Part shown: in pieces, positions 1 to 39,594 of the stretch
How the letters are laid out: each line of letters begins with the position of its first letter
Position numbering within the stretch: position 1 is the stretch's first letter
Assembly (NCBI GenBank): GCA_030695165.1
Contig: JAUYTH010000166.1
Location: 1-39,594, forward strand
Length of the DNA: 39,594 nt
From: Bacteroidales bacterium
GTDB lineage: Bacteria; Bacteroidota; Bacteroidia; Bacteroidales; UBA932
Reading direction: 5' to 3'
The notes under the pieces: model-generated
Database searches by the model: none
Told to the model about the DNA's origin: nothing
Seen by the model: the letters and a program-made list of their open reading frames with translations, nothing else
Position numbers and translations under genes: made by a program

Positions 1-304
1 AAATAAGCTCGCTGATAAAAAGAGCAATTGCAGATTTAAACACCTCTCCTCTTATGGCGTTAACCTTAAGGGCTGGCGAAAACTCTTTAATTATTGGTAT
101 ATCGGAGAGTTTTGTTGAGGAGAGCGTTATATCCAGTACGCTTAAAGGGTGTAGTTGGGAGAGATTTAAGTCTCTTCTGTTTTTACCTGCTCCGCGAAGA
201 AAAAAAGTTTCCCGTCCGGCTCTGTTGGAGTAGCCCTGGACTATAATGCCGGACTCTTTATGCTTTATAGTATGAAGAACAATTAGTTGAAAGCTGTCAG
301 GCAT
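1..304 (-). CDS. recO: DNA repair protein RecO, N-terminal part (runs off the left edge)
   Basis: Reverse strand from ATG at 304 reads MPDSFQLIVLHTIKHKESGIIVQGYSNRAGRETFFLRGAGKNRRDLNLSQLHPLSVLDITLSS..., the RecO N-terminal OB-fold pattern of Bacteroidota. Open to the window edge, so absent from the ORF track. Confidence 0.75.
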   Translation of the reverse strand, partial: MPDSFQLIVLHTIKHKESGIIVQGYSNRAGRETFFLRGAGKNRRDLNLSQLHPLSVLDITLSSTKLSDIPIIKEFSPALKVNAIRGEVFKSAIALFISELI

Positions 305-309
305 AATAT

Positions 310-888
310 TTATAACATCGATTTAAGAAAATCGGATAGTTTTCTCATTGCAATACCTCTGTGGGAAATTAAATTTTTCTCGTGGGAAGTGAGTTCGGCA
401 AGAGTTTTGGTATACCCTTCAGGCAGAAAGATGGGATCATAGCCGAACCCTTCCGACCCGGATGGGCTATTAATTATTGAGCCTTTAAGTTGACCCTCAA
501 AAAGTGAGACTTTATCGTCAATAACTAGAGCAACAATAGTTCTGAATCTAGCCTTTCTGTTTGAAATGCCATTAAGTTCTTTGATAAGTTTTTGCATATT
601 CCTGCGGGAGTCACACTCATCTGAGGCATATCTGGCAGACCGTACTCCGGGAGCACCACCAAGGGCATCCACCTCAAGCCCTGTGTCATCGGCAAAGCAC
701 ACTTTGCCGCACCTCTCCCACAGATATCTCGCCTTGAAAATAGCGTTTTCCTGGAGGGTATCCTCATCCTCAGGTATATCTTCGTAGATTCCAAGCTCAC
801 GAGGCGTTATTAAAGAGAAGAGGTCTCCAATAATCGCCTTTGCCTCGTTTAGCTTGTGCAAATTTGAGGTAGCAAAAATAATATCCAT
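310..888 (-). CDS. rdgB: RdgB/HAM1 family non-canonical purine NTP pyrophosphatase
   Basis: IIFATSNLHKLNEAKAII, CFADDTGLEVDALGGAPGVRSARYA, GFGYDPIFLPEGYTKTLAEL motifs. Confidence 0.95.
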   Translation of the reverse strand: MDIIFATSNLHKLNEAKAIIGDLFSLITPRELGIYEDIPEDEDTLQENAIFKARYLWERCGKVCFADDTGLEVDALGGAPGVRSARYASDECDSRRNMQKLIKELNGISNRKARFRTIVALVIDDKVSLFEGQLKGSIINSPSGSEGFGYDPIFLPEGYTKTLAELTSHEKNLISHRGIAMRKLSDFLKSML

Positions 889-921
889 ATAACTTTAATT
901 GCATCAAAGATACTAAAACTT

Positions 922-929
922 TATTTTTG
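922..929 (+). promoter_or_regulatory. Candidate Bacteroidota -7 element TATTTTTG for the S41 protease cluster
   Basis: Matches TAnnTTTG; a TTG at 899-901 lies 20 nt upstream; ATG at 948. Confidence 0.45.
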
Positions 930-947
930 TATTAATTAATAACATTT

Positions 948-2576
948 ATGATAGTGATGAAGAGGTTTATGATTACGGCAGTTACACTGCTATTACTCTT
1001 ACTGCAGGGCAGAGCAGATGCTCAGTCTGCAAATTTTAAGATAGGGAAGAGTCTTGATGTGCAGATTAATGTTCTCAAAGAGTTATCCCTGCTTTATGTA
1101 GACAGTATCGACTCCGAAAAATTGATAATGAAAGCTATTGATGCTATGCTGGAGTCTTTGGACCCCTATACGGTAATGATACCTGCAGAGGATAAAGAGA
1201 GCCTTGAGCTGCTTACAACAGGCTCATACGGAGGGATTGGAGCGCTTATAAGAAAAGAGGGGAGCTCCGTATTACTCTCCGAGGTTTATGAAAACACCCC
1301 TGCCTCAAAAGCAGGTCTCTTTGCCGGAGATATGATAGTAAAAATTGATGGCATATCTGTGACTCCTTTAAGAGTAGATGAGTGTAGTGCAAAGATGAAG
1401 GGTACTCCCGGCACCTCAGTTACATTTAAAATAATAAAACTAAGAGGAGGCGATACAACCGATATTGTTATTGTCAGAGAAAAGATTCATATTCCTGATG
1501 TTGCATATAGTGGGATGCTCTCCGACAGTGTCGGTTATATTAGAATTACAGGATTCACCATAGGTGGAGCAAAAGATGTAAAAAATGCTCTTATAGAGCT
1601 TAAAAAGAGCCCTCATCTAAACAGATTAATTATAGATCTAAGGGGTAATGGCGGTGGACTTCTGGATGAGGCAGTAGATGTAGTATCTCTCTTTGTACCA
1701 AAGGGGACAAAGGTGGTATCTTCACTTGGTAAATTCAGGCAGGCAGATATTGAGTACCACACAAAAAGTGAACCTGTAGATATCAATCTTCCGCTGGTAA
1801 TTCTTGTAAACTCATCCTCTGCATCTTCATCTGAGATTGTGGCCGGGGCGTTACAAGATCTTGACAGAGCAACCATAGTAGGGACAAGAACATTTGGAAA
1901 GGGGCTTGTTCAATCTATCAGAGATGTAGGATACAATAATAAAATCAAGGTAACCACAGCAAAATACTATACACCTAGCGGAAGATGTGTTCAGGCAATA
2001 GATTACGCTCAGAGGAACGAGGATGGTAGTATTGGTGTAATACCCGACTCTCTCATTCGTCCGTTTAAGACACTTGTTAAGGGTAGGACAGTATATGATG
2101 GAGGGGGCATTATTCCCGATGTTCGGCTGGAGCCTCAAATTTTTAGCAGACTGGCTGTAGCAATGGTTTTTGAAGAGATTATTCACGACTACTCAATAGA
2201 GTACTTTAAGAACAGAGAGGGTATTGAATCTCCTTCTAAGTTCTCTTTAACCGATAAAGAGTTTGAAGATTTTGTACAGTGGGCCTCCTCAAAGGAGTTT
2301 GACTACAGAACTGCATCTGAGGTGGAGTTCGATAAGCTGCTCTTAACAGCTAAGAGAGAGTTAATTTATGATGGAATGAAGGATGAGATAGCACAATTGG
2401 AAAAGAAATTGAAACTTGGCAAAACAGATGTGTTGAGAAGGGCGGTAAATGAGATTAAACCGCTGTTGGAAGAGGAGATTGTTAGCAGGTACTATTTCCA
2501 GAGAGGGAGGATTGAGAGTATGTTAAGAAATGACATACAGGCTACTAAGGCGTTAGATGTTAAACTAATAGAGTAG
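948..2576 (+). CDS. S41 family peptidase (C-terminal processing protease, PDZ domain)
   Basis: Signal peptide, PDZ region (GSYGGIGALIRKEGSSVLLSEVYENTPASKAGL), catalytic region VNSSSASSSEIVAGALQDLDRATIVGTRTFGKG. Confidence 0.93.
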   Translation: MIVMKRFMITAVTLLLLLLQGRADAQSANFKIGKSLDVQINVLKELSLLYVDSIDSEKLIMKAIDAMLESLDPYTVMIPAEDKESLELLTTGSYGGIGALIRKEGSSVLLSEVYENTPASKAGLFAGDMIVKIDGISVTPLRVDECSAKMKGTPGTSVTFKIIKLRGGDTTDIVIVREKIHIPDVAYSGMLSDSVGYIRITGFTIGGAKDVKNALIELKKSPHLNRLIIDLRGNGGGLLDEAVDVVSLFVPKGTKVVSSLGKFRQADIEYHTKSEPVDINLPLVILVNSSSASSSEIVAGALQDLDRATIVGTRTFGKGLVQSIRDVGYNNKIKVTTAKYYTPSGRCVQAIDYAQRNEDGSIGVIPDSLIRPFKTLVKGRTVYDGGGIIPDVRLEPQIFSRLAVAMVFEEIIHDYSIEYFKNREGIESPSKFSLTDKEFEDFVQWASSKEFDYRTASEVEFDKLLLTAKRELIYDGMKDEIAQLEKKLKLGKTDVLRRAVNEIKPLLEEEIVSRYYFQRGRIESMLRNDIQATKALDVKLIE

Positions 2577-2579
2577 ATA

Positions 2580-3254
2580 ATGGGGTTTTTAAATCTGTTT
2601 TTTCCTCAGGTATGCCCTGTGTGTGGAGTGTTGTTGGTTGGAGGTGAGAGTCATATATGCCTTAGGTGTCTTTCAGATTTACCACTTTCATACTTTTGGA
2701 GCTGGAGAGATAATCCGGCCGAGGTTTTAATCAGAGAGAGGATTGAGCTGGTAGCTGCTGCCTCTCTTATATTTTACAGACGGGAGAGCAGGTGGAGGTC
2801 GGTGATACATAAGTTTAAATACTCATCCCAGCTATCTCTCGGTAGATATCTATCAAAGATTCTGGGAAGAAGGATGGCAGAGAGCCTGGCTTTCTGTGGA
2901 GTTGACCTTATAGTTCCGGTTCCTCTGCACCCGATAAAGAGATGGATGAGAGGCTTTAATCAGGCATCTGTAATAGCAGAAGTGCTCTCTGCAGAGCTGG
3001 GGAAACCGCTGGTGGAGGGAGTTCTTGTAAGGAGTAGATACTCATCTACTCAGACAACAAAGGATAAGAGTTCAAGACAAAGAGGAGTAAAAGGGGCGTT
3101 CTCTTTAAGAGAGCCTCATAGGTTTACGGGTATGCATATTTTGCTTGTAGACGACGTGCTTACAACAGGAGCAACTATCGAAGCCTGCGGATTGGAGATT
3201 CTCAAGGCAGATGGAGTACGTCTAAGCGTTGCTACATTAGCATTTGTTGAATAA
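2580..3254 (+). CDS. ComF family protein (phosphoribosyltransferase-like)
   Basis: N-terminal CPVCG...CLRC zinc motif; PRPP-binding loop ILLVDDVLTTGATIEAC; RGFNQA motif. Confidence 0.9.
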   Translation: MGFLNLFFPQVCPVCGVLLVGGESHICLRCLSDLPLSYFWSWRDNPAEVLIRERIELVAAASLIFYRRESRWRSVIHKFKYSSQLSLGRYLSKILGRRMAESLAFCGVDLIVPVPLHPIKRWMRGFNQASVIAEVLSAELGKPLVEGVLVRSRYSSTQTTKDKSSRQRGVKGAFSLREPHRFTGMHILLVDDVLTTGATIEACGLEILKADGVRLSVATLAFVE

Positions 3255-3282
3255 ATAGATTAAGTTTGCGTATAGGATAATT

Positions 3283-4074
3283 ATGTTTGATTTCATAAAA
3301 ATAGAGCTGATAGATATTATAGATATCACACTGGTAGGACTGCTCATCTATCAGGCATATAAGCTTATAAAGGGGACAGCAGCTCTCAATATTTTTACCG
3401 GTATCCTTCTTTTTTACTTTATATGGCTTGTAGTAAAGGCTCTGCAGATGAGTCTACTCAGCGCAATACTTGGACAGGTTATTGGAGTGGGGGTGCTTGC
3501 TCTCATTATCCTTTTTCAGCAGGAGATAAGACGCTTTTTACTCCGTATAGGAACAAGATATATGGACTCCAGCCAAAACCTTAGAGTTTTGAATTTTATA
3601 TTCGGTACAAAGGGAAAACCCATCTCAAACGAGGAGCTCAACGAGATAACACAGGCTTGCAGAAGAATGTCTGAATCCCGGACAGGTGCTCTTATTGTCC
3701 TGGCAAAAAGCTCCTCACTGGAGTATGTTATTGAGAGTGGAGACAAGTTGGACGCAAGAATAAGCAGGCGTCTCATAGAGAACATCTTTTTCAAAAACGC
3801 TCCAATGCACGATGGCGCAATGGTCATCGCTGCAGAAAAAATTGTTGCAGCAAGGTGCACCCTGCCAATCTCCGAGAACCCCCACATACCTGCAAATTTT
3901 GGGATGAGGCACAGAGCTGCTGTTGGCATTTCGGAGGAGAGCGACTCAAGTGTAATAGTTGTATCGGAGGAGACGGGAGAGATATCCTTTGTAAGAAATG
4001 GAGAGATTAAGAAGATAAGCAGCATTACCGAGTTGAGGATCTGTATTGAGAGTTCATATAAGCCGGCACCTTAA
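3283..4074 (+). CDS. cdaA: Diadenylate cyclase CdaA-type (TIGR00159-like), c-di-AMP synthesis
   Basis: N-terminal TM segments, then DAC domain: PMHDGAMVIA, RHRAAVGISEESDSSVIVVSEETGEIS. Confidence 0.9.
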   Translation: MFDFIKIELIDIIDITLVGLLIYQAYKLIKGTAALNIFTGILLFYFIWLVVKALQMSLLSAILGQVIGVGVLALIILFQQEIRRFLLRIGTRYMDSSQNLRVLNFIFGTKGKPISNEELNEITQACRRMSESRTGALIVLAKSSSLEYVIESGDKLDARISRRLIENIFFKNAPMHDGAMVIAAEKIVAARCTLPISENPHIPANFGMRHRAAVGISEESDSSVIVVSEETGEISFVRNGEIKKISSITELRICIESSYKPAP

Positions 4075-4077
4075 GGG

Positions 4078-6618
4078 ATGTTTATTCCAAAAGAGATTTT
4101 AAGAGTTATGACAATTATAGAGAGAACAGAACTGAAGCTTGGTTTTGACAGAATAAGGTCTATGGCCGAAGTTCTCTGCTCAACCGAATCTGCAAAACGA
4201 ATGGTACAGAGTGCCCCTTTCTCAAACTCGGTAGAGGATGTGACAGAGATGTTGTCTCTTGCAGATGAGATGAGGGTAATTACTATGCTGGAGTCGGGAT
4301 TTCCGGATAGCGGATATGTAGATACAACAGCCTCTCTGGTTCAGTTGGAACACGACTCATACTATTTGGATATACAGGCAATTTCGAAACTTAGAGTCTC
4401 TCTTGAGACCCTCAGGCAAATTATTGCGTTTTTTAAAAGCAGTAAGGATGGGAGCTATCCTTACTTAAAAAAACTTACAGAGCCTATTCTCCTTTTCCCG
4501 GAGGTTACAAGACGTATCGACTCTTTACTGGACAGGTTCTCAGAGATAAAAGATAGTGCCAGCGAAGAGCTTCAATCAATCCGCAGGTCTATAAGAGATA
4601 AAGAGAGCACGATATCAAAGCGAATAACAACCCTTCTTAAAAAGGGACAACAAGAGGGAATAATTGAGATAGACTCATCTGTAACAGTAAGAGATGGAAG
4701 GATGCTGCTACCCGTTTCTGCAGCAAATAAAAGAAAAATTGCGGGATTTGTAGTAGATGAATCAGCAACGGGTAAGACCCTTTATATAGAGCCGATTGAG
4801 ATAGTTGAGCTAAATAATATGGTTAAGGAGTTGCAGTTTGCAGAACAACGCGAAATTCTCAGGATATTGATAGCTTTTTCTGACTTCCTCAGACCTTACA
4901 GAGATGACCTGCTCATATCTTCGGAGCTACTTGCCAAAATTGATTTTATCTGGGCAAAAGCAAGGCTTGGAATATCAATGGGAGCAGGTAAACCGGTTAT
5001 CTCAACCGACAGGGAGATAAACCTTAAAAATGCAAGGCATCCGCTTCTGGAGAAAGCCCTAAAGAGAGAGGGAAAGGAGATAGTTCCACTTACTTTATCT
5101 CTCAACAGAGACAAACATATACTTTTAATCTCAGGACCAAATGCCGGGGGAAAATCTGTTTGTCTAAAAAGCGTAGGCTTGCTTCAGTATATGCTTCAGT
5201 GCGGGTTTCTTATTCCCGCCTCCGAGAGTTCCGAGCTGACCCTTTTTGACAAGATATTTATTGATATAGGGGACGAGCAGTCAATAGAGAACGATTTGAG
5301 CACCTATAGCTCTCACCTTAATAATATGAGAAATATTCTTGAGGAGGCAACACAAAATAGTCTGATTCTCATAGATGAGTTTGGTGCTGGAACGGAACCA
5401 ACAGCGGGAGGGGCGATTGCAGAGGCAATCTTAAACGAAATAGAGAAGAGAGGATGTTTCGGGGTTATAACAACACATTACGGAAACCTTAAATTTTATG
5501 CAAGCGGCAGCAGGGGGGTTATTAACGGAGGGATGCAGTTTGATGTTCAGAACATAAAACCTCTTTTTAAACTGGAGACAGGTGTACCCGGGAGCTCATT
5601 TGCATTTGAACTGGCAAGGAAAATTGGACTTAGCGAAGATGTGGTCAAAAAGGCAGAGGAGAGGGCAGGGACAGACTTCGTGGATATGGAGCGACATCTT
5701 AAAAAAATTGCAAAAAACCGAAGGGCTTGGGAGGAGCGTCTGGCAAAGATCAAAACTACTGACAAAACCCTTGAAAGCATAACCGACAAATATCAGAAAG
5801 AGCTTACAGAGATTCAGCTGATCAGAAAAAAAATTGTAGAGCAGGCAAGGGAGGAGGCGACAAATCTCATAAATGATGCGAACAGGAAAATAGAGGCGAC
5901 AATTCGTGAAATACGGGAGAGTCAGGCAGAGAAGGAGAGAACTAAAGAGGCAAGGAGAGGACTTACCGATTTTAGTAAGGAGATTGAGAAGGTCTCGGCA
6001 GACAGTACAGATGAAAAAATTGCTGCTAAGATGGATCAGCTATTAAAGCGAAAGGAGAGACGTGAGGAGAGAAAGAGAGATAGGGAGGTACTAAATCCGA
6101 AAGTATCTGCAAATACTCCTGCAGTCAAGGAGGATAATCTTCCACTTAAGAGCGGAGACAAAGTTAGAGTCAAAGGGGGAGATCTAATAGGCGAGATTCT
6201 AAAGATAGAGGGCAGCACGGTAAGTGTAGCAATCGGGTCAGTAATCAGCAAATTATCAAAGGATAAAATTGAGAGAATCTCAAATAAAGAGTACACAGGA
6301 ATCCTTAAGGGCAGCTCTTTAAGAGTTTTTTCTGTGCGGGAGAGTGAAGATATAACACAGCGAAAATTGAATTTTAAACCATCCATTGACATCAGGGGAG
6401 AGAGGCTTGAACAGGCAATCGACTCTGTTACAAGATTTGTGGATGACGCTGTTATGGTAGGGGTAGCAGAGATAAAAATATTGCACGGTAAAGGAAACGG
6501 TATCCTTCGAGAGGAGCTGAGAAAATACCTTAAAACTATGGGTGGGGTAGCCTCCTTTAGAGATGAACATCTGCAGATGGGGGGTTCCGGAATCACTGTG
6601 GTAACTTTGGATAATTGA
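4078..6618 (+). CDS. mutS2: Endonuclease MutS2 (MutS-like ATPase with C-terminal Smr domain)
   Basis: Walker A GPNAGGKSV, FIDIGDEQSIENDLSTYSSHL, IDEFGAGTEPTAGGAIAEAIL, C-terminal Smr (DIRGER...LHGKGNGILREELR). Confidence 0.95.
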   Translation: MFIPKEILRVMTIIERTELKLGFDRIRSMAEVLCSTESAKRMVQSAPFSNSVEDVTEMLSLADEMRVITMLESGFPDSGYVDTTASLVQLEHDSYYLDIQAISKLRVSLETLRQIIAFFKSSKDGSYPYLKKLTEPILLFPEVTRRIDSLLDRFSEIKDSASEELQSIRRSIRDKESTISKRITTLLKKGQQEGIIEIDSSVTVRDGRMLLPVSAANKRKIAGFVVDESATGKTLYIEPIEIVELNNMVKELQFAEQREILRILIAFSDFLRPYRDDLLISSELLAKIDFIWAKARLGISMGAGKPVISTDREINLKNARHPLLEKALKREGKEIVPLTLSLNRDKHILLISGPNAGGKSVCLKSVGLLQYMLQCGFLIPASESSELTLFDKIFIDIGDEQSIENDLSTYSSHLNNMRNILEEATQNSLILIDEFGAGTEPTAGGAIAEAILNEIEKRGCFGVITTHYGNLKFYASGSRGVINGGMQFDVQNIKPLFKLETGVPGSSFAFELARKIGLSEDVVKKAEERAGTDFVDMERHLKKIAKNRRAWEERLAKIKTTDKTLESITDKYQKELTEIQLIRKKIVEQAREEATNLINDANRKIEATIREIRESQAEKERTKEARRGLTDFSKEIEKVSADSTDEKIAAKMDQLLKRKERREERKRDREVLNPKVSANTPAVKEDNLPLKSGDKVRVKGGDLIGEILKIEGSTVSVAIGSVISKLSKDKIERISNKEYTGILKGSSLRVFSVRESEDITQRKLNFKPSIDIRGERLEQAIDSVTRFVDDAVMVGVAEIKILHGKGNGILREELRKYLKTMGGVASFRDEHLQMGGSGITVVTLDN

Positions 6619-6631
6619 TAAATAAAATATT

Positions 6632-7042
6632 ATGACCAGAATAAAACTTTTTAAACTTACAGCAGCTTTAATTTTTCTAGCCATAACCATCTCCTGCTCA
6701 CAAGATGAGAAGAGTGCCCGGGCAAGTGCCGGAGCTTTCTTAGACTCATATTTCAAGATTGATTATGAGAGGGCTGCCGGTTACTGCACATCCGAACTGG
6801 GCGAAGAGCTTCGCTCATCTCTTAAAAGCATAGAGACTTTGGAATCCGGCGTTAAAGAGATGATCATTAAACAGACTTCGGCCATAAAATCTGAGATCAC
6901 AAAAGTTGAGCACGGGCCCGGGAGAGATAGTATGGTTGTTGTTTACAGGGTTATCCTTAGTGGCTTTCCAAACGGGATCGAGAATAGATTGGTCCTGGTG
7001 AAGAGTGGTAAGGATTGGAAAGTTGCTCAGTTGGGAAAATGA
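6632..7042 (+). CDS. Small lipoprotein, NTF2/DUF4878-like
   Basis: Lipobox-like ITISCSQ; ~136 aa with SAGAFLDSYFKIDYERAAGYC and a VLVKSGKDWKVAQL ending typical of NTF2-like lipoproteins. Confidence 0.55.
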   Translation: MTRIKLFKLTAALIFLAITISCSQDEKSARASAGAFLDSYFKIDYERAAGYCTSELGEELRSSLKSIETLESGVKEMIIKQTSAIKSEITKVEHGPGRDSMVVVYRVILSGFPNGIENRLVLVKSGKDWKVAQLGK

Positions 7043-7437
7043 TAGAACAATTCTTAATATTTGCTTTAGTAGGTCTTTCTGGCCTCTTTGTGGACTTCCT
7101 TGTCACTTGGGTCCTTAAAGAGAGGGTTAGTATAAACAAATACATAGCAAATAGCATAGGATTTCTTACAGCTGCAACATCAAACTACTACCTTAACCGC
7201 ATCTGGACCTTCTCCAGCATCGATCCGGAAATTGCTCGCGAGTACCTTACTTTTTTGGGGATATCGGTTATCGGATTGGCAATAAACACTCTTATTCTCT
7301 ATATTCTTTTGGAGCAGGTAAAACTGCCCGCATTTGCAAGGGAGTCAAAACTGAGATTCTACCTTAGTAAACTGGCAGCCACTGCATTTGTTACCATCTG
7401 GAATTTTTTTATGAATTTTTTCATAACATTTTCGTAG
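7039..7437 (+). CDS. GtrA family membrane protein
   Basis: MIEQFLIFALVGLSGLFVDFLVTWVLKE...NYYLNRIWTF; four hydrophobic segments. Start placed at 7039 (ATGA overlap with the upstream stop) rather than the ORF-track start at 7015. Confidence 0.8.
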   Translation: MIEQFLIFALVGLSGLFVDFLVTWVLKERVSINKYIANSIGFLTAATSNYYLNRIWTFSSIDPEIAREYLTFLGISVIGLAINTLILYILLEQVKLPAFARESKLRFYLSKLAATAFVTIWNFFMNFFITFS

Positions 7438-7441
7438 TTTT

Positions 7442-8245
7442 ATGGCAGCAGTAGTAGATTCACACACACACAGCAACTTCTCTCCGGACAGCTCAATGAC
7501 CATTAAGGAGGCAATGGTGGCTGCAGAGAAGATTGGATTGGCAGGATTAACATTTACAGATCACCTGGATCTTAAAACTCCGGACGGAGATATGAGGTTT
7601 GCATTTGATCCTGCAGAGCAGCAAAGAGAGGCTCAGCTGCACCGTCATTATAGCAAAGTAGAACTGCTTTCGGGAGTCGAAATTGGCCTTCAGCCGGAAA
7701 ATCTTAAAGAGACGAGGGAGTATCTGTCAAACTATAAATTTGATACCATAATTGCATCAATCCATTTTGTAGATGGCGTGGACCCATATAAAGGAGAGTA
7801 CTATAAATCCCTCCAAAAGAGGGAGGCCTATGGAAGGTACTTGGAGCTGATTTTTGAGCTAACCTCACTTTATCCCGATTTTGACATACTTGGCCACTAC
7901 GATTACATTGCAAGATATGCTCCCTATACTACAAGATCTCTCTTTTACAGAGAGTTCCCGGATAAATTTGATGCTATTCTTAAGAGCTTATCCTACAATG
8001 GAAAATCTATGGAGATTAACACCAATACATACCGATACAGAAACGGAGAGACACCCATTCTGGATATAAATATATTTAAAAGATTCAGAGAGTTGGGAGG
8101 AGAATTTGTCTCTATTGGTTCGGATGCTCACACCAGCGAAAGAATAGGTGAGCAGTTTGAATACTATCTTTATCAACTTAAGGGTTGTGGGTTCAGATAC
8201 ATCACCCACTTTAAAGAGAGAAAAGCGGTTCCTGTAAAGTTATAG
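7442..8245 (+). CDS. PHP-domain histidinol-phosphatase (HisJ/HisK type)
   Basis: DSHTHSNFSPDS, LTFTDHLD, IIASIHFVDG, DILGHYDYI, IGSDAHT: PHP metal ligands in the HisK/HisJ arrangement. Confidence 0.82.
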   Translation: MAAVVDSHTHSNFSPDSSMTIKEAMVAAEKIGLAGLTFTDHLDLKTPDGDMRFAFDPAEQQREAQLHRHYSKVELLSGVEIGLQPENLKETREYLSNYKFDTIIASIHFVDGVDPYKGEYYKSLQKREAYGRYLELIFELTSLYPDFDILGHYDYIARYAPYTTRSLFYREFPDKFDAILKSLSYNGKSMEINTNTYRYRNGETPILDINIFKRFRELGGEFVSIGSDAHTSERIGEQFEYYLYQLKGCGFRYITHFKERKAVPVKL

Positions 8246-8246
8246 A

Positions 8247-8642
8247 CTATTTTTTCTCTGCCCTCTTTTTTCGCTCTTTTGAAGAGACACCGGAGATCTT
8301 GAGATATCTTTCAAACTGCTCGTTTGACATAAACTTTTCAAAAGCATCTTCGGTTTTTCTAACCCATTTAAGCTGAACATCTCTATAGCTTTCTGAGTTC
8401 TGCATTCCTGCCTTTTGCATTGCTTCAAACTCATTCATAACCCCTGCAATGTTTTTCTGAAGGACTGAGTCTGCAAGGAAGTGTTGGCGATGGTCAAGTT
8501 TAAGATCCAATTGCAGCCTATCTGCTTGTTCTGCAGCAATTTCAACCGGATTTTTCTTCTCCTGAGTCTGATTTTGGGCCGCAGCAAACGTACATAGCAG
8601 TGATGCAAAAAAAGTGAGGCCTATTCTGATGTTCCTAAACAT
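8247..8642 (-). CDS. Exported protein of unknown function
   Basis: Signal peptide (IGLTFFASLLCTFAAAQNQ) plus a charged helical region; no family recognised with confidence. Confidence 0.6.
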   Translation of the reverse strand: MFRNIRIGLTFFASLLCTFAAAQNQTQEKKNPVEIAAEQADRLQLDLKLDHRQHFLADSVLQKNIAGVMNEFEAMQKAGMQNSESYRDVQLKWVRKTEDAFEKFMSNEQFERYLKISGVSSKERKKRAEKK

Positions 8643-8671
8643 ATGAGATTATTTTTCAACAAAATTAATAT

Positions 8672-8679
8672 TATATTTG
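8672..8679 (+). promoter_or_regulatory. Candidate -7 element TATATTTG upstream of the C69 dipeptidase
   Basis: TAnnTTTG match, 60 nt before the ATG at 8740. Confidence 0.35.
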
Positions 8680-8739
8680 TGAAATTCACTTATGAATACT
8701 TTATATATTGATTAATTGATAATTGTAAAACATTAAAGG

Positions 8740-10434
8740 ATGAAAAAGATTTTAACAACTATTCTTACGGCAGTTATTATTCTAGCTGCTCCCAACCGAG
8801 GAGATTCCTGCACGAACATTCTAGTAACAAAAGGGGCTTCAAAAGACGGCTCGGTTATGGTTACCTACTCTGCAGACTCACACCAGCTTTACGGAGAGCT
8901 CTACTTTAAAAAGGGGGCAAGCTTTGCACCCGGAACAATGTTAAAAATTTACGAATGGGATACAGGAAAGTATCTCGGGGAGATTCCTCAGGTCCCAAAA
9001 ACATACACAACGGTCGGAAATATGAACGAACACCAACTTATAATTGGTGAGACAACATACGGAGGTCTGGATCAACTGGTAGATACTACCGGGATTATGG
9101 ACTACGGCTCCCTCATCTATATTACTCTTCAGAGGGCCAAAACGGCCAGAGAGGCAATCAAGGTTATGACAGATTTAGTAAAGGAGTACGGATACTACTC
9201 TTCGGGAGAGTCTATCTCGATTGCAGACAAAGATGAGGTGTGGATCCTTGAGATTATTGGCAAGGGGACAAAGATTGTTAATGGAAAGAATGTCAATAAA
9301 GGGGCTGTTTGGGTAGCAATTAGAATCCCGGACGGCTATATATCTGCACACGCAAACCAGGCCAGGATTACAACATTCCCAAAAAATGACCCGGAAAATT
9401 GCCTCTACTCACCCGATGTAATCGCTTTTGCTCGTGAAAATGGTCTATACAAAGGTTCAGATAAGGATTTCAGCTTCTCCGACACATATGCTCCACTCTC
9501 TTTTGGAGGGATGAGAGGTTGTGAGGCCAGAGTATGGGCTGCATTTAACATCCTGGGTGGCGGTTTTATTGGAGATAAGCCATACACAGACTATCTGGAC
9601 TATGCAATGGGTCACAATGCAAAGAACAGGATGCCTCTATATATTAAACCAAAAGAGAAGGTTTCGGTTAAGATGGTTGCAGATGCTATGCGTGACCATT
9701 ATGAGGGTACAGAGCTGGATATGACTAAAGATATCGGAGCCGGTGGCCACGCTCTGCCATACAGATGGAGACCGATGTCGTTCTCTGTTGATGGAGAAAA
9801 ATATACAAACGAAAGGGCAATTGCCACTCAGCAGACAGGTTTCTGGTTTCTTGGCCAGGCAAGAAGTTGGCTTCCCGATGAGATAGGTGGAATTTTATGG
9901 TTTGGGGTTGACGATGCTGCAACATCTGCTCTCACACCAATATACTCGTCATCTGTAAGGGTTCCTGAGTGCTTCCGTGTAGGAAACGGCAATATGACAA
10001 CCTACTCTCCAACCTCTGCATTCTGGATCTTTAACAGAGTAACAAATTTTGCATATCTCAGATACGACCTCATAGCCCCGGAAGTAAAAAAGGCTGCTGA
10101 CAAACACGAACTTACCTCTCTGGATATAGTTCCTGCAATTGATGCTGCTGCCCTTGCAATCCTAAAAGAGTCTCCTGCGAAAGCACGTGAATTCCTTACC
10201 GACTTCTCGGTTAATACTGCTCAACAACTATTTAATAATTGGGTTGAACTGGACAGGTATCTGCTGGTGAAATTTATTGACGGAAACGTTAAGAAGGAGA
10301 ACTCACCTGGCTGTTTTATGGATAATGGAAGCGGAAGAGGTATTCCGGCATCTCCAACACAACCGGGTTACAGCGAAAGATGGAAAAGAGCCGTTAAAGA
10401 GGATGCCGGCGCCAGGCTTAAAGTAAAAGAGTAA
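8740..10434 (+). CDS. C69 (U34) family dipeptidase, secreted
   Basis: Signal peptide then SCTNILVTKGASKDGSVMVTYSADSH (N-terminal nucleophile Cys), typical C69 organisation with WHEL-like WILEIIGKG and GGMRGCEARVWAAF. Confidence 0.92.
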   Translation: MKKILTTILTAVIILAAPNRGDSCTNILVTKGASKDGSVMVTYSADSHQLYGELYFKKGASFAPGTMLKIYEWDTGKYLGEIPQVPKTYTTVGNMNEHQLIIGETTYGGLDQLVDTTGIMDYGSLIYITLQRAKTAREAIKVMTDLVKEYGYYSSGESISIADKDEVWILEIIGKGTKIVNGKNVNKGAVWVAIRIPDGYISAHANQARITTFPKNDPENCLYSPDVIAFARENGLYKGSDKDFSFSDTYAPLSFGGMRGCEARVWAAFNILGGGFIGDKPYTDYLDYAMGHNAKNRMPLYIKPKEKVSVKMVADAMRDHYEGTELDMTKDIGAGGHALPYRWRPMSFSVDGEKYTNERAIATQQTGFWFLGQARSWLPDEIGGILWFGVDDAATSALTPIYSSSVRVPECFRVGNGNMTTYSPTSAFWIFNRVTNFAYLRYDLIAPEVKKAADKHELTSLDIVPAIDAAALAILKESPAKAREFLTDFSVNTAQQLFNNWVELDRYLLVKFIDGNVKKENSPGCFMDNGSGRGIPASPTQPGYSERWKRAVKEDAGARLKVKE

Positions 10435-10457
10435 GAAATTATTATTTAGGCAGATAT

Positions 10458-11726
10458 CTATTTGCCTAGAGCAGGATTCTCCACCTTACCTATGAACAAC
10501 ACGGTACCGGTGGAGTTTTCTATTATTGTAAAGATGAAAGGCCTATCTGCGATAAACTCCTTCATTACAGGGGCAGATGTAACTCCGATTCCTATTGCAG
10601 TTACCGCTGCAGCTTCGCTTCCCTCTTCATTCACCTCTATGGCTGCCTTTTGGAGCACTCTGGTGATATATAACTTTTGGGCTCCTACATTTGCAATCTT
10701 TGTAAAGTTGGCCTCAGCAGGGTTGAACGATTTAGTCACACCCAATTTTTTGAGATAGCTATCCAGTTCTACTTTGTACTCAAACTTAAATTTGGGAATC
10801 TTAACAAAAACCTTAGACTCTGTAATGTTTCCAAGAACCGACACCCAAGTAGCAGGCTGCTTAAGTTCACTCGCCACTTCTGTTACCCTCTTTCCTGCCT
10901 GAGGCAGGATTAAAACCATACTAAAGGCTCCGTTTCCGTAAGGGAGTGTTAGTGCTTTGAAGCCGGTAGATTCAAAAAACCTGAAGGTGCCGGATAGAGA
11001 CATCATCTGTGCATTAACAGCCGCTTTGCCTTCGGGATAGAATGGTGCGGCAACTGTCTCAGATGGCTTAAAAGGGGTTTTCCAAGGAGCTTTAAAGTAG
11101 AGGGCGTTTATTAGAAACATAACCTCTTCCGGATTAATCTGGTCAATTATCTTATCTATAATTCCATTGGTTTTATCTGAGCACCATTTATTGATAATAC
11201 CTACAGATAAGGGACTTGCAAAGTCAAGAGACTCTATTGATGAATAGAAAAAGTCACTGTTCTTTTTCTTGAAATCAGCATAAACTAAAAGACTCTTATT
11301 ATGCCATATAGAGTTTGCTATCGAAAGCTTTACTTTTGAATCAGTAACAGGAAGTGTCTCTATCATTTTTTTAAAGAAGTGGTTTACCTCATCCTCGGAG
11401 ACTCCCTCCAGAGAGAGAAATCTTTGAATCTCATCTTTTGTAGAACCATCTGCCCCATTCCATACCATTCCCAAAGCGATATAGAGACTCAACGGCGAAA
11501 TGATAGTATTTGCACTTTTACCTGCAGCGAGCTCTTCTGTGGCGATATCAGAAAAGAGCTTTATAGAGTTAATGTTTCCACTTGTCACAACTTGTGTTTG
11601 GGCAGGGGTAAGAAGAATTGTTACAGGATCCTTCACTTCGTTTTTATCTGCATTGTTATCTGCACTCTTATTGCAAGAGAACATTAAAGCAGAAATAGAT
11701 AAAATGGCTAAAACAGGAGTTCTCAT
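10458..11726 (-). CDS. Serpin family protease inhibitor, predicted lipoprotein
   Basis: NIIISPLSLYIALGMVWNGADGSTKDEI, LINALYFKAPWKTPF, hinge VNEEGSEAAAVTAI, DRPFIFTIIENSTGTVLFIGKVENP; lipobox ALMFSCNK. Start placed at internal Met (11726), where the signal peptide begins. Confidence 0.92.
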   Translation of the reverse strand: MRTPVLAILSISALMFSCNKSADNNADKNEVKDPVTILLTPAQTQVVTSGNINSIKLFSDIATEELAAGKSANTIISPLSLYIALGMVWNGADGSTKDEIQRFLSLEGVSEDEVNHFFKKMIETLPVTDSKVKLSIANSIWHNKSLLVYADFKKKNSDFFYSSIESLDFASPLSVGIINKWCSDKTNGIIDKIIDQINPEEVMFLINALYFKAPWKTPFKPSETVAAPFYPEGKAAVNAQMMSLSGTFRFFESTGFKALTLPYGNGAFSMVLILPQAGKRVTEVASELKQPATWVSVLGNITESKVFVKIPKFKFEYKVELDSYLKKLGVTKSFNPAEANFTKIANVGAQKLYITRVLQKAAIEVNEEGSEAAAVTAIGIGVTSAPVMKEFIADRPFIFTIIENSTGTVLFIGKVENPALGK

Positions 11727-11808
11727 ATCTTTAAATGTTAATTTGACACCTATTCGCAATATAGTAAAAAAGAGGGTTTATACGAGTAAATATTTTATCT
11801 TATTTGAA

Positions 11809-11816
11809 TATCTTTG
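11809..11816 (+). promoter_or_regulatory. Candidate -7 element TATCTTTG upstream of glutaminase
   Basis: TAnnTTTG match inside the ORF-track 5' extension of glutaminase, favouring the start at 11861. Confidence 0.45.
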
Positions 11817-11860
11817 TTTTGAAATATTCAGATATCGGATTTAGGGATAAAAAGCTTCTA

Positions 11861-12775
11861 ATGATTTATAAAGAGGTTATCGAGAAAATATATAACTCCC
11901 TTCTGGAGTTTACCGGTGACGGGAGAGTGGCAGATTATATTCCGGCTCTTTCCAAAATAGATCCCAAATCATACGCCATATCCGTTTGCGACCTTGATGG
12001 AGGAGAGTTTTCCATAGGAGATAGCGATGTTAAGTTCACCATCCAGAGTATCTCCAAAGTTTTTGCGCTTTCAATGGTAAGCCGCTATCTGGGAGACAAA
12101 CTGTGGGAGCGTGTAGGCAGGGAGCCCTCTGGAACGGCCTTTAACTCGCTTATACAACTTGAGCAGGAGAGAGGCATACCGAGAAACCCTTTTATTAATT
12201 CAGGCGCATTGGTTGTCACCGATATGCTTATTGATCTCTACCCCAATCCAAAACAGGCAATCCTGGATTTTGTAAGAGAGATATGTGGCAACCAGGATAT
12301 CTGCTACAATGAAGAGGTTGCAAAATCGGAACTGGAGCACTCACACAGGAATGTTGCCCTGGCAAACTTTATGAAGAGTTTTGGAAATATCTCAAATGAA
12401 GTAGAGACAATTATTGATATCTATTGTAACCAGTGCAGCATAAGTATGAGCACTAAAGAGCTTGCCAACTCCTTCCTTTTTCTGGCCAACTCCGGGGTTA
12501 ATCCAATTACCGGACAAAAAGTTGTCGGCCCCAGAAGTGCAAAGAGGATGAATGCCCTTATGCTCACCTGTGGTCTGTACAATGAGTCGGGAGATTTTGC
12601 CTACAGGGTGGGATTGCCGGGAAAGAGCGGTGTCGGCGGAGGTGTCGTGGCGATTATCCCGGGGAGGCTTGCCATTGCGGTGTGGAGCCCGGAGCTTAAC
12701 AGTAACGGAAACTCTTACAGAGGTATAGCAACTCTGGAACAATTTACAACCGATATAGGAATTTCGGTATTTTAG
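11861..12775 (+). CDS. glsA: Glutaminase A
   Basis: GRVADYIPALSKIDPKSYAISVCDLDG, TIQSISKVFALSM, RNPFINSGALVV, GLPGKSGVGGGVVAIIPGRLAIAVWSP. Confidence 0.94.
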   Translation: MIYKEVIEKIYNSLLEFTGDGRVADYIPALSKIDPKSYAISVCDLDGGEFSIGDSDVKFTIQSISKVFALSMVSRYLGDKLWERVGREPSGTAFNSLIQLEQERGIPRNPFINSGALVVTDMLIDLYPNPKQAILDFVREICGNQDICYNEEVAKSELEHSHRNVALANFMKSFGNISNEVETIIDIYCNQCSISMSTKELANSFLFLANSGVNPITGQKVVGPRSAKRMNALMLTCGLYNESGDFAYRVGLPGKSGVGGGVVAIIPGRLAIAVWSPELNSNGNSYRGIATLEQFTTDIGISVF

Positions 12776-12815
12776 CAACTAAAAAGCGTTTAGATTCACC
12801 TTTAAAATAGAGATT

Positions 12816-15449
12816 ATGATAAAATGTTACTTAGTTTCGGCACTTCTGGTAATTAGCTCCATAATCAACGCAGGGGCTCAGAGTAAAACCGGCAACAGAA
12901 AAGGAGAGAGGTCAAAAAATGCCGCATCAGAGATGGCTGCAAAAAAGCAGATGACAATAGAAGATGTAGTAAAATGGAGTAGAATAACAGAGAGGGAGAT
13001 ATCTCCAAACGGATCTTATGTCGCCGTTAAACTGGAGCCCTGGAAGGGAAGTTCTACAATTAAGCTTTATAACAATAAGGGCGTCGAACTCTTTTCGGCA
13101 GACTCCTCCTGGTCAGTCTCATTTGACTCAAAGTCACAATATCTTCTCTATAAGAGGGGCACGGTCAAGAAGAGCTCTCTTAATATATATCTCATTGAAG
13201 ATAGAAGAGAGAGGGTCGTAGAAAATGTTAAAACCTTTGTTATGCCCGAGGGGTGGGATGGTTTTGTGGTTTACCACAAAACAGATTCGTCCCTTGTTCT
13301 TGAAAGTATGAGTGCAGGAATGTCAGTTCTTGCGGGCAAAGCGTCAGATTATAAACTCTCTAAAGAGGGAAGTGTTATTCTCTTCTTAAACGGAGCAGAT
13401 TTGTTGCTCCGGTCACTGGGGAAAGAGCGTGCAGATACCATATGGAGTGGCAAACAGAAGGTCTCAAAAATTGCTCTCAGCGATAATGGCAGGAAGATAT
13501 CTTTTTTATCTTCTGGCAAGCTCTATGTTAAGGAGGGAGATTCGCAGGTTAAGGAGATAGCCGGCGGAGTTTCAGATCAAAGAGATCTCTTTTTCTCTCC
13601 CGACGGATCCAGACTATACTATGGAGTTGCACCTGTTGCCAGAGTCAGGGACACTACCATTGCAAAGGATGACTTCCCGGTGGTACACATATGGAACTGG
13701 AAGGAGGGTAAGCAGTTTACTCAACAGGTTGTAGACAAAAAGAACGAATCCAAAAAGAGCGATCTTCACGTTTTTACTTTTGAGAAGGGAGACTCTTTTA
13801 AAATTTCCAACGATTACCTGACCGAAACTATACTGATAGATAAAGGAAACTCTTCGCTGGTAATCGGGATTTCAGATCATAGATATCTTATGGAGCAGAT
13901 GTGGAATGGAAGAGATAGAAAAGATATCTACATAATTAACACTTTTCTCGAGAGAGCGGCTCTGGTCAAGGAGGGTGCAGATGGGTCGGTTAAAGTTTCG
14001 CCTGGAGGAAAATATATCTATTGGTATAGCGCTCCGGACAGCTCGTGGTTTACCTGTTCTACTACTACATTTGAGGTAAAAAGGGTAACCACCCCCTCTA
14101 CAGTAATAGCATATGATCAGGAGAATGATGTGCCGGATTGGCCATCTTCATACTCAATTTCCGGATGGAGCAGAGGAGACAGGTATATCCTTGTAAATGA
14201 CCGCTATGATATTTGGATAGTTGATCCTCAGGCAAAAGAGAAGCCGGTAAACCTAACACTTGACGGAAGGGCAAAAAAGATCACCTACAGATACCGGAGC
14301 AGTGGAGGAGATTCAGATTCGCTGGATCTTTCTCAAATGCTTCTATTGACAGGGCTTAGTAATTTAACAAAAACAGATGGATACTACTCCATAACCTGGG
14401 GAGAGCACAGGGAGCCTCAATTGTTGTACTCGGGTAATTTTATGCTGTCACCACCGGTAAAGGCCAAAAAAAGTGACAGCTATATCTTCACAAAAGAGAG
14501 CTTTACGGAGTTCCCGGATATTCACTATTCCGATGGTAACTTTAAAAAACCTATAAGAGTTACAGATGCCAATCCTCAACAGAAGACCTTTATCTGGGGA
14601 ACAGCAGAGCTTGTTAAGTGGACTTCCTATGACGGAGTGGAACTGGAGGGGGTGATCTATAAACCGGAGAACTTTGATCCTACAAAAAAATATCCGATGA
14701 TTGTAAATTTCTATGATAAAAACTCCTCCGCCCTATATTCGCACAGAGTTCCGGAACCTCACCGCTCTACGATAGATTACCATCTTTATACCAGTAACGG
14801 GTATGTTATTTTTAATCCGGATGTTGTTTATAGAGAGGGATATCCCGGAGAGAGTGCATTCAATGCCGTGATGCCGGGAATCTCTGCTATTGTCAATATG
14901 GGCTTTGTAGATCCAAAAAGGATAGGTGCCCAGGGACATAGCTGGGGTGGATATCAGGTTGCCTATCTTGCAACAAGAACCACTCTCTTTGCTGCAATTG
15001 AGTCCGGAGCACCTGTAGTGAATATGTTTAGTGCCTATGGAGGGATACGCTGGGGTACAGGGTTAAACAGATCTTTCCAGTATGAGCATCAGCAGAGCAG
15101 AATAGGGAAAACCCCTTGGGAATCACCTTTAAGGTATATGGAGAATTCGCCGCTCTTTACAATGGACAAGGTAACAACACCAATTCTCATAATGCACAAC
15201 GATATGGATGGGCACGTGCCCTGGTATCAGGGAATAGAGTATTTTGTTGCACTCAAAAGGCTTCAAAAACCAGTGTGGTTGCTAAACTACACCGGGGAGA
15301 TTCACTGGCCACAAAAGATGAGTAATAAAGTTGACTTTCAGATAAGGATGATGCAGTTTTTTAACCACTATCTAAAAGGGGAGGCAATGCCAAAATGGAT
15401 GGCTCCGGGACTCTCGGCAATCGATCTTGATTATGAGACAGGGTATTGA
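12816..15449 (+). CDS. S9 family (prolyl oligopeptidase/DPP-like) serine peptidase
   Basis: Signal peptide, beta-propeller-like N-terminal region, C-terminal GAQGHSWGGYQVAYLATRT nucleophile elbow, HNDMDGHVPWYQGIEYFVALKR, GEIHWP. Confidence 0.92.
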   Translation: MIKCYLVSALLVISSIINAGAQSKTGNRKGERSKNAASEMAAKKQMTIEDVVKWSRITEREISPNGSYVAVKLEPWKGSSTIKLYNNKGVELFSADSSWSVSFDSKSQYLLYKRGTVKKSSLNIYLIEDRRERVVENVKTFVMPEGWDGFVVYHKTDSSLVLESMSAGMSVLAGKASDYKLSKEGSVILFLNGADLLLRSLGKERADTIWSGKQKVSKIALSDNGRKISFLSSGKLYVKEGDSQVKEIAGGVSDQRDLFFSPDGSRLYYGVAPVARVRDTTIAKDDFPVVHIWNWKEGKQFTQQVVDKKNESKKSDLHVFTFEKGDSFKISNDYLTETILIDKGNSSLVIGISDHRYLMEQMWNGRDRKDIYIINTFLERAALVKEGADGSVKVSPGGKYIYWYSAPDSSWFTCSTTTFEVKRVTTPSTVIAYDQENDVPDWPSSYSISGWSRGDRYILVNDRYDIWIVDPQAKEKPVNLTLDGRAKKITYRYRSSGGDSDSLDLSQMLLLTGLSNLTKTDGYYSITWGEHREPQLLYSGNFMLSPPVKAKKSDSYIFTKESFTEFPDIHYSDGNFKKPIRVTDANPQQKTFIWGTAELVKWTSYDGVELEGVIYKPENFDPTKKYPMIVNFYDKNSSALYSHRVPEPHRSTIDYHLYTSNGYVIFNPDVVYREGYPGESAFNAVMPGISAIVNMGFVDPKRIGAQGHSWGGYQVAYLATRTTLFAAIESGAPVVNMFSAYGGIRWGTGLNRSFQYEHQQSRIGKTPWESPLRYMENSPLFTMDKVTTPILIMHNDMDGHVPWYQGIEYFVALKRLQKPVWLLNYTGEIHWPQKMSNKVDFQIRMMQFFNHYLKGEAMPKWMAPGLSAIDLDYETGY

Positions 15450-15504
15450 TTGATACATAGTAATTTTTTATTCTGTTAAGGATTGAAATATTGCTCCGTT
15501 TAGT

Positions 15505-15512
15505 TAACTTTG
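15505..15512 (+). promoter_or_regulatory. Candidate -7 element TAACTTTG for the nrf operon
   Basis: TAnnTTTG match with a TTG (15483-15485) 19 nt upstream; nrfH ATG at 15539. Confidence 0.45.
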
Positions 15513-15538
15513 TTTTAATGACAGATTAAACTTAGCCT

Positions 15539-16108
15539 ATGGAAAAAATATTTCCCCGGCGGCTTGTAATTCCTACCATTGTCCTTTGTGGAGCTGTGGT
15601 AGGAATTTTTTTATATCTGCTCTATATCTCCAGGGTGGCATCCTACCTCAGTGACGACCCGTCGGCCTGTGTAAATTGTCATATAATGGCCCCATACTAC
15701 CAATCGTGGCAAAAGAGCTCCCACCAGCCCTGGACAACCTGTAATGACTGTCACGTTCCTCAGGACAACATTATCAAAGGGTACTCATTTAAAGCAAAAG
15801 ACGGACTATATCACGCCGCAATCTTCACTCTAAGAATGGAGCCACAGGTTATCCGCCCTCGGGCAGAGAGCTACGGCGCTATTATGGATAATTGCATTCG
15901 ATGTCATACTCAGCTTAACACAGAGTTTGTAAAGACTGGGATGGTTAAATACAGACAAGTTGAAAAGGGAGAGGCAAGAGCCTGTTGGGATTGTCACAGA
16001 GAGGTGCCTCACGGGAGGATATCAAACCTGGCGATGAGCCCCAATGCAATAGTACCCCTCCCGGAATCACCTGTTCCCGACTGGCTTAAAAAAATAATGA
16101 AGAGATAA
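15539..16108 (+). CDS. nrfH: Cytochrome c nitrite reductase small subunit NrfH (tetraheme quinol dehydrogenase)
   Basis: N-terminal TM anchor and four CxxCH motifs: CVNCH, CNDCH, CIRCH, CWDCH. Confidence 0.95.
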   Translation: MEKIFPRRLVIPTIVLCGAVVGIFLYLLYISRVASYLSDDPSACVNCHIMAPYYQSWQKSSHQPWTTCNDCHVPQDNIIKGYSFKAKDGLYHAAIFTLRMEPQVIRPRAESYGAIMDNCIRCHTQLNTEFVKTGMVKYRQVEKGEARACWDCHREVPHGRISNLAMSPNAIVPLPESPVPDWLKKIMKR

Positions 16109-16119
16109 AAGATAACTCT

Positions 16120-17610
16120 ATGAAACTTAAACTATTCTTCGAAAAACACAGGGTTGCTCTAATGTGGACCCTGTTCGCAGGAACAATTGTGGTTGTTTTT
16201 TTGCTCGGCCTTTTGGCCGCCTCTGTAACTGAAAGAAGAGCAGAGATTGCGACTCTTTTTAATAATAAAAGAGTTGAGATAAAAGGTATAGAGTCCAGAA
16301 GTGAGATTTGGGGAGAGAACTATCCCAGAGAGTATGAGACCTGGGAAAAGACTAAGGAGATGGATTTCGAGAGCAAACATAACGGTAATAGCGTGGTTGA
16401 CCTCTTGGAGCAGAGGCCGGATATGGTTGTGCTTTGGGCCGGATATGCCTTCTCCCGGGACTACAGCGCCCCGAGAGGACACTCATATGCTGTTGAGGAC
16501 GTGGTTAAAACTCTGCGAACAGGAGCTCCTGTAACAGAGGATAAAAACCTACAACCCTCAACTTGCTGGGCCTGCAAAAGCCCGGATGTGCCAAGATTGA
16601 TGGCAGAGGTGGGAATTGAGAAGTTTTACTCATCAAAATGGTCTCACTTCGGCAACGAGGTTGTCAACTCTATCGGCTGTGCAGATTGCCATAATCCGGA
16701 GAATATGAATATTGCAATCTCCCGCCCTGCTCTTGCCGAGGCTTTTGAGAGAGTCGGGAAAGATATAGGAGTGAGCACCATTCAGGAGAGACGCTCATTG
16801 GCCTGTGCACAGTGCCACGTGGAGTACCACTTTAAAGGGGATGGCAAATACCTCACATTCCCTTGGGACAAGGGTATGAGCGTAGAGCAGATTGAGAGCT
16901 ATTACGATGAGATTGGATTCACAGACTGGGTTCACACCCTTAGCAAAGCCCCAATGTTAAAGGCTCAGCATCCGGACTATGAGATATTTATGGCTGGACC
17001 TCACGCCCAGAGGGGACTCTCCTGCGCAGACTGCCATATGCCATACAAGTCGGACGGTGCAATCAAATATAGTGACCACCACGTAACGTCGCCTTTGCTA
17101 AACATAGACCGTACCTGCCAGACCTGCCACCGTGACAGTAAAGAGAATCTTATAAAGTATGTTTATGAATATCAGGATAAAATACTAGAAACCAGAGACC
17201 GGGTAGAGAAGGAGCTTGTAAAATCTCATATTGCCGCAAAGTTTGCCTGGGATAACGGAGCCTCTCAAAAACAGATGGAGCCGGTTCTTAAGCTTATAAG
17301 GGCAGCACAATGGCGGTGGGACTTTGCAGTTGCCTCACACGGAGCCGCTTTTCACGCCCCGGTAGAGACTCAGAGAATTCTTGCCCATAGTCTGGACAAG
17401 AGCTATCAGGCACAACTGGAGACAATCAAAGTTCTTGCTTCGTTGGGTGTCAAGGATGAGATTCCTGCTCCCGATATCTCTACAAAGGAGAGAGCTCAGC
17501 AATACATTGGGCTCGATATGTCTAAACTTCGCAGCGAGAAAGATGAATTTATGACAACAACAGTACCGCAATGGCTGGTGAAGGCAAGAGAAAACGGACG
17601 ACTGCTATAG
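16120..17610 (+). CDS. nrfA: Ammonia-forming cytochrome c nitrite reductase NrfA
   Basis: Catalytic CWACK plus CADCH, CAQCH, CADCH, CQTCH (five hemes). Confidence 0.96.
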   Translation: MKLKLFFEKHRVALMWTLFAGTIVVVFLLGLLAASVTERRAEIATLFNNKRVEIKGIESRSEIWGENYPREYETWEKTKEMDFESKHNGNSVVDLLEQRPDMVVLWAGYAFSRDYSAPRGHSYAVEDVVKTLRTGAPVTEDKNLQPSTCWACKSPDVPRLMAEVGIEKFYSSKWSHFGNEVVNSIGCADCHNPENMNIAISRPALAEAFERVGKDIGVSTIQERRSLACAQCHVEYHFKGDGKYLTFPWDKGMSVEQIESYYDEIGFTDWVHTLSKAPMLKAQHPDYEIFMAGPHAQRGLSCADCHMPYKSDGAIKYSDHHVTSPLLNIDRTCQTCHRDSKENLIKYVYEYQDKILETRDRVEKELVKSHIAAKFAWDNGASQKQMEPVLKLIRAAQWRWDFAVASHGAAFHAPVETQRILAHSLDKSYQAQLETIKVLASLGVKDEIPAPDISTKERAQQYIGLDMSKLRSEKDEFMTTTVPQWLVKARENGRLL

Positions 17611-18704
17611 AGGAGGCTGTTGTAGCAACAGCCGTTGTTACTGCCGGTTTTGCCCTCCAATTCACATTAGGCTCTTTTGACAAGGCCTTTCTGGCATTTC
17701 CCGTTAATATAATCGCTCTGGCTGCTCTGGCTACTCTCCTCTTTATTAAGCAGGGCAGGCTGCTAACCCGGCTCTCATCCGGCTCTCTGTCGGTTATACT
17801 CTTGACACTTGTATTATTTAGCACTCTTTATATGGGTCTTGTTCCGGGTAATAAGACAAAGATCTCCTGGCCCTTTGTTCTAATCTATCTGATGACCCTC
17901 ATAAATATAACTGCTGTAATCTCGGTACATCTTAAGAGCTTCTCAAAAAGGAGTATCCCATTTCTCTTAAATCATTTGGGAGTTTTAATACTTCTTTATG
18001 CTGCAGGTTTAGGATCTGCAGATAAGTCAAGGTATTTTATGAGAGTGAATGAGGGGGAGGTTGAGTGGAGAGCAGAACAATCGGGATTTGGTGCCCGGGA
18101 GGGTCTTACAGAGCTGCCTATTGCTATTAGTTTAAAAAATTTTGAAATCGAAGAGTACCCTCCCAAGCTGGCAATAATCGAGAGAGCAACGGGTGAGGCG
18201 CTTCCTAAAGGTAGACCTCTGCTTTTTCCTGCAGAGTTGAACAATTTTGCTCAAATAGAGGGGTGGAGTATCAAGGTAGACACTTTAAAATATCTGCCCC
18301 GCTTCGCCCCCTCGGCATATGTATTGGTAACATCTCAAGGTACCAACGACACTCTGCGAGGATGGGTTAGCTGCGGGAACCATTTTCAGCGGCATAAAAC
18401 ACTGGATATTAATGAAAATCTTTGCGTTGCTATGACTTTTCCCGAGCCTAAAGCATATAGTTCAGATGTTATCGTATATACACGCAGCGGTAAAGAGAGG
18501 GGTGGAATTATTATGGTAAACTCCCCGCTCACAGTAGGGAGCTGGAAAATCTACCAGCACTCATACGATACGCAAAAGGGAAGAGATTCTCAGTGGTCCC
18601 GTTTTGAATTGGTCTATGATCCTTGGTTTATCCCTGCTTTAATCGGGATTATTATGATGATTGCCGGAGCTATTACCCTCTTTTGGAAAGGAGGTGCCAG
18701 ATGA
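17571..18704 (+). CDS. ResB/CcsB-like system II cytochrome c biogenesis protein
   Basis: Hydrophobic N-terminal segments, large soluble domain with SWKIYQHSYDTQKGRDSQWSRFELVYDP and a C-terminal TM; directly followed by ccsA. Confidence 0.82.
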   Translation: MAGEGKRKRTTAIEEAVVATAVVTAGFALQFTLGSFDKAFLAFPVNIIALAALATLLFIKQGRLLTRLSSGSLSVILLTLVLFSTLYMGLVPGNKTKISWPFVLIYLMTLINITAVISVHLKSFSKRSIPFLLNHLGVLILLYAAGLGSADKSRYFMRVNEGEVEWRAEQSGFGAREGLTELPIAISLKNFEIEEYPPKLAIIERATGEALPKGRPLLFPAELNNFAQIEGWSIKVDTLKYLPRFAPSAYVLVTSQGTNDTLRGWVSCGNHFQRHKTLDINENLCVAMTFPEPKAYSSDVIVYTRSGKERGGIIMVNSPLTVGSWKIYQHSYDTQKGRDSQWSRFELVYDPWFIPALIGIIMMIAGAITLFWKGGAR

Positions 18705-19471
18705 GTTGGAGTCACTTCATATATTTCGCCTTTGGCTCCCTGACTCTTTGGAGTGCCGGAGTAGTATCTCTGTATAGGGCAAAGAGTACAACAGCAGGAA
18801 AGATCTTAATTTTGGCAGGTATTCTCCTCTTCTCTGTTTTTATTGCAGGTTTATGGATAGCACAGGGGCACCCGCCTTTACGGACAATTGGAGAGACACG
18901 TCTCTGGTACTCTTTTTTTTTAATAATTGTGGGATTTGCCACATACCTCCACTGGGGATACAAATGGCTAATGGGTTACAGCACTCTGGTCTCTGCAGTT
19001 TTTATTTTTGTTAACCTGCTAAAGCCGGAAATTCACACAACCAATCTAATGCCGGCCCTTAGGAGTGTCTGGTTTGTTCCGCACGTAACGGTATATATTT
19101 TATCGTATGCAATGCTGGGTGCTGCCACAATCGCCTCGTTTGTTGCATTGAAAGAGTTGCGTTCTACCCAGAGGTTGATGCCTCTTATAGATAACCTTGT
19201 TTACATAGGATTTGGATTCCTTATGATGGGAATGCTAATGGGGGCGATCTGGGCTAAAGAGGCGTGGGGAGACTACTGGAGCTGGGACCCCAAAGAGGTT
19301 TGGGCATTCATAACAGCAACAGCATATCTCATCTATATTCACTCCAGATTGAGAGGATATCCGCTCAAATATATTCTTTGGTTGCTTCCGGTAGCATTTA
19401 TCTTGCTTATGATAACCTGGATAGGTGTAAATTATCTGCCTGCTGCACAGGGGAGTATACACGTATATTAA
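18701..19471 (+). CDS. ccsA: CcsA/CcmC-family cytochrome c biogenesis protein
   Basis: Multi-TM with WWD-type motif WAKEAWGDYWSWDPKEVWAFITA. Start at 18701 (ATGA overlap) preferred over the ORF-track start at 18623. Confidence 0.9.
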   Translation: MSWSHFIYFAFGSLTLWSAGVVSLYRAKSTTAGKILILAGILLFSVFIAGLWIAQGHPPLRTIGETRLWYSFFLIIVGFATYLHWGYKWLMGYSTLVSAVFIFVNLLKPEIHTTNLMPALRSVWFVPHVTVYILSYAMLGAATIASFVALKELRSTQRLMPLIDNLVYIGFGFLMMGMLMGAIWAKEAWGDYWSWDPKEVWAFITATAYLIYIHSRLRGYPLKYILWLLPVAFILLMITWIGVNYLPAAQGSIHVY

Positions 19472-19513
19472 AAATTTTTTAAAATATTTGCAGCAATCAG
19501 AAAAAATTTGATT

Positions 19514-19521
19514 TACATTTG
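19514..19521 (+). promoter_or_regulatory. Candidate -7 element TACATTTG for the his operon leader
   Basis: Exact TAnnTTTG match 21 nt before the leader peptide ATG at 19543. Confidence 0.5.
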
Positions 19522-19542
19522 CGACTCAACAAAAGAGAGAAA

Positions 19543-19632
19543 ATGAATCTATATTCAAATATCCATTCGATCCATCATCATCACCTGCAGTTACTCGGTA
19601 GGCTGGATCGGCTATTTGTATATATGAGATAA
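19543..19632 (+). CDS. hisL: Histidine operon leader peptide MNLYSNIHSIHHHHLQLLGRLDRLFVYMR
   Basis: 29-codon ORF with 5 His codons, 4 consecutive (CAT CAT CAT CAC), 74 nt upstream of hisG and just before a strong terminator. Confidence 0.88.
   Translation: MNLYSNIHSIHHHHLQLLGRLDRLFVYMR
19568..19610 (+). promoter_or_regulatory. Attenuator hairpin 1:2 covering the His codons
   Basis: CGATCCA (19568-19574) is the exact reverse complement of TGGATCG (19604-19610); an inner helix CCTGC (19584-19588)/GTAGG (19598-19602) stacks inside. Confidence 0.7.
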
Positions 19633-19667
19633 TTATTCAGATATATTTAGTTTAGAAGGGCTTACCG
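19596..19667 (+). promoter_or_regulatory. Antiterminator 2:3
   Basis: CGGTAGGCT (19596-19604) pairs over 9 bp (2 G-U) with GGCTTACCG (19659-19667), excluding both hairpin 1:2 and the terminator. Confidence 0.7.
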
Positions 19668-19686
19668 CAAGGTAGGCCCTTTTTTT
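19657..19686 (+). terminator. Rho-independent attenuator terminator
   Basis: AGGGCTTACC-GCAA-GGTAGGCCCT, a 10-bp stem (one G-U) with GNRA tetraloop followed by TTTTTTATTTTTT. Confidence 0.9.
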
Positions 19687-19706
19687 ATTTTTTAATTTAT
19701 TGATTT

Positions 19707-20558
19707 ATGATTAGGATTGCTATTCAGGCAAAAGGCCGATTAAGTGAAGAGAGTATTAACCTTTTGAACGAGTCCGGGCTCACAATTGAGGAGGGCAAAA
19801 GAAAGCTGCTTGCCAAGTGTGGAGACTTCCCCCTTGAGGTTCTCTTTCTCAGGGATGACGATATCCCGGGAGCAGTTGCAATGGGGGTTGCAGATATTGG
19901 AATTGTGGGAATGAATGAGGTTGAGGAGAAAAAGATGGATAACACTGTCATTCATAAGCTGGGCTTTAGCAAGTGTCGCATCTCACTCGCTATTCCAAAA
20001 GCCGCCGAATACACGGGACTTGAATATTTTAACGGCAAAAGGGTCGCAACATCCTACCCCTCAATTCTTGAAAAATTCTTCAAAGAGAACTCTATAGATG
20101 CGCAGATTCATAAAATCACAGGATCTGTAGAGGTTGCACCCTCAGTAGGAATGGCAGATGCAATTTTTGACATTGTAAGTTCGGGAGGAACCCTCATAAC
20201 CAACGGGCTTAAGGAGGTTGAGAGAGTCTTTCTCTCCGAAGCGGTTTTAATTGCAAATCCAAAGCTGGAGAGGGAGAAGATGGAGGTTGTAACCCAGCTG
20301 GTCTCAAGATTTGAATCTGTTGAGAGAAGCAGAGGAATGAAGTATCTTTTGATGAACCTCCCGGAAGATAAGCTGGATGAGGCAACCGGGATATTGCCCG
20401 GAATGAGGAGCCCCACCATTCTTCCTCTGGCACAAAAAGGGTGGTGCTCAATACACGTAGTGGTAGAGGAGAGGGAGCTTTGGCCAAAGATGGAGCAGCT
20501 CAAAGCAATTGGTGCAGAGGGCATCCTGGTACTCTCGCTGGAGAAGATTTTACCATAG
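19707..20558 (+). CDS. hisG: ATP phosphoribosyltransferase, long form
   Basis: IRIAIQAKGRLSEESINLL, ADIGIVGMNEVEE, C-terminal regulatory region SPTILPLAQKGWCSIHVVVEERELWPKMEQLKAIGAEGILVLSLEKIL. Confidence 0.96.
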   Translation: MIRIAIQAKGRLSEESINLLNESGLTIEEGKRKLLAKCGDFPLEVLFLRDDDIPGAVAMGVADIGIVGMNEVEEKKMDNTVIHKLGFSKCRISLAIPKAAEYTGLEYFNGKRVATSYPSILEKFFKENSIDAQIHKITGSVEVAPSVGMADAIFDIVSSGGTLITNGLKEVERVFLSEAVLIANPKLEREKMEVVTQLVSRFESVERSRGMKYLLMNLPEDKLDEATGILPGMRSPTILPLAQKGWCSIHVVVEERELWPKMEQLKAIGAEGILVLSLEKILP

Positions 20559-20588
20559 ATTTATTGGACTATTTCAAAAAGTTATATA

Positions 20589-21878
20589 ATGAAGATTATA
20601 GAAGAGCCCCAAAGAGGTCAATGGTCTCAACTTGCAGGCAGATCTACCGAGCTTACGGAATCAATTGAGAAGAGAGTATCCCAAATCTTATCGGATGTGC
20701 GCACTAATGGAGATGCCGCGCTTTATGACCTTACTCAAAAAATAGATGGAGTCTTTCTTAAGTCACTCTATCTGGACAGAGAGTATATTGACAACAGTAA
20801 AAACCGTATAGAGCAAGAACTTAAAAACGCAATTGATATAGCGGCAGAGAATATCGAAAGATTTCACCGTGCGCAGGTTAGTGCAGATATTGAAATTGTG
20901 ACCACCCCCGGAGTGAGATGTATTCAGAGATCTCTGCCAATAGAGAGGGTGGGTCTATATATCCCGGGTGGGAGTGCACCACTCTTCTCCACAGTGCTAA
21001 TGTTGGGAATACCGGCTAAAATAGCAGGTTGCAAGGAGATAGTACTCTTTACCCCACCATCATATGACGGAAAGATACCTCCCGTCTTGGCCTACACTGC
21101 ATCCCGGATAGGTATAGAGACAATAGTTACCGTAGGGGGTGCTCAGGCAGTTGCTGCAATGGCTTACGGGACTGAGCGCATAAAGAGGGTAGATAAAATC
21201 TTTGGACCCGGAAATCAATATGTAACAATAGCCAAGCAGATGGTATCAAAAACAGTGGCGATAGATATGGTTGCCGGCCCGTCGGAGCTGATGGTTATTG
21301 CAGACAGCAGCTGTGATGCAGATTTTATTGCGGCAGATCTGCTATCTCAGGCAGAGCACGGATTGGACTCTCAGGTTATACTTTTGGCTCCGGAAAAATC
21401 TGTTGCAGACAGGGTTTTACAATCTATACAGGAGCAGAGGGTATTTCTTGATCGTAAACGAGAGATAGAGGGCTCGCTAATGAATAGCAGAATCATAATC
21501 TTTAAAGAGACGATAGATTCGATAGAGTTTGCAAACCTATATGCGCCGGAGCACCTAATAATTGCAACACAGAGGCCGTGGGAAATTGCAGATAAAATCA
21601 GAGCCGCCGGGAGTATATTCATAGGAGAGTACTCTCCCGAAAGTGCGGGAGATTACGCCAGCGGAACCAACCACACTCTTCCTACAGGTGGGTGGGCAAG
21701 ATCTTCTGGAGGGCTTTCGCTAGAGAGCTTTACACACAAAATAACCTACCAGGAGCTCACTCCACAGGGGCTGCTCAACCTTGGCCCCCACATTGCAACT
21801 ATGGCGCAAAACGAGCAGCTCCAGGGACATAGAAATGCTGTAGAAATAAGATTAAAGAGACTAAATTCCGGAAATTAA
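20589..21878 (+). CDS. hisD: Histidinol dehydrogenase
   Basis: RVGLYIPGGSAPLFSTVLMLGIPA, GPGNQYVTIAKQMV, DMVAGPSELMVIAD, DLLSQAEHG, GTNHTLPTGGWARSSGGLS. Confidence 0.97.
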   Translation: MKIIEEPQRGQWSQLAGRSTELTESIEKRVSQILSDVRTNGDAALYDLTQKIDGVFLKSLYLDREYIDNSKNRIEQELKNAIDIAAENIERFHRAQVSADIEIVTTPGVRCIQRSLPIERVGLYIPGGSAPLFSTVLMLGIPAKIAGCKEIVLFTPPSYDGKIPPVLAYTASRIGIETIVTVGGAQAVAAMAYGTERIKRVDKIFGPGNQYVTIAKQMVSKTVAIDMVAGPSELMVIADSSCDADFIAADLLSQAEHGLDSQVILLAPEKSVADRVLQSIQEQRVFLDRKREIEGSLMNSRIIIFKETIDSIEFANLYAPEHLIIATQRPWEIADKIRAAGSIFIGEYSPESAGDYASGTNHTLPTGGWARSSGGLSLESFTHKITYQELTPQGLLNLGPHIATMAQNEQLQGHRNAVEIRLKRLNSGN

Positions 21879-21881
21879 AAT

Positions 21882-23594
21882 ATGAAAGAGACAACTAAGA
21901 TCAAAAATAGTAAGGAGATAAAAGAGATAAACTGGGTGGAAAACATTATCCGCCCAAATATAAGAGAGCTCAAACCCTACTCTACCGCCAGAGATGAATC
22001 AGATCTTAAATGCGCTGTATATCTCGATGCAAATGAGAGCCCATACAATTCCGGTTATAACAGATATCCGGATCCGCACAGCAAGGAGCTAAAGAGAGCT
22101 GCTGCTGTATCTATCTGCAAACAGCTGCAGATATTTATTGATGGTGGTGTAACCCCCGAGCCCTTTATGCCAAAACCGGAGAATATCTTTGCAGGAAACG
22201 GATCGGATGAGGCAATAGATCTGTTGATACGAATCTTTTGCAGACCCGGAAGAGATAATATCATTACACTCTCTCCTACCTACGGAATGTACAAAGTTTG
22301 TGCATCTATAAATGATATAGCCTACAGAGAGCACTCTCTTGAGGCCGACTTCTCTTTTGACAGAGAGAGATTATTAAAGTTAAGTGACAAAAAGAGCAAG
22401 ATAATATTTTTGTGTTCACCCAATAACCCAACCGGGAATCTGCTCAAAAAAGAGGATATTATCTGGGTGATAGAGAGGTTCCGTGGAGTAGTTGTGGTAG
22501 ATGAGGCCTATATAGATTTTGCATCTGATGCCGGGTTTGTTCCAATGATTGACCAATATCCCAATCTTGTGGTCTTACGAACAATGTCCAAAGCGAAAGG
22601 GATGGCTGCTATTAGAGTCGGGTTTGCTCTATCCTCACCAAAAATCATCGCATTTATGGAGAGGGTTAAATACCCATATAATATAAGTCGTGTAAATCAA
22701 GAGCTTGCTATAAAGGCTCTTAAAGAGAGTGACCCCACCCTTGTGGAGACTATTATAGAAGAGAGGGAGAAGCTTGCAGAGTCTTTGAAGAGATCTGCAG
22801 GGGTTGAGAGGGTATATCCAAGTAACTCCAACTTCTTGCTGGTAAAATTCACCGATGCAAAAAAGATTTATAACAAATTGTTAAACGCCGGTATTGTAAC
22901 AAGAGATAGAAGCTATGTGGCCGGTTGCTCACAAACTCTCCGGATCACTGTTGGGAAACCACTGGAAAACAGAGCTCTTCTCTCTGTGATTAATGGAGAC
23001 TCCTCAAAAAAGTTTAGCGACTGTATAGAGCTCTCAAGAGTAACAAAGGAGACAAAGATAGAAGTCAGGATATACCCGGACGGAGGAAGGGATTCGGGAA
23101 TCCGTACAGGGTTAGGGTTTTTTGACCATATGCTTGAGCAGATATCGGTTCACTCAGGCATCTCTATGGATATTGATGCCTGCGGAGATCTAAAAGTAGA
23201 CCCGCACCACACCGTTGAGGATGTTGCAATAGTTTTGGGAGAGGCATTTAAGAGGATGATATCTGCAAAAAAGGGGTACAACAGATATGGATTTGTATTA
23301 CCTATGGATGAGTCCAGGGCAGAGGTACTTCTGGATTTGGGAGGAAGGGCCTCTTTTATATGGGATGTATCCTTTAAGGGAGAGAGGGTTGGTGAGTTTC
23401 CGTGTGAGATGTTCAGACACTTCTTCTCTACCCTCTCTTCCTCGGCTCTCTTTACACTTCATATATCTGCTCAGGGAGATAACGACCACCATAAGGGAGA
23501 GGCAATTTTTAAAGCATTTGCAAGGGCGCTAAGAGTAGCACTCTCAAATGATGTTAATCTCTATCAAACACCAAGCAGTAAGGGGGTAATATAG
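21882..23594 (+). CDS. hisC-hisB: HisC::HisB fusion: histidinol-phosphate aminotransferase (about aa 1-370) joined to imidazoleglycerol-phosphate dehydratase (about aa 380-570)
   Basis: HisC part: YLDANESPYNSG, FLCSPNNPTGNLL, VVVDEAYIDF, LRTMSKAKGMAAIRVGFAL. HisB-d part: RDSGIRTGLGFFDHMLEQISVHSG, DPHHTVEDVAIVLGEAF, DNDHHKGEAIFKAFARALR. Single open frame. Confidence 0.93.
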   Translation: MKETTKIKNSKEIKEINWVENIIRPNIRELKPYSTARDESDLKCAVYLDANESPYNSGYNRYPDPHSKELKRAAAVSICKQLQIFIDGGVTPEPFMPKPENIFAGNGSDEAIDLLIRIFCRPGRDNIITLSPTYGMYKVCASINDIAYREHSLEADFSFDRERLLKLSDKKSKIIFLCSPNNPTGNLLKKEDIIWVIERFRGVVVVDEAYIDFASDAGFVPMIDQYPNLVVLRTMSKAKGMAAIRVGFALSSPKIIAFMERVKYPYNISRVNQELAIKALKESDPTLVETIIEEREKLAESLKRSAGVERVYPSNSNFLLVKFTDAKKIYNKLLNAGIVTRDRSYVAGCSQTLRITVGKPLENRALLSVINGDSSKKFSDCIELSRVTKETKIEVRIYPDGGRDSGIRTGLGFFDHMLEQISVHSGISMDIDACGDLKVDPHHTVEDVAIVLGEAFKRMISAKKGYNRYGFVLPMDESRAEVLLDLGGRASFIWDVSFKGERVGEFPCEMFRHFFSTLSSSALFTLHISAQGDNDHHKGEAIFKAFARALRVALSNDVNLYQTPSSKGVI

Positions 23595-23599
23595 ATATT

Positions 23600-24205
23600 A
23601 TGGTTGCAATAGTAGAGTATGGAGCGGGAAATATCCGCTCATTGAGTAATGCAATAGAGAGGTTAGGAGAAGATTATGTTGTAACATCAGACCCCTCACT
23701 TATATCCACTGCATCACATATAATTCTTCCGGGAGTTGGGCAGGCGGCATCTGTTATGTGCTCAATAGAGGAGCGCAATTTGACAAATCTTATCCGGTCA
23801 CTAAGCTCTCCGGTATTGGGCATTTGTATAGGGATGCAGGTTTTATGCTCATTTAGCGAAGAGGGTGATACCGGGTTGTTGGATGTTTTTGATAACAGGG
23901 TTGTAAAACTAAGATCGCCGGGTCTCAAGATTCCGCATATGGGGTGGAACCGTATAACTGAGCTCAGCGGTCCACTATTTGAGTCCATACCCGAAGGGGA
24001 GTGGTTCTATTTTGTTCACTCCTACGCTCCGGAAATCAGCCGGGATACAGTTGCCTTTACCGAATATGGGGGCAAATTTTCATCTGCACTCAATAAAAGA
24101 AATTTCTATGGAGTACAATTTCACCCGGAGAAGAGCGGGCAGGCAGGAGAGCGATTTCTAAAGAACTTTTTTGAAATGGATAAAAGAGATGGTTATAGTG
24201 AGTAA
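23600..24205 (+). CDS. hisH: Imidazole glycerol phosphate synthase subunit HisH
   Basis: VEYGAGNIRSLSNAIERLG, LPGVGQAASVM, GICIGMQVLC, FYGVQFHPEKSG. Confidence 0.96.
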   Translation: MVAIVEYGAGNIRSLSNAIERLGEDYVVTSDPSLISTASHIILPGVGQAASVMCSIEERNLTNLIRSLSSPVLGICIGMQVLCSFSEEGDTGLLDVFDNRVVKLRSPGLKIPHMGWNRITELSGPLFESIPEGEWFYFVHSYAPEISRDTVAFTEYGGKFSSALNKRNFYGVQFHPEKSGQAGERFLKNFFEMDKRDGYSE

Positions 24206-24938
24206 AACCAAATTTTCTGTTATTCCTGCAATTGATATAATTGCAGGAGAGTGTGTAAGGCTCTCAATGGGAGACTACAGCAAAAAAATTGTCTATAGTA
24301 CAGACCCTCTTGAGGTGGCTTTGAACTTTCACCGGATGGGTTTTGAGAGACTTCATATGGTAGATCTGGAGGGTGCCAAGGGAGAGAGCCCGGTAAACCT
24401 AAATGTTTTGGAGAGGGTTTCGAAAGGCAGCACAATGGAGATTCAGTTCGGAGGCGGAGTCAAGAGTTTGGAGTCTGCCGCCGAGGTGTTCAGTGCCGGA
24501 GCCTCAAGAGTAATATGTGGGAGCATTGCGGTAGAGAACCCCCCTCTCTTTAAGGAGATGTTAAAAATCTTCGGTAGCAAAAGGTTGATTCTTGGAGTAG
24601 ATATTAGAGATGGTAAAATTGCGATAAAAGGGTGGAGGCAGGAGTGTAATTCAGATCTCTTTGAGACTATATCCAACTATGCAAAAATTGGAGTGAGTCA
24701 ATTGATTTGTACAGATATCACTAAAGACGGTATGTTGTGTGGACCGGCATTTGATATCTACTCCTCCCTAAAAAGAGAGTTTCCCGCGATTGAGCTTATT
24801 GCCAGCGGAGGTGTCTCCTCGCTGCAAGATATTGTTAGACTAAAAGAGTGCGGTGCAGATGGAGTTATAGTTGGGAAAGCACTATATGAAAATAGAGTTG
24901 ATTTAAAGGAGTTATCACTATGGTTGCAAAACGGATAA
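24189..24938 (+). CDS. hisA: ProFAR isomerase HisA
   Basis: VIPAIDIIAGECVRLSMGDYSK, IQFGGGVKS, TDITKDGMLCGP, ELIASGGVSSLQDI, VIVGKALYE; start 24189 overlapping the hisH end. Confidence 0.95.
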   Translation: MVIVSKTKFSVIPAIDIIAGECVRLSMGDYSKKIVYSTDPLEVALNFHRMGFERLHMVDLEGAKGESPVNLNVLERVSKGSTMEIQFGGGVKSLESAAEVFSAGASRVICGSIAVENPPLFKEMLKIFGSKRLILGVDIRDGKIAIKGWRQECNSDLFETISNYAKIGVSQLICTDITKDGMLCGPAFDIYSSLKREFPAIELIASGGVSSLQDIVRLKECGADGVIVGKALYENRVDLKELSLWLQNG

Positions 24939-25675
24939 TACCTTGCCTGGATGTTCACGAGGGCAAGACTGTGAAAGGGGTAAATTTTATAAACCTTAAA
25001 GAGGTGGGAGATCCTGTTCTTATGGGAAGAGGATATGCTCTGCAGGGGGCAGATGAGCTTGTTTATCTGGACATAAGCGCAACTCAGGAGGGTCGCCGGA
25101 CATTTCTCTCACTTGTAAAGAGAGTTGCCAAAGAGATAAATATTCCATTTACGGTAGGTGGTGGCATAACAGAACTCAGCCAGGTGAGTGCACTTCTGGA
25201 TGCGGGAGCAGACAAGATCTCAATCAATAGTGCTGCAATCTCTAACCCTGCACTGGTTGACTCAATTGCCTGTAGGTACGGATCTCAATTTGTAGTTGTT
25301 GCAATTGATGCAAGAGTAGAGGAGGGTATATGGAGAGTTATGAGCAGCGGTGGTCAAAAGAGGAGCAACAGGGAGTTGTTTGAGTGGGCAGATGAGGTTA
25401 TGAGCCGGGGTGCAGGCGAGATTCTCTTCACCTCAATGGATCACGACGGGACAAAAAGCGGGTTTGCATACCAGGCTCTGTCAACTCTGGGTTCCCGGCT
25501 AACCATTCCTGTTATTGCATCGGGTGGAGCAGGTAAGATGGAGCACTTTGCCCAACTCTTTAAAGAGGGAAAAGCAGATGCCGCTCTTGCTGCATCTGTC
25601 TTCCACAACGGAGAGATTGGGATACCTGCATTGAAAAGATTTCTGCTGGAGTCGGGAGTTGTGGTGAGATTATAG
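24920..25675 (+). CDS. hisF: Imidazole glycerol phosphate synthase subunit HisF
   Basis: AKRIIPCLDVHEGKTVKGVNF, DISATQEGR, FTVGGGI, ADKISINSAA, SMDHDGTKSGF, IASGGAGKMEHF. Confidence 0.97.
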   Translation: MVAKRIIPCLDVHEGKTVKGVNFINLKEVGDPVLMGRGYALQGADELVYLDISATQEGRRTFLSLVKRVAKEINIPFTVGGGITELSQVSALLDAGADKISINSAAISNPALVDSIACRYGSQFVVVAIDARVEEGIWRVMSSGGQKRSNRELFEWADEVMSRGAGEILFTSMDHDGTKSGFAYQALSTLGSRLTIPVIASGGAGKMEHFAQLFKEGKADAALAASVFHNGEIGIPALKRFLLESGVVVRL

Positions 25676-25690
25676 TTAAAAAAAGAGATT

Positions 25691-26287
25691 ATGGAAAAAT
25701 TAAGAGATATAGTATTTAAAAACGAAACGGATCTTATTCCTGCAGTAATCCAGGATGATAAAACCCTTAAGGTTCTTATGTTAGGTTATATGAACAGAGA
25801 GTCATATGAGCTAAGTGTAGCCAGCGGACTGGTCACCTTTTTCAGCAGATCCCGCAAGAGACTCTGGATAAAAGGGGAGAGTAGCGGCAACTATCTTAAA
25901 ATTGTGACCATTGAGAAAGATTGTGACCAGGATACACTTTTAGTGAGGGTAAATCCTGCAGGCCCGGTTTGCCATACCGGAAGCGTAAGCTGTTTCGGCG
26001 GCAGAGATAGTGAGGGTTTTACAGGGAGGCTTACTCAAATAATAGGAGAGAGGCACCTCAATATGCCACCCGACTCATACACAACCTCGCTCTTTAACTC
26101 CGGAGCAGATAGAATCTGCAAAAAAGTAGCAGAGGAGGCTGCTGAAACCATAATAGAGGCTATTAAAGGGGATAAAAAAAGATTGGTATATGAGAGTGCA
26201 GATCTCATATACCATCTTATTGTTCTGCTCGAGTTTTACGGGCTCTCTCTATCCGATATCGAGGAGGAGCTTTACTCAAGAAACTAA
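25691..26287 (+). CDS. hisIE: Bifunctional phosphoribosyl-AMP cyclohydrolase/phosphoribosyl-ATP pyrophosphatase HisIE
   Basis: LIPAVIQDDKTLKVLMLGYMN, FFSRSRKRLWIKGESSGN, DCDQDTLLVRV; C-terminal KKVAEEAAETIIEAI...ESADLIYHLIVLL. Confidence 0.96.
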   Translation: MEKLRDIVFKNETDLIPAVIQDDKTLKVLMLGYMNRESYELSVASGLVTFFSRSRKRLWIKGESSGNYLKIVTIEKDCDQDTLLVRVNPAGPVCHTGSVSCFGGRDSEGFTGRLTQIIGERHLNMPPDSYTTSLFNSGADRICKKVAEEAAETIIEAIKGDKKRLVYESADLIYHLIVLLEFYGLSLSDIEEELYSRN

Positions 26288-26294
26288 CTTTCCG

Positions 26295-27956
26295 TTAAAA
26301 TAGTCCGGAGATATTTCCGTCGTTATCGATGTCGATACGCTCCGATGATGGCTCCTCCGGAAGGCCAGGCATACGCATAATCTCCCCGGTTATTGGAACA
26401 AGAAATCCTGCCCCGGCTGCAATCTCGATATCTCTTACGGTGATGACAAAATCCTTTGGCCTTCCCAAAAGATCCGGATTGTCCGAGAGGGATTTCTGAG
26501 TCTTTGCCATACATATTGCAAGCCCTTCAAGCCCTAAGTTTGAGATCTTTGCAAGTGCACTTTTAGCTTTAGAGGTGTAGTCTACAGCCTCTGCTCCGTA
26601 AATTTTCTTGGCTATTGTCTCTATTTTCTGCTCTACACTGTCTGTCAGAGGGTATAAAGGGGCGAATAACGGACAGCACACCTTTGCAGCCTCAACCACC
26701 ATATGGGCCAGCTCCTCTGCTCCTGCGCCACCTTTTGCCCATACATCCACAACTGTAACAGGTATATCTTTACTCTTGCAAAAGTTAACTACAAAGTCAA
26801 TCTCCTCCTGAGTATCGGTTAAAAAACGGTTTACGGCAACCACCGGAGCCAGGCTGAATAGCCTGATGTTCTCTACGTGCTTCTCCAGATTCCCTATACC
26901 TTTTTTCAGAAACTCTACTCCCGGGTTTTTTATCTCCTTGAGCGGTTGTCCTCCGTGATATTTTAGTGCCCTTATTGTAGCAACCAAAACAGCACCGTTA
27001 GGTGAAAGCTTTGCACTTCGGCATTTGATATCAAGAAACTTCTCTGCACCAAGATCAAACCCGAAACCTGCCTCAGTTACAGTGTAATCTGTAAGAGACA
27101 TAGCGGTCTGCGTAGCAATAACTGAGTTTGTACCCTGAGCAATGTTTGCAAAAGGGCCACCGTGAATAATTGCGGGAGTCCCCTCTACAGTCTGTACCAG
27201 ATTAGGCTTTAGCGCATCTTTTAGAAGCGCAGCCATTGCTCCGTGAGCCTTTAAATCTCTGGCATAAATCGGTTTTTTGTCAAAGGTATAACCAATAAAA
27301 ATATTTCCCAGCCTTTGCTTCAGATCTTGCAAATCCTTTGATAGACATAATATTGCCATCACCTCCGAAGCGGCTGTGATGTCAAAACCAGTCTCCCTTG
27401 GAATACCGTGAGCAGTCCCGCCCAGACCTACGACAATAGATCTTAAAGACCGGTCATTCATATCCATAACCCTTTTCCAGGAGATGGTGCGAGGGTCAAG
27501 GTTAAGTGACCTGGTTTTACTTTGGATGTTATTGTCAATAATAGCTGCTAGCAGGTTGTGGGCCTTCTCAATTGCTGCAAAGTCACCGGTAAAATGGAGA
27601 TTGATATCCTCCATAGGAAGAACCTGAGAGTAGCCGCCTCCGGTTGCACCCCCTTTGATGCCAAATACAGGCCCAAGTGAAGGCTCGCGCAGAACGACTG
27701 CAGAGCGCATACCTATACGGTTAAGCGCCTGAGAAAGCCCGATGGAGACTGTTGTTTTTCCCTCTCCGGCAGGAGTTGGAGAGATTGCGGAGACAAGGAT
27801 AAGTTTCCCGAATTTTGATCTGTCAATATATTTTGGAGGGAGCTTTGCTTTGTATTTCCCATATAGTTCAAGATCTTCCGGATCGATTCCAAGCTTTTTG
27901 GCTATCTCACCTATAGGTTTCATCGTCACTTTGCGGGCAATTTCAAGATCGGTCAT
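26295..27956 (-). CDS. fhs: Formate--tetrahydrofolate ligase
   Basis: ISPTPAGEGKTTVSIGLSQAL, REPSLGPVFGIKGGATGGGYSQVLPMEDINLHFTGD, RMPGLPEEPSSERIDIDNDGNISGLF. Confidence 0.97.
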   Translation of the reverse strand: MTDLEIARKVTMKPIGEIAKKLGIDPEDLELYGKYKAKLPPKYIDRSKFGKLILVSAISPTPAGEGKTTVSIGLSQALNRIGMRSAVVLREPSLGPVFGIKGGATGGGYSQVLPMEDINLHFTGDFAAIEKAHNLLAAIIDNNIQSKTRSLNLDPRTISWKRVMDMNDRSLRSIVVGLGGTAHGIPRETGFDITAASEVMAILCLSKDLQDLKQRLGNIFIGYTFDKKPIYARDLKAHGAMAALLKDALKPNLVQTVEGTPAIIHGGPFANIAQGTNSVIATQTAMSLTDYTVTEAGFGFDLGAEKFLDIKCRSAKLSPNGAVLVATIRALKYHGGQPLKEIKNPGVEFLKKGIGNLEKHVENIRLFSLAPVVAVNRFLTDTQEEIDFVVNFCKSKDIPVTVVDVWAKGGAGAEELAHMVVEAAKVCCPLFAPLYPLTDSVEQKIETIAKKIYGAEAVDYTSKAKSALAKISNLGLEGLAICMAKTQKSLSDNPDLLGRPKDFVITVRDIEIAAGAGFLVPITGEIMRMPGLPEEPSSERIDIDNDGNISGLF

Positions 27957-28108
27957 AATCAGATAAGTTTTATTATAAATTGATACTATAATGCTACAAC
28001 AAACGAAATAAAATAAAGTTTTTCCTGCACTCTTATGGTTTTTACCAACTCCTTTGCTGCGAAATTAAAAAAATATTTTATACTAACTATAAAATTGGCA
28101 CTTATGAT

Positions 28109-28213
28109 ATGGCCTTAACCATTCGTTTAAGTGCAGGTAGGTTTGTCGCCCAAGAGGAAGTTGATAATGCGGTAGATGCAATATGGGATTTTGCCACTTT
28201 GAGAAGAAAAAAA
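28109..28213 (+). pseudogene. Remnant resembling the C-terminus of a NifS/IscS-type cysteine desulfurase
   Basis: ALTIRLSAGRFVAQEEVDNAVDAIWDFATLRRK resembles the family C-terminal motif (S)IRxSLGRFTTEEEIDxAI; no catalytic or PLP region upstream. Confidence 0.4.
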
Positions 28214-28238
28214 CTAAAATTGTGTCTATTTATTTTTA

Positions 28239-28277
28239 TTATCTTTGTTATGCCTGAAAAGTGCATAACAAAGATAA
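28239..28277. repeat. Perfect 15-bp inverted repeat with 9-nt spacer
   Basis: TTATCTTTGTTATGC (28239-28253) / CTGAAAAGT / GCATAACAAAGATAA (28263-28277). Confidence 0.95.
28240..28247 (+). promoter_or_regulatory. Candidate -7 element TATCTTTG upstream of ugd, inside the inverted repeat
   Basis: TAnnTTTG match; TTG at 28220-28222; ugd ATG at 28300. Confidence 0.4.
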
Positions 28278-28299
28278 CCCATCTAATACCCAGTGTTTT

Positions 28300-29625
28300 A
28301 TGAAAATTGCAATAGTTGGAACCGGATACGTAGGCTTGGTTACAGGAGCCTGTTTTGCCGAAATGGGACTCGAAGTCGTTTGTGTAGACATAGATAAAAA
28401 CAAGATTTCAAATCTTAAAGAGGGTATTATGCCCATATATGAACCGGGAATCAAAGAACTTGTAGATAAAAATGTAGCAGATGGGAGGCTATTTTTCTCC
28501 ACCAACCTTGAGGAGATTCTGGACGATGTCTCGGTTGTATTCAGCGCAGTAGGTACCCCACCGGATGAGGATGGCAGTGCAGATCTTAAATATGTTTTGG
28601 ATGTTGCAAGAACAGTGGGCAGGAATATGAAGGATTATGTTTTGCTGGTGACAAAGAGTACCGTGCCTGTTGGAACAGCGCCTAAAGTAAGGGCAGCGAT
28701 TGTGGAGGAGCTAAATAAAAGAGGGGTAAAGATTGAGTTTGATGTAGCCTCAAATCCTGAGTTTTTAAAGGAGGGTGCTGCAATAAAGGATTTTATGAGT
28801 CCGGACAGGGTTGTTGTAGGAGTAGAGAGTGAGAGAGCAAAATCTTTAATGGAGAAACTCTACAAACCATTTATGCTAAACGGATTCCCTATAATCTTTA
28901 TGGATGTTTCATCTGCAGAGATGACAAAATATGCAGCCAATGCAATGCTGGCAACCAGAATCAGCTTTATGAACGAAATAGCGGCACTTTGCGAAATAGC
29001 AGGAGCAAATGTAGATGAAGTTCGCAGAGGGATTGGAAGTGATAAAAGGATTGGTACTAGCTTCCTTTATGCCGGTGCCGGTTACGGTGGCTCTTGTTTC
29101 CCTAAAGATGTGCAGGCATTAATCCAGACAGGAAAGGAGTTGGGAGTGGAGATGAATGTTGTAAAAGCTGTAGAAGAGGTTAATGAAAGGCAAAAAGAGA
29201 TTGTATACAAAAAGTTAAAAAAGGCATTTAAAGGAGATCTTAAAGATAAGGTAGTGGCAATGTGGGGGCTCTCTTTTAAACCGGACACCGACGATATGCG
29301 TGAAGCGCCTTCAATAGTGGTTATCAATAAGCTTCTTGCAGAGGGCGCTTCTGTTAAGGTGTATGATCCGGTATCAATGGAGGAGGCCAGGCATAAACTT
29401 GGAGACTCCGTCACCTATTGCGAAAACATTTACTTCACTGTTAAGGATGCAGATGCAATTGTCCTTATGACAGAGTGGAAGCAATTCCGTCTGCCACACT
29501 GGTCACAGATAAAACTTACAATGAGAGGAAATATTGTTGTAGACGGAAGAAATATATATGATGCCAAAGAGCTCAAAGAGGAGGGATTTGAATGTATCTC
29601 AATCGGAAAAACTCATAAATTATGA
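28300..29625 (+). CDS. ugd: UDP-glucose 6-dehydrogenase
   Basis: [68 protein letters not shown]; start 28300 rather than 28261. Confidence 0.95.
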
Positions 29626-30554
29626 AAAGAGTATTGGTAACCGGAGGGGCCGGCTTTATTGGCTCACACCTATGTACCAGGCTGGTAAATGAGGGAAATG
29701 ATGTAATTTGCCTCGATAACTTCTTTACCGGAGCTAAGAGAAATGTAATGCATCTTATTGGAAATCCAAGGTTTGAACTTGTCAGGCACGATGTTATTAA
29801 CCCATTTCACGCAGAGGTAGATGAGATATACAATCTTGCTTGTCCTGCATCTCCGGTACATTACCAATACAATGCAATCAAGACCATAAAGACATCTGTG
29901 ATGGGTGCAATAAATATGCTTGGTCTGGCTAAGAGGGTTAATGCAAAAATTCTTCAGGCCTCTACCAGCGAAGTTTATGGAGACCCTATAGTACATCCTC
30001 AGAAGGAGAGTTACTGGGGAAATGTTAACCCGATAGGGATCAGATCCTGCTATGACGAAGGAAAAAGATGTGCCGAGTCACTTTTTATGGACTATCACAG
30101 GCAGAATGGGGTGAGAATAAAGATAATAAGAATTTTCAACACCTATGGCCCGAATATGCACCCAAACGACGGCAGGGTTGTCTCAAACTTCATTGTGCAG
30201 GCTTTGAACAATAGGGATATCACCCTTTATGGAGATGGTAGTCAAACCAGAAGTTTTCAATATGTAGATGATCTTGTAGAGGGTATGGCCAGACTTATGG
30301 CTACAGACGATTCTGTTATAGGGCCTGTAAACGTGGGCAATCCGAATGAATTTACTATAAAGGAGCTTGCAGAAAAAGTTGTAAAAATTACTGGCTCGTC
30401 ATCAAAATTTGTATATAGAGATTTACCCTCCGACGACCCTAAGCAAAGGCAGCCGGATATCTCTTATGCAAAGAAAATATTGGACTGGAAGCCCGTTGTT
30501 GAATTGAACGAAGGGCTAAAGTTGACTGTAGATTACTTCAGAAATTTAGATTAA
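29622..30554 (+). CDS. UDP-glucuronate decarboxylase (UDP-xylose synthase family SDR)
   Basis: [74 protein letters not shown]. Confidence 0.9.
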
Positions 30555-30561
30555 TAAGCAG

Positions 30562-31689
30562 ATGGATATCACTAATTCAGATTTTACAATACTTATCGTA
30601 GACGACGTTGACGCCAATGTGCTTCTTTTGAAGCTTCTAATATCTAAAGCCGGATACAAGACCCTTACGGCATACAATGGTAAAGAGGCTCTTGATATTA
30701 TAATTAAACAAAACCCGGACCTTATCCTTTTAGACATTATGATGCCTATTATGGACGGCCACGAGGTAGCCCGACAACTTAAGGAGATGCCGGATAAAGC
30801 CGAAATTCCAATAATTTTTCTCTCAGCATTAAACTCAACAGAAGATATTGTGCAGGGGTTTAAATTAGGAGCGGCAGACTATGTATCCAAACCCTTTAAC
30901 AAAGATGAACTTCTTACCAGGATTAATCACCAGATCTCCCTTATTCACGCAAAGAGAACAATCTCCAGCCAGACAGAGGAACTTAGACGCACAATTTTAG
31001 GGAGAGATAAGCTTTATTCCGTCATTGCGCACGATTTGCGCTCTCCTATTGCCTCAATCAGGATGGTGATGGAGGTACTTATCAACGGAATCCAGAAGGA
31101 GTCTCTGGACCCAGATATGTACGACCTTCTGATAATGGCAAACCGCCTCACTGACGACAGTTTTACACTTCTGGATAATCTGCTTAAATGGACAAAGAGC
31201 CAGACAGGGCGTCTGAGTACCGTTTATCAGGATGATGTTGATGTTATGAATCTGGTAAGAGGGGTTGTTGAGGTAATAAGAGGAGTCGCGAAACTAAAAA
31301 ACATTACCGTTAACCTGAGTGGTAGCACTTCAAGGATTGCCAGACTTGACATTGATATGGCTAAAACAGCTCTTCGAAATCTTCTTAGTAACGCTGTAAA
31401 ATTCAGTTACGACGGATCTGAGGTAGAGGTTGTGATTAAAGAGGAGGAGGATAAAGTTATAGTAGATGTGATAGACCAAGGTGCCGGAATCAATAAAGAG
31501 AAACAGAAACTGCTTTTTAAAGCAGATACGCACTTTACAAGTTTTGGTACAGGAAATGAAGAGGGGTCCGGGTTAGGGTTGCTCTTGTGCAACGAATTCG
31601 TGAAGAGAAATGGTGGGGAGCTTTGGTTTACTTCGGAGGAGGGAAAAGGCTCAGTATTTAGTTTTTATATCCCAACACCGAATAAATAG
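30562..31689 (+). CDS. Hybrid receiver-histidine kinase (N-terminal REC, HisKA, HATPase_c)
   Basis: LIVDDVDANVLLLKLL, DLILLDIMMPIMDG, SKPF; H-box VIAHDLRSPIASI; NLLSNAVKFSYDG, GSGLGLLLCNEFV. Confidence 0.93.
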   Translation: MDITNSDFTILIVDDVDANVLLLKLLISKAGYKTLTAYNGKEALDIIIKQNPDLILLDIMMPIMDGHEVARQLKEMPDKAEIPIIFLSALNSTEDIVQGFKLGAADYVSKPFNKDELLTRINHQISLIHAKRTISSQTEELRRTILGRDKLYSVIAHDLRSPIASIRMVMEVLINGIQKESLDPDMYDLLIMANRLTDDSFTLLDNLLKWTKSQTGRLSTVYQDDVDVMNLVRGVVEVIRGVAKLKNITVNLSGSTSRIARLDIDMAKTALRNLLSNAVKFSYDGSEVEVVIKEEEDKVIVDVIDQGAGINKEKQKLLFKADTHFTSFGTGNEEGSGLGLLLCNEFVKRNGGELWFTSEEGKGSVFSFYIPTPNK

Positions 31690-32695
31690 GTAAATGGTCG
31701 CTAAGGTCTGAGCGTTCGTTAAAATATGTAAGGGACTCCAGCTCTTTGCTGTGAAAAATATAATCTATCCTCAGAAGTCCCAGTGTTCTGAAAAATGTAC
31801 CTCCCATCTGGAATTTAGCTTTTTCGAAAGCGTCAATCAGGTTGTCTCCCTTCATTGTACTATAGACATAACTGTGCGGAGTGTCATTAAAGTCCCCACA
31901 TACTATAATGGGATATCTTGTAGTATCTATGAGGGCTCTCACAACCTTAACCTGATTTGCACGGCGAATAAAATTCTGCTCCATTTTTTTAAATACAGAT
32001 TTTAACCCTTGGCCGTAAGTTGAGTAGTAGCCTGTAGTCTGAAGGTGGTTGCAGATAAATCTAAGAGTATCTCCGTGTATGAAAATATCTGCCCATAAAG
32101 CACCGTTGCCGGTATTTTCAAAATCTATTCTCTCGCTCCTGATTATGGGGTGCTTGCTAAAAATGGCCATTCCGATGCGATCTTTATCAAGGGTTATTGA
32201 TGAGTAGGGTAGACAGTCGAACTCACCCCTAAGTTCATCAAGATTAAAGTAGACAGTTGGCTCAAACTCCTGCATTGCAAGAATATCAACCCCTTTATTT
32301 GCCATCTCCTTTGCAATTGCGGGGGCGTTTACTTCTTTTTTATAACTAAAGTAGTTGACATTGAATGTAGAAACTGTTACTGTCTTGCCGGAGAAATTGT
32401 TAAGGTCGTTATCACCGAAGTTTAGACCCACAATTGATGTAATAAACTTAAAATTTAAAACCAACGCTAAAACCGGAATAAAGGCCCAGATTTTTCTTCT
32501 TACCAGCCAGTAAACCAGCAGAGAGAAGTTAAAAAGAATTATAAGGGGTGAGAACATTACCGGATATTGGTGCCACACATAGATCTGTGGATCTATCCTG
32601 TCTGCAGAGGAGATTATAAAAGCTACTGCCAGAGATAACAGCCCTATAACTACAACCCAACCGTTAAAAAAAACTTTAACTGCCTTTACTCCCAT
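31658..32695 (-). CDS. Membrane-anchored endonuclease/exonuclease/phosphatase family protein
   Basis: N-terminal TM segments; FNVNYFSYKKE, ILAMQEF, ICNHLQTTGYYS, IIVCGDFNDTPHSYVY, DHLPIYSVL. Confidence 0.9.
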   Translation of the reverse strand: MGVKAVKVFFNGWVVVIGLLSLAVAFIISSADRIDPQIYVWHQYPVMFSPLIILFNFSLLVYWLVRRKIWAFIPVLALVLNFKFITSIVGLNFGDNDLNNFSGKTVTVSTFNVNYFSYKKEVNAPAIAKEMANKGVDILAMQEFEPTVYFNLDELRGEFDCLPYSSITLDKDRIGMAIFSKHPIIRSERIDFENTGNGALWADIFIHGDTLRFICNHLQTTGYYSTYGQGLKSVFKKMEQNFIRRANQVKVVRALIDTTRYPIIVCGDFNDTPHSYVYSTMKGDNLIDAFEKAKFQMGGTFFRTLGLLRIDYIFHSKELESLTYFNERSDLSDHLPIYSVLGYKN

Positions 32696-32887
32696 AATGG
32701 TTATAAATTGTAACTATTAATAATTGATGTAAAAATAGGCGTTTTATTTTCAAACTAAAACAATTATTTACCTTATGTTAATAAAAAAAATTTGGTTGTT
32801 AATAATTATCAAAAAGCAGGAATGTATTAAAATTTTATTATCCATACTTTTACAACTGAAAATTATTACTTTAACCATAAGAATGCC

Positions 32888-33253
32888 GTGAAAAAGAAAG
32901 TATTGATAGTGGATGACAAGCCCACAATAGCAAAAGTGATACAGGTCTACATATCAGAGACTTTTGAGTGCGTATATTTTGAGGATCCTATACGTGCCAT
33001 TGCTTGGCTTCAGGAGGGTAACCTTCCGGATCTTATAATTTCTGATATCAATATGCCGAATATGTCCGGTGTTGACTTTCTGGACTATGTAAAAAAGAAT
33101 GATCTTTTTAAGGCCATCCCTTTTGTGATTCTATCCAGCGAAGACAGTACTTCGCAAAAAATTGCACTTCTGGAGAGAGGTGCAGATGACTATATCTCCA
33201 AACCATTTAACCCTATGGAGTTGAAAGTAAGACTTAAAAAAATTGTATCTTGA
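32888..33253 (+). CDS. Stand-alone response regulator receiver protein (GTG start)
   Basis: VLIVDDKPTIAKV, DLIISDINMPNMSG, VILSSED, YISKPFNPMEL; no output domain. Confidence 0.92.
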   Translation: MKKKVLIVDDKPTIAKVIQVYISETFECVYFEDPIRAIAWLQEGNLPDLIISDINMPNMSGVDFLDYVKKNDLFKAIPFVILSSEDSTSQKIALLERGADDYISKPFNPMELKVRLKKIVS

Positions 33254-34413
33254 AAGTTTTCACAATATACGTGGGTAGAAGTGAGCCGATAATTTATCAC
33301 TTCCTATCCCTTTTAAAAAGGGAGTTAGTTGTAGCATCGGACCACGAAGAGGCAGAGAAAAAGATTCTTGAGAGGGAGGGAGATTGTGCAGTTATGATTC
33401 TGTTCGAAAAGGGGAGCCCAGAAATTGACGCTTTACGTATAGAATATCTGAAGAGTCGTTTCCCTAGTGCATATATAGTTCTGGTAACAGAGAATATAAA
33501 CAAGGACGAGATTTCTGCATATCAGAGGATGGGAATTAACGATACAATACCTCCGAACGTATCAGAAGAGAGACTTCGTAACGGATTGGATTTTGTATTC
33601 CGGAATCAGGCACTGATTGTTTCATCTTCAAGGGATATGCTGCCGCTGGGTAGCTATGTTTGCCCGCTGTGGAAAAGAGTCTTTGACATAATTTTCTCCC
33701 TTCTGGCGATAATAGTTTTATCGCCAATTTTAATAATTGTTGCCATAGCGATATCAATTGAGAGCAGAGGCCGTGTAGTTTACAAATCTAAAAGAGTGGG
33801 TAGCAACTATATTGTTTTTGATTTTTTGAAGTTTAGGTCTATGTATAAAGATGCAGACCAGAGACTTAAGGAGTTTATGAATATGAATCAGTACAAAGAG
33901 GTTGAGCAGGAGAGCTACTATAACTATAGTGATGAGGTTCTGATACCGGTTACCGGAGAGGGGTCCGGAGAGAACTTCTTTGTTTCGGACGATGATGTTG
34001 TTACTGAGGTCTCATTTTTGCGGGAGAAGAACTTAAAAGAGAGAAATAATTTTGTAAAATATGAGAACGATCCAAGGATTACAAAGGTTGGAAAATTCAT
34101 CAGAAAATATAGCATAGATGAACTTCCCCAACTTTTAAATATCCTTAAAGGCGATATGTCAATTGTGGGAAACCGCCCTTTGCCGCTCTATGAAGCAGAG
34201 AAACTTACTTCAGATCAATATATTGACAGATTTTTGGGGCCTAGCGGCCTTACAGGATTATGGCAGGTAGAGAAGAGGGGAGATGCCGGGAAACTCTCTC
34301 CGGAAGAGAGAAAACAGTTGGACATTTTTTATGTTAAAAACTACTCTTTCTGGATGGATATGAAAATTATTTTTAAGACGTTTACAGCTTTCATTCAGAA
34401 AGAGAATGTATAA
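33250..34413 (+). CDS. Sugar transferase (polyprenyl glycosylphosphotransferase) with N-terminal degenerate receiver-like domain (TTG start)
   Basis: C-terminal VCPLWKRVFDIIFSLLAIIVLSPILIIVAIAI, FLKFRSMYKDAD, IDELPQLLNILKGDMSIVGNRPLPLYEAE, SGLTGLWQVEKRGD; N-terminal about 125 aa with CheY-like alternation. Confidence 0.88.
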   Translation: MKVFTIYVGRSEPIIYHFLSLLKRELVVASDHEEAEKKILEREGDCAVMILFEKGSPEIDALRIEYLKSRFPSAYIVLVTENINKDEISAYQRMGINDTIPPNVSEERLRNGLDFVFRNQALIVSSSRDMLPLGSYVCPLWKRVFDIIFSLLAIIVLSPILIIVAIAISIESRGRVVYKSKRVGSNYIVFDFLKFRSMYKDADQRLKEFMNMNQYKEVEQESYYNYSDEVLIPVTGEGSGENFFVSDDDVVTEVSFLREKNLKERNNFVKYENDPRITKVGKFIRKYSIDELPQLLNILKGDMSIVGNRPLPLYEAEKLTSDQYIDRFLGPSGLTGLWQVEKRGDAGKLSPEERKQLDIFYVKNYSFWMDMKIIFKTFTAFIQKENV

Positions 34414-34430
34414 TAATGAGAATTACTGCT

Positions 34431-35153
34431 ATGAAGAGAATATTTTTAATTGCGATACTTATACTGGGGATTAACAGGGTAAATGCTCAGAACTCCGTTG
34501 AAGAGGAGTTTCTCTCTCTGACACTTCCTCCGCTAGAGACACTATTCGAAGGCATAAGAAACAGTCCAACGGTCCAGTTCTATAACTACAGAACAGAGGG
34601 TGAAGAGCTGATGCTCAAAACAGAGAGAAGGAGATGGCAGGAGTATATAAGTTTTTATGCATCATATCAGTATGGGGTAATGGCGATGAATGCATACTCT
34701 AATATAGGGCTTGATTACCCTATGATATATCAGTATTCCGGGAGTGCACAGATGTGGTATAGCGCAGGGGCAATGGTTAGAATTCCGCTGGATCAGCTAT
34801 TTGACAGAGGTAACAGAATAAGGAGGCAGCAGCTCAAAATTGAGGAGACGCGCACAGAGAGAGAGTTATGGTACGACGAGCAAAAACTGAGACTAATTGA
34901 ACTCTATACCAAAACACAAGAGATGTTGGGAAATTTAAATCAGGCAATTCAGATGTTCATACTTGCAGATGCTCAGTTTAAAATCGCAGAGAAAGAGTTT
35001 ATTTTGGGCGGCAGCAATAACCCGGGAGCACTGAGTAATGCAAAGGGGCAACAGGTTCAGGCCGTGTTGCAGTTGGAGAGGGTCAAATCCGAACTTAATT
35101 CCGCTATCCTAAAGATGGAGGTTATGTCCGGTACCAAAATAATCAACCGTTAG
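34431..35153 (+). CDS. Short TolC-like outer membrane/periplasmic protein
   Basis: Signal peptide (MKRIFLIAILILGINRVNAQ); long helical segments with one TolC-like repeat (GAMVRIPLDQLFDRGNRIRRQQLKIEETRTERE). Confidence 0.6.
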   Translation: MKRIFLIAILILGINRVNAQNSVEEEFLSLTLPPLETLFEGIRNSPTVQFYNYRTEGEELMLKTERRRWQEYISFYASYQYGVMAMNAYSNIGLDYPMIYQYSGSAQMWYSAGAMVRIPLDQLFDRGNRIRRQQLKIEETRTERELWYDEQKLRLIELYTKTQEMLGNLNQAIQMFILADAQFKIAEKEFILGGSNNPGALSNAKGQQVQAVLQLERVKSELNSAILKMEVMSGTKIINR

Positions 35154-35205
35154 GCAAGTTGCTTGCTAATAGATAGTAAGATATTATAACAAAAAAAAGA
35201 GAGTT

Positions 35206-37362
35206 ATGGAGATTTTATCTCAAATATTAAAAATGCTGTACCGTATAAGGTACTGGTTGATAATTATGCCATTATTGACCACTCTGATAGCAATATATCA
35301 GACAAGAGATCTCGAACGGATATATGAGGTAAATACAACAATATATACCGGGATTGCATCCGGATTTACCATTGAATCAGGCTCAGAGGGAGCTAGCAGG
35401 GTAGACTGGAACAGCGTTAGTAACGGTATGGACAATATTATGAGTATAATAAAGTCCAAAGCTACCCTTAGAGAGGTCTCAATGAGACTCTATGCTCAAC
35501 ATATGATGAAGGGAGATTCACTGGAAGATAATAACATTATTAAAGCAGAGAACTACAGAAATGTCCTTCGTATAACCCCAAAAGAGGTAAGGGCACTAAT
35601 AGATACAAGTTCGGAGCAGAAGACTATTGAAAATCTCAATAGTTACGAGAAAGCATCACCATCCAACTTTGTTTACGGACTTTTTAACTGGTATCACCCA
35701 TATTACAGCTACACAGCACTTAGCAGGATTCAGGTTAGAAGAATTTTCAACAGTGATATGCTTGAGATCACCTACTCTGCAAATGACCCGGGAGTTGCTC
35801 ACAACACACTGCTTCTGCTGTTGGAAGAGTTTGTTAAACAGTATGAGTTTTTAAGGTTTGGAGAGACTAATAACGTTATAGAGTACTTCAGACGAGTACT
35901 GGCAGATCTTGCCAGAAAACTTAGAATGTCAGAAGACTCACTTACCCAATATTATATAGACAAAAAGGTTATAAACTACGGAGAGCAGACAAAGCAGATT
36001 ACAGCCTTGGCCAGGGACTACGACCTCCTCTATTATGATATACTACTTAAATATACCAGTTCAAGCGAGTTGGTAAGGAATCTGGATGAGAAGATTAAGG
36101 AGCAGACAAAGATGATAGAGAATAACTCTCTGTTTATAAACAAAATAACTACAATCTCCACCCTTAGCGAGAAGATAGCAAGACTTGAACTCTTTCAGAG
36201 AGATTCAATCTCCACCTATATTCCAGTTATTGAGGAGTATAAGCTGAATCTTAAAAAGGCAGAAGAGGATCTTAAATTGTTTACCGTAAGTGACCAGGAG
36301 ATGAGATATACAAAAGAGGGTATTGCTGTTACGTCATTTGTAGAGGAGTGGATTGTACAGCTTATTCAAAGAGAGAAATCTGCAGCAGAGCTGGTAGTTA
36401 TGGAGGAGGTCAGAAGAAGTCTGGATGAGCAGTATGTCTACTTCTCACCAATCGGGTCTACCCTAAAAAGGATGGAGAGGGATATTGGCTTCACAGAGAA
36501 CTCATACCTCTCGGTTTTGCAGAGTTTGAACACTGCTTTAATGAGGCAGAAAAACCTCGAGATGACGGCAGCAACCTTTAAGCCTATCAATCCGCCCCTG
36601 TTCCCGGTCTCTCCTATTAAAAACGCTAGGAGACTAATTGTTATCATCACATTCTTCGGCACAATAGCCCTGGTAATAGGTTACTTTATTATATTGGAAT
36701 TCTTTGACAGAACCGTAAGAGACAGGATTAGAGCAGAGAGGATGATTCCTGCTATAGTACTTGGCGCATTCCCGGGTAAGAGTAAGATCAGGTATAGAGG
36801 ATACAACAACGAGTATATGAGAATAGCCACAAACTATATGGCAAACTCGATTGTACCGTATCTCAACCCTAAAGAGAGACCAAATATAATTAACTTTATC
36901 AGCACAGAGGAGTTAACGGGCAAGAGTACCTTAATCTCACAACTGAACGAGTATTGGACCGAGAGAGGTCTGAGGGTAAGGCTCATCTCCTGGCACGAAA
37001 ACCTGGATGATAAGACCAGAGAGTACATCCTCTCAAATAACCTTTCTGAGTTGTACGACTACGAAAACGAAGATATTATTCTGGTAGAGCACCAGTCTAT
37101 AAGAAAATCGGCAATCCCTGTGGGGCTGTTAAGAGAGGCATCGCTTAATCTTGTAATCCTGAGAGCAGATAAAGTTTGGCGGGATATTGACAAAATTGCA
37201 TTTGACAGGCTAAAAGAGCAGAGCAACAACAGCCCTCTAATGCTATATTTGACAAACACCAAACGAGAAGAGGCAGAGAGCTTCCTTGGTATGTTGCCTC
37301 CATATACTAAATTTAGATCTATAGTTTATAAGTTTATGCAGTTTGGCTTAACTTCTAAGTAA
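35206..37362 (+). CDS. Wzz/GumC-Wzc-like polysaccharide co-polymerase with degenerate ATPase/BY-kinase-like C-terminus
   Basis: N-terminal TM, long coiled-coil periplasmic region, PINPPLFPVSPIKNARRLIVIITFFGTIALVIGYF second TM, NFISTEELTGKSTLISQLNEYWTERGLRVRL P-loop-like region. Confidence 0.82.
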   Translation: MEILSQILKMLYRIRYWLIIMPLLTTLIAIYQTRDLERIYEVNTTIYTGIASGFTIESGSEGASRVDWNSVSNGMDNIMSIIKSKATLREVSMRLYAQHMMKGDSLEDNNIIKAENYRNVLRITPKEVRALIDTSSEQKTIENLNSYEKASPSNFVYGLFNWYHPYYSYTALSRIQVRRIFNSDMLEITYSANDPGVAHNTLLLLLEEFVKQYEFLRFGETNNVIEYFRRVLADLARKLRMSEDSLTQYYIDKKVINYGEQTKQITALARDYDLLYYDILLKYTSSSELVRNLDEKIKEQTKMIENNSLFINKITTISTLSEKIARLELFQRDSISTYIPVIEEYKLNLKKAEEDLKLFTVSDQEMRYTKEGIAVTSFVEEWIVQLIQREKSAAELVVMEEVRRSLDEQYVYFSPIGSTLKRMERDIGFTENSYLSVLQSLNTALMRQKNLEMTAATFKPINPPLFPVSPIKNARRLIVIITFFGTIALVIGYFIILEFFDRTVRDRIRAERMIPAIVLGAFPGKSKIRYRGYNNEYMRIATNYMANSIVPYLNPKERPNIINFISTEELTGKSTLISQLNEYWTERGLRVRLISWHENLDDKTREYILSNNLSELYDYENEDIILVEHQSIRKSAIPVGLLREASLNLVILRADKVWRDIDKIAFDRLKEQSNNSPLMLYLTNTKREEAESFLGMLPPYTKFRSIVYKFMQFGLTSK

Positions 37363-37369
37363 TGAAATT

Positions 37370-38839
37370 GTGGACTTAAAGAATACTATATCTGAAAATT
37401 TTAATAAGGCATTTGCATTTGCAGTTCTCATATTTCTGGTAGCGCTTTTTTTAAGGGTAACTTTAAATATCAGCCATATAGTTGGGCTTGCAATTTCACT
37501 TGTCCCGCTGGGTATAATTACCCTGCTGTTGTTCATAGACAAGCCTTATTACTCTTTAATGCTTATCTTTACGGCTAACTACTTTGTTTCGGGGCTTTCT
37601 CGTTATGTGAATATTGCACCCGGAATTACTATGGATATAATAATGGTATTTACTATTATTATCATCTCTTTACAGGTTTTTAAAAGCGGGAAGGAGACAA
37701 AGCTAAGTAACGCCCTTAATAGGTTAACTATGTTGGTGTTTATCTGGTTTCTCTTCTGTCTGTTTCAGATTTTGAACCCCGAGTCCTCCAGCCCTCTTGC
37801 CTGGGTTGTAAATGTGAGAGGGATTAGTGTATATTTTCTTTTGGTTACAGCATTGGCCTCTATTATTTTAAGAAGTTACAAGGACCTTAAAAAGATCCTT
37901 TTTATATGGGCAGTTTTTTGTCTTCTTGCTGTTTCCAAAGCACTTATGCAAAAGCTATTCGGGTTTGACTTTGCCGAAAGAATCTGGCTGGCAGAGGGAG
38001 GGGCTAATACACATATTATTCACACAGGGATAAGGTATTTCTCATTCTTTACCGACGCAGGTAATTTTGGTTCAGGAATTGCCTTCTCTATGCTTATTTT
38101 TGCAATTACCGCATTTCAGGTAAAAGATAAGAGGTTAAGAAATTTTTATCTTTTTGTTGCAGGTGCTTGTGCATATGGGATGATTATCTCCGGAACGCGT
38201 GGCTCCCTTATTATTCCATTTTCGGGACTAACACTATATACGCTGCTCTCAAGAAACATAAAGATAATTATTCCAACCTTTGCCTTCCTGCTTATTGGGT
38301 TCTGGTTTCTAAACTTCACATATATAGGACACGGAAATACCTACATCAGAAGGATGAGGTCTGTCTTTAACCCGGACGATGCCTCCCTTCAAGTACGGCT
38401 TCAAAATCAAAGGCTTTTACGGACGGCAATGATTGGAAAGCCTCTCGGGGTAGGTATCGGTATGTCACGAGGGAACGCTGTTTTATATTCCCCTCACCCG
38501 ATCTTATCGCAAATTCCCCAAGACTCCTGGTATGTACTGCTTTGGGTAGAGACAGGGCTAGTCGGGATGTTTTTATATATCCTTATGCTTCTCTATATTA
38601 TTGGGAGTGGTATCTACCTGATTCTCATAAAACTAAAGGATCCCGAATTGAGGGGGATAATAACGGCATTTGTATGTGCGCTTTTCGGGGTATCACTTGC
38701 AGCATATAGTCTTGAGATATTTGGACAGTTTCCAAACTCAATACTTATATATATAGTGATGACCTTTATCTTTTTAAGTCCTGTTTACGACAAAGAGCTT
38801 GAAGATAAACGCATAGCTGAAGAGAACAATAAAGTTTAA
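37370..38839 (+). CDS. O-antigen ligase/polymerase (Wzy/WaaL-like) membrane protein (GTG start)
   Basis: About 12 hydrophobic segments with central SGTRGSLIIPFSGL and NQRLLRTAMIGKPLGVGIGMSRG motifs. Confidence 0.85.
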   Translation: MDLKNTISENFNKAFAFAVLIFLVALFLRVTLNISHIVGLAISLVPLGIITLLLFIDKPYYSLMLIFTANYFVSGLSRYVNIAPGITMDIIMVFTIIIISLQVFKSGKETKLSNALNRLTMLVFIWFLFCLFQILNPESSSPLAWVVNVRGISVYFLLVTALASIILRSYKDLKKILFIWAVFCLLAVSKALMQKLFGFDFAERIWLAEGGANTHIIHTGIRYFSFFTDAGNFGSGIAFSMLIFAITAFQVKDKRLRNFYLFVAGACAYGMIISGTRGSLIIPFSGLTLYTLLSRNIKIIIPTFAFLLIGFWFLNFTYIGHGNTYIRRMRSVFNPDDASLQVRLQNQRLLRTAMIGKPLGVGIGMSRGNAVLYSPHPILSQIPQDSWYVLLWVETGLVGMFLYILMLLYIIGSGIYLILIKLKDPELRGIITAFVCALFGVSLAAYSLEIFGQFPNSILIYIVMTFIFLSPVYDKELEDKRIAEENNKV

Positions 38840-38859
38840 CCAGTGATAAAAATATCAAT

Positions 38860-39594
38860 ATGGAATGGGGATTAATTATTGTAGATAGAGCTCTGTTTGT
38901 TTTAATGGCGATATCTGTAACATATCTTGCACTCTTTGCTTTTTTTTCATTGTGGGGGTTAAAGAAAAAATATCCTGCGAGTACAAAGATGTTTAATTTT
39001 TTAATTCTTATTCCTGCATACAAGGAAGACAAGGTTATTATGGAGTCGGTTAACTCAATTTTGAATCAGGAGTATCCCAAAGATAAATTTGATCTTATTG
39101 TTATTTCAGATAAGATGGAGGAGGATACAAACAGAACACTATCCGCTCTGCCATTAACACTGCTGGAGCTTAATGCTCAAAACAGCACTAAAGCCATTGC
39201 GCTTAACTATGCAATGGATAATCTCCCTAATGAAAATTACAATATTGTAGTCATTCTTGATGCCGATAATGTGGTAGAGCCAAACTTTATTAATGAGCTC
39301 AATGATTGTTACTACTCGGGCTCTCTTGCAATGCAGGCACACAGGGTCCCAAAGAATCTGGATACAGATGTGGCAATTCTGGATGCTATCAGCGAGGAGA
39401 TTAACAACTCAATCTTTAGAAGAGGCCACGTAAATATGGGGCTATCATCTGCACTTATTGGCTCCGGGATGGCGTTTGATTATAAATTGTTCAGGAAAAA
39501 TGTGGTACACCTGAAAACTGCAGGAGAGGATAAAGAGTTGGAAGTGCTGCTTTTTAAAGAGAGAGTATATATTGACTATCTGGATAATGTTAAG
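38860..39594 (+). CDS. Glycosyltransferase family 2, N-terminal part (runs off the right edge)
   Basis: Translation from ATG 38860: MEWGLIIVDRALF...FNFLILIPAYKEDKVIMESVNSILNQEYPKDKFDLIVISDKMEE...NIVVILDADNVVEPNFINEL; open to the window edge, so absent from the ORF track. Confidence 0.88.
   Translation, partial: MEWGLIIVDRALFVLMAISVTYLALFAFFSLWGLKKKYPASTKMFNFLILIPAYKEDKVIMESVNSILNQEYPKDKFDLIVISDKMEEDTNRTLSALPLTLLELNAQNSTKAIALNYAMDNLPNENYNIVVILDADNVVEPNFINELNDCYYSGSLAMQAHRVPKNLDTDVAILDAISEEINNSIFRRGHVNMGLSSALIGSGMAFDYKLFRKNVVHLKTAGEDKELEVLLFKERVYIDYLDNVK

Follow-up and report, generated by a model that had tools for sequence, protein, structure and literature searches.

We conclude that the his operon of this metagenome-assembled genome (MAG) from an uncultured Bacteroidales bacterium is most probably governed by a ribosome-mediated transcription attenuator, a cis-acting leader predicted to sense charged His-tRNA; on comparative sequence evidence, this is the best explanation of the locus, and we put its probability at about 0.93. 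The element lies within the window, the whole stretch of 39,594 nt that was analyzed (table 1). In the proposed mechanism, a Bacteroidota-type promoter about 15 nt ahead of a 29-codon ORF would give rise to a leader transcript. When His-tRNA is short, the ribosome would stall at four His codons and cover strand 1, leaving strand 2 free; strand 2 would then pair with strand 3 to form a long antiterminator hairpin, letting RNA polymerase continue into hisG. With histidine plentiful, the ribosome would pass strand 2 and end at a stop codon within the antiterminator apex, where the antiterminator would fail; strand 2 would re-pair with strand 1 where possible, the 3:4 terminator would form, and transcription would end ahead of hisG. 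An earlier note on this DNA had proposed histidine attenuation, a reading now supported by leader conservation, by triple covariation of strands 2, 3, and 4, and by order-wide swap tests.

Table 1. Features of the Proposed his Attenuator and Its Operon (Window Positions)
Feature	Position	Strand	Basis
Candidate -33 element TTTG, tentative	19487..19490	+	Sequence; several relatives have TTTG/TTGG similarly placed
Candidate -7 element TACATTTG (consensus TAnnTTTG)	19514..19521	+	Sequence
Leader peptide ORF, the proposed sensor	19543..19632	+	Sequence; conserved in 22/22 genus loci
Strand 1: outer CGATCCA 19568-19574, inner CCTGC 19584-19588; overlaps His run	19568..19588	+	MFE fold
Four-His-codon run CAT CAT CAT CAC; predicted stall site when His-tRNA is short	19573..19584	+
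Strand 2: CGGTAGGCT 19596-19604 (antiterminator arm) and TGGATCG 19604-19610 (partner of outer strand 1)	19596..19610	+
Inner stem and loop of putative extended antiterminator; overlaps C-terminal codons of leader; stop 19630-19632 apical	19610..19655	+	Suggestive only
Intrinsic terminator (3:4): 13-bp stem, 4-nt loop, T-tract	19654..19686	+	Terminator scan, folding, covariation
Strand 3: partner of strand 2 (antiterminator) or strand 4 (terminator)	19657..19667	+	Covariation
hisG, ATP phosphoribosyltransferase, long form with C-terminal regulatory domain	19707..20558	+	Pfam PF01634, PF08029
Remaining his operon: hisD, hisC-hisB fusion, hisH, hisA, hisF, hisIE	20589..26287	+	ORFs

Anatomy of the Leader

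The leader ORF runs from an ATG at 19543 to a TAA at 19630-19632, and its translation, MNLYSNIHSIHHHHLQLLGRLDRLFVYMR, contains one His codon at 19564-19566 besides the run CATCATCATCAC at 19573-19584. It is thus a short leader ORF rich in codons of the pathway (HHHH and one further His), as amino acid attenuators have, and an intrinsic terminator stands between it and the first biosynthetic gene. The earlier note's ORF with four consecutive His codons, at 19543-19632, agrees exactly in coordinates and sequence, and every sequence named there was located precisely where it had been placed. The leader is conserved within the genus: each member has a His run, and the peptides mostly read M....SNIHS(I/L/V)HHHH, with their end at a constant 60 nt past the first His of the run; in a codon-position substitution test, third positions are only slightly more variable.

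A promoter may be recognized ahead of the leader. Promoters of Bacteroidota have an established -33 consensus, and the tentative TTTG candidate stands 23 nt from the -7 box, a slightly long spacing. A TAnnTTTG-like box just upstream of the leader is kept in nearly all 22 genus members; TAnnTTTG is given as the -7 consensus in PMC9723704. From this candidate element we infer a transcript start near 19527.

The minimum free energy (MFE) fold of 19527-19690 consists of exactly 1:2 (outer and inner) and 3:4, at -41.6 kcal/mol (z = -3.5; equally good shuffles 0/200). Helix energies in the window are -13.5 kcal/mol for 1:2, -20.6 kcal/mol for 2:3 (in total, with nine pairs and an inner stem), and -20.7 kcal/mol for 3:4. 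In the antiterminator, CGGTAGGCT at 19596-19604 has its partner in GGCTTACCG at 19659-19667; the terminator scan places a hairpin of 13 pairs at 19654-19683, with arms at 19657-19666 and 19671-19680.

Covariation within the Genus

Pairing was scored in a set (A2) of 19 distinct sequences of the genus, divided into anchored blocks. With a register that is partly imposed, because the blocks were anchored on sequence motifs that we chose, 2:3 pairing is possible in 94.2% of cells, 10 of them doubly changed, and 3:4 pairing in 94.3%, with 19 doubly changed cells; in either case, 0/500 shuffles reach that level. Five pairs of the 3:4 terminator helix are doubly changed. Column 41, in strand 3, is A in 12 sequences and G in 7, and it forms UA (12) or CG (7) with strand 2 and AU (12) or GC (7) with strand 4, a pattern consistent in 19/19. 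On the HisG tree this column changed three times by parsimony, at least two of the changes being forced by well-supported branches. A single base that keeps two alternative partners, as read from these alignments, is expected of a switch but not of a simple terminator. Triple covariation, together with the swap test described below, shows for the predicted structures that 2:3 and 3:4 are mutually exclusive, the antiterminator occupying the 5′ arm of the terminator.

Covariation had been proposed as a check in the earlier note, whose 2:3 and 3:4 helices are in place and both backed by it. The 1:2 helix fared less evenly. Its inner part (CCTGC/GTAGG) is a potential that relatives keep, with pairing possible in 95.8% of genus cells against at most 59% in slid registers; the outer part (CGATCCA/TGGATCG) is found only in the nearest relatives (L001, L008, and L010), and no compensatory (double) changes occur in 1:2 among the genus sequences. 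A 1:2 hairpin may nonetheless form in most relatives.

The Late Stop Codon

In 22/22 genus loci the stop codon lies about 60 nt after the first His and beyond strand 2, and the leader ORF spans strand 2; elsewhere in the family some 30 nt separate the first His from the stop, which is mostly inside strand 2. Judging from these loci, the late stop codon is a feature of the genus. Nearly all genus members share the topology of the extended antiterminator with different bases, the inner stem reading, for example, GGCUA/UAGUU, UGCUG/UAGCA, AUGC/GCAU, or UUCUGU/AUAGAA. The inner stem exceeds shuffles in stability by a modest margin only (mean z -1.0), and RNAalifold on a MAFFT alignment of the antiterminator recovers 2:3 only, the inner stem probably being missed due to misalignment.

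Since the stop codon sits inside the antiterminator loop, a terminating ribosome would disrupt the antiterminator. With a ribosome modelled at the stop codon of the window, 2:3 pairing falls from 0.81 to 0.02. A ribosome in that position removes the inner stem. In L001, L008, and L010 the result is a shift to 1:2, with 2:3 dropping from about 0.82 to 0.02, and 1:2 likewise dominates in L009, L014, and L020; in others, the prediction retains 2:3 as long as the RNA may pair around the ribosome, and loses it only when such pairing is sterically forbidden. The earlier note had raised the late stop as a caveat. The stop does lie beyond strand 2, and for the window the modelling suggests a plausible answer, namely that the terminating ribosome breaks the extended antiterminator.

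Within the attenuator explanation, control may act mainly through ribosome masking of the antiterminator, with the 1:2 protector dispensable in most of the genus. The lack of covariation in 1:2 fits such a scheme, as does the leader ORF, which in each of the 22 genus members crosses strand 2 before reaching its stop; yet inner 1:2 potential is retained far above slid registers, and 1:2 dominates the free or the stop-codon state in roughly half of the members. We see in this a real possibility, a little short of even odds.

Distribution and Chance Occurrence

Loci were searched for a His-run ORF 30-130 nt ahead of a terminator, upstream of hisG. The combination is present in 22/22 same-genus loci, where the earlier note had made conservation in close relatives an advance test of its reading, and in 16/25 loci of other genera of the family, 25/29 of an order sample, 25 of 62 named Bacteroidales (the 37 that fail include Muribaculaceae), 23/33 from other orders of the class, and 5/19 from other classes. 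Dinucleotide shuffles yield it in 0% of cases, and runs of other residues are occasional at most, the intergenic background control consisting of shuffles and the host genome only. In the 39.6 kb window, the leader is the sole His-run ORF 30-130 nt ahead of a terminator; of the 13 distinct sites where the 2.55 Mb assembly has four consecutive CAY codons, the leader alone is followed by a terminator no more than 200 nt away. As predicted from these loci, the His-codon attenuator is a widespread kind in the phylum and is not confined to the window.

Beyond the genus, the terminator arms differ (GGCTTACC, GGTTTGCAG, ACCCGTCTGA, CCCCGGCGC, and others). In the swap test, which covered 54 order, class, and phylum loci, strand 2 regions paired better with their own strand 3 (-12.5 kcal/mol) than with foreign ones (-9.2 kcal/mol; p = 2e-7). 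The distance from the first His codon to the start of strand 2 is nearly constant in the genus, at 22 nt, and has a median of 23-26 nt elsewhere, which places strand 2 just beyond the leading edge of a ribosome on the first His codon. When a ribosome stalled at the first His is simulated, 2:3 pairing rises at 111 of the 116 loci (means of 0.46 free, 0.71 stalled, and 0.48 in a control with shuffled middles), a rise that is partly automatic because removing upstream RNA also removes competitors. Several genus members form 2:3 at equilibrium folding even without stalling.

These results bear on a simpler account: the His ORF would be coincidental, and the terminator would do no more than end transcription of the cytochrome c assembly gene upstream. 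That gene does end at 19471, about 180 nt ahead of the terminator, but a promoter-like element lies between it and the leader, the triple covariation includes strand 2, which would be superfluous to a plain terminator, and the His run, its spacing, and its frame are kept in 22/22 genus loci, with ORF and terminator recurring across the class; we regard the account as very improbable. Even less credible is the sensing of histidine by a ligand-binding riboswitch or a T-box instead of a translated leader. A structured leader ahead of an amino acid operon would suit either, and T-boxes sense for his genes in Firmicutes (PMC9413887). At gathering score, however, no Rfam family, the T-box model RF00230 included, matches the window or ten relatives, and the constant part is the His-codon run, the RNA arms varying in sequence among families. 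Poly-His binds metals, but the idea that the peptide is a Ni/Zn sensor controlling ribosome stalling is equally hard to credit, given that the element stands ahead of hisG at every locus examined (all loci having been retrieved through hisG) and that the His runs differ in length and interruption (HHCHH, HHRHH), as codon counting predicts.

For the attenuator itself, the distribution raises the question of origin. His attenuation may be ancestral to the class Bacteroidia or earlier, rather than a gammaproteobacterial invention passed on; the genus would then have extended the ORF through strand 2, and a terminating ribosome breaking the extended antiterminator would have replaced much of the role of 1:2. 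This scenario is tentative, and on balance we lean against it.

Some loci fall outside the main pattern. In L122, from a MAG labeled "Clostridia bacterium," a His-run leader and terminator accompany a hisG of Bacteroidales type (65% identity to that of the window); this is probably a binning error or mislabel. In L199, L201, and L204, of family f176 in another class, the leaders contain many scattered His codons (VNRKNLHTTHLHHGVHHLHQGHHHA) and no terminator was detected on search, hinting at translational or Rho-dependent attenuation. L208-L212, from a small-genome family (f170) in another class, have neither His-run leader nor terminator ahead of hisG; they mark a limit of the element's spread.

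Relation to Known Systems

The closest known parallel, the enterobacterial hisL attenuator (RF00514), likewise has a His-codon leader peptide, a terminator ahead of hisG, an alternative antiterminator, and the same operon. The enterobacterial leader has seven consecutive His codons; the window, in contrast, has four, with a stop beyond strand 2 and a Bacteroidota promoter. The search against RF00514 advised in the earlier note gave no match at gathering score, and the family is absent at E ≤ 10 on 251 bases. Relaxed Rfam thresholds returned sub-gathering matches only, the best one to the terminator part. The element is absent from Rfam, so pipelines that annotate by Rfam miss both it and its tiny ORF.

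Vitreschak et al. 2004 (FEMS Microbiol Lett) reportedly mention in their abstract attenuators in some cases in Bacteroidetes/Chlorobi. The transcriptome of Flavobacterium psychrophilum gave clues to leader-peptide attenuation ahead of amino acid operons, and to a structured, Rfam-less 5′ element at hisG that is conserved in other Flavobacteriaceae genera (PMC9723704). That element belongs to another order, and the passage of the paper that treats it is a brief mention without His codons, strand anatomy, or covariation (PMC9723704). Small ORFs reminiscent of attenuation leader peptides appear in a map of B. thetaiotaomicron (PMC7366714), and enterobacteria are the only group for which attenuation is mentioned in a study on the his genes of the Bacteroidota superphylum (PMC8305728). 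A 2022 survey describes his attenuators in Proteobacteria and Firmicutes, the Firmicutes leaders (B. cereus group, Peptostreptococcaceae, and Erysipelotrichales) having three to five His codons in a row (PMC9413887); these resemble the present element in placing consecutive-His leader peptides ahead of his operons, in a different phylum. Bacteroid-trp RNA (RF01692), which is predicted to be cis-regulatory in Bacteroidetes and takes its name from trp (PMC2864571), differs in operon and sequence, and its model has no match in the window or genome. The earlier note was unsure whether such attenuators had been described in Bacteroidota: they have not gone wholly unnoticed (PMC9723704), yet there is no Rfam family, and no description of a Bacteroidales his attenuator was found in the searchable literature. 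The kind is known and its presence in the phylum hinted at; its anatomy and breadth appear undescribed in that literature.

Across Bacteroidia, and in some further classes of the phylum, hisG would be preceded by His-codon attenuators whose RNA arms vary freely. Bacteroidota mostly lack Shine-Dalgarno sequences. If the attenuators work, transcription-translation coupling in Bacteroidota must be tight enough for attenuation, and the leader offers a natural reporter for testing it.

Operon and Neighborhood

hisG, whose product shares 99% identity with the HisG of HGW-Bacteroidetes-8, is best explained as the first gene of the operon under the predicted regulation. Pfam backs the identities of hisC-hisB and hisIE; four further genes we take, from their sequences, to be hisD, hisH, hisA, and hisF. 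The product of 21882-23594 is one 570-aa protein fusing hisC and hisB (aminotransferase and IGPD). Pfam found no histidinol-phosphatase domain in this fusion; that function therefore lies elsewhere or is absent from the assembly. Three genomes of the same genus (G017, G018, and G019; 90-98% complete) lack a hisG match and are possible histidine auxotrophs. Directly upstream of the his leader, 15539-19471 holds what are presumably nrfH-nrfA-like cytochrome c nitrite reductase genes, named from sequence, followed by cytochrome c assembly genes.
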